In this document: positions 1 through 36,531 of the stretch, piece after piece
Position numbering within the stretch: the first letter of the stretch is position 1
How the letters are laid out: each line of letters opens with the position of its first letter
DNA from: Candidatus Woesearchaeota archaeon
Lineage (GTDB): Archaea > Nanobdellota > Nanobdellia > Woesearchaeales > GW2011-AR9
DNA length: 36,531 bases
Direction of reading: 5' to 3'
Assembly (NCBI GenBank): GCA_016214025.1
Contig: JACRPH010000002.1
Span: 1 to 36,531, forward strand
Notes under the pieces: model-generated
Told to the model about the DNA's origin: nothing
Seen by the model: only the letters and a program-made list of their open reading frames with translations
Database searches by the model: none
Translations under genes and position numbers: made by a program

Positions 1-49
1 CGCACGTTTCATGATTGAGCAGTGCCTTGCAGCGACGGCAATAATGCAC
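1..49 (-). CDS. Possible zinc-ribbon protein, partial (runs off window)
   Basis: Reading from a GTG at 49 towards the window edge gives MHYCRRCKALLNHETC with no stop. The CxxC pair followed by a His and another Cys resembles the first half of a small zinc ribbon. An in-frame TAG lies directly before the GTG, so this is either a short gene with a GTG start or chance coding. No convincing TATA box or ribosome site was seen upstream. Only 16 codons are visible, so the call is tentative. Confidence 0.22.
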   Translation of the reverse strand, partial: MHYCRRCKALLNHETC

Positions 50-108
50 CTACCGTGCGTATAGATGGATGTCGCAATCAGCCCTTATTGCAAAGAATGT
101 GAGAAAAG

Positions 109-116
109 TATAAAAA
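109..116 (+). promoter_or_regulatory. TATA box for the micro membrane-protein pair
   Basis: TATAAAAA is centred about 26 nt before the ATG at 138. This is the spacing expected if transcription starts at or next to the start codon (leaderless mRNA). It is the main support for calling the 37-aa reading frame a gene. Confidence 0.6.
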
Positions 117-137
117 CACCGCGAGGTTTAAACATAG

Positions 138-251
138 ATGGAACAAGGGCATATAATTCAGGATGCTGGACTTAGAGAGACGCTTCAGATAATTGGGGCG
201 GTATTGGGCATTATTGGAATTGTTATTGCAGTATTATCATTTGTAGCGTAA
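138..251 (+). CDS. Micro membrane protein (37 aa), one TM helix
   Basis: A 37-residue frame with a polar N-terminus of about 15 residues (MEQGHIIQDAGLRETLQ) followed by one hydrophobic helix rich in Ile, Val and Gly that runs to the end. A TATA box 26 nt upstream suggests leaderless expression. Its TAA stop overlaps the ATG of the next micro gene as TAATG, a normal sign of translational coupling. No family is recognised. Function is unknown; the layout suggests a two-subunit membrane unit with the following gene. Confidence 0.5.
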   Translation: MEQGHIIQDAGLRETLQIIGAVLGIIGIVIAVLSFVA

Positions 252-406
252 TGGGAAAAACAACCAGAGCCATAATTTTAGTATCAACTGCGCTTTTGAT
301 AGTGGTTAGTTCAATAAAGTTATTTTTAGCGCAGCCAAACTTATTAGACCGCCTCTTAGCAATTTTTGCAGTGTTACTTTTTTTCTTTGATCAGATAACT
401 CGTTAA
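251..406 (+). CDS. Micro membrane protein (51 aa), two TM helices
   Basis: A 51-residue frame starting inside the stop codon of the preceding gene (TAATG). It begins with a short basic stretch (MGKTTR), then has a hydrophobic helix at about residues 7-27, a short loop, and a second helix at about 34-48 that includes LLFFF. It ends DQITR. No family is recognised. The stop-start overlap and matching hydrophobic character argue that both micro genes are real and co-translated. The following 60 nt hold no further gene and lead into the inverted repeats at 469-555. Confidence 0.48.
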   Translation: MGKTTRAIILVSTALLIVVSSIKLFLAQPNLLDRLLAIFAVLLFFFDQITR

Positions 407-468
407 AATTTAACAAAAGTTATGCAACACCGTAAAACCTACACTTTTTTATTTGTAATCTTGATTAT

Positions 469-516
469 AGAGGACTTTGAATAACCCCCTTTTTCAGTGA
501 TTATTCAAAGTCCTCT
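469..516. repeat. Perfect 16-bp inverted repeat (hairpin 1 of a tandem pair)
   Basis: Arm AGAGGACTTTGAATAA (469-484) is exactly complementary to TTATTCAAAGTCCTCT (501-516), with a 16-nt loop that starts CCCCCTTTTT. It lies between the micro membrane genes and the orphan gene at 592. It could act as a terminator-like RNA hairpin, an operator or a REP-like palindrome. A second related palindrome follows 5 nt later. Confidence 0.85.
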
Positions 517-521
517 TAGAG

Positions 522-555
522 GGTTTTGAACTATTTTGATAGATTATTCAAAACC
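522..555. repeat. Inverted repeat (hairpin 2 of a tandem pair)
   Basis: GGTTTTGAA (522-530) is exactly complementary to TTCAAAACC (547-555), with a 16-nt loop. Its arms resemble the inner part of the preceding hairpin (the right arms share TTATTCAAA), so the two may be diverged copies. It ends 36 nt before the ATG at 592 and may lie in that gene's control region. Confidence 0.75.
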
Positions 556-591
556 ACCTATATCCTGTTTCACCGATATTATTATAAATTA

Positions 592-1242
592 ATGGGCCAC
601 ATTCTTCCGCTGATGGTTTACGAGAAAAATAGGTTTATCCCTTATTTCCCAAAAGAAGTAATTTTCACTCTAGAAGAATCCAATTCTAACACTTGTGGCG
701 GGTGCGGAGAATGCAATCTTACCCTCGGAGCAGAATTGGAACTGATGATCGAGCCTTGGAAAAATCTGTCCGCTACCAAAATAAGTATCTGCGCAGGATA
801 CTGGTTCCGGGAAGAATCTGAGAGGGTAGGGGCTTCCTGTTCTGACCTATATTTGGAGAAGTTAGATATGCCTTTGCCAAAATACGGTCTGGCTCAAATC
901 GTAGAGAATATCCGCTGCGGAAAAGCTCTCCTAGAAAAAGATGTTCCTCTGAAACACCCTTACCTATGTGTCATCGGAGAAGGCGGAGCCAATTTTCATT
1001 ACCGAGTTGATGATGCCGAATCTCCTTTGGGATTTTCTCCAGATAAAATCATTCAGGAGATCGGTGAGCATTACCAAGAAATGGAAAAGCATTTGGGATG
1101 GAGAAGATTTATTCGTTCTGGCAGCAGAGCTGATAGCGACATTCACGAAGAAGAATTAAGCGGGCGATTGTTAAAATTATGTAACAGTTACGGCTTAAGA
1201 GATGAGCGCTCGGGTGTGACAAATAGCTGCTGTTTATCTTAA
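592..1242 (+). CDS. Orphan Cys-rich protein with a GE-motif strand
   Basis: About 216 residues from the ATG at 592. A TTG at 526 would add 22 residues but would put the second hairpin inside the coding region, so I prefer 592; CTATATCC about 30 nt upstream could be its TATA box. No family is recognised. Visible are a CGGCGEC cluster near residue 37, further scattered cysteines, a predicted helix, then a strand reading YLCVIGEGG near residue 125. That last element resembles strands in the proteins at 18120, 19443 and 24821. The protein ends in CC-L-S. There is no signal peptide or membrane segment, so it is probably cytoplasmic. Confidence 0.7.
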   Translation: MGHILPLMVYEKNRFIPYFPKEVIFTLEESNSNTCGGCGECNLTLGAELELMIEPWKNLSATKISICAGYWFREESERVGASCSDLYLEKLDMPLPKYGLAQIVENIRCGKALLEKDVPLKHPYLCVIGEGGANFHYRVDDAESPLGFSPDKIIQEIGEHYQEMEKHLGWRRFIRSGSRADSDIHEEELSGRLLKLCNSYGLRDERSGVTNSCCLS

Positions 1243-1280
1243 ATCCATCACCACCCCCAACCAAATTACCCGATAAGAAG

Positions 1281-1292
1281 AATATTTTTAAA
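1281..1292 (+). promoter_or_regulatory. TATA box for taw3
   Basis: AATATTTTTAAA is centred 28 nt before the ATG at 1315. This supports the ATG over the upstream TTG at 1303. Confidence 0.5.
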
Positions 1293-1314
1293 CCAGCACT
1301 TTTTGATTATAGTC

Positions 1315-1863
1315 ATGCCCAATTTCCCCAACAACAAGAAAACATTCCTGGCAAAACTAGATAAATCCAAGAAAGGCGATATAGATGGGAAAATCCTGCC
1401 TCTTTTAAAGATAATAAACTCCAAACCCAATTATTACACCACCTCTTCCTGCTCCGGCAGGGTGTATCTTTGGTCTGGCAGCGGAAAAAAGAACGAAACG
1501 GAGTGGCTGAAAGTAAGCCATGACTTGGTTGAAGAGGATTTCTTTGAATTAAAAGCTGTCTCGGGGTTAGTTTGGCTTAGATTAGAAGACATGATTCTGC
1601 ACATTTGCTGTAAAGATTTAGACAGTGCAAATAAGCTCTTAGAACTATCCCGTCGCATCTACAAAAAGAGCTGCATCCTTTCTGCCAGCAACAAAATTAT
1701 TGTAGAAATAAGAGGCAGTGAATTTATCGAAATGCCTTTATTTTTAGATGGAAAGTTATTGTTTAATGGAGAGATGGAATGGCTGGTTAACTTAGTTAAT
1801 TCAAGATTAAAAGCAATTTGGAAGAGAACAAATAAATTGGCCCAATTTATGGTGTCTGTTTAG
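1315..1863 (+). CDS. taw3: tRNA wyosine-derivative methyltransferase Taw3/TYW3 family
   Basis: 182 residues from the ATG at 1315. The signature is NYYTTSSCSGR at about residues 39-49, the conserved TYW3/Taw3 motif, preceded by the usual KKGDID segment that opens the domain. TYW3-family enzymes use S-adenosylmethionine to methylate the N4 position of the tricyclic wyosine intermediate at G37 of tRNA-Phe. Length is close to the family's single-domain size. An in-frame TTG at 1303 could add four residues, but the TATA spacing favours 1315. It is a lone gene, not obviously in an operon; Taw1 and Taw2 are not in the window. The stop is TAG. Confidence 0.88.
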   Translation: MPNFPNNKKTFLAKLDKSKKGDIDGKILPLLKIINSKPNYYTTSSCSGRVYLWSGSGKKNETEWLKVSHDLVEEDFFELKAVSGLVWLRLEDMILHICCKDLDSANKLLELSRRIYKKSCILSASNKIIVEIRGSEFIEMPLFLDGKLLFNGEMEWLVNLVNSRLKAIWKRTNKLAQFMVSV

Positions 1864-1883
1864 CATCATATAAAGTTGAGCTG

Positions 1884-1891
1884 TATAAAAA
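1884..1891 (+). promoter_or_regulatory. TATA box for the lipoprotein gene
   Basis: TATAAAAA lies about 30 nt before the ATG at 1917, suggesting a leaderless or very short-leader transcript. Confidence 0.5.
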
Positions 1892-1916
1892 GTAATAAAT
1901 TAAACAGTAATAAATT

Positions 1917-2363
1917 ATGATGAACATGAAACAAAAATATTTTTTGATAATGGGGTTACTTGGTATTATTGTTTTTATTAGCGGTTGCGTTAAGCAAACT
2001 CCACCAGAGACGGCCGTTACTGCTCTTTTGGATAATTCATTTCAGCTTAAAATCAACCAAACTGCATTCATTGAGAGCGAAAATCTTAAAATTAAATTCC
2101 TGAATGTAACGGAGGATTCTAGATGCCCTTCTGATGTTGTATGTGTTTGGGGAGGACAAGTAACAGTTGTGGTTAACGTTTTAAAAAATAACAAAAACCG
2201 TGGAGATTTCAATTTAACCAGTAGAGCAGCTCAGGGGGAGATGGCAATTAAAAATTTAGAAAGAGATTCTATAAAATTAATAAAAGTTGAACCTTATCCG
2301 AAAACAACTCCAAAGATAGAGCTTTCTGACTACAATATAATACTTATTGTTTTTAAAATATAA
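1917..2363 (+). CDS. Small secreted lipoprotein with a conserved DSRCP...CVW motif
   Basis: 148 residues. The N-terminus is a basic start plus a hydrophobic stretch ending in the lipobox FISGC (Cys at about residue 24), so it should be exported and lipid-anchored. The mature part contains EDSRCPSDVVCVWGGQ, a paired-Cys motif I recognise from small uncharacterised lipoproteins in bacteria and archaea; the two cysteines may form a disulfide. The rest is beta-rich. Three ATG codons lie close together at the start (1917, 1920, 1926); the first fits the TATA spacing. No enzymatic role is evident. Confidence 0.75.
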   Translation: MMNMKQKYFLIMGLLGIIVFISGCVKQTPPETAVTALLDNSFQLKINQTAFIESENLKIKFLNVTEDSRCPSDVVCVWGGQVTVVVNVLKNNKNRGDFNLTSRAAQGEMAIKNLERDSIKLIKVEPYPKTTPKIELSDYNIILIVFKI

Positions 2364-2396
2364 AATGATATATAAAAACTAGGGAAAACTTAATTT

Positions 2397-2747
2397 TTAA
2401 ATTGCATATTTGTGCATGTTCTCATCTAACCACCCTTTGGTGTAATCCTGAATAGCGTTAACCTTTCCCCTAAGCTCATCAGGGATAGTAAATTCTTCAT
2501 CTACAATTCCGCGAACTACTGCCGTTAATCCTATTCCTTTAATGATAGACAGCTCAAAGCACTTACTATCGTCTTCCTCATATAATTTTCTGACTAAAGG
2601 AAGAACGGTTGGCCCGAGCTTGACCATTCTTTTGAACGCTCTGCAGTTAAGCACAACTTCAGGATTAGAATCACATTGTACTTCTGGCTTCTGGCAATAC
2701 TCTTTCCATTCTTTCATTACTTGATCAAATTTATCTTCAATTGACAT
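2397..2747 (-). CDS. Small helical conserved hypothetical protein
   Basis: 116 residues, mostly helical and charged, with no signal or membrane segment. The segments KEWKEYCQKPEV, AFKRMVKLGPTVLPLVRKLYE and a following IKGIG stretch look like a HEAT-like helical hairpin seen in small hypothetical proteins, but the family is not identified with certainty. It lies downstream of the surface operon on the same strand, 36 nt after its last gene, and may be transcribed with it or from its own promoter. The convergent lipoprotein gene ends about 30 nt away. Confidence 0.65.
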   Translation of the reverse strand: MSIEDKFDQVMKEWKEYCQKPEVQCDSNPEVVLNCRAFKRMVKLGPTVLPLVRKLYEEDDSKCFELSIIKGIGLTAVVRGIVDEEFTIPDELRGKVNAIQDYTKGWLDENMHKYAI

Positions 2748-2782
2748 TTTTGGAACCTAAAAAATAAATAAAAACAAAAAAC

Positions 2783-5700
2783 CTATTCAACCTTTCTCTT
2801 CCCGCCTTTCATCAGCACGGCAAAAGCCAGGATGATGGCGATGAACCCCAATATTACCAATGCGCCTAACATCAGAGTGTATTCGGGCGTATCTCGGAAA
2901 GCTACTTTAGTGGTAGTCTGAGTTACTGCTTGAGCCTGCTCAGCTTGCTTCTTAGCCAATAATTGCTGCTGCAACTGCTCCTGCATTTGTTTAGCTACAT
3001 CTTCAGTGCTGTAGGACGGCTGAGGCTGTGTAGCAGTAGAGGTGGTTAAGCATTCTTTTACTTCAACATTTACGCTGTCAGTCTCTTCCAGCTTTCCATC
3101 TAGGTATAGTTCAACGATTACCGGATAAGTTCCAGCAGCTGCGCCTTCCAAGTTCAGGTTGAATGAAGCGTCGTAAGTGTTATCGCTTCCAGAGTAATCA
3201 TCTAACTTGATGTTATCTCTAATTAGCTCCATTCCTAAAGCAGTGTTCTTGACTTTCACTTGTACATCATCTTCATCGCTCTTGCCGATGTTCTTTAATT
3301 CAACCTCTAAGCTAGTCTGGCGATTGCATTCAAGTATGGTAGAGCTTGAGGTTACTTCGTTTAGGAGTACTTTATGTTTCTGGCGGTCAACTTTTACTTT
3401 CACGGTAGTAAGTGTTTCATGAGTGCTATCATCATCAGCATCTCCTTCTACTAAAATCTCTACGGTGTATTCGTCTTCGTCAACATTTTCAGTGCTTAAG
3501 TCAATCTTAACTTTAACCGTATCATCATCTCCCTCATCCAAGTCAAACGAATCGGACTCTTCATCAATATCATCGCCGTCGACATCAAGTATAGTTACAG
3601 TAACGGTAACGTCTTCCATATCTTCAGTGTAGTCGTTCTTAACTTCAACCTCAAACTCGTTTTCTTTCTCTAACGACAGCTCACCGTTCTTTTTGCCATT
3701 CACTTCCACCGATTCAATGGTTAAAGCACTCTTGGGATTCAAGTTAATGGGAGCAGTTTCAGTGTCTTCAGTGCTGCTTACTTTCACGCTGCCAATGGAA
3801 TGGCTACCCGAGGATTCTCCTGTAGGTATGGTTAGAGTTAAAATCACAGGTATTGATTGTTGTGGGTCAAGTGTAGTTGAGGATAGCACAATCGGATTTG
3901 GTTGGATATTGTATTTACTATCCACCCCCACAAATTCTACTTTTAAGTTAGTTAGCGGATTAAGGCTGCCACTATTTTTTATCGTAAATGTGGTGTTTAC
4001 AGTAGTGTTCCAATTTACGCTGTCAAAGTTTATTGCAGAGATTTCTATCGCGGCAGGAACGTTTTCAACTACTACATAAGTAGAGAAGCTGTTTACGTCA
4101 AAAGTTACCGTTCCGCCGGAAATTGTAGGTTTGATGGTAGTAATCTCAGTAGCTTGACTCTTGTCTGAAGTGAACTTAGCAGTTTTCTTAATTACCGGAT
4201 TGGTTAAGCCAGTGTTGTATAAAGTTATAGTTGCCGGTTGGTTTATTCCTGCCGCTTTGCTAGAATCAATCGCTGCTAACTTGTCTTCAAGCTTTACTAC
4301 ATCTGCAAGTTTAGCTACACTGGATAGGTCTACGGCATTCTTGAATTTAATCTCACCGTAGCTGTTTTTTAAGGTTAAGTCTTTTACCGAGTTTATATTA
4401 GTAATGGAGGTTTCATCTACACCAAATTGGGCTAAGTCTAAAGGCTTATCGGTAGTAGTAATGATCCAAGTCCAAGTTTTAATATTACCAGTATCATCGA
4501 CAACAACATTACCCTTTTTATCTTTAAGCGTTAGTTCAACTTCAAACTCGCCCACTTTTCCATTTGCATTGAATGGATAAGTAAAACACTTCCCGGGAGT
4601 TGCTTTTTGTGGTATAGTCTTGCCTTTAGTACTGTCGTACCAGTCAGCTTCGCTAATATCTGTTCCTGGGCATAGCTCAGCATCTTTGAATTTAGTAATA
4701 GGTACTAGTTCATTTTTTAGTACGGGTCCGATTGTATCTACATCAGATATGGGGGTTCCCCCGGTGTTCCAGTCGGTATCATCAGTTAAATCTTCAGTTA
4801 CTTTTACAATTATTTTCTTAGTGTCGCTCAGCCCAGCAGGATCGGTCACCGTCAGCTCAAACTCTTCGCTACCATGCCAGTCTTTTTCAGCGCTGAAAAC
4901 TAATTTTTCTCCATCTTTCAATACCATTACTTTCTTATTGCCTTCGGTGGAGAATGATAGTTCAGATAGCTCATTATCAACATCTTTTACCCAGTCACTT
5001 ATCTTTATACTTGCGGTTGTATCCTCGCTAAAAGTTACCTGAAGAGGCACATTTTTAAACTCTGGCGCGTCATTCTTACCGGTTACGGTTATGGTGAATG
5101 TTTCTTTGTTTTCGTCAGCTTTTTCTTTGTTGATGGTTAGTTCAATTTCACTGAATAGGTTTTCTCCGTCATTTAAGCTTGAGGCAACGACATTTTCATT
5201 TTTTGTAGGATCTGCACCAAAAGGCCAGTCGCAGTGTAAAATACCCCCATACACTTGACCCTTTTTGTTTAGGTTTTGATCTCCGCAAATTATCAATGTC
5301 TCATTTGACTGCTTGGTTACAGTGAAAGTGAAATCATTAGTTTTATCTGTATCGGTCATCTTGTCTTTATCTTCTTTCCCAACTAACAGCTTTATTAAGT
5401 CAATCTCTAATCCAGTATTCTCCTCAGTTAATTCACTAACTGAGATGTTTAAGCAGCCGTGTTTAGTTAATTTTATAGTTTCGCTGTCAGATTTTTCTTT
5501 TCCATCGTAAGTGTAGGTAAACGTTACGCTAATGGTGTGCTCTCCCACAGACATTTCTGTAGTGTTTATGCTAATTGGATGCATGTCTCCCTGACTACCA
5601 TTCAGTAACTGAATTCCGGTCAATGATTGATCATCGGTTACAGGATTGCCATTTTCTTTAACTGAAACACTGATGTCATCAATTACGCTCTTCCCAGAAT

Positions 5701-8047
5701 TAATGTACGATGCCATTAACTTTAATTGTGGATTGCAGTAAGTCTCGTTTACTTCTTTTCCATCTTTTTTCTCAAATTCAAGCTTGGTTATTTTTAATTC
5801 ACCGGTTTCTTTACCGATATTTAGGTTGAAGTCAAAAGCACTATCGTTAACTTCTTTCCAGTTTACATCGGTGGCATCCACTTTTACAGTAAAGTGTGAG
5901 GCTTTTGTATCTACATTTCCCGGTAGTTTCTGCTTTGTCGTGAACGTCTGTGAATTGCTCGGCGTTAGTAATATGTTCTCAAAAGTATCGCCTTTTAGTT
6001 GAATTCCAGATTTGTCGTTATCCACAAAGTTTATAGTTAAGTCTTTTATGGTGCTCTTCCAATTATTCTTCACAGTTACTTCTATATCAAACTCTTCTTC
6101 TGGCTTTATTCCGGTTGAGGTTTCTCCATCTGCTACAGCTACTCCTTTAACTTTAACCTCAACCACTTTAATAGTCTCGAGCACTTTCACTTTTATTTGC
6201 CCTTTATTATCTGTAAACTTGTCTGCATCTAACGCGTTTTTAGATTTAATGTTGATATCAATGGTTGAAGCACCGGATACATCATTTTTTGGGGTACACT
6301 CTATCTCTCCTGCATTTTGAGTAGGTCTACAATCAACCAGTTCAGGATTAGACTGTTTGTCAATACTAAACACTATGTTCTCTTTCTCTCCCGAAGAGAT
6401 TTCTGGGTTTAGGTATTTGGTTAGATTTACTACTTTACCTGCTTCTCCTTCAAATAATTCGAGAACTGGATCTTCTGGTATAAAGCATTTGTTTTTGGTA
6501 ATAGTTGTGGATGTGTTCACAAAATCTTTGTCGCCATCAGCACCAACAATCTCTAATACCACATCTAATTTGTTCTCACCTATGTTTAATTCAGAAGTAT
6601 TGAATTCTAAACTAATAGGTTCACTGTTAGATGGATCGATTGATACTTTGTTACTTGTTAATTTTTTGTCTCCCGTTTTGACATCTATGTATACATCTAA
6701 CTTTTGAATTCCCAAGTTCTCCACATCAACGTTCATCTTTAACCATTGGTCACAGTAAGTTTTAGTCTTATTATTTTCAAAGTTAATCTTATAGCTAAAA
6801 TCGGAGATAAACTTCCCAATATCTATGGAAAAGTCAAATAGGTCTTCTTTTCCAAAAAAAACGAATTTATTACTCCATGCTTTTAAATAAAGAGTGTATT
6901 CTCCACCATTCCCATTAAAATTAGGCACTTCTCTTTCGAAAGTTATTAGTACCTCTTCTCCTGGTTTTATGGAGTTTATTACGTAAGGACACACAGCGGT
7001 TTCTGGCGAGCACTTGAATGAAAATTGCTTATTTTCTTCATATAAGTCAACTTTAACGTTGGTTATTTCTTCGTCGCCGTTATTTTTTACTGTGGCTTGT
7101 ATAGTGAATTTGTTTCCTGGTTTAAGCGCTATCCCCTCGACTTTCTTGTTTTCTATCACAACAAACTCTTTACCTTCTTTTTTGAGGGTAATGTTGGTTA
7201 CATCGAGGTAAGGCTTTACGGTTAAGTTGAAGCTTTTTTCAACTTCTTTTATTCCATCAGTTACTTTAACTGTAATGTCTTTATATTCCCCCAGAGCCGA
7301 AGTTTTATAAGTAATCTTAGCCGAATAATCGTCTATCTTTTCTAGCTCCATTCCAGCAGGTGCATTAAGTAAATCTATGGAAAATACTAACTTATCTTTA
7401 TCTAAATCCTCTGCATTAATTGTGAATTCCCATTCAATGCCCTCAACTGCAATCTCATTTTCGGGGAATGTAGTAAATTTTGGGACATCATTGTTGGATT
7501 TTCCAGGTGTTCCCTTATCTCCTGCTCCATAGGTTGAAGTAGCTTTCTTCCAATTGTCAGCAACATCGTTACCTAAAGAAGGATCTTTTAATTCCATGGA
7601 TACGCCGTCACCAAAATTGAAGGCGGTGGCAGTAGTGTACTTAACGTTGTCTTGCTCTACTCCGGTATCATCTAAAATGATTATTGCATCATTACTGTTA
7701 GCTAAACTGAAATTGCTATATTGATAATCACACTTTAGTCCACCATTAACATTAATATCTTTATTTCTGCATAATAATAAGTATTTTTCTGGGAGTAGTA
7801 TTAATTCCCCACCATTGTTTATTTTGTGAGTATTGCTTCCTTCATCTTTAATAGTCCATCCATCTATATTCACATTATTTTCCTTATCAGTATTATATAA
7901 TTCAAAGTATTCTCCTAGAGTATCATCTACTGCATTGGGGTTAGGCATCACCTCATTAATCACTACTGCTCCCCACGCTGCTTTAGCTGTAAGCAGTACT
8001 AATAGCAGCATCGCCATCACGGTAAAGATTTGGTTCATTCGTTTCAT
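2783..8047 (-). CDS. Giant anchored surface protein: lamin-tail, cadherin-like and Ig-like repeats
   Basis: 1754 residues. A signal peptide (residues 1-26) is followed by a lamin-tail domain (about 27-165; starts VVINEVMPNP, ends near DNVKY). Next come many beta-sandwich modules. Cadherin/Ig-like segments lie near 185-280 and 1010-1110, and CARDB/NEW3-like segments with a repeated KPGxxFxIxxxVKNN pattern lie near 290-800 and later. A very acidic stretch near residue 1500 (DVDGDDIDEESD) may bind calcium. A Gln-rich coiled segment precedes a C-terminal TM helix and basic tail GGKRKVE. The start has a GAGGTAA ribosome site. It is the last of four surface genes on this strand. A role in the cell envelope or in attachment is inferred from its architecture. 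Confidence 0.85.
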   Translation of the reverse strand: MKRMNQIFTVMAMLLLVLLTAKAAWGAVVINEVMPNPNAVDDTLGEYFELYNTDKENNVNIDGWTIKDEGSNTHKINNGGELILLPEKYLLLCRNKDINVNGGLKCDYQYSNFSLANSNDAIIILDDTGVEQDNVKYTTATAFNFGDGVSMELKDPSLGNDVADNWKKATSTYGAGDKGTPGKSNNDVPKFTTFPENEIAVEGIEWEFTINAEDLDKDKLVFSIDLLNAPAGMELEKIDDYSAKITYKTSALGEYKDITVKVTDGIKEVEKSFNLTVKPYLDVTNITLKKEGKEFVVIENKKVEGIALKPGNKFTIQATVKNNGDEEITNVKVDLYEENKQFSFKCSPETAVCPYVINSIKPGEEVLITFEREVPNFNGNGGEYTLYLKAWSNKFVFFGKEDLFDFSIDIGKFISDFSYKINFENNKTKTYCDQWLKMNVDVENLGIQKLDVYIDVKTGDKKLTSNKVSIDPSNSEPISLEFNTSELNIGENKLDVVLEIVGADGDKDFVNTSTTITKNKCFIPEDPVLELFEGEAGKVVNLTKYLNPEISSGEKENIVFSIDKQSNPELVDCRPTQNAGEIECTPKNDVSGASTIDINIKSKNALDADKFTDNKGQIKVKVLETIKVVEVKVKGVAVADGETSTGIKPEEEFDIEVTVKNNWKSTIKDLTINFVDNDKSGIQLKGDTFENILLTPSNSQTFTTKQKLPGNVDTKASHFTVKVDATDVNWKEVNDSAFDFNLNIGKETGELKITKLEFEKKDGKEVNETYCNPQLKLMASYINSGKSVIDDISVSVKENGNPVTDDQSLTGIQLLNGSQGDMHPISINTTEMSVGEHTISVTFTYTYDGKEKSDSETIKLTKHGCLNISVSELTEENTGLEIDLIKLLVGKEDKDKMTDTDKTNDFTFTVTKQSNETLIICGDQNLNKKGQVYGGILHCDWPFGADPTKNENVVASSLNDGENLFSEIELTINKEKADENKETFTITVTGKNDAPEFKNVPLQVTFSEDTTASIKISDWVKDVDNELSELSFSTEGNKKVMVLKDGEKLVFSAEKDWHGSEEFELTVTDPAGLSDTKKIIVKVTEDLTDDTDWNTGGTPISDVDTIGPVLKNELVPITKFKDAELCPGTDISEADWYDSTKGKTIPQKATPGKCFTYPFNANGKVGEFEVELTLKDKKGNVVVDDTGNIKTWTWIITTTDKPLDLAQFGVDETSITNINSVKDLTLKNSYGEIKFKNAVDLSSVAKLADVVKLEDKLAAIDSSKAAGINQPATITLYNTGLTNPVIKKTAKFTSDKSQATEITTIKPTISGGTVTFDVNSFSTYVVVENVPAAIEISAINFDSVNWNTTVNTTFTIKNSGSLNPLTNLKVEFVGVDSKYNIQPNPIVLSSTTLDPQQSIPVILTLTIPTGESSGSHSIGSVKVSSTEDTETAPINLNPKSALTIESVEVNGKKNGELSLEKENEFEVEVKNDYTEDMEDVTVTVTILDVDGDDIDEESDSFDLDEGDDDTVKVKIDLSTENVDEDEYTVEILVEGDADDDSTHETLTTVKVKVDRQKHKVLLNEVTSSSTILECNRQTSLEVELKNIGKSDEDDVQVKVKNTALGMELIRDNIKLDDYSGSDNTYDASFNLNLEGAAAGTYPVIVELYLDGKLEETDSVNVEVKECLTTSTATQPQPSYSTEDVAKQMQEQLQQQLLAKKQAEQAQAVTQTTTKVAFRDTPEYTLMLGALVILGFIAIILAFAVLMKGGKRKVE

Positions 8048-8074
8048 TTTGTTACCTCATTTGTTTGTTGAGCA

Positions 8075-10654
8075 TTATTCTATCTTGTCTAGCACACAGC
8101 GGAAGCCAATTGTGTCCTCTCCCTTTACCGGGTCTTTGATTTGTTCATTGTATACTAGCACATACTCTGCTTCTTCTTTCCAATTTCCGCCTTTAACTAT
8201 CGCGAACACTCCGCCGTAAGGAGTAGAAGTCCATTCAGAAATATTTCCACCCATATCGTAAATGCCAGCTCCGAAGGTACTTTTATCTAAAGGATACGAG
8301 CCTACTTCTCCCGGTTTATCACTGCAATATTTATAATTAGTAAGGTTGCAGCTTGGTTCTAATGTTCCCCAAGGATAAATGTTCTCAGCTTTTCCTCCTT
8401 TAGCCGCTACTTCCCATTCATCGGCAGTAGGAAGTCTTCCGCCAGCATACTTACAGTACTCTTCTGCCTGGGCTTGGATTAAGTTTGTGACCGGAGAATT
8501 ACTTCCACCGTCTGTAGTACCAGTGCATTTATCGTTATCTATACATTTTTGGTATTGCTTTTGGGTTACCTCAAACTTGGAGATGTAAAATCCAGCGGTA
8601 ACTACATCATGCAGTGGGTTTCCAACATATTTGCATTTAGAGTCGGAGGAATACTCACAGCCAGCACTATAACTTCCGGCTGGCACAAATACAAAGTGAT
8701 TATCGTCCACAATTCCGTTACAATCTTTATCTATTCCATCGGGAAACTTAGTGGATTCTTCTGCTCCGATTGGAACCAGCTGGTACACTCCACCAATCAA
8801 ATTACAGGTAAAGCCGGGGGCATCGGGATGAACTTCACACGCTTTTCCCACACCTGCTTCACATTTATCGGGATCAGCGCAATCTCCATCGTCTACCCAT
8901 ATTCCTACTTCATTGCACTTCTGCTTCTGGGTGCCGTTTTTGTTAAACCCACACCCTGCTATAACCTGCTCTAAAACAACTCCTTTTCCACTTAAATATA
9001 GTTTACCGTCACAATTATTATCGATCGTATCGCAATTTTCTTCAGCTAGTGGATTTATCTTGGGATCAGCGTCATTGCAGTCATTATTAGTTAATACATA
9101 ACCATCTGAACATTTTCCTACCAAGAATATTTTTTCTGATTCACTTTTATTCCCAAATCCATCCTGATCAGCATCTTTATAACAATTTTTGTATTCAAAA
9201 TCTTCGTCAATGTAACCATTACAGTTGTTGTCAATACCATCAACTAATTTTTCTATGGCTGCCGGGTTTACTTCGGGGTTGGTATCATCACAATCATTTT
9301 TGTCAGTAACATAACCATCTGGCGCTTTGCAGCTCTTTTTCTCATCTGTTTTTAAGCCATAACCATCTCCATCTCCATCTTTGAAATAACTGAATGTGGG
9401 GAACCCTTCATCAGTCGTTCCATCGCAGTTATTATCAAGAAGATCGCAGATTTCATCTGCACCGGGTTTAATTTTAGCGTTACTGTCATCACAATCAGTG
9501 TAATCCAGAACATATCCTAATGGAGCACTACAAGCAATAGTTGATGCATTTAAATTACCAAAATTATCGCCATCAACGTCTTCATAAAAGACAAAGTTTG
9601 CTAATCCCTCATCGGTAATTCCATCACAGTTATTGTCCTTCCCGTCGCAAACTTCAGTGGAGGGAAGTGTTGCAGTACAATTGACATAAACTCCATCAAC
9701 ACAAGTCTCAATTCCAGTTCCGCATGCGGTGGAACAAACTTTAATATCTCCCACCTTGCATTCGTCAGGATCAACGCAAACTGTTTTATCTACAGTACTT
9801 CCATCGACACAGTATGTAGTCTTAGTCCCGTTGTTGTTAAGTCCACACTTGACCTCTTGTTCTAATCCATTATCAACAATCGTATCACAGTCATCATCAA
9901 TAGCATTGCATATTTCAGTGGCATCTGGATTAATCTTAGCATCGGTATCGTTACAGTCTCCGTCTTGAGTAATATAATTAAGCATTTTAACTCCACTGGA
10001 ATATACCGAGCCATCAACTGCAGTACAGCCAACTATTGACTGGTTTAAATCGCCAAACCCATCTTTATCATTATCCAGATAGAACGTACTCATAGGCACC
10101 CCTTCGTCCACAAAAGTATTGCAATTGTTGTCTTTTCCATCGCACAATTCAGTAATTGCAGGAGTAACTTCTGGTGTGGTAATTTCCCATGCTCCATTTA
10201 CACAGGATTTAATTCCTGCAGTGCATGAGCCGACACCTGAAGTTCCGGTCAACCCGGTATAATAAGATTGATTCAGAAGCCCCTCATCAGTTTGCCCATC
10301 ACAATTATCATCAACGGCATTGCATAACTCTATTGCTCCCGGATAAATTAGTTTATTGTTGTCATTACAGTCTCCGTCTTTGCCGTAAGGAGCATAGCAT
10401 TCTTCATCAGCTACCATTCCATAATATCCGTCTTTATCCTGGTCAAGGCATGATTTAATTTGGTAAGCATTAGTTTCTCCTCCATCTTCAGCAACATCTA
10501 CACTCACTTCTTTCTTTGCATCAACACTTGTATCAACTGCGTCTTGCTGTGCATCAGTTCTACTAGAACTAGAACTTGAGCTGAACTCTTCTCCACAGCC
10601 AGCATAAATTAATCCGGCGCCTAACAAACTTAATAACGTATTTCTTGCTTTCAT
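8075..10654 (-). CDS. Secreted lipoprotein with MopE-like metal-binding repeats and an FGE-like C-terminal domain
   Basis: 859 residues from the ATG at 10654, which has GAGGT upstream; an in-frame ATG at 10717 would add an unlikely 21-residue extension. The lipobox is IYAGC, followed by a Ser run. About eight repeats follow the pattern DCND..IxPxAxExCxxxDxNCDGxxDEG, often with YxDxDxDGFG spacers. These match the putative metal-binding (MopE-type) motif abundant in myxobacterial surface proteins. Residues about 654-859 form an FGE/SUMF1-like domain (FVFVPAGSY, GGRLPTADEWE, GNISEW, KGGNW, GFRCV). The paired catalytic cysteines of true formylglycine-generating enzymes are not visible, so a binding or structural role is more likely than enzymatic activity. 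Bacterial ancestry by transfer is plausible. Confidence 0.85.
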   Translation of the reverse strand: MKARNTLLSLLGAGLIYAGCGEEFSSSSSSSRTDAQQDAVDTSVDAKKEVSVDVAEDGGETNAYQIKSCLDQDKDGYYGMVADEECYAPYGKDGDCNDNNKLIYPGAIELCNAVDDNCDGQTDEGLLNQSYYTGLTGTSGVGSCTAGIKSCVNGAWEITTPEVTPAITELCDGKDNNCNTFVDEGVPMSTFYLDNDKDGFGDLNQSIVGCTAVDGSVYSSGVKMLNYITQDGDCNDTDAKINPDATEICNAIDDDCDTIVDNGLEQEVKCGLNNNGTKTTYCVDGSTVDKTVCVDPDECKVGDIKVCSTACGTGIETCVDGVYVNCTATLPSTEVCDGKDNNCDGITDEGLANFVFYEDVDGDNFGNLNASTIACSAPLGYVLDYTDCDDSNAKIKPGADEICDLLDNNCDGTTDEGFPTFSYFKDGDGDGYGLKTDEKKSCKAPDGYVTDKNDCDDTNPEVNPAAIEKLVDGIDNNCNGYIDEDFEYKNCYKDADQDGFGNKSESEKIFLVGKCSDGYVLTNNDCNDADPKINPLAEENCDTIDNNCDGKLYLSGKGVVLEQVIAGCGFNKNGTQKQKCNEVGIWVDDGDCADPDKCEAGVGKACEVHPDAPGFTCNLIGGVYQLVPIGAEESTKFPDGIDKDCNGIVDDNHFVFVPAGSYSAGCEYSSDSKCKYVGNPLHDVVTAGFYISKFEVTQKQYQKCIDNDKCTGTTDGGSNSPVTNLIQAQAEEYCKYAGGRLPTADEWEVAAKGGKAENIYPWGTLEPSCNLTNYKYCSDKPGEVGSYPLDKSTFGAGIYDMGGNISEWTSTPYGGVFAIVKGGNWKEEAEYVLVYNEQIKDPVKGEDTIGFRCVLDKIE

Positions 10655-10744
10655 TTTCGTTTTACCTCGCTTAATTTTTTTTAGTTTAATCACAGAACAT
10701 CTATACCCGCACCTCACCTCAGACTATGATTTTATCCCACGATT

Positions 10745-12199
10745 TTATCTCTGCAGTACTACTATGAATAATACAATCAGCACTAACATCAATATGATTG
10801 CTACTACTAATCCGGCTAAGATGTAATCATCAGCGCTGTACGGAGATTCTATCGTCTGCGCGATTACAGCTGAGGATAGCTGGTTTGCATCGGTTGCGGC
10901 TGGAGTGGCAGTTGTAGGAGCAGTAGTTGCTGGGGGGGTAGTCCCTTTAGTCTCTAAGTTAATAGTACTAGTAATTACGCCAGCATTGTCGGTGGAGGCA
11001 TTAGCAGTAATATTTGGCGTTGCCGTCGGCTTAATACATTCCTTCACCACTAATTTTGCTTCCAGTAAATCGCTAATCGTAGTATAATCGTAAAATGCTT
11101 TCCCAGTGATGGCATAAGTTCCCGGAGCTAAATCCGCTTTGGCTTCTCCACTGTACTCTTTCACCACAAAATTATTCTTGGAGGTTCCGGAATCTAATGA
11201 AAAGTCAAACTTCTGGTCGATTCCTAGCTCGGAGCTGATTAAAGAAAGAGCGGCATATTTCTGGCTGTCGCTCCCATAGTTAGTCACTTTAGTGGAAAGG
11301 GTGAATTTGCGGGAGCAGCTCACCTCTGAAGGCAGTAATTTCATTTCTTCAATTCTCACGTCGTCTTTTTTTCGTTCTACGCTGAACTCTACATCCCATT
11401 TTATTTCGTAATCGGCATTATTTTCATCATCAGCTTTAATTATGATTTCTAAGGTATAATCCCCTTCATCAGCATCAGTGGGAACGGTAAAGTTTACTGC
11501 CGGCGCATCGCTTTCACCAAAGTCATCTCCTGCGCCTAACCCGAAATCGATTTCTTCGTCAATTTCTTTACCAAAATCAGAATCATCTAACTGTACGGTT
11601 ATGGTTCCATCTTCTATATCCCCATAATCATAATCTTTGTCAAAGCCATTGTCCAAGCTGAAGCGCAGTTCTACCTCATCTCCAGGAGTTAAATCAGGAA
11701 TCTTGTCTCCTTCATCTTTTAGGGTCTTTTCTTTAAGTCCGTTGATGAATACACCAATGTTTTTTAACTTAAGCATTGGTTCAACCTTTGCATTTAAAGT
11801 GGAGGGCTTTCCAGCGATAGTTAGTTTCCCAAAAGAAGTGTTTCCGGGATCCAGCCCAGCAGGGATTTTCCCGGAGAGCTTTACCGTTGTAGTCGCGTTA
11901 GGACTAACTAAGACCGTAGTAGGAAATGCAGCCCCATTTAATGTGAAATCTCCTTTTTTATAGTCGTTGCTGATCAGCTCAGTAAGATCTAAAGATACAT
12001 TTTCAGCTGCAGCAGCATCCGTAGTAAGACTAATAAGATAATCTTTAAACTCAAAATACTTATCTTTATCATTCAGATTATTATAATTTACTGGGATTAT
12101 CAATTCCCCAGATAGCTTTACCTCAGCCACAGCCATCGTAGCTAACAATACTAATAATATCCCCATTAATATCCCCATTATACCTAAGTGTAATTTCAT
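10745..12199 (-). CDS. Anchored Ig-like surface protein (484 aa)
   Basis: 484 residues from the ATG at 12199, chosen because GGAGG sits just before it and a signal peptide follows at once (hydrophobic core LGIMGILMGILLVLLATMAVA). An upstream ATG at 12376 would add 59 residues overlapping the preceding gene and hide the signal. The mature part has several beta-sandwich domains. The last (about residues 285-395) contains two cysteines, SEVSCSRKFTL and LVVKECI. A Thr/Ala/Pro-rich linker and a C-terminal TM helix (YILAGLVVAIILMLVLIVLF) end the protein. Its acidic domain plus Cys domain match the C-terminal quarter of the 1754-aa protein. Likely an envelope component made with it. Confidence 0.82.
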   Translation of the reverse strand: MKLHLGIMGILMGILLVLLATMAVAEVKLSGELIIPVNYNNLNDKDKYFEFKDYLISLTTDAAAAENVSLDLTELISNDYKKGDFTLNGAAFPTTVLVSPNATTTVKLSGKIPAGLDPGNTSFGKLTIAGKPSTLNAKVEPMLKLKNIGVFINGLKEKTLKDEGDKIPDLTPGDEVELRFSLDNGFDKDYDYGDIEDGTITVQLDDSDFGKEIDEEIDFGLGAGDDFGESDAPAVNFTVPTDADEGDYTLEIIIKADDENNADYEIKWDVEFSVERKKDDVRIEEMKLLPSEVSCSRKFTLSTKVTNYGSDSQKYAALSLISSELGIDQKFDFSLDSGTSKNNFVVKEYSGEAKADLAPGTYAITGKAFYDYTTISDLLEAKLVVKECIKPTATPNITANASTDNAGVITSTINLETKGTTPPATTAPTTATPAATDANQLSSAVIAQTIESPYSADDYILAGLVVAIILMLVLIVLFIVVLQR

Positions 12200-12326
12200 G
12201 TTATTTCCTCCACCCCCATTGTTTTTATTCTGAAGTAGTACTCTCTTATTTAAATCTTTCGGCTGAAAGGCACGTTTTGGACTAATATACTTATACCAAA
12301 TAATTTTAAAAAATAAGCCGGAAAGC

Positions 12327-12839
12327 TTACTTCCTTCCCATATAGAAGAACTTTTCGATAGACACGTCAGCGTCATTATAGTTTCCGGATCGGGGATGGC
12401 TGCTGCCTACCTGCTGCCCTGCCCCTCTTTGAATCTGGGGGTTTGGAGGAAGCTCGCCTGGTGCTAACGGAGCTTGAGCCGGAGCTGATGGCCGCTGGTA
12501 AGTCATCCTGCTGTTAATGGCAGCAATATCCCGTTCCAACGCTTGCAGTTTGTCTTCAATCTCTTTGAGTTTTCTAACCATGAATCTGGTGTTTTCCTCC
12601 ATGATCTGCCGCACTTCATCTTGGGGTAAGGCGGGTTTTTCTGCACCAGGTTTAGAATCCATAGCGGCTTCTGCTTCTACTTTACCCATGGTATCTCTTA
12701 AAGAAGAATATTCATTTGCCCCCTGAGACCTAAAGATTCTTTCAGCTTGGATCACGGCATCTTCTCGGTCGGCAGCAAGACCTTGCTTCATTAACTCTAA
12801 CGCCATAGCATTAATCTTTTGAATTCGTTCTACATCCAT
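12327..12839 (-). CDS. Coiled-coil protein, first gene of the surface operon
   Basis: 170 residues, no signal peptide. The N-terminal half (KINAMALELMKQGLA, then EDAVIQAERIF) looks like a small helical domain. A coiled coil at about residues 78-110 contains KLKEIEDKLQALERDIAAI. A Pro/Ala/Gln-rich linker leads to the C-terminal tail DVSIEKFFYMGRK, a motif that to my recollection recurs at the ends of small DPANN proteins. GAGGTAA lies 5 nt before the start. As the lead gene of a four-gene surface operon it may be a cytoplasmic assembly or regulatory partner; this is inference. Confidence 0.75.
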   Translation of the reverse strand: MDVERIQKINAMALELMKQGLAADREDAVIQAERIFRSQGANEYSSLRDTMGKVEAEAAMDSKPGAEKPALPQDEVRQIMEENTRFMVRKLKEIEDKLQALERDIAAINSRMTYQRPSAPAQAPLAPGELPPNPQIQRGAGQQVGSSHPRSGNYNDADVSIEKFFYMGRK

Positions 12840-12893
12840 TTTAATTACCTCGTTTTTGGTTTAATTGATTATTACCTAAAAATTCTACTTTCT

Positions 12894-12908
12894 GCCTATT
12901 TAATAATC
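12894..12908 (-). promoter_or_regulatory. Promoter (TATA) of the surface operon
   Basis: On the minus strand this reads GATTATTAAATAGGC, an archaeal TATA element about 60 nt before the start at 12839. It leaves a leader of about 35 nt with a GAGGTAA ribosome site. This contrasts with the leaderless promoters of most single genes here. Confidence 0.45.
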
Positions 12909-12997
12909 TTTTCTATTCTGGTGGATATAGGTTAGGATAGCATGAACTCGTCCAAAATTTCGAAAGTCTTTTATGGTAGTACTATTTACTTAAGAGA

Positions 12998-13150
12998 ATG
13001 TTTTCCAAGAAAGGGTTTATCGAGCATCCTTTATCAGCAGTATTCATAGCTTTAATTATAGGCTTAATACTGGGAATGGTGTTAATGTATCTTATCCAAA
13101 GCTGTATCATTCAGCTTCCGTTTAATCTGATGGGGTGTAGCTTATACTAA
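12998..13150 (+). CDS. Micro membrane protein (50 aa), pilin-like shape
   Basis: 50 residues: a short basic head MFSKKGFIEH, a single hydrophobic helix at about residues 12-32 (VFIALIIGLILGMVLMYL), then a short tail with two cysteines. TTTTATGG about 26 nt upstream may be its TATA box. The shape [K][KR]G..IE followed by a TM helix parallels the neighbouring 54-aa protein on the other strand, and the two genes converge with 39 nt between them. The head loosely resembles class III (type IV pilin-like) signal peptides. Not recognised as a known family. Confidence 0.5.
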   Translation: MFSKKGFIEHPLSAVFIALIIGLILGMVLMYLIQSCIIQLPFNLMGCSLY

Positions 13151-13189
13151 CTTCTTTCTAAAAAGAACTTAAACAGATATAGTACTCCT

Positions 13190-13354
13190 CTATTTCCCTT
13201 TGGTAACAATCCCGCAGAACATTGACTTCAGGCTGATCGGAATAACTCCTTTTATACTTAAATAAATAACTACGGCAGCAGCAATAATTCCTATTACTAA
13301 TCCCACCATAAAATACTGGAACTCAATCATCCCTAACTGGCCTCTTTTTCCCAT
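13190..13354 (-). CDS. Micro membrane protein (54 aa) with class III signal-like head
   Basis: 54 residues beginning MGKRGQLGMIEFQYF, followed by one hydrophobic helix (VGLVIGIIAAAVVIYL) and a 20-residue tail with one Cys. The GQ....IEF head before a helix resembles archaeal class III signal peptides of pilin-like proteins, but the usual QxSxE is not exact, so a pilin call is tentative. The TATA box CCTTTATATACTT lies 26 nt before the ATG, so the mRNA is probably leaderless. It converges with the similar 50-aa gene. Confidence 0.58.
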   Translation of the reverse strand: MGKRGQLGMIEFQYFMVGLVIGIIAAAVVIYLSIKGVIPISLKSMFCGIVTKGK

Positions 13355-13373
13355 AGGCGGTGGTATTTCTCAG

Positions 13374-13386
13374 AAGTATATAAAGG
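13374..13386 (-). promoter_or_regulatory. TATA box for the 54-aa micro protein
   Basis: On the minus strand CCTTTATATACTT is centred 26 nt before the ATG at 13354. It is a strong consensus-like element and supports the gene call. Confidence 0.6.
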
Positions 13387-13429
13387 TTTCTGTTGCTCTC
13401 TCTTTTGCGTCGTCTCCTCTATTCCCACC

Positions 13430-13446
13430 GAAAGATTTATAAATAA
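13430..13446 (+). promoter_or_regulatory. BRE-TATA promoter of tfb
   Basis: CGAAAGATTTATAAATA matches a purine-rich BRE next to a TATA box. The expected start is near 13466-13470, giving the TFB mRNA a leader of roughly 45 nt, unlike the leaderless neighbours. A second TATA-like element, GTATTTAAACTT, begins near 13460. Confidence 0.6.
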
Positions 13447-13471
13447 GTTACTGATTTGGTATTTAAACTTA

Positions 13472-13501
13472 ATGTTTAACGCTGAGGTAATTATTCCTTA
13501 A
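13472..13501 (+). other. Possible 9-codon upstream ORF in the tfb leader
   Basis: ATG at 13472 opens MFNAEVIIP and stops with TAA at 13499-13501, 12 nt before the TFB start. It lies close to the predicted transcription start, so it could be read as a leaderless micro-ORF. It contains GAGGTAA, which is too far (about 25 nt) from the TFB ATG to act as a standard ribosome site. Evidence is positional only. Confidence 0.25.
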
Positions 13502-13513
13502 AGTTCTTTAAAA

Positions 13514-14440
13514 ATGATACGCAAAACCATCAAAGAGTGTCCGGAATGCGCCAGCAAGAACATTTATCGTGATGTGGAAAAGGGCGAAACGGTATGCCGG
13601 GACTGCGGATTGGTTATTGAAGACAGGATGGTTGATTTTTCTCAGGAGTGGAGAGATTTTGATGAAGATGGGGGAGGCGCCAGCAAGAGAAGAACCGGAG
13701 CACCTTCTTCAGAGACTTCATTTGACCGCGGCTTAGGTACAGAAGTAGGAACGGCTGCGGATGTGTATAAATTAAGCTCAAACAAAGATAGGGATCGATT
13801 TAATCGCCTGAGAAAGTGGAATATCCGCATTTCTACCGCTATTGAACGGAATTTAAAAGTGGCTTTAGCTGAATTAAAAAGAGTCAGCTCCTTTTTGAAG
13901 CTGCCTAAGTCCGTAGAAGAGGAAGCAGCCAGAATTTACCGGTTGGCAGTGCAGAAAGGCTTAGTTCGAGGCAGAAGTATGGAATCAGTGGTTGCCGGTG
14001 CTTTGTATGCAGCCTGCCGTCGTCATGAAGTTCCCCGTACTTTAGATGAGATGGGCGAAGCTTCCGGTATTGAGAAGAAAGAGATTGGCAGAACCTATCG
14101 TTTTGTTACCCGGGAACTGGAAATTTCCATCAAGCCCAGCAATCCGGCAGATTATATTCCTCGGTTTGCTTCAGCACTTAAATTGACTCCGGAATCGCAA
14201 TCCAAAGCAGTTGAGATCCTAGAAATGGCGCGGGATATTGAATTGACTTCCGGAAGAGGGCCTACGGGCATTGCTGCTGCTGCTTTGTATGTCGCTTCTT
14301 TGATTCATGGAGAGAAACGGACACAGAGAGAAGTGGCGGATGTGGCAGGGGTTACTGAAGTTACTATCAGGAATCGCTACAAAGAGCTGATAAAGAGACT
14401 GAAGCTGTCTAAGATAGTAGAGAAGAGCAAGAAGAAGTAG
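13514..14440 (+). CDS. tfb: Transcription initiation factor IIB (TFB)
   Basis: 308 residues, full length for an archaeal TFB. The N-terminal zinc ribbon has Cys at 9, 12, 28 and 31 (CPEC...CRDC), followed by the B-reader/linker region (DFSQEWRDFD, then GAPSSE). Two cyclin-like repeats occupy about residues 105-200 and 205-300. The second contains TGRGPTGIAAAALY-type sequence and ends with a recognition helix region EVADVAGVTEVTIRNRY. TFB binds the TATA-TBP complex and BRE and recruits RNA polymerase. It is a stand-alone gene with a strong BRE-TATA and a leader. The stop is TAG. Confidence 0.97.
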   Translation: MIRKTIKECPECASKNIYRDVEKGETVCRDCGLVIEDRMVDFSQEWRDFDEDGGGASKRRTGAPSSETSFDRGLGTEVGTAADVYKLSSNKDRDRFNRLRKWNIRISTAIERNLKVALAELKRVSSFLKLPKSVEEEAARIYRLAVQKGLVRGRSMESVVAGALYAACRRHEVPRTLDEMGEASGIEKKEIGRTYRFVTRELEISIKPSNPADYIPRFASALKLTPESQSKAVEILEMARDIELTSGRGPTGIAAAALYVASLIHGEKRTQREVADVAGVTEVTIRNRYKELIKRLKLSKIVEKSKKK

Positions 14441-14500
14441 GTTGTTTTAGTTGATTTTTGGTGGTGGGGTGTTTTAAATATTAATTGGAGGTAAAATAAA

Positions 14501-14725
14501 ATGGAATGTAAATCTGAATATAGGAAAAAGTGTAATTTTTTTAAGGATTATTGGACTGTCATCGGGGTGGGTTCTGGACTTGATCGCTGTTTGGGTCCGA
14601 ATGCTAGACATTGCCAGCTCTATCAAGCTTGGGAAGAGAATGCCAGATTAAAGAAGCAAAGTGCTGATGGTAGCCTGGAAGAGAGAGTCAGAAAAGATCT
14701 TCAGATATTAGGGCAGATGTGTTAA
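14501..14725 (+). CDS. Small Cys-rich hypothetical protein (74 aa)
   Basis: 74 residues with cysteines in MECKSEYRKKC, DRCLG, RHCQLYQAWEE and a C-terminal Cys. Four to five Cys in a short cytoplasmic protein suggest a metal-binding knot; the order C-x7-C then C-x7-C is regular. The C-terminal half is a charged helix. GGAGGT sits 8 nt before the ATG, a textbook ribosome site, so the start is secure. No family is recognised. Confidence 0.68.
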   Translation: MECKSEYRKKCNFFKDYWTVIGVGSGLDRCLGPNARHCQLYQAWEENARLKKQSADGSLEERVRKDLQILGQMC

Positions 14726-14798
14726 GTTGAAGAGATTAATCTTATTTTTTGGGTTTTAGGTGTTTTGGTGATGGAAGTTTTGAGCTGTTTTAATAAGG

Positions 14799-15470
14799 AT
14801 GATTACAATGAACCTAAGAGAATTACTTTCATACCAGAACCCCAGAATGGAAGAGTACGATAGAATTATCGCTGGAACAAGGTGCCGGGATTGGACCTGT
14901 ACTGTTCCCTGCGCAGACCTTCGGACAAGAAGATTAAAAAGGAATCATAACCAACTTCTCCAAGAAAAATTAAGCGGCAGATTATTAGTAGATTTAGGAT
15001 GCGGTACAAACATGGCCAGCTGGGAAAAGACCGCTGAATTAGCGATGGGCTGTAAAGCAAGAGCTTATCTGGGTGTAGACCGTTTTTTTTCACCAGAAGA
15101 AGAATTGTATAAGTCTCTTGCTCCGGCAGATGCCACCGCAGAATATGCTTCAACCGAGTTGATTTTAGTTTGCGGAGATATGCTTAAATTTTTAGCCATG
15201 CTTCCAGATAATAGCGCCAATTTTACCATTAATAACATTGATGCGGCAATTATTTCCTCAAAGCATTATTTATCGGCGGTGACAGATGAATTAGAAAGAG
15301 CCACTGTCCCGGGGGGAATAGTTTTTGGGGCATGCTCAGTGCCACTTTCTTATCTCTCTCAAGATTTATTCTGTAAAGTAGAACCATCTTACCATGACCC
15401 AAATTCAGGGTTATTTGTTAAAAAAGCAGCGGGAGAAGGGGTAGATATTACTGCGGCTTCCCTCAGCTAA
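14799..15470 (+). CDS. SAM-dependent methyltransferase-like protein
   Basis: About 223 residues from the ATG at 14799; a second ATG at 14808 (preceded by GGATG) could be the real start. The Rossmann-type pattern is visible: motif I LLVDLGCGTN near residue 62, motif II strand YLGVDRF near 90, and an acidic CGDMLKFL near 127. This fits a class I methyltransferase. The N-terminal CRDWTCTVPC cluster has three cysteines and could bind metal. The substrate cannot be inferred. The gene ends at TAA, overlapping by 4 nt the convergent extended zinc-ribbon frame. Confidence 0.65.
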   Translation: MITMNLRELLSYQNPRMEEYDRIIAGTRCRDWTCTVPCADLRTRRLKRNHNQLLQEKLSGRLLVDLGCGTNMASWEKTAELAMGCKARAYLGVDRFFSPEEELYKSLAPADATAEYASTELILVCGDMLKFLAMLPDNSANFTINNIDAAIISSKHYLSAVTDELERATVPGGIVFGACSVPLSYLSQDLFCKVEPSYHDPNSGLFVKKAAGEGVDITAASLS

Positions 15471-15556
15471 CTTACACAAATCGGTTGCTCCTCTAAAGCA
15501 AAACCACACACCTCACAATAAAAAGTATAACCTTCCCATCCTGCTAATTCATCCTA
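15467..15556 (-). other. In-frame continuation of the zinc-ribbon gene beyond TAG
   Basis: After the TAG the same frame continues for 28 codons, DELAGWEGYTFYCEVCGF then a tail with a third Cys, and ends in TAG at 15469-15467. CEVCG is the second knuckle expected of a CPxCG...CxxCG zinc ribbon, and the extended frame closes exactly against the convergent methyltransferase gene. Other genes here end in TAG (taw3, tfb, PAC2), so TAG is an ordinary stop in this genome. Confidence 0.7.
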
Positions 15557-15850
15557 AGATTCTGGTGGAGATTTAGAATACTCTGACCTCATACTTCCTT
15601 TAACCACACCACAAATTGGGCAATTATAATGGCTGGGAACAAAAACTTTTCTTTCTGTGCTTGTTTCTACCAAATAAAAACTTCTTTCTTTTTCAATTAT
15701 TTCTTGAGCGGGATATTCTGTTCTAACTAAATCAGCAACACTATCAAAAACAAGGCCCTCTTCTTTAGCCTGGGCGATTTTAGCCTGTATCTTTTCCTTT
15801 TCCTCGAAAGACATATGTTCATATACTTCTTTAATCAATTCATCAAACAT
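15554..15850 (-). CDS. Zinc-ribbon protein, N-terminal part up to an in-frame amber codon
   Basis: 98 residues to a TAG at 15556-15554. The first 60 residues are helical and charged (KEVYEHMSFEEKEKIQAKI). A strand region leads to HYNCPICGVVKGS, the first zinc knuckle. The partner knuckle appears only after the TAG, in the same frame (see the extension entry). The start lies 8 nt after the stop of the upstream gene, so the two are probably one operon. Either the last zinc-binding half is lost, or the stop is read through, or the TAG is a mutation or sequencing error. Confidence 0.6.
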   Translation of the reverse strand: MFDELIKEVYEHMSFEEKEKIQAKIAQAKEEGLVFDSVADLVRTEYPAQEIIEKERSFYLVETSTERKVFVPSHYNCPICGVVKGSMRSEYSKSPPES

Positions 15851-15858
15851 TTTCTCGG

Positions 15859-16215
15859 TTAATTCTGTTTTAATTTCCCTTCCAATGCGTCTTCAACCGC
15901 CTGGACTATTTTTTCTCCACAATAGCCTTTCTGACCTAAAAAGACTGCGTAATGGTTTATTTCAGCTGGTCTTAATTCCCGTGAAACCCCTCTCTCATCA
16001 TCTCTGATCATTAAACCATGTTGACAAAGATCAACACTTTCATCGTTTGTAGAACCTTCATAAATGGTTATTCTTGTACCCCCTAAAGACAAATAAGTTA
16101 AAAGTGTTCCATCCTCCTGTAATCCTTCTAAAACTTTTACGATTCCAGCATTCGGCTGAGAAGCAGCAATTCTATCTACTAATTTTGCATAAAGTTCTTT
16201 TTTTAGCAATCCCAT
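15859..16215 (-). CDS. Conserved hypothetical protein (118 aa)
   Basis: 118 residues, soluble, mixed alpha/beta: an N-terminal helix (LLKKELYAKLVDRIAAS), strands around TYLSLGGTRITIYEG, an Arg/Asp-rich turn, and a C-terminal helix (GEKIVQAVEDALEGKL). No motif of a known family is seen. It lies between other unrecognised minus-strand genes from 17896 down to 15467 that may be transcribed together; spacing to the next gene is 8 nt. GGAGGA lies before the start. Confidence 0.65.
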   Translation of the reverse strand: MGLLKKELYAKLVDRIAASQPNAGIVKVLEGLQEDGTLLTYLSLGGTRITIYEGSTNDESVDLCQHGLMIRDDERGVSRELRPAEINHYAVFLGQKGYCGEKIVQAVEDALEGKLKQN

Positions 16216-16263
16216 TTTTATTTCCTCCGTATTTTTATAATAAAGACCGAGCTTGGCGCCTAT

Positions 16264-16674
16264 TTACAATCGGTCAAACATCCCTTTAAAATCACCCTCC
16301 CGAACACCCCTTGAATAATATTTTAGTGCAGCTTCCTTTAATTGAGAAGCATATTCTTTAGGTACGGGGGGCTTCAAAAAATGTGATAATAAAGCTGTAG
16401 CATAATCAATTTGTCGGTGTATTGCTGTAGAATCTCCCGGTTCTGGTTCACTTTCTAACATCTTGATTACTTTCTTATACACCGCTTCTCTAAATCTTTT
16501 GTCTTGTTTATCTGCACCACATTTATGCATCAATGAGAACATACCGTAATAAGCTAACCTATAACCTTCATAAGTCATCGGAGTATTTACTAAAAATTCT
16601 AATTTTTCCCTTACTTGTTCCTCTGTTAATTCCGCAATATTGTTTAATTCTCGTCCGAATGTAATCTCATTCAT
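16264..16674 (-). CDS. Helical hypothetical protein (136 aa)
   Basis: 136 residues, almost all helical, with no signal or TM segment. Repeated amphipathic helices (TEEQVREKLEFLVNTP, RLAYYGMFSLMHKCGA, AALKYYSRGV) suggest a small alpha-solenoid or bundle. No family is recognised. It sits in the minus-strand block of unknown genes, 48 nt before the next one. Confidence 0.62.
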   Translation of the reverse strand: MNEITFGRELNNIAELTEEQVREKLEFLVNTPMTYEGYRLAYYGMFSLMHKCGADKQDKRFREAVYKKVIKMLESEPEPGDSTAIHRQIDYATALLSHFLKPPVPKEYASQLKEAALKYYSRGVREGDFKGMFDRL

Positions 16675-16706
16675 TTTAATCTCTTTGGTTTTGGTAATGT
16701 TAATCT

Positions 16707-16916
16707 TTATGGTGACAAAGGGCGGTGCCTCCGCACCACACGCTCGTAATGCGGCAATGCAAATTCACCAAAATCGTAAACCAATTCATGCTCGGCCATC
16801 GTTAGATGATAATAACCGTGCTTAGAAGCCTGAATAATAGCATGACCAAACTCGAAAGTTGTCAAAATAATGTCATTGATTTTTTCTTCCAAAGGTCCAG
16901 TTAGGGGAGGTATCAT
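16707..16916 (-). CDS. Small hypothetical protein (69 aa)
   Basis: 69 residues. The sequence is rich in His and Tyr (HGYYHLTMAEHELVYDFGEF) and ends in a basic stretch RVVRRHRPLSP. No TM or signal is seen. It starts 2 nt after the stop of the upstream lipoprotein gene, so it is probably translated by coupling with it. Function is unknown. Real-gene status rests on the tight operon spacing. Confidence 0.5.
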   Translation of the reverse strand: MIPPLTGPLEEKINDIILTTFEFGHAIIQASKHGYYHLTMAEHELVYDFGEFALPHYERVVRRHRPLSP

Positions 16917-16918
16917 TT

Positions 16919-17896
16919 CTATCGTCTAAGTTCTTCACGGGATTTTTTCAGGCCTTCATATCCTTTAGCCAGTTCACTTTCCTGTTTAAAATCCTCAGTA
17001 TCAGCGTAAGCTATTTTCACTTCATTTCCAGCAAAGTCTTTGGCTATAACTACTATGTTTTTTACTGCGGCTAAAGTTTGGGGTGTGGGGAGGTCTATAT
17101 CTGTTAATCCAGGAATAGTGCTGGACAATTTCCATTTAGGTAAATTAGTCAAGCAGAAGCGTTCTTCTTCGGCAGGGTCTAAATAATACTGTAGTGATTT
17201 GGTCGTGGTAGGATTAGCAGCATAATGATAAACCACTTTATCCCCGTCAAGCAGGGTTGCTTCTAGAATCCCGGTATGGCCAGGTTCGAAGTCAGAAATG
17301 TCAGCACACAGTTTGCTGTAGTCAGACTCAAAACTTATATCCACGCTGGGCGGAGTTTTATCTTTCATCACTTCTTCTTTAGGAAAGGCATAGCCGTTTT
17401 TAAAAACCAGAGTTAAGGGTGATGATTCAGCACTGTTTTTAGCCTTATCCCGGGCTTTTACCTGATAGGTGTATTCTCCGTCGGTACGTTCTAAATCCAC
17501 TGATAGGTAATCGCTGGCATATATTTCGTTTTCTGGGGTTGCTATATGGGTAATAACCGGCTTGCCATTCTCGTAAAAGATTACTTCTTCTAAATCAGAC
17601 GAGCGTTCTACAGGAGAATCCGCGGGAGTTTTATTTTGGGGAAGTTTGATGCTGCCGTCTGAGGAGAGAACATATTTGTAATCATCTGGAGATTCTTTGG
17701 CAGGGTTGTCATTTATCATCGCACTTAATGTAGGATGATAGGTTGGGCCTGAAATTAAATAAACTTTCATTTCTATCGTCGGCGGAGTGTTGTCTTTGAG
17801 TTGAGCCGCTTCTGTTTTGCTTTCGGTGGTTTCTTCTGCATTGCAAGCTGCTAAAACGGCAGCAGTTAAGAATCCTAATTTGTAGTTGGTTGCCAT
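16919..17896 (-). CDS. Secreted lipoprotein with two TPP-type Ig-like modules
   Basis: 325 residues from the ATG at 17896, chosen because the TATA-like GTATTTAAAG is about 29 nt upstream and a lipoprotein signal follows at once (YKLGFLTAAVLAAC, lipobox LAAC). A longer frame from 18007 would bury the signal. The mature part has two similar modules opening with DNTPPTIEMKV and DKTPPSVDISF, a pattern typical of extracellular Ig-like beta domains, and QVKARDKAKNSAES- and VIAKDFAGNE-type strands. A charged coiled segment closes the protein. Likely an envelope protein; no enzyme motif. Confidence 0.75.
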   Translation of the reverse strand: MATNYKLGFLTAAVLAACNAEETTESKTEAAQLKDNTPPTIEMKVYLISGPTYHPTLSAMINDNPAKESPDDYKYVLSSDGSIKLPQNKTPADSPVERSSDLEEVIFYENGKPVITHIATPENEIYASDYLSVDLERTDGEYTYQVKARDKAKNSAESSPLTLVFKNGYAFPKEEVMKDKTPPSVDISFESDYSKLCADISDFEPGHTGILEATLLDGDKVVYHYAANPTTTKSLQYYLDPAEEERFCLTNLPKWKLSSTIPGLTDIDLPTPQTLAAVKNIVVIAKDFAGNEVKIAYADTEDFKQESELAKGYEGLKKSREELRR

Positions 17897-18088
17897 GGTG
17901 AATGGGTAAGGAGTGAGGTAGTATTTAAAGTTTACTACTCTGGAAGAGGACTTGACTTGTGGGCTCTTGGTCACACTCTTGTCTTTCTCTTTACCCAAAG
18001 TTATCATTTTTGGTAACCAAGACGAAACAAAAAGTTGGTTAAAGAGATTAGAGAGAAAGCGTAGTTAATTAGCTTCCATCACCGAAAA

Positions 18089-18098
18089 GTTATTATAG
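18089..18098 (+). promoter_or_regulatory. TATA box for the gene at 18120
   Basis: GTTATTATAG is centred about 26 nt before the ATG at 18120, consistent with leaderless transcription. It lies between divergent genes. Confidence 0.45.
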
Positions 18099-18119
18099 TT
18101 CATTCTCTCCTAACTCAAA

Positions 18120-18941
18120 ATGCGCTTAAGAAAAATCGAACTGAAGGAAAAAAGAGAACATTATATTCTTCCCAGCCCCAGCGATTTATCTTGGCACATT
18201 CCCCAACGCCTGGTTCTCTGGTTTGATGCGGTTTCTTCCGCTGAATTGAACGAATTAAAACAGCTGCTAACAGAACACTACCCCCTCACTGAAAAAGAGC
18301 GCTATCGAAAGAGTTCTGAGGAACCGAAAGTAGAAGCAATTAATTATGGCAAAGGCTGTTTTCCCTATGAATTCTTAGGAGAGTTGAGAAGCGAAGAATC
18401 AAACTATCCTCCTCGGAACCCTAACCTTAGTCATTATCTAAAGGTTGATGGGAATTATACTTTAAAAGATGCTCGAAATATGAAAGAAAGGCTTGAAGAA
18501 TCAGCTAAAATTAGCGCTCATTGCAGTTATCTGGAATTTTTAAGCGAGAATTTAAAAAAAAGCAGTGGAGCCAGAATCTGGGTGATGGGAGAACTCGAGG
18601 GATGGCATTATAGTGGGTCGAGGTGTTATGGTGTCCTAACCCAATCACCTGAAGAAGCTGGCTCATCTCCATTCCAGCCTTCTTTGGTTGAAGCAGTTTT
18701 CTTTCCTCCGCGGCAGGAAGTGTTGCGATCATTGATGGGGCTGTTGGTGGAAAGAGAAGCAGGATACGAAACACCCCGCCATCAGGAAATTCTGGAAGGA
18801 ATATTAAAAGGAAATATTACTGCTTATCATGGCCACGCGGGAATGGAATTTGAGAAACAAAAGAAAGATGGTTCGGAAAGCACGTTGGCCGGTGGAATAA
18901 GCAGTGAGTTATCTCGTCACGAATCAGGTTCATTAAATTAA
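18120..18941 (+). CDS. Orphan protein with a GE-motif strand (273 aa)
   Basis: 273 residues, soluble. No known family. The N-terminal half contains a strand RLVLWFDAVSS and a helix of a ferredoxin-like type. The segment YTLKDARNMKERLEES, helix YLEFLSENLKK, then strand ARIWVMGELEG (about residues 113-160) parallels the protein at 19443 (YTLDELEGVEKELSKS, helix, LFVVGERQG). The rest holds helices around VEAVFFPPRQEVLRSL. Probably a member of a lineage-specific family duplicated nearby. It is followed 6 nt later by the LysM gene. Confidence 0.65.
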   Translation: MRLRKIELKEKREHYILPSPSDLSWHIPQRLVLWFDAVSSAELNELKQLLTEHYPLTEKERYRKSSEEPKVEAINYGKGCFPYEFLGELRSEESNYPPRNPNLSHYLKVDGNYTLKDARNMKERLEESAKISAHCSYLEFLSENLKKSSGARIWVMGELEGWHYSGSRCYGVLTQSPEEAGSSPFQPSLVEAVFFPPRQEVLRSLMGLLVEREAGYETPRHQEILEGILKGNITAYHGHAGMEFEKQKKDGSESTLAGGISSELSRHESGSLN

Positions 18942-18947
18942 AACACG

Positions 18948-19283
18948 ATGAAAAAAACAATCACCACTTTATGTACCTTAGTTGCTTTAAGTGTTCCGGC
19001 AACAGCTGATGCTATTATTGAATATTATAATTTTACCGGGGGTGGGGGCGCTTATTTTAAGATTACGTCCGCAGCTGGGAATGATAATTTCCGTTTTCAT
19101 CTTTTGGAAAATCAGTACGAAGTGAAAAAAGGAGATACTTTGTGGGATATTGCTGAAGAAAGATGTGGCGACGGGAATAAATATTGGATGTTAGCAGAAT
19201 ATAATCGGTTGAGAGATTCAGATAAAATTAAAATTGGCAAAGTCTTAGATGTTTCTTACTCAGCTTGCAATGGAGGGAAGTAA
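18948..19283 (+). CDS. Secreted LysM-domain protein
   Basis: 111 residues. The signal peptide is MKKTITTLCTLVALSVPATADA. A short Gly-rich strand region follows, then a LysM domain at about residues 62-104: YEVKKGDTLWDIAEERCGDG, a WMLAEYN core and IKIGKVLDV. LysM normally binds N-acetylglucosamine polymers such as peptidoglycan or chitin. In an archaeon without murein it may bind host or cell-surface glycans. It lies 6 nt downstream of the 273-aa gene and is probably co-transcribed. Confidence 0.85.
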   Translation: MKKTITTLCTLVALSVPATADAIIEYYNFTGGGGAYFKITSAAGNDNFRFHLLENQYEVKKGDTLWDIAEERCGDGNKYWMLAEYNRLRDSDKIKIGKVLDVSYSACNGGK

Positions 19284-19293
19284 TTATTCTCCT

Positions 19294-19310
19294 TCAAACT
19301 CCACTAAATT
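19294..19310. repeat. 17-bp repeat, copy 1 (intergenic)
   Basis: TCAAACTCCACTAAATT, identical at 20337-20353 and 20936-20952. Read on the minus strand it encodes NLVEFEGE then a stop, matching the C-terminus of the APT protein. Here it lies in the gap after the LysM gene, and the frame upstream of it is closed by a stop about 20 codons away. Confidence 0.8.
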
Positions 19311-19442
19311 GAGCCCCTTTATTGTTTGAACCGCAGTTTTACTTTTTTAGGGCAATGTTATTTATGGTCTTTTCAATGGAATCTCCCGTTTTGAGTCTGA
19401 AGAATAGAAAATATTAAATAGTCTCTGTTCCTTTTAACTCAA

Positions 19443-20309
19443 ATGTCGTCAGAAAATCTAGGGGAATATCTTACTGAAATTTTAATGGGTAAATTCTATT
19501 CAGAAACAGAAGAACAGTTATGCTCTCGTTCATCAAGTATTGAGGATGGGTTATCACGTTTTGTCAATGATTTATGGGGCTTGCGGGTAAATCTCCGTCT
19601 TTACACAAGAGTATTAGAAACAATCACCGGAGAAAAAGTTCCCAAACCTTTGCCTAGTCTTTACAGAGTTTCTTTAGAGAAAATGGTGGGTGTTTGCGCT
19701 GGACTTAACCTGGACTTACTGCGAACTAATCTTCCGGGAAAAAAGAAGGTAGAGACTAAAGTAAACTATAAAAAAGAATTACAGCCGGAAGTTGATTTAC
19801 TGAGGAAAGTTTCTTGGGGGGATATGGAAAAAGCCATAGAAGATTACCTGTCCAAGATAGATGGAACTTTACCGAAAGGCCTGTATGTTGGAGAAAGTGG
19901 CCTTCTTTACCCAGCAAAAATAGAGGTTTCCCCCCACCTTTTTGGAAAGATGTATTTTCATGAACCTGAAGAAGAAGCAAATTCATTGTCAAAACCACGT
20001 CTGACCTTACTGGGTTATGAGCTGAAGAAAGACGGTTCGCCTCTGGAAGCTGCTTGTACCTATGTAAACGGCCCTTATACTTTAGATGAACTGGAGGGTG
20101 TAGAAAAAGAATTGTCAAAAAGCAAACATCCCAATCCATTTCAGGGTGGAGGTCTTCCCGCAGGTATGATTGATTGGGTAGAGCTTTTGGTTCTCATCAA
20201 TAAAATTAAAGATTCTCCGGACAATCACTTGTTTGTGGTAGGTGAACGTCAAGGAGCAGATTCTTACTACACGCATCGGCCAGTGGTAGAGTTTAGGCTT
20301 TTAAAGTAA
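19443..20309 (+). CDS. Orphan protein with a GE-motif C-terminus (288 aa)
   Basis: 288 residues, no signal or TM segment. The N-terminal part is helical (FVNDLWGLRVNLRLYTRVLETI). A middle beta region includes LYPAKIEVSPHLFG and LTLLGYELKKDGSP. The end follows the local pattern YTLDELEGVEKELSKS, helix WVELLVLINKI, strand LFVVGERQGADSYY. Family unknown. The pattern is shared with proteins at 592, 18120 and 24821. ATATTAAATA lies about 28 nt before the ATG as a probable TATA box. Confidence 0.65.
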   Translation: MSSENLGEYLTEILMGKFYSETEEQLCSRSSSIEDGLSRFVNDLWGLRVNLRLYTRVLETITGEKVPKPLPSLYRVSLEKMVGVCAGLNLDLLRTNLPGKKKVETKVNYKKELQPEVDLLRKVSWGDMEKAIEDYLSKIDGTLPKGLYVGESGLLYPAKIEVSPHLFGKMYFHEPEEEANSLSKPRLTLLGYELKKDGSPLEAACTYVNGPYTLDELEGVEKELSKSKHPNPFQGGGLPAGMIDWVELLVLINKIKDSPDNHLFVVGERQGADSYYTHRPVVEFRLLK

Positions 20310-20336
20310 ACTTCTTTTTTAGGGTTTTACTCTTCC

Positions 20337-20353
20337 TCAAACTCCACTAAATT
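20337..20353. repeat. 17-bp repeat, copy 2 (3' of hicA)
   Basis: TCAAACTCCACTAAATT again. On the minus strand the frame reads VFNLVEFEEE then stop, starting out of frame within the end of hicA. It resembles the APT C-terminus ([10 protein letters not shown]) and may be a leftover of a duplicated 3' end. Confidence 0.8.
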
Positions 20354-20367
20354 AAACACATTAATTC

Positions 20368-20601
20368 TTACTTTACATGCTCCAAGAATTCTTCCCTGCT
20401 GATTTGTAAGTCATGCTTGATAATTTTGTTTAACAGCCCACGGTCAACATGATCCGCTGGATGATTCGGTATTACTGTTGTTCTTCCATCCGAATGGCCA
20501 AAAAACATATGGCTCCCTTTTTGCCTCTTAAACTCAAAACCTAATTTTTCAAGAACTTTAGCAACTTCCTTTGCCTTCATAAGAGGCAACTTATCAGACA
20601 T
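20368..20601 (-). CDS. hicA: HicA-type mRNA interferase toxin
   Basis: 77 residues, the normal HicA size. The fold is a small dsRBD-like domain: MKAKEVAKVLEKLGFEF, then RQKGSHMFF with the catalytic His at residue 31, then RTTVIPNHPAD. HicA toxins cleave mRNA independently of the ribosome and are neutralised by HicB. The gene follows hicB with a 1-nt gap, so both are in one operon with the antitoxin first. Confidence 0.93.
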   Translation of the reverse strand: MSDKLPLMKAKEVAKVLEKLGFEFKRQKGSHMFFGHSDGRTTVIPNHPADHVDRGLLNKIIKHDLQISREEFLEHVK

Positions 20602-20602
20602 T

Positions 20603-20821
20603 TTACGCTGCCTCTATCTCCACCTGCTGTAAGCTCAAGAATTTACTTTTTACTTCAGGAACACCTTCTACTTCCAAATACAAAGAAATCGCTTCTTTAG
20701 TTCTCTCAATTAGTTCGTCGTATGTCTTGGCTTGGGTATGGCATCCTGGAAGTTCCACTACTTCAGATATCAAATACCCATCTTCTCCTTGTTCTACAAT
20801 AACCGTAAATTTCTGATTCAT
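20603..20821 (-). CDS. hicB: HicB-type antitoxin
   Basis: 72 residues. It has the partial RNase H-like HicB core: FTVIVEQGEDGYLISEV, LPGCHTQAKTYDELIERTKEAISLYLE. No separate DNA-binding tail is obvious (it ends QQVEIEAA), so autoregulation may need another factor or be absent. The minus-strand TATA-like GTTATTTATAG lies about 33 nt upstream. Confidence 0.92.
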   Translation of the reverse strand: MNQKFTVIVEQGEDGYLISEVVELPGCHTQAKTYDELIERTKEAISLYLEVEGVPEVKSKFLSLQQVEIEAA

Positions 20822-20925
20822 TTCATATCACGATTTCTTAGAAACTTGCCTACTATAAATAACTTTCGGCAAGGTTTTAATCGGGAAGGTCTCCTCTTAA
20901 AATTAGGGGGAATAAAGAGGCTAGT

Positions 20926-21498
20926 TCAGTCTCCTTCAAACTCCACTAAATTAAAAATATCATATCCCTGTAACTTTTCTCTTCCTTTTAATTCCGGCAA
21001 ATCTATTACAAATCCTACTCCTGCAACTTTACCGCCAATCTTCTCCACTAATTGGCAGGCAGCAGAAGCAGTTCCCCCCGTAGCTAATAAATCATCCACA
21101 ATCAAAACATTTTCTCCAGCATCGATCGCATCTTTGTGTATCTCAATTTTATCTGTGCCGTATTCAAGAGCGTATTCCTGAGAAACGGTTTCCGCAGGGA
21201 GTTTTCCTTTCTTCCTAATTAGCACAAACGGCAGATTTAATTTATGCGCTAAAGCCGCTCCAAAGATAAATCCTCTGGATTCAATCCCGGCAATCTTATC
21301 TATTTTCTGATTTTGGTAATGTTCCGTAAATTGCTGGATGACATAATTAAACGCTTCCGGATCTTTAATCAATGTGGTAATATCTCGAAACATTATTCCT
21401 GGTTTGGGCCAATGAGGAATGGTTCTGATTTTAGATTTGAGCCATTCGTTATTCTTATTTGGAATATGCTTGCTCTTTTCCTCAGCCCCCCCACCCAT
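20926..21498 (-). CDS. apt: Adenine phosphoribosyltransferase (C-terminal half of a probable MTAP-APT fusion)
   Basis: 190 residues if started at the ATG at 21498. APT converts adenine and PRPP to AMP. Visible: [19 protein letters not shown] (typical N-terminus), [14 protein letters not shown], and the PRPP-binding motif [14 protein letters not shown]; it ends FNLVEFEGD. The first 15 residues ([15 protein letters not shown]) look like a linker. The same frame is open upstream of the ATG and encodes the missing C-terminus of the neighbouring MTA phosphorylase, including CKC, so this is probably the second half of one bifunctional protein. As sequenced, it overlaps the MTAP frame by 106 nt. Confidence 0.88.
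20936..20952. repeat. 17-bp repeat, copy 3 (inside the apt 3' end)
   Basis: TCAAACTCCACTAAATT; on the minus strand it encodes NLVEFEG of the APT C-terminus. This coding copy is the likely source of the two intergenic copies. Confidence 0.8.
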
Positions 21499-22283
21499 AA
21501 CTGACGTCTTAATGTCCTGCTGGCATTTGCATTCCCTTTCTTGAATTTTGGGGATAACCCGTAAAAAATTTCTGCATTTTTTCCAAATACTTTTAGCACT
21601 TCTTCAAAGGTAACTTCGCTCTCTTTCCAGCAGTCGTAGTCGGTAGACATGGCTACGGCAGCATAACAGATTCCCGCTTCTCTGGCTAATACTACTTCCG
21701 GAACAGTAGACATGTTGATTACATCTGCACCCCACTGCCGGAACAGGTGTGATTCGGCCCGGGTGGAAAACCGGGAACCCTCTATAGTGATAATTGTGCC
21801 TGTTTTATGATAGCTCAATCCCAATTCTTCTGCGCTTTCCACTAGCTGCTGCCTTAACTTGGTGCAAAAGGGCTCCGCCATGGGAATATGGCATACCTGG
21901 TTCTGCTCGTAGAAAGTTTGGGTGCGTTTAGTAGTGCGGTCAATAAATTGGTCTATGATGACTAAATTTCCCGGCCTGATTTCTTCCCGCAGGGAGCCGC
22001 AGGCTGTTTCCCGCAGGGAGCCGCAGGCTGTCGATGCTAAAATATGCGTACAGCCTTGTTGTTTCAACGCCCAGATGTTAGCTTGATTAGGAACATTAGT
22101 GGGCATAATAGAATGGGTTCGGCCATGGCGGGATAATAAAACTACTTCTACTCCGGAAATTTTTCCTACTTTTAGCGGAGAAGAAGGCTTTCCGTAAGGA
22201 GTATTCACTTCTATATCTCTCGCTTCTTTCAGAATTTCCGGGTTTTCCAATCCTGAGCCGCCAATGAGGCCGATTTTGGGCAT
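21393..22283 (-). CDS. mtnP: S-methyl-5'-thioadenosine phosphorylase, frameshifted near its end
   Basis: About 296 residues as read, from the ATG at 22283 (TATA 26 nt upstream; a start at 22301 would lie inside the promoter spacing). Conserved MTAP features: [26 protein letters not shown] (phosphate site), [53 protein letters not shown]-like [13 protein letters not shown] splits methylthioadenosine into adenine and methylthioribose-1-phosphate. After KNAEIF the frame turns to non-homologous sequence. The expected tail ([23 protein letters not shown], with the CxC seen in archaeal MTAP II) is in the APT frame. A 24-bp in-frame duplication near the active site adds eight residues. Confidence 0.88.
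21563..21568. other. Homopolymer at the mtnP/apt frameshift
   Basis: A run of six A on the plus strand (six T in the sense strand of mtnP). One extra T would give [12 protein letters not shown] and carry MTAP without a stop into APT, a 452-residue fusion. It could be a sequencing deletion, a real mutation or programmed slippage. Confidence 0.75.
21985..22032. repeat. 24-bp tandem duplication inside mtnP
   Basis: Two adjacent 24-bp copies (21985-22008 and 22009-22032), differing only in the last base. They duplicate the peptide [16 protein letters not shown] in frame. The segment corresponds to the phosphate-binding TACGSLRE loop of MTAP. Confidence 0.92.
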
Positions 22284-22303
22284 GGCAATATTATAAAACA
22301 TAA

Positions 22304-22313
22304 TCTATATAAA
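22304..22313. promoter_or_regulatory. Shared bidirectional TATA box, mtnP and gatD
   Basis: CTATATAAAC on the plus strand reads GTTTATATAG on the minus strand. It is centred about 26 nt from the mtnP ATG (22283) and about 28 nt from the gatD ATG (22337). No second TATA box is seen, so one element may direct both leaderless genes. Confidence 0.6.
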
Positions 22314-22336
22314 CATTTAGGAATTGCAATCTATCT

Positions 22337-23620
22337 ATGGCCTCTCCCGGAGACAGAATCAGAGTAAAAACACTTACCGATGAAATAGAAGGAATTCTGA
22401 TGCCCAGCTATGACCAAAAATCAATCTTAATCAAACTGCCTAACGGATATAATGTTGGTTATGAGGAAAAAGAGGTTCTTAGCGTAACTTTGCTTGAGCC
22501 GAAAAAAACAGCGGCGGAAAAGCCATTAAGAGAGATAACTTTCAGGCCTGGGCTTAAGACTATTGTAATCTTGCACACCGGAGGAACTATCGCTTCTAAA
22601 GTTGACTATAAGAGCGGGGCAGTAACCGCGAAATTCACTGCCGAAGATTTGCTGGGTATGTTTCCAGAGTTAGGAGAAATTGCTAATATTGAAACAGAGC
22701 TGGTTTCGAACATGATGTCGGAAGATATGCTCTTCAGCAATTATCAGAACATCGCCGAGAGTATCGTCCATCACGCTAAGAAAGATATTGCTGGAATAAT
22801 TATCGGCCACGGGACAGATACATTAGGCTTTACTGCTGCCGCTTTAGCTTTTATCTTCGAAAAAATAAATATACCTATTCTTTTAGTCGGTTCACAAAGA
22901 AGCTCGGATAGGGGAAGCACCGACGCAGCCATGAATCTAATTTGTGCCGCGGAATTCATTACTAAAACCGACTTCGCTGGAGTAGCTGTCTGCATGCACC
23001 ATTCTGCCAGCGATGATATCTGTGCTATTCTGCCTGCAACCAAAACCCGAAAGATGCATACCAGCAGAAGGGATGCTTTCAAAGCCATTAATACTGAGCC
23101 CATCGCTGTGGTAGATTATGAAAAAAGAAAAATTAATTTTATCAGCAAAGATTATTCCAGAAGGGGCGAAGATAAGGTGATTATTTCCAAAGATAAATTT
23201 AGCGAGAAAGTTGGTTTATTAAAAGTCCATCCCAACCAGGATCCCAAATTATTTAGGTTCTTCGCTGATAATTATGATGCTTTTGTCTTGGAAGCTACCG
23301 GCTTAGGCCATGCACCAACTAATTTAGGAAAAAATTTAGAAAATTACGAGACTATTCGGGAATTTGTTAAGAAAGGGGGGATTGTAGCCATCACTTCCCA
23401 ATGCCTCTACGGAGCAGTGCATCCCTCAGTTTATACTAATTTAAGGCGATTGTCTGAGATAGGCTGTATCTTTTGCGAGGATATGCTTCCGGAAACCGCT
23501 TTTATTAAATTAGCCTGGTTATTAGGCAATTATCCTAAAGAAAAAGTAGAAAAGTTGATGGCTGCTAACCTTAGAGGAGAGATTGGAGAGAGGAGAGAAT
23601 TGAATAAATTTTGTGAATGA
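22337..23620 (+). CDS. gatD: Glu-tRNA(Gln) amidotransferase subunit D
   Basis: 427 residues, typical GatD length. An N-terminal beta-barrel of about 65 residues (GDRIRVKTLTDEIEGILMP) precedes an L-asparaginase-like domain. Catalytic signatures are ILHTGGTIASK (Thr at 81 and 84) and GHGTDT (Thr160, Asp161), with TEATGLGHAP-like sequence ATGLGHAP later. With GatE it converts Glu-tRNA(Gln) to Gln-tRNA(Gln) in archaea; GatD releases the ammonia. GatE is not in the window. Leaderless start from the shared TATA box. Confidence 0.95.
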   Translation: MASPGDRIRVKTLTDEIEGILMPSYDQKSILIKLPNGYNVGYEEKEVLSVTLLEPKKTAAEKPLREITFRPGLKTIVILHTGGTIASKVDYKSGAVTAKFTAEDLLGMFPELGEIANIETELVSNMMSEDMLFSNYQNIAESIVHHAKKDIAGIIIGHGTDTLGFTAAALAFIFEKINIPILLVGSQRSSDRGSTDAAMNLICAAEFITKTDFAGVAVCMHHSASDDICAILPATKTRKMHTSRRDAFKAINTEPIAVVDYEKRKINFISKDYSRRGEDKVIISKDKFSEKVGLLKVHPNQDPKLFRFFADNYDAFVLEATGLGHAPTNLGKNLENYETIREFVKKGGIVAITSQCLYGAVHPSVYTNLRRLSEIGCIFCEDMLPETAFIKLAWLLGNYPKEKVEKLMAANLRGEIGERRELNKFCE

Positions 23621-23629
23621 GGGGAGATA

Positions 23630-23902
23630 ATGAAAAAATATATAATCGGATTGTTGGTGATATCTTTGGTATTTGTAATCGCATGCACACAAACCAAAAC
23701 TATTCCCGAAAATAAATCATGCGCAGTGGATACAGATTGTGTTCCTGCAGGCTGCTGCCACGTCAATGATTCCGTGAATTTGAAGTATGCTCCCAAATGT
23801 GAAGGGATGCTTTGCACTATGGAATGTGTTCCCAATACTTTAGACTGCGGGCAGGGAGAGATTAAGTGCGTGGAAGGAGAATGTAAAGCGATGATTACAT
23901 AA
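23630..23902 (+). CDS. Small Cys-rich lipoprotein (90 aa)
   Basis: 90 residues. The signal ISLVFVIAC is a lipobox, so the protein should be lipid-anchored outside. The mature part has about ten cysteines (CAVDTDCVPAGCCHV, CEGMLCTMEC, DCGQGEIKC, VEGEC), a disulfide-rich layout like small secreted domains of the CxxDxDC type found in many archaeal and bacterial genomes. GGGGAGAT sits just before the ATG, 10 nt after gatD, so it is probably co-transcribed with gatD. Confidence 0.78.
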   Translation: MKKYIIGLLVISLVFVIACTQTKTIPENKSCAVDTDCVPAGCCHVNDSVNLKYAPKCEGMLCTMECVPNTLDCGQGEIKCVEGECKAMIT

Positions 23903-23941
23903 CAATAATCTATTTATCCTGTTGTTTGTTTTAACTTAAAT

Positions 23942-24658
23942 ATGACTTATATAACCTGTCCTCTTTGCGAAAAAGATTATTATGACTTACTTTTAACTGA
24001 CGGCGGATTATCATATTTTGGAGTTTTACATGGAGCTAATAAAGAGACTTTAGCTCAAAAATTAGGTGGAAAAGAAGCTGATGGCCAGACCAGAATCAGA
24101 TTAGGAGATGTTCGCCGAGAATTTCAAGATTCAGCATTTGGTTCGTTGGAAGATTTTGTGGATTATGTTGAGAATAGGAATGTAAGATTTTTTAGTTTCT
24201 TCTCCGATTTTACTTTAACTGGTTCTCTGTATCAGAAAGCTCTAGGCTTATTAGGCAGTCCTAAAGCGGAAAGAGTAAGAGTTGATCTTAATGATCCTGA
24301 ACAGCACCAGCTCCATCGTTTTTTTCGTCAGGGTTATCTTGCGGAGGTATATTCAGCTTATCTCGAAGCGCGCACATATGAAGAACAAGATTTTGATTCT
24401 TCTGATGATGACTCTTACATTAGTCGATATTTAGACCAACTTAGTGCTTTACCTCTATCAGAAATGGAGTATGTATTTATCGAGGAAGGTAATGAAGGTG
24501 ATTTAATCGCGATTAAAGATGGAATGATGTTTGTGTATGAAGATGGCCCTTTGCCTCCGGAACGCTATCAGCAGTTTCCTAAACATGATTATGAAGAATT
24601 ACCTCGGAGAGTTAAAGATAAACTAAAATGTCATGGATATCACGGGGGCTATTTGTAG
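23942..24658 (+). CDS. Orphan cytoplasmic protein (238 aa)
   Basis: 238 residues. It starts MTYITCPLCEKDYYDLL, a single CPLC knuckle without an obvious partner pair. A patchy alpha/beta region follows (FGSLEDFVDYVENRNVRFF), then an acidic stretch DFDSSDDDSY. The end is VKDKLKCHGYHGGYL. No family is recognised. TCTATTTATCC about 28 nt upstream fits a TATA box. The stop is TAG. Confidence 0.65.
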   Translation: MTYITCPLCEKDYYDLLLTDGGLSYFGVLHGANKETLAQKLGGKEADGQTRIRLGDVRREFQDSAFGSLEDFVDYVENRNVRFFSFFSDFTLTGSLYQKALGLLGSPKAERVRVDLNDPEQHQLHRFFRQGYLAEVYSAYLEARTYEEQDFDSSDDDSYISRYLDQLSALPLSEMEYVFIEEGNEGDLIAIKDGMMFVYEDGPLPPERYQQFPKHDYEELPRRVKDKLKCHGYHGGYL

Positions 24659-24820
24659 TGAAGCTCCCAATCACAGCAGATCTGTGGGGATTTCTTTCCG
24701 ATTAAATGTTTGAAGAAGGACTAAAAATTAATTTATGAAAACGATACATTAATTAAAAGGTAACTTTTACTATTAATATTAACCTTTAAAATTTGTTGAT
24801 TTAAAACCTAACTGAAAAAA

Positions 24821-25213
24821 ATGGCATTAAACTCTCTATTAAATCAAATCTGGAATGAAAAGCCCCAAAAAGTGTTAGTAATGGGAGAAAAAAAAGGAGA
24901 GGATGACTGGGGCTGGAGTGTACTTCAGGTAAAAGTGCCCAAAGAGGCTGAAGCAGTTGAATTAGCTGAAAAAAGCGCTTCTTTACATCTATTAGGAAGA
25001 GAGAATTGGAGGGGAAAGTATGTGCCTTTCCAAAGAAATAATGTGGATCTACTTCCCATAACCATTGAAAGCCCAGATATTCCAGATGATTTATCCCCTA
25101 AGTACCTGCTTACAGAAAAAGGCACGCTATATGGGTTGCGACAGGATAGCGAAGGGATGGATTTGGATTTTTACCAGAAAGCGTTAGAGTTTTTAAGGGT
25201 GTATCGAGATTAA
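24821..25213 (+). CDS. Orphan protein with a GE-motif strand (130 aa)
   Basis: 130 residues. It opens with a helix (LNSLLNQIWNEKPQ) and the strand KVLVMGEKKGEDDWGW, matching the C-terminal element of the proteins at 18120 and 19443. The rest alternates strands and helices (LLPITIESPDIP, LDFYQKALEFL). It could be a stand-alone version of that module. The 160-nt gap before it is AT-rich and holds CTTTAAAATT about 33 nt before the ATG; nothing else is seen there. Confidence 0.62.
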   Translation: MALNSLLNQIWNEKPQKVLVMGEKKGEDDWGWSVLQVKVPKEAEAVELAEKSASLHLLGRENWRGKYVPFQRNNVDLLPITIESPDIPDDLSPKYLLTEKGTLYGLRQDSEGMDLDFYQKALEFLRVYRD

Positions 25214-25252
25214 AAATTTTATTGCTATGGGTTAACTATGAAAACATTATTA

Positions 25253-25295
25253 TAGCGAATCTCATTAATTGTGGAACTATATTTGAGATTCGCTA
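25253..25295. repeat. Perfect 12-bp inverted repeat (hairpin 1 of a tandem pair)
   Basis: TAGCGAATCTCA (25253-25264) is exactly complementary to TGAGATTCGCTA (25284-25295); the loop is 19 nt. A second, related hairpin begins 2 nt later. Located between the orphan at 24821 and the YhcG nuclease gene. Confidence 0.85.
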
Positions 25296-25296
25296 A

Positions 25297-25343
25297 ATAG
25301 CAAATTGCAAGTAAAAAGTTCCATTATTTTTACAATTTGCTAT
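25297..25343. repeat. Inverted repeat (hairpin 2 of a tandem pair)
   Basis: ATAGCAAATTG (25297-25307) is exactly complementary to CAATTTGCTAT (25333-25343). An inner GTAAAAA/TTTTTAC pairing can extend the stem with a small bulge. The arms copy hairpin 1 with a compensated change: GCGAAT/ATTCGC becomes GCAAAT/ATTTGC. Confidence 0.85.
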
Positions 25344-25426
25344 TACTCTCCTTTTCAATCGATAATTTTTAATAGTTGTGGTTGCTTTTGGAATAAAATG
25401 CCAAATATTCTTACAAAGGTGAAGAT

Positions 25427-26446
25427 ATGAATATCTTTCCAGTTAGTAAAGAGTATACTTCTTTTTTGCGTGATATAAAGAAAAGGATCTTAGATGCCCA
25501 GTATTCGGCATTAAAATCAGTTAACAAAGAATTGATAAACCTTTATTGGGATATCGGAAAGAGGATTGTGGAAACCCAGCGGGAATTTGGCTGGGGGAAA
25601 TCCGTAGTTGAAAACTTATCTTTAGATTTACAGAAAGAGTTTGCAGGGATAAAAGGGTTTTCTGTACAAAACTTATGGTTTATGCGACAATTTTACACTC
25701 ATTATATTGAAAATACAAAACTCCAACCATTGGTTAGAGAAATCAGTTGGGTTAAAAATATAATCATTTTGAGCAAATGCAAAGATGACTTAGAGCGAGA
25801 ATTCTATCTCAAAATGACTTCCAAGTATGGTTGGACAAAGAATGTGCTCATTCATCAGATTGACAACCGGTCTTACGAAAAGTTCCTATTGAATCAGACT
25901 AATTTTGACCAAGCGATTCCAGAAAAATACCGGCCGCAGGCGAAACTGGCGGTAAAAGACGAATATACCTTTGATTTTTTGGAGTTGGGAGAGGAACACT
26001 CAGAAAAAGAGCTGGAAAATGCCCTCATTAATAGAATCAAAGGGTTTCTTAACGAATTAGGTAATTATTTTTGCTTTGTCGGAAGCCAGTATAAGCTCGA
26101 GATAGATGGTGAAGAATATTTCATTGATTTAGTTTTATATCACCGAAAATTAAAGTGCCTTACGGCAGTTGAATTAAAGATTGGAAAATTTAAGCCTGAA
26201 TTTGCGGGGAAAATGCAGTTCTATCTTTCTGTGTTAGACGATAAAGTAAAGCTAGATGGTGAGAATCCCTCCATTGGGATAATAATTTGCAAAGAAAAGA
26301 GCAGGACTACGGTTGAGTATGCACTGAAAGATGTTTCAAAACCGATAGGCATCTCTACTTACAAAATAACCTCTACCTTGCCCAAGAACCTTATGAAATA
26401 TTTGCCTTCCAAAGAAGATATTGAGAGACGCTTGGGGAAAGTATAA
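25427..26446 (+). CDS. YhcG/DUF1016-family PDDEXK nuclease
   Basis: 339 residues, full length for the family. The N-terminal DUF1016 helical region (about 10-150) has LINLYWDIGKRI and FSVQNLWFMRQFY. The C-terminal YhcG nuclease domain (about 170-320) has a PDDEXK-like core, YFIDLVLYHRKL then AVELKIGKFKPEFAGKMQFYL. Members are common next to restriction-modification and other defence genes in bacteria and often move between genomes; here no partner is beside it. Mobility or defence is an inference. GGTGA lies just before the ATG. The tandem hairpins upstream may belong to its control region. Confidence 0.93.
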   Translation: MNIFPVSKEYTSFLRDIKKRILDAQYSALKSVNKELINLYWDIGKRIVETQREFGWGKSVVENLSLDLQKEFAGIKGFSVQNLWFMRQFYTHYIENTKLQPLVREISWVKNIIILSKCKDDLEREFYLKMTSKYGWTKNVLIHQIDNRSYEKFLLNQTNFDQAIPEKYRPQAKLAVKDEYTFDFLELGEEHSEKELENALINRIKGFLNELGNYFCFVGSQYKLEIDGEEYFIDLVLYHRKLKCLTAVELKIGKFKPEFAGKMQFYLSVLDDKVKLDGENPSIGIIICKEKSRTTVEYALKDVSKPIGISTYKITSTLPKNLMKYLPSKEDIERRLGKV

Positions 26447-26476
26447 TGATAAAACCTGTTTTTTAAACCATAAACC

Positions 26477-27043
26477 ATGACCCCCATTCCACCATCATTC
26501 TTCAACCGTGATACCGTTACCGTAGCCAGAGAGCTGCTGGGTAAGGTGCTCGAAGTGAATGGGATTAAAGCGCGGATTGTGGAAACAGAAGCTTATGGCA
26601 AAGATCCGGCTTCACATGCTTTTACCCGTACAGAGAGAAGCGCGTTGATGTTTGACACCTACGGTCACGTTTATGTCTATCTGATTTACGGAATGCATTA
26701 CTGCATCAATTTTACTACAGAAAAAGTGGGCGAACCGGGGGCGGTATTAATTCGGGCAGTAGAGCCGTTGAACAAAGTTGAAGAGTTGAAGAAGCGGAGG
26801 AAAACTAATAGCGTAGCTAATTTATGTTCCGGCCCGGGAAAATTATGTTCAGCGTTAGGGATTGATAAAACTCATAACGGGTTGAAGCTGGGAGAAGAAA
26901 TAAAAGTTTATGATGACGGATTTAAAGTAGGTAAGATTGGAACGAGTTCACGCATTGGGATTAAAGATGCTCTGGAGCTGCAGTGGAGATTCTTTGTGGA
27001 AGGGAATGAGTTTGTAAGTAAAATTAAATTGTCTGATGGATAA
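26477..27043 (+). CDS. 3-methyladenine DNA glycosylase, AAG/MPG family
   Basis: 188 residues, normal for the family. Landmarks: FFNRDTVTVARELLGK, RIVETEAYG with the catalytic Glu (residue 38) and intercalating Tyr (residue 40), DPASHAF, MFDTYGHVYVYLIYGMHYC, and LCSGPGKLCSALGI. It removes alkylated purines such as 3-methyladenine and hypoxanthine as the first step of base excision repair. Stand-alone gene, 30 nt after the YhcG gene; GTATAATGATAAAA about 30 nt upstream may be its TATA element. Confidence 0.95.
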   Translation: MTPIPPSFFNRDTVTVARELLGKVLEVNGIKARIVETEAYGKDPASHAFTRTERSALMFDTYGHVYVYLIYGMHYCINFTTEKVGEPGAVLIRAVEPLNKVEELKKRRKTNSVANLCSGPGKLCSALGIDKTHNGLKLGEEIKVYDDGFKVGKIGTSSRIGIKDALELQWRFFVEGNEFVSKIKLSDG

Positions 27044-27059
27044 CTTTAAAATAGAAAAG

Positions 27060-27070
27060 TTTATATATTA
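27060..27070 (+). promoter_or_regulatory. TATA box for the wHTH/nucleotidyltransferase pair
   Basis: TTTATATATTA is centred 25 nt before the ATG at 27090; consensus-like archaeal TATA, leaderless spacing. Confidence 0.6.
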
Positions 27071-27089
27071 CCTATGTTAGATAACCAGT

Positions 27090-27701
27090 ATGCAAGAAGA
27101 TGAACTGCTTAGAACTTTGCAAGGGCTGCATACAGTAGAAACTGTAGCTGAGGCTCTGAACCTAGGCAGTCAGTCAGCCTTAAATCTTCTCAGCAGGCTA
27201 AAAAAAGAAGGCTATGTCACAGTCAGCGGTGGGGGGAAGCAAAAACGATTATATAAAATAACCATTACTATCCAAAGGCCGAGAAGTCAGGGAATGTTTG
27301 ATATTCTGAATAAATATTCTCCGATGAAATTAATGCCATGGTTCGACCACCAGGTGCACGGCCCTTACGGTGCGGAAGAGGCGCTGATTGATGCGATTGA
27401 GACCAGAAGTTTTCGGGCTATCCTCGCCAGCCTGCGATTGTTTAATCATATCACTGACTGGCCTAAGCTTTATCGTTTGGCGAAAGAGAAGGACTGCTGG
27501 CAGAAAGTAGGCGCATTGTACGACGTAGCCAGAATGTTCTTTAGAGTGAGAAAGATGCCGAATAGATATGCCAAAATAGGAAAATTTAATAGGTGGGTAA
27601 CTTTTACTCGGCTTCGGAAGAAAAACTTTTTACCTATAGCCTCAAAATGGAAAGTGTATCTTCCTTTTAACCCTAAAGATGTGGAAGAAATAAGATGCTA
27701 A
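27090..27701 (+). CDS. Winged-helix protein, probable antitoxin-like partner
   Basis: 203 residues. The N-terminal 65 residues form a wHTH: ELLRTLQGLHTVETVAEAL, then SALNLLSRLKKEGYVTVSGGG, then RLYKITI. The rest is basic and aromatic (KLMPWFDHQVHGPYG, RMFFRVRKM). It overlaps the following nucleotidyltransferase gene by 7 nt. A transcriptional wHTH gene feeding a nucleotidyltransferase resembles AbiEi/AbiEii-type and MenA/MenT-type modules. The homology of this antitoxin candidate to AbiEi was not proven. Confidence 0.7.
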   Translation: MQEDELLRTLQGLHTVETVAEALNLGSQSALNLLSRLKKEGYVTVSGGGKQKRLYKITITIQRPRSQGMFDILNKYSPMKLMPWFDHQVHGPYGAEEALIDAIETRSFRAILASLRLFNHITDWPKLYRLAKEKDCWQKVGALYDVARMFFRVRKMPNRYAKIGKFNRWVTFTRLRKKNFLPIASKWKVYLPFNPKDVEEIRC

Positions 27702-28354
27702 CCCATAAGGACCAACTGGACTTATTTACTTTAGTTGCTAAGAAATTAACCCAAGACGTAGAGTGCTATGCTTTTGGCGGTAATGCCATGATGTTTTACG
27801 GATATAAAGAGGAAACTAAAGATGTGGACTTACTGTTTGAAGAGGATGATTCACGTAAAGAATTTATCCGAGCCATTTCTTCTTTAGGATATGCTGAGAC
27901 CAGCCCCATTGCTATTTATATCCCCGAGAAACTTAGAGATCTCCATCGCCCGTTGATGTATAAAAGAGGAGAGAGCAGGTTTGATTTATTTGTTAAAAAA
28001 ATATTCAAGACTCTTCTTAGTCCCAATATGAAAGAGAATGTTTTTGCCGTGCACGAGTTTAAAGAAAAATACAATCTAAAGATTAAAGTTCTGAGAAAAG
28101 AATATTTAATCATTCTAAAAGCAGTAACCAGCAGGGACAAAGATTTTGAGGATATTCTTACCATTCTTCAGAAAAACCAAGATTTTGACTGGCGGTACTT
28201 AATTGATGAAGTGCTATGGCAGTATAAGCATGGCGATTCTTGGGTACTACTGGATATGGAGAGGGTAATGCAGGAACTGAAAAAGTATGTGTTTATTGAG
28301 GAGAAATATTTTAAGCAACTGTATAATGCAAGGAAGAGACATAACCAAAAGTAG
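27695..28354 (+). CDS. Nucleotidyltransferase-fold protein, probable toxin-like partner
   Basis: 219 residues. The core is YAFGGNAMMFYGYKEETKDVDLLFE: GG followed by the acidic DVDLL of a minimal nucleotidyltransferase, as in AbiEii/DUF6036-type proteins. Later parts include FDLFVKKIF (possible third acidic position), LIILKAVTSRDKDFEDI (the KxxSxRxKDxxDI-type segment common in these toxins) and a basic end. Its start overlaps the wHTH gene, so expression is coupled. Such enzymes in related systems modify tRNA or other RNA to stop growth; the target here is unknown. Confidence 0.78.
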   Translation: MLTHKDQLDLFTLVAKKLTQDVECYAFGGNAMMFYGYKEETKDVDLLFEEDDSRKEFIRAISSLGYAETSPIAIYIPEKLRDLHRPLMYKRGESRFDLFVKKIFKTLLSPNMKENVFAVHEFKEKYNLKIKVLRKEYLIILKAVTSRDKDFEDILTILQKNQDFDWRYLIDEVLWQYKHGDSWVLLDMERVMQELKKYVFIEEKYFKQLYNARKRHNQK

Positions 28355-28366
28355 AAACCGCAACCT

Positions 28367-29464
28367 CTACGCCCCCATCTTAACCCCTTTACGCGCTTCC
28401 TGCACCAGCTCCGTAAAATCCTCTTCCAGCCCTCTTTTCTGCACCTGCTGCAACGCTTTAGAGAACCACGGCTTGAGGATGGACCTAGTTCCATTTATGG
28501 CTTTTCTTAAATCGTCTTTAGAAATCTTTCTCCTCTTACCGGTATGCAGGCTTTCCTTTAATGGTATTTCAGTGGCTAATTCACATACAGCTTTAAGGTC
28601 CGCTCCGGAAAACCCGGCGGTTAATTTCGCCAGCTCGTCATAATTAATTTCTTCCGTAGGGCGATGGGACAAATTGATTTGCAGGATATCTCTTCGGGCT
28701 TCTTCATCTGGAGGAGGAATAAACAAAGTTGTTCCAAATCTTCCTTCACGGCGTAAAGCAGGATCAATAGACCAGGGCTCATTAGTGGCAGCCAGCAATA
28801 AGAGCTGCTGTTCTTTGGAATCCATCCCGTCCATTTCTGTAAGCAGTTGGGCTACCGCACTTTTGTCATGGGCAGGAGCATCACTTCTATCTGAGCCCAA
28901 TGAATCAAATTCGTCAAAGAATATTACTGTAGGTTGAGTTTCTCGAGCTTGGGCGAATAATTCAGCGATATTTTTCTCGGTTTCTCCTACATATTTGCTT
29001 TTTAAGTCTGAACTTTTTACGTGAATAAAACTAACTCCCGCTTCGTTAGCAGTGGCTTTAGCGATTAAACTCTTTCCGCATCCGGGAGGGCCGTACATTA
29101 ATATCCCTCCGCCGGCTTGTTTGCCATAGTATTGAAAGAGATCGGGATGTTTGAATGGCTCGATTATCTTTAGTTTTATTTCTTCTTTTAATTGTTTCAA
29201 CCCACCGATATGTTCAAAAGTAATTTTGTTTTTAGCGGGAGGAATGAATTTATTGATTTGAGTTTTTTCCTGCAGCTGCTTGGCTTTGAGATAACTTTTT
29301 TGTGCTAATTCTAAGTATTGCGGCTCTTTCTCGGGATGATGAGTAGATGCTTCTACTAAGGCCTGTGCGGCGAGCAGGTAATTTTTAGCTGAATCTTTGG
29401 GATTTACATTTTCTTCTTTCTGGGCTAATTGTACTAAGGTGAATATTTCATTTTCATTACACAT
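28367..29464 (-). CDS. MIT-domain AAA ATPase, Vps4/CdvC-like
   Basis: 365 residues. Residues 1-66 look like an MIT three-helix bundle (KNYLLAAQALVEAS, QYLELAQKSYLKAKQL). A linker leads to an AAA domain: HIGGLKQLKEEI, Walker A GPPGCGKS (125-132), pore loop KYVGET, Walker B VIFFDEFDS (about 180-188), sensor 1 AATNEP, and arginine region RREGRFG (238-244). This is the Vps4/katanin-type layout. Such ATPases remodel ESCRT-III/Cdv polymers. It overlaps the preceding MIT gene by 8 nt. No ESCRT-III gene is in the window, so the substrate is unknown. Confidence 0.87.
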   Translation of the reverse strand: MCNENEIFTLVQLAQKEENVNPKDSAKNYLLAAQALVEASTHHPEKEPQYLELAQKSYLKAKQLQEKTQINKFIPPAKNKITFEHIGGLKQLKEEIKLKIIEPFKHPDLFQYYGKQAGGGILMYGPPGCGKSLIAKATANEAGVSFIHVKSSDLKSKYVGETEKNIAELFAQARETQPTVIFFDEFDSLGSDRSDAPAHDKSAVAQLLTEMDGMDSKEQQLLLLAATNEPWSIDPALRREGRFGTTLFIPPPDEEARRDILQINLSHRPTEEINYDELAKLTAGFSGADLKAVCELATEIPLKESLHTGKRRKISKDDLRKAINGTRSILKPWFSKALQQVQKRGLEEDFTELVQEARKGVKMGA

Positions 29465-29771
29465 GGTTGAGCACCTGTCTGATTTCCTGCAAATAGTTTT
29501 TAGTTTCTGTTGTTGGATTGGATTCTTGCAGGCTTCTTCTGGCTAATTCTGCTTTTGTAAGTTCTACTTGAGGTTCTCCTCTTAGCTTTTGCACCTGCTG
29601 GTAGCATTGCTGGGATTTTTTCAGCCATTGTGATTTTTTTTGCAGTTCATGGTTGAGGAGGTAGATGCTGCATGCTTCTAAGTAATGTGAGATGGCTTGT
29701 GGAGCATTATTTTCCTGAGCGAAGAGGGAAGCTAATTTTTCTTCTCTTTGCGCGTCTTTAATGGAGCACAT
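29457..29771 (-). CDS. Stand-alone MIT-like protein (104 aa)
   Basis: 104 residues. The first 70 residues (LFAQENNAPQAISHYLEA, LQKKSQWLKKSQQCYQQVQ) align by eye with the N-terminal MIT region of the AAA ATPase encoded next, including the YLxA and KSQ..Y positions. The C-terminal helix (KNYLQEIRQVLNHV) is separate. It overlaps the upstream gene by 14 nt and the ATPase by 8 nt, so all three should be made together. It may act as an adaptor or competitor for the ATPase MIT domain. Confidence 0.72.
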   Translation of the reverse strand: MCSIKDAQREEKLASLFAQENNAPQAISHYLEACSIYLLNHELQKKSQWLKKSQQCYQQVQKLRGEPQVELTKAELARRSLQESNPTTETKNYLQEIRQVLNHV

Positions 29772-30267
29772 GCTGCACCTCCATGTTTCCTAATTCAGCT
29801 TGGATTAAGAATGATAATTGGTCGCGATCAATGGGGGAAGGGTTTTGGGTGGTAAATTTTCTATTTGTAGAGGTTTGATGAACAGAATAATCTTGCAACG
29901 GCAAAGCTTGATAGGTTTTTGGTTGAGACCATACTGAAGGCTGCTTAGGTGTATCTTTAGTTGATGATTTTTCTTCTACAATTCTTTTTATAGGCGCTTT
30001 AAAAAATTCCACCGGCGCAGAGAACGATATAGGATTGTTAGTAATTGGGAAATTATACCCATTTACTTTTTGGTCGAAATAGGAAGTATTATAATTCTGG
30101 CTAGGTTTGGTTCGGGAGGAATACTGATTTAGAAAGTTGTAAGAGCCTAAGGTGGTAGTAGCGTAAGCACCTGCTTGTTGGTACAACTGAGCTGTCTGAT
30201 AAGCCATGGTCTGGAAACTAGGGTAAGCTATCCGTGCTAAGGTGTATTGGTGTGGTCTGCATACCAT
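29758..30267 (-). CDS. Disordered Gln/Asn/Tyr-rich protein of the MIT-AAA operon
   Basis: 169 residues, low in charge and hydrophobic core, rich in Tyr, Gln, Asn, Ser and Thr (QTAQLYQQAGAYATTT, NYNTSYFDQKVNGYNF). It looks intrinsically disordered except for a possible C-terminal helix (RDQLSFLIQAELGNMEVQ) that could serve as an MIT-binding peptide. The ATG at 30267 is assumed; a second ATG at residue 21 is possible. CTAAATAAG about 33 nt upstream may be the operon TATA box. No family is recognised. Confidence 0.6.
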   Translation of the reverse strand: MVCRPHQYTLARIAYPSFQTMAYQTAQLYQQAGAYATTTLGSYNFLNQYSSRTKPSQNYNTSYFDQKVNGYNFPITNNPISFSAPVEFFKAPIKRIVEEKSSTKDTPKQPSVWSQPKTYQALPLQDYSVHQTSTNRKFTTQNPSPIDRDQLSFLIQAELGNMEVQHVLH

Positions 30268-30379
30268 TTTTTATTGAGACATTATTGTTTAGTAATCTTA
30301 TTTAGGGCAAACGAGCTTAAATTTGTTTCGCAGGAAAGTGGGACATAAAAGTCAGGTACTTGCCATCAAATACTTACTG

Positions 30380-30474
30380 CTTTAATTCTCCAGAAACATT
30401 CCTGTCGGAAACTAATTATCGCTAAAAACATTCTCTTTAGCAACTAATTGTCGCAAGAAATGTTCCTGAAGGGA
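30380..30474. repeat. Three degenerate ~32-bp tandem repeats
   Basis: Units 30380-30410, 30411-30442 and 30443-30474 share an AATT...TCGC/CTC, a central A-rich (G)AAACATTC-like block, and a CTG/CTTTAG tail. Units 2 and 3 both begin ACTAATT(A/G)TCGC. Lies between the MIT-AAA operon promoter and the tRNA-Leu promoter. Identity is partial. No CRISPR-like spacers. Confidence 0.5.
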
Positions 30475-30500
30475 AGTTTTTGTATTGATTTCCCCATACT

Positions 30501-30509
30501 TATTTAAAT
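30501..30509 (+). promoter_or_regulatory. TATA box for tRNA-Leu
   Basis: TATTTAAAT is centred 28 nt before the tRNA 5' end at 30533; usual archaeal spacing for a stable RNA promoter. Confidence 0.55.
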
Positions 30510-30532
30510 CAGGATAATTCTCAGAGTGGTAT

Positions 30533-30645
30533 GCGGGGGTGGGAGAGTGGTCAAATCCGCTACCTTGAGGATGAGGGAAAAGTTTTCCTATCAATGAAAG
30601 GGTAGTCCCTTAGTGGGTTCGCGTGTTCGAATCACGTCCCCCGCA
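30533..30645 (+). tRNA. tRNA-Leu(GAG) with an intron
   Basis: Acceptor GCGGGGG (30533-30539) pairs with CCCCCGC (30638-30644), followed by discriminator A. The D arm is GGA/TCC with GTGG in the loop; the anticodon stem is CTACC/GGTAG. A long variable arm (CCC/GGG) marks class II, and the T arm has TTCGAAT. The anticodon loop begins TTGAGG, giving GAG at 30567-30569 and so Leu, consistent with A73. An intron of about 29 nt (roughly 30571-30599) interrupts after position 37. TTGA/TCAA pairing suggests the central helix of a bulge-helix-bulge, but the 3' bulge is longer than the canonical three bases. CCA is not encoded. Confidence 0.9.
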
Positions 30646-30668
30646 TCATTTACTTTTAGATAAGAATT

Positions 30669-30965
30669 CTACTCTCCCGGCACATACTCCACCACCACTT
30701 TCTCGTTCCCTTTCTCATCCATCTCCACTACTCTCCACAGCAGCCCGTCCTTGATGTAAGCTTTCCCCTCAATGCTTCTGTGGCAATTCGAGCAGTGACC
30801 ATGAATCTCAAAGCTGCCGATGACGATTTCCAAATCCGGAACAACTACTTTTTCTCCCAGGCGATAAACTACCAGAACATTTCCTAAAGCTTTGGTCTGA
30901 TAATCGGGAAGTTTTTCCCCGCAGGTACAGGTGTGTGCTACTTCAATCGTGTCAAACATGCCCAT
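30669..30965 (-). CDS. Zinc-ribbon protein (98 aa)
   Basis: 98 residues from the ATG at 30965, chosen because AGTATTTAATC is centred 26 nt upstream; the longer frame from 31013 overlaps that TATA box. Two Cys pairs, THTCTCGEK-type HTCTCGEKL near residue 13 and HCSNCHRS near residue 58, can form one zinc site. A strand-rich middle (VLVVYRLGEKVVVPDLEIVIG) separates them. Probably cytoplasmic. No named family. It is divergent from the PAC2 gene. Confidence 0.72.
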   Translation of the reverse strand: MGMFDTIEVAHTCTCGEKLPDYQTKALGNVLVVYRLGEKVVVPDLEIVIGSFEIHGHCSNCHRSIEGKAYIKDGLLWRVVEMDEKGNEKVVVEYVPGE

Positions 30966-31012
30966 AAAACGCCAGTAGGTGTGACAGTATTTAATCTTTT
31001 CCACAGCAAACA

Positions 31013-31019
31013 ATATAAA
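31013..31019 (+). promoter_or_regulatory. TATA box for the PAC2 gene
   Basis: ATATAAA centred 26 nt before the ATG at 31042, leaderless spacing. Confidence 0.55.
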
Positions 31020-31041
31020 CTACCCTTAAATTCTTCTGTGT

Positions 31042-31848
31042 ATGCCAATTACCTGGGAAATAACGCCGGAAGTTGATAAGCTGCCCAAGCTGAATAACCC
31101 AATTCTTATTGAAGGGCTGCCGGGAATAGGAAATGTAGGCAAGCTGACCGTAGATTTCTTAGTGGATGAGCTGAAAGCAGTAAAATTGTATTCCTTCTTC
31201 TCGCACAAGTTCCCTCATTCCGTATTTGTTAACTCTGAGAATTTAATTGAGGTGCCCAAGTTGTGTATGTACTACAAGAAGTTCAACCATGGCAACAATA
31301 AAAAAGACCTGCTTCTGCTGGCAGGAGATATTCAGCCTATCGACGAAGAAGGGTGCTGGAGTTTCTGCGAGGAAATTGTAAAAATAGCCAAGCAGTTCAA
31401 ATGCACTGAGATTATAACTACCGGCGGGATCGGATTGCAGCATGTCCCGGACAAGCCTAAAGTTTATTGCACCGGTAATGATAAAGAATTATTTCAGTCA
31501 TACTTACAGAAAGGGATGCTGATTGAGAAAAATATTTTTGGGGTGGTGGGCCCGATTGTAGGTGTTTCTGGAATCTTATTAGGATTAGGAAAGAAACGGG
31601 GAATAAAAGGGGTAGCTTTACTAGCAGAAACGTTTGGCCACCCCATGTATCTGGGAGCAAAAGGAGCGCAGGAAATTCTTAAAGTGCTGGAGAACCGCTA
31701 CAATTATGGCTTGGACTTAAAATCCATGGGCAAAGAGATTCTAGCTGTAGAGAAAGAGCTGATGAAGAAGACCCAGGAATGGGCCGCTGAAGTGAATGCC
31801 ACTGCCGGGGCTAAGGTTAGGAAGAAGGAAGCGAGTTATATTGGGTAG
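31042..31848 (+). CDS. PAC2-family protein (proteasome assembly chaperone-like)
   Basis: 268 residues, typical of archaeal PAC2 (PF09754) proteins. Landmarks: NPILIEGLPGIGNVGKLTVDFLVDEL at the N-terminus, LLLLAGDIQP, ITTGGIGLQ, and GVSGILLGLGKKRGIKGVALLAETFGHP. The C-terminus is a basic coiled helix. The eukaryotic relatives help assemble proteasome alpha rings; the role of archaeal members is less certain. No proteasome gene is in the window. Followed by trpS, 61 nt away. Confidence 0.92.
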   Translation: MPITWEITPEVDKLPKLNNPILIEGLPGIGNVGKLTVDFLVDELKAVKLYSFFSHKFPHSVFVNSENLIEVPKLCMYYKKFNHGNNKKDLLLLAGDIQPIDEEGCWSFCEEIVKIAKQFKCTEIITTGGIGLQHVPDKPKVYCTGNDKELFQSYLQKGMLIEKNIFGVVGPIVGVSGILLGLGKKRGIKGVALLAETFGHPMYLGAKGAQEILKVLENRYNYGLDLKSMGKEILAVEKELMKKTQEWAAEVNATAGAKVRKKEASYIG

Positions 31849-31909
31849 GGATTGTGGAAAGCGCAAACCGGGAAAAGTTAATAAACTCCCGTAAACTACC
31901 TCCACTAAC

Positions 31910-33019
31910 ATGGAAGCCATCGTCAATCCCTGGGAAGTGAAAGGAAAGCTCGATTATGACAAGCTTATTCAGGAGTTCGGATTAAAGCCATTGCATCATC
32001 TGCCGGAAGTATTTAACAAGCTGCCTTTGTTCCGCAGAGGAATTATCTTTGCTCACCGTGATTTTGCTCAGATAGTAGAATGCGTTGAAAAGAAAAAGCC
32101 GTTTGTGATGATGACCGGATTAATGCCCAGCGGTAAATTCCACTTCGGGCACAAGATGGTAGCCGAGCAGATAGTCTTCTATCAATCACTTGGCGCAAAA
32201 GTGTACCTAACTGTAGCTGATATTGAAGCGTACAATTCCAGAAATCCCAATATGAAAGAACTGCGGGAATGCGCCATCAAAGAATACTTGACCAATTACA
32301 TCGCGTTAGGATTAGACTTAAAGAAATGCGATTTTTATTTTCAGTCAAAACGCTCCGAAGACGGAAAAAAAGCCAGTGCTTATTACAGCCTAGCTAGTAT
32401 GCTGGCCAGGCACGTTACGTTCAATGAGGTGCAGGCAATTTATGGAGATATTTCTCCCGGAAAAATGGCTTCAGCTTTATTACAAGCTTCGGATATGCTT
32501 CATCCGCAATTGCCTGAATTTGAAGGGCCAATTCCAGTAGTCGTTCCGGTAGGCTCAGACCAGGATCCGCATCTAAGATTAGCCCGGGATATCTCACCAC
32601 GCATAAAAGAATTCAAATTCATCCAGCTAAGTTCAACTTATCATAAATTCTTACCCGGATTAGGCGGAGGAAAGATGTCTTCTTCTGATCCGATGTCTTA
32701 TATCGCTTTAACTGATACTCCCGAAGAAGCCGCTAAGAAAGTCAAGAAATATGCCTTCTCCGGAGGACAAGCTACGATAGAAGAGCACCGCAAGTTAGGT
32801 GGAAATCCGGAAGTAGATGTATCATTCCAGATGCTGAAATACGGATTAGAGCCTGACGACAAGAAATTGCAGAAAATCTATAATGATTACAAATCTGGAA
32901 AACTGCTCAGCGGAGAATTGAAGCAGATAGTGATTGATAAATTAACCGCTTTCTTAAAAGAGCATCAGGAGAAGCGCAAGAAAGCAGAGAAAGTGGTGCA
33001 GAAGTTCCTGGAGAAGTAA
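31910..33019 (+). CDS. trpS: Tryptophanyl-tRNA synthetase
   Basis: 369 residues, normal for archaeal/eukaryotic-type TrpRS. It opens with the lineage-specific N-terminal region (YDKLIQEFGLKPL, FRRGIIFAHRDF). The class I signature is PSGKFHFGHK (residues 73-82), and the KMSSS loop is GGGKMSSSDP near residue 255. GSDQDPHLRLARDI is the conserved tRNA/adenylate region. It charges tRNA-Trp with tryptophan. The stop TAA abuts the stop of the convergent MazG-like gene with no gap. Confidence 0.96.
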   Translation: MEAIVNPWEVKGKLDYDKLIQEFGLKPLHHLPEVFNKLPLFRRGIIFAHRDFAQIVECVEKKKPFVMMTGLMPSGKFHFGHKMVAEQIVFYQSLGAKVYLTVADIEAYNSRNPNMKELRECAIKEYLTNYIALGLDLKKCDFYFQSKRSEDGKKASAYYSLASMLARHVTFNEVQAIYGDISPGKMASALLQASDMLHPQLPEFEGPIPVVVPVGSDQDPHLRLARDISPRIKEFKFIQLSSTYHKFLPGLGGGKMSSSDPMSYIALTDTPEEAAKKVKKYAFSGGQATIEEHRKLGGNPEVDVSFQMLKYGLEPDDKKLQKIYNDYKSGKLLSGELKQIVIDKLTAFLKEHQEKRKKAEKVVQKFLEK

Positions 33020-33331
33020 CTATCCTTCTTTCACTTCTACTAACACAATTCTTCCTTTAAACCCGCCTCTTTCCTCGCATTTTTTATTCCGTATATCCTC
33101 TAATCTCTCTTTGGGCACTCCCAGATAATCTCCTAAAGCATAAACCACCTCCATAACATCAGCCAGCTCTTCGGCAGAGCCGCTTTGTTGGAACTCTTTT
33201 ACCTCTTCCTCTAGCTTCTGTTTAAGCCGGGTAAAGTATTCTTCATCATTAGCAACATAAGTTATTGCAACTTTCCCATCTCGGGTAATAATCTCTGGAA
33301 TACTGTCCCGGACTAATTTGTCGTATTTCAC
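33020..33331 (-). CDS. MazG-like nucleotide pyrophosphohydrolase
   Basis: 103 residues. It has the compact all-alpha NTP-PPase pattern: YDKLVRDSIPEII, then EEEVKEF, then EELADVMEVVYALGDYLG, giving the ExxE...ExxD metal-binding set. The start motif YxKLVRDxIPEII is typical of the phosphoribosyl-ATP pyrophosphohydrolase-like house-cleaning subgroup. Likely removes non-canonical nucleoside triphosphates. GGAGGT lies just before the ATG. The gene end touches the end of trpS. Confidence 0.88.
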   Translation of the reverse strand: MKYDKLVRDSIPEIITRDGKVAITYVANDEEYFTRLKQKLEEEVKEFQQSGSAEELADVMEVVYALGDYLGVPKERLEDIRNKKCEERGGFKGRIVLVEVKEG

Positions 33332-33445
33332 GGAGTACCTCCAGTTCTGAAGTTAAATAACATTTCTATCCCACAACATATAAATTCCAACCAAAGCTTT
33401 AAAAACACTTAAATCTTTCTTAAGGGTAAAGAGGTGATAGAAGCA

Positions 33446-33571
33446 ATGACTAAAGATAAGCCGGAAAAATGGGGAAGTAAGTTTGTAGAATATCTCACCT
33501 ACCTTGGAATCGTCCTTGGTGTGGTTGGAATCCTGTTAATGCTACTAAAAATAGTTGGTGTACTGGGATGA
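33446..33571 (+). CDS. Micro membrane protein (41 aa), first of a membrane operon
   Basis: 41 residues: a charged head MTKDKPEKWGSKFVEYL and one TM helix LGIVLGVVGILLMLLKIVG. GAGGTGAT lies 7 nt before the ATG and CTTTAAAAAC about 45 nt upstream is a probable TATA box, so this gene has a leader and ribosome site. Its stop overlaps the next gene's start (ATGA). Function unknown. Confidence 0.6.
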   Translation: MTKDKPEKWGSKFVEYLTYLGIVLGVVGILLMLLKIVGVLG

Positions 33572-33738
33572 ATGCAGAATATGCCCTAAATGTCATTGCT
33601 TTCATTTTCACTATAATAATGGTCTTGTATGGGCTAAGCAAAGGGTTCAATGACATTGAGTTGTTTATCAACTTGATGTATTTCAGCGTTTTGCTCATGC
33701 TCAACATAAAGATATTACATCGAACACTTCAGAGGTGA
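33568..33738 (+). CDS. Micro membrane protein (56 aa), two TM helices
   Basis: 56 residues beginning with the ATG that overlaps the previous stop. Two hydrophobic helices (VIAFIFTIIMVLYGL and LFINLMYFSVLLMLNI) flank a short loop SKGFNDIE. The end of the gene contains GAGGTGAT, the ribosome site of the following gene, so the four membrane genes are translationally linked. No family is recognised. Confidence 0.6.
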   Translation: MNAEYALNVIAFIFTIIMVLYGLSKGFNDIELFINLMYFSVLLMLNIKILHRTLQR

Positions 33739-33742
33739 TAAT

Positions 33743-33973
33743 ATGGTTCAGAAAAAAGTTGCAAAGAAAACAAGCTTACCCCAGAAATGGCATCCCGGCC
33801 CGGTTAAAGGAAGTTTTATGGTGTTGTCCATGGTAGGATTCTTAATATCGTTGTATCTAGTTGAAAATATTAATTATAAAACTGCGTTTATGCTGGTGTT
33901 TATCGCCATGTTCATCGCTTCAGTCATCAGCATGACGCATGCGCCAATAATGAATGAAAAAGAGGTAAACTAA
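33743..33973 (+). CDS. Small membrane protein (76 aa)
   Basis: 76 residues: a basic soluble head (MVQKKVAKKTSLPQKWHPGP) and two TM helices (FMVLSMVGFLISLYLV; TAFMLVFIAMFIASVI). Ribosome site GAGGTGAT is inside the previous gene's end. The next gene starts one nucleotide after its stop. It looks like an assembly subunit of a small membrane complex, but no family is recognised. Confidence 0.7.
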   Translation: MVQKKVAKKTSLPQKWHPGPVKGSFMVLSMVGFLISLYLVENINYKTAFMLVFIAMFIASVISMTHAPIMNEKEVN

Positions 33974-33974
33974 A

Positions 33975-34421
33975 ATGGAATCAAAATTTTCGTGGGAATT
34001 TCCGGGAAAGGACTTTTATGTATTAAGGATTGAAATGTTGTTTTTGGTATTTCTGGCAGTATTGGTATTTGTATTTTCGTATTTTGGCTTAGAAGAGCAA
34101 TGGTTCCCCGCATTAATCTTCACCATAGTGTTCTTAGGGATATATTTAGTGCTATCTTACCTAGTGCAGACTATCCGAAAAGCCCGAATTAAGTATCATC
34201 TTACGCCTCAGCATTTGGAAATTCACCGAAGTACCAGGAGCAAAACCAAAAAAGAAAAAGTTCCATTAAGTGCAGTAAAGCACCACAAATTAACCAAAAC
34301 TTTCTTAGGGGGGTATGTAGCTACCCATACCGGCAAGAGGCACCAGCTTTTCTTCAACACTAAAGCTGAAGTGAATAAGTTTGAGGAGCTGATTAAGAAG
34401 CATTTGAAGAAGAGAGGGTAA
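33975..34421 (+). CDS. Membrane protein with a PH-like cytoplasmic domain (148 aa)
   Basis: 148 residues. Two TM helices (LFLVFLAVLVFVFSYF and LIFTIVFLGIYLVLSYLV) are followed by a basic soluble domain of about 75 residues with a strand pattern (YHLTPQHLEIHRS, KVPLSAVKHHKLTK, GYVATHTGKRHQLFF) and a last helix. That resembles bacterial PH-like (bPH2-type) domains behind paired TM helices. It is the fourth gene of the membrane operon. Lipoprotein gene follows after 6 nt. Confidence 0.7.
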   Translation: MESKFSWEFPGKDFYVLRIEMLFLVFLAVLVFVFSYFGLEEQWFPALIFTIVFLGIYLVLSYLVQTIRKARIKYHLTPQHLEIHRSTRSKTKKEKVPLSAVKHHKLTKTFLGGYVATHTGKRHQLFFNTKAEVNKFEELIKKHLKKRG

Positions 34422-34427
34422 ATTAAA

Positions 34428-35012
34428 ATGAAAACGGGAGTCTTTCTGTGTGGTTTATTATTGGTAATTCTTTTATTGATTACAAGTTGTACTACGGCTA
34501 TTAATAGTAAATCAGAGGTCTCATCAGATCCTTCTTTACTCTTAGGTTTCTGGAAGCAGGAAAAACAGTATAATTGGAATAATGAAACTAAAAATTGGGA
34601 GCCCGGATTGGTGCTCGAAAATGGTACAATTACAGATACTTTACCAGAACCTTCTTACAGAGAATTCATTAAGGGTATCCCCAAATACATCCCTGTAGAA
34701 AGCTGCCCCGTTGATCCCACAGAAAAGGGTATAGAATATTTTACCATGATGCCTGGTGGATGTTTCAGATATTATGGGGGGATTAGACTAGAATTTATTC
34801 CAATGCAAGATGCTCTGGGTAGCGGTTATACTGATTGGGTCTTGAAAGGAGAATCTCAAGAGATTTTAGAACTGGAAACAACGGTCTTAGATGAAACCGG
34901 AGCAGTATTTGATCAGTCTAAAGCAATATTCACCCGTACAACTAAAGAAGAAGCGGAAAAATTTGGATGGATTTCTCCGGAAAACATTCCACAGAACACT
35001 AAACTAAGCTAA
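34428..35012 (+). CDS. Secreted lipoprotein (194 aa)
   Basis: 194 residues. Lipobox ITSC follows a hydrophobic stretch (VFLCGLLLVILLLITSC). The mature part is beta-rich and aromatic (LLGFWKQEKQYNWNNE, FTMMPGGCFRYYGG) without a known motif. It is 6 nt after the membrane operon and probably its last member, giving that operon an outside partner. The stop overlaps by 4 nt the end of the convergent DUF3592 gene. Confidence 0.72.
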   Translation: MKTGVFLCGLLLVILLLITSCTTAINSKSEVSSDPSLLLGFWKQEKQYNWNNETKNWEPGLVLENGTITDTLPEPSYREFIKGIPKYIPVESCPVDPTEKGIEYFTMMPGGCFRYYGGIRLEFIPMQDALGSGYTDWVLKGESQEILELETTVLDETGAVFDQSKAIFTRTTKEEAEKFGWISPENIPQNTKLS

Positions 35013-35497
35013 TTATCTCTTTTTTTTGGAAGAATACCCATTATCCCTAAAATTCCAATAAGGAAGAAAATAATTCCAACAACAGTTATAACATAACCTC
35101 CGCTTTTTGCTCCTGGTTCTAATACTGCAACAGAAGGGTCATTTGGAGAGTAATATACGGTTACTTTAGTTCCTGACGGATAAAGATTTACTATTTTTGT
35201 TGGCTTTTGCGGGTTGTTGTAACATACCGGTTCTACTGTAACAAAATTAGAAGAATAGTTATTTCCTTCCACTGAATACGTATAAACTATTTCAGGTTTG
35301 TACCAATAACCTCCAGAACTTTGAAATTCTTGGGATACCTTGGAGTTAATAACCTGCCCTTCGGTAGTAAGCCAGCTTTTGCTTTGTAAGCCTTTTTCCA
35401 GAAATCCGTAACCTATCCAAGTGAGTAATATCCCTAAAACTAAAAAAAGAGCAAAAATAAGTTTCACTTTCCATTTCTCTTTAGGCCAGGGATTCAT
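35009..35497 (-). CDS. DUF3592-family membrane protein
   Basis: 162 residues. Two TM helices (LIFALFLVLGILLTWIGYGF and YVITVVGIIFFLIGILGIMGIL) enclose an external beta domain with TTEGQVINSKV, KPEIVYTYSVEGNNYSS, and TVYYSPNDPSVAVLEPG. The YTYxVxGxxY and VYYxPxxPxxAVLEPG patterns are the DUF3592 hallmark. Role unknown. It is followed upstream by the 112-aa gene, 5 nt away. Confidence 0.88.
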   Translation of the reverse strand: MNPWPKEKWKVKLIFALFLVLGILLTWIGYGFLEKGLQSKSWLTTEGQVINSKVSQEFQSSGGYWYKPEIVYTYSVEGNNYSSNFVTVEPVCYNNPQKPTKIVNLYPSGTKVTVYYSPNDPSVAVLEPGAKSGGYVITVVGIIFFLIGILGIMGILPKKRDN

Positions 35498-35502
35498 ACT
35501 GG

Positions 35503-35841
35503 TTATTTATCCTTCCCATCAAACTTCTCTTTAGCTTTATTCTCCTTCCAGAACACTACGTGTGAAGCTCTTTTCTCAAACAAGGCGATGCCTAAGCGCA
35601 CCATATTCTCATCAGTATTTACCCCATACTTAATCGCCAGTGCTTTAGCTTCCAGCAGGCATTCATTCATTAATATCAGGTTTTCTCTCTTGCACTGCTC
35701 TTCCACTTCTTTCTCTTCTTCAGAAGTCAAGACTACTTCTTCCCAGATAGGATAATTCGTTCCGGGAACGTTTCGGGCAAATGATTTGGAAAAAGGCATA
35801 ATTTGGTCAGAAAGAGTAGCTGGTTTAAAAGATTTACTCAA
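35503..35841 (-). CDS. Conserved helical hypothetical protein (112 aa)
   Basis: 112 residues, soluble and helical: LTSEEEKEVEEQCKRENL then LMNECLLEAKALAIKYG, then RLGIALFEKRASHVVFWKE. No known family is recognised. It is the lead gene of a two-gene unit with the DUF3592 protein (5 nt spacing), and is divergent from the GTPase gene. Confidence 0.65.
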   Translation of the reverse strand: MSKSFKPATLSDQIMPFSKSFARNVPGTNYPIWEEVVLTSEEEKEVEEQCKRENLILMNECLLEAKALAIKYGVNTDENMVRLGIALFEKRASHVVFWKENKAKEKFDGKDK

Positions 35842-35854
35842 TCTGATTAGAAAG

Positions 35855-35864
35855 TTTTAAAATA
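35855..35864 (+). promoter_or_regulatory. TATA box for the permuted GTPase gene
   Basis: TTTTAAAATA is centred 28 nt before the ATG at 35887. A run of nine C lies between TATA and the start codon, which is a possible sequencing risk but is outside the coding part. Confidence 0.5.
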
Positions 35865-35886
35865 ACGCCCCCCCCCTCTATCACCT

Positions 35887-36531
35887 ATGCCCTCATACTG
35901 GAGACACGTCAACCGAGTAATGCAGAATTCTGACTTAATCATAGAAGTGCTCGATGCCAGAATGATTGAACAGACCAGAAATAAAGAGATTGAAGCCAAG
36001 ATAACCCGCTCCGGCAAAAAGCTGTTGTATGTGCTTAACAAATGCGACTTAATGGGCAAAGAAGAGATGAAAACTGCTGCTCACCAGCTTCATCCTAGTG
36101 TTTTTGTTTCCAGCACCAATAAATTAGGAACAACCGTTCTAAAGAAGAAAATCATGGAGTTAGCGAAAGGACAGAAAGTTACCGTAGGAATTGTGGGATA
36201 TCCTAATGTAGGCAAATCATCGTTGCTCAATGCTCTTTCCGGCAGGCATGCCGCGAGAACTTCTGCCAGCAGCGGTTTTACTAAAGGGATACAGAAAGTG
36301 GTAGTAGGACCTAAGATTATTCTTTTAGACACTCCAGGAGTATTTCCAGATAAAGAAAAAGACGAACTTAAACACGGAGCTACTGGAGCCATAGACTTTG
36401 CCAAGTTAAAAGACCCGGAAGCAGTAGCGCTGAAAATAATTGAAGAGAATAAAGAAGTAATTAGTGAGTTTTATGGGATAGAAGAAGGAGATGCGGACGA
36501 GATGTTGGAAGCCATTGGCAGGGCTAAGCAT
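35887..36531 (+). CDS. Circularly permuted GTPase (YlqF/NOG2-like), 3' end missing
   Basis: 215 codons are visible and the gene runs off the window. The G motifs occur in permuted order: LNKCD (G4) near residue 54, a VSSTN (G5), then GYPNVGKSS (G1) near 104, and LDTPGV (G3) near 150. The order G4-G5-G1-G3 defines the YlqF/YjeQ/NOG2-type family, which assists ribosome biogenesis, mostly of the large subunit. The N-terminus VNRVMQNSDLIIEVLDARM is typical. Start selected by the TATA box 28 nt upstream. Confidence 0.93.
   Translation, partial: MPSYWRHVNRVMQNSDLIIEVLDARMIEQTRNKEIEAKITRSGKKLLYVLNKCDLMGKEEMKTAAHQLHPSVFVSSTNKLGTTVLKKKIMELAKGQKVTVGIVGYPNVGKSSLLNALSGRHAARTSASSGFTKGIQKVVVGPKIILLDTPGVFPDKEKDELKHGATGAIDFAKLKDPEAVALKIIEENKEVISEFYGIEEGDADEMLEAIGRAKH

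Follow-up and report, generated by a model that had tools for sequence, protein, structure and literature searches.

MIT-AAA motors are the disassembly engine of ESCRT-III. What, then, does such a motor act upon when it is encoded beside a disordered protein and no ESCRT-III gene? The question is raised by three overlapping genes within the 36,531-nucleotide stretch of DNA analyzed here (the window), which belongs to an archaeal genome (G000) of 1.43 Mb and 97% completeness. An initial annotation read these genes as a minimal membrane-remodeling or disaggregation system with a free MIT adaptor. Here we report that a radical-SAM/SPASM gene lies downstream of the ATPase gene in nine genomes from seven families, a new linkage that goes beyond this earlier view and changes the likely biology of the system.

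Organization of the locus

The three open reading frames occupy the interval previously assigned to them, and the lengths noted for their two overlaps are exact (Table 1); all three lie on the minus strand, which had been left unstated. The overlap between P1 and P2 is likely to couple their translation. Compared with the nearest relative, a same-genus genome, dN/dS is 0.135 for P1, 0.065 for P2 and 0.028 for P3, and all three are thus coding genes under purifying selection. Given these low values and the recurrence of the gene order in relatives, the arrangement is not a product of chance. Flanking genes vary among relatives, and no wider conserved neighborhood was found outside close ones.

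Table 1. Positions of the operon genes and their parts in the window
Feature	Position	Strand	Length	Remarks
P1, first operon gene	29758..30267	minus	169 aa	disordered, Q/Y/P-rich
P2, free MIT-like protein	29457..29771	minus	104 aa	
P3, MIT-like/AAA ATPase	28367..29464	minus	365 aa	Walker A, Walker B, pore loop, AAA lid, C-terminal helices
P3 N-terminal MIT-like domain	29258..29464	minus	residues 1-69	AlphaFold2 local pLDDT 75-88; homologous to P2
P1/P2 coding overlap	29758..29771	minus	14 nt	
P2/P3 coding overlap	29457..29464	minus	8 nt	

Several other features of the window deserve mention in their own right. At 2783-8047 (minus) a 1754-aa surface-type protein with Lamin tail, Big_9 and CARDB domains also matches the Nup98-96 autopeptidase S59 above the Pfam cut-off (2.4e-7), which is unexpected in an archaeon, and at 8075-10717 (minus) an 880-aa protein combines seven MopE-type metal-binding repeats with an FGE-sulfatase domain. 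A tRNA-like sequence at 30535-30646 (plus), with GCGGGGG...CCCCCGC acceptor arms and an apparent intron near the anticodon, is left uncalled by ARAGORN and Rfam at default settings.

The ATPase and its N-terminal domain

P3 contains all the motifs that had been read in it, namely Walker A (GPPGCGK), Walker B (VIFFDEFD) and the pore loop KYVGET, and matches PF00004 (4e-42) and AAA_lid_3 (2e-11) in Pfam. The pore loop, a signature of substrate-threading AAA proteins, is kept across the ATPase family. In its AAA domain P3 resembles CdvC no more than it does CDC48 or PAN: the score with NF041006, the equivalog model of CdvC, is 181.5 bits against a cut-off of 650, and the CDC48 and PAN models score higher, at 3e-64 and better. 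No match to the Vps4_C oligomerization domain was found in P3 at E<=1. The proteasome-docking C-terminal HbYX motif is absent from every member of the ATPase family, and coupling to the proteasome was rejected on this ground.

The first ~70 residues of P3 are predicted to form three helices (3-17, 22-42 and 44-71, AlphaFold2). P2, modeled with a pLDDT of 88, would consist of a similar three-helix domain followed by two C-terminal helices, and it aligns with residues 1-69 of P3 (hhalign 97.4%, E 1.2e-11; 98.5%, E 3.6e-15 with the wider family). The middle protein of the operon is therefore homologous to the N-terminus of the ATPase, as had been noticed by eye. In the window's clade both proteins start with an invariant Met-Cys.

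For this domain, sequence profiles are not enough to tell MIT from TPR. The best Pfam MIT match has an E-value of 0.005, short of the cut-off and found in a few members (2); TPR and SNAP models score level with MIT, or better in the case of P2; and PDB sequences searched with a profile of the N-domain yield designed helical proteins and TPRs only. The predicted structure favors MIT. With the P2 model as query, Foldseek places the archaeal Vps4 MIT domains 2w2u and 2v6y on top (target TM 0.74-0.76, rmsd 1.2-1.5 Å, probability 1.00), with E-values of 0.3-0.6, the usual range for a short helical bundle, while TPR structures superpose badly (TM about 0.25-0.3). Of the earlier description of the 104-aa protein as an MIT domain, the fold is supported, and membership in the family is not established by profiles; we use the term MIT-like for a modeled fold with putative family membership.

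Distribution and the conserved core

Within the order, 31 of 353 genomes contain the ATPase family, which also occurs in a few other families of the class; the named relatives that carry the locus are mostly Candidatus Woesearchaeota MAGs. At all loci that their contig covers to the upstream end (about 30, in many families), a P1 gene lies directly upstream of the ATPase gene. In the ATPase tree, P2 is restricted to a single clade, of 13 rows and with support 93/96, that comprises all f1 members and genome G293; G051 also has P2, its ATPase fragment being too short for the tree, and near relatives outside the clade, G101 among them, have P1 and the ATPase only. The tree was referenced to CDC48, PAN and the MIT-AAA pair of genome G462 only, and its deep nodes are weakly supported.

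Because P1 is upstream at all of these loci and P2 occurs in a single clade, the conserved core of the system is P1 plus the ATPase. The free MIT-like protein arose later in that clade, by duplication of the ATPase N-domain, and two genomes (G293, L056/L103; G051, L049) encode it as an in-frame fusion with the ATPase. The trio once put forward as a unit does recur in relatives, but its supposed adaptor is a clade-specific addition.

The disordered partner

We gathered 33 P1 homologues of 119-232 aa, choosing starts at an M-[VSTA]-C motif, several times within a longer ORF. Relative to 310 neighboring proteins they are enriched in Gln (2.1-fold), Tyr (1.8-fold) and Pro (1.7-fold); the first protein of the operon had been described as Q/N/Y-rich and disordered. 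Of the 33, 28 have the N-terminal M-[VSTA]-C, whereas in a background set of 298 proteins one has a motif of this kind within its first 60 residues. No ESCRT-III helical core was found in P1.

In the window, P1 begins with MVCxPHQ and ends in the amphipathic helix RDQLSFLIQAELGNM (residues about 149-163). This C-terminal motif is present in 22 of the 33 P1s, where shuffled sequences average 2.8 and never exceed 8, and the idea that the helical tail might be an MIT ligand has thereby acquired a candidate motif. The likeness to known ligands is loose: hydrophobic residues fall at i, i+4 and i+8, a shifted register compared with the i, i+4 and i+7 of MIM1, and among the 33 proteins a MIM2 core at the C-terminus is absent save in 2. 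The motif is missing in about one third of P1s, chiefly distant ones. Some P1 and P2 proteins also bear His-rich tails, which are very long in genome G029 (e.g., L040:1427-1909, plus).

A radical-SAM/SPASM enzyme in other lineages

In the nine linked genomes (G361, G299, G300, G123, G055, G087, G232, G233 and G246) the radical-SAM gene directly follows the ATPase gene and mostly overlaps it by a few nucleotides. Five of the encoded proteins were compared with Pfam; PF04055 is strong in all five, and SPASM (PF13186) passes its cut-off in three, the other two matches being weak. The nearest NCBIfam models are the mycofactocin, GeoRSP and PqqE maturases, none of them above its cut-off. An identity with viperin was considered and rejected, the PADLOC pVip matches being weaker than those to SPASM maturase models and a SPASM domain being present. 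The link to the cassette is exclusive across the order: with a profile built from the linked copies and matches of at least 280 bits, the subfamily appears in 8 genomes, all of them among the 31 with the ATPase (hypergeometric P = 1.4e-9). Building the profile from linked copies does not force its absence from other genomes.

These findings bring into view a modification cassette, in which P1 would be a large RiPP-like substrate, the radical-SAM/SPASM enzyme its maturase and the MIT-AAA protein a loading or unfolding factor, with the window's clade derived and its enzyme lost. Linkage and exclusivity speak for it, as do the relationship to models of peptide or cofactor maturases, the MSC start of eight of the nine P1s encoded beside the enzyme (some with an extra N-terminal Cys) and the spread of the linked loci over deep branches of the ATPase tree, which is compatible with an ancestral role. 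Yet among the loci that were read on their downstream side at least 18 are without the enzyme, and the best match in the window genome is a distant, unlinked paralogue of 184 bits rather than an equivalent. P1 is also long and without a leader/core layout, no protease or exporter gene lies nearby, no RRE domain was identified, and the deep nodes of the tree are weakly supported. We regard a primary role in modification as rather doubtful. In the window's own clade, which lacks the enzyme, it can have no core role.

Membrane remodeling and ESCRT

The initial annotation favored a minimal ESCRT-like membrane-remodeling machine, its ESCRT-III unrecognized or missing. The MIT-like fold and the single-ring AAA protein are indeed as in Vps4/CdvC, and in three relatives (L044/L045/L046) the gene overlapping that of the ATPase by 4 nt encodes a polytopic NicO/DsbD_2-like membrane protein; outside a few close relatives, however, no membrane gene is linked to the cassette. 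The absence of an ESCRT-III gene from the neighborhood is borne out at about 30 family loci and extends to the whole host genome for CdvB (NF041008), which was undetected at E<=10 while the Sulfolobus control scored above the cut-off. Snf7 was not detected in the host genome either, a weak test in which even the Sulfolobus protein falls below the cut-off of this model. FtsZ, on the other hand, has two matches in the genome, and with CdvB and Snf7 undetected ESCRT-type cell division is unlikely. P1 has nothing of the ESCRT-III helical core, and DPANN archaea are not mentioned in a comprehensive survey of archaeal ESCRT systems (PMC10936438). Membrane remodeling is thus left without direct support, and we consider an ESCRT-like machine of this kind improbable.

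The NicO/DsbD_2-like neighbor and the His-rich tails make a metal connection possible in part of the clade. A broader metal-handling role, drawing also on the conserved N-terminal Cys, was not adopted because it holds only in part of one clade.

A separate locus in G462, a genome of the same class, has two tandem MIT-AAA ATPases with a 202-aa helical protein ahead of them (L141, original minus strand 4009-7150). By eye this protein has the look of ESCRT-III and a layout like that of CHMP1, a likeness left unconfirmed by sequence searches of Pfam and the PDB. The locus is a possible DPANN ESCRT system.

Defense and proteostasis

An accessory anti-virus or conflict module, comparable to the IetAS-type AAA ATPases, would account for the patchy occurrence of the family in the order. 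The PADLOC IetA models score 1e-39, the window neighbors include a YhcG/PDC-S02 nuclease and an AbiEii/DUF2204-like nucleotidyltransferase pair, and a related AAA protein is encoded on a predicted tailed-virus contig. The IetA score, however, is far weaker than those of the generic CDC48 and PAN models, and both the IetA and the viperin likenesses in PADLOC are at the level of the superfamily. There is also no subtilisin partner, no conserved defense gene accompanies the locus among the changing flanks of relatives, and the dN/dS of P3 is 0.03. A function in conflict therefore seems to us quite unlikely. A general proteostasis function, with a PAN- or CDC48-like unfoldase or disaggregase and P1 as its adaptor, would suit the best AAA-domain scores but is very improbable, as the genome already has its own CDC48-like and PAN-like ATPases, the HbYX tail is absent throughout the family and most genomes of the order do without the module although P1 is its invariant partner.

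The genes adjoining the operon (window 25427-28354, plus) comprise the YhcG/DUF1016 nuclease (PADLOC PDC-S02, 5e-146), a methylpurine-DNA glycosylase and an HTH protein paired with the DUF2204/AbiEii-like nucleotidyltransferase, and are possibly defense or toxin-antitoxin genes. The viral AAA protein (L160:5728-6819, on contig IMGVR_UViG_3300035102_000171) has a similar helical N-domain and head-gene-like neighbors and is 48% identical to the window ATPase. A viral origin of the cassette was rejected, as this lone predicted virus contig has neither P1 nor radical SAM.

A proposed client and its unfoldase

Based on these observations, we suggest that the operon is a dedicated client-plus-unfoldase module, in which a Vps4-like unfoldase serves a self-assembling disordered protein, P1, that is modified by a radical-SAM enzyme in some lineages. 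We give this reading a probability of about 0.45. It draws on the adjacency of P1 and the ATPase, the MIT-like fold of P2 and the homology of P2 to the N-domain of P3; the in-frame fusions of these two add a Rosetta-stone link in its favor. The P1 tail motif, the M-[VSTA]-C start, the Q/Y/P enrichment and the conserved threading signature are likewise consistent with it, as are the missing HbYX tail, the two FtsZ matches and the failure to find CdvB. In the known ESCRT system, the MIT domains of Vps4 and Vta1 hold the tails of ESCRT-III clients while the ring threads the client (PMC5413351), which provides a precedent. Counted against it are the loose MIM1 register, the near absence of MIM2, the third of P1s that lack the tail motif, the want of a significant Pfam MIT match and, for the part given to the radical-SAM enzyme, its absence from the clade of the window.

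From the architecture of the proteins we infer the following client role for P1. It may self-assemble, or attach to something, through its conserved N-terminal Cys and its low-complexity body, assembly being suggested by composition only. Its C-terminal amphipathic helix would then be a handle that P3 and P2 grasp with their MIT-like domains. Docking of the P3 N-domain on this tail would be followed by assembly of a single ring, whose KYVGE pore loops could thread P1 through the pore and so dissolve or renew the P1 assembly. In the window's clade, P2 might act as a Vta1/LIP5-like cofactor that adds avidity for the tail, and in other branches the radical-SAM/SPASM enzyme would modify P1 or whatever P1 carries.

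No published description of the cassette was found in a literature search that left subscription papers mostly outside its coverage, and no prior paper among the literature searched joins AAA remodeling with RiPP-like modification. Tentatively, and with less likelihood, the whole may be a DPANN system not described before: a self-assembling disordered protein would be modified by a radical-SAM/SPASM enzyme and unfolded or recycled by a Vps4-like MIT-AAA motor, one clade having lost the enzyme and gained a second MIT domain. Such a cassette points to a machine that would, in the manner of ESCRT, "assemble and pull apart" without any ESCRT-III protein. If this is true, the pairing of an MIT-like AAA protein with a disordered Q/Y-rich protein, with ESCRT-III undetected, would mean that the MIT-AAA logic predates ESCRT or extends beyond it; a cassette of two or three small genes would be a tractable system for studying how an AAA motor dissolves a low-complexity assembly; and the exclusive radical-SAM/SPASM link elsewhere would connect the fields of AAA remodeling and RiPP-like modification.

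Comparison with known systems

Several known systems offer close parallels. With IetAS the cassette shares an AAA protein of the same broad clade, but in the window no IetS, the subtilisin-like protease, is adjacent, and the resemblance to IetA is weaker than that to CDC48 or PAN. Like mycofactocin MftC, PqqE and GeoRSP, nine relatives encode a SPASM-type enzyme together with a small putative substrate protein; unlike them, they include an AAA unfoldase, the putative substrate is disordered and 119-232 aa long, no curated maturase model gives a score above its cut-off, and members of the window's clade have no such enzyme.

Two further parallels are ESCRT-associated proteins. Like Vta1/LIP5, P2 combines a free MIT-like domain with additional C-terminal helices and has an MIT-AAA ATPase as its partner, the two being joined by fusion in two genomes; it differs in being homologous to the ATPase's own N-domain, by duplication, and in its length of 104 aa. 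As in Vps4/CdvC, the ATPase has an N-terminal MIT-like three-helix domain, a single AAA ring and threading pore loops, and its operon partner has a C-terminal helix. The cassette departs from Vps4/CdvC in having no ESCRT-III partner, no Vps4_C match in P3 and an AAA domain no nearer to CdvC than to CDC48 or PAN, as well as in its disordered Q/Y-rich partner and its radical-SAM link in other lineages. With defining features of Vps4/CdvC looked for and not found, we file it neither there nor as an ESCRT system; it is best explained as a variant of Vps4-like remodeling that works as a Vps4 system does, on a client outside ESCRT.
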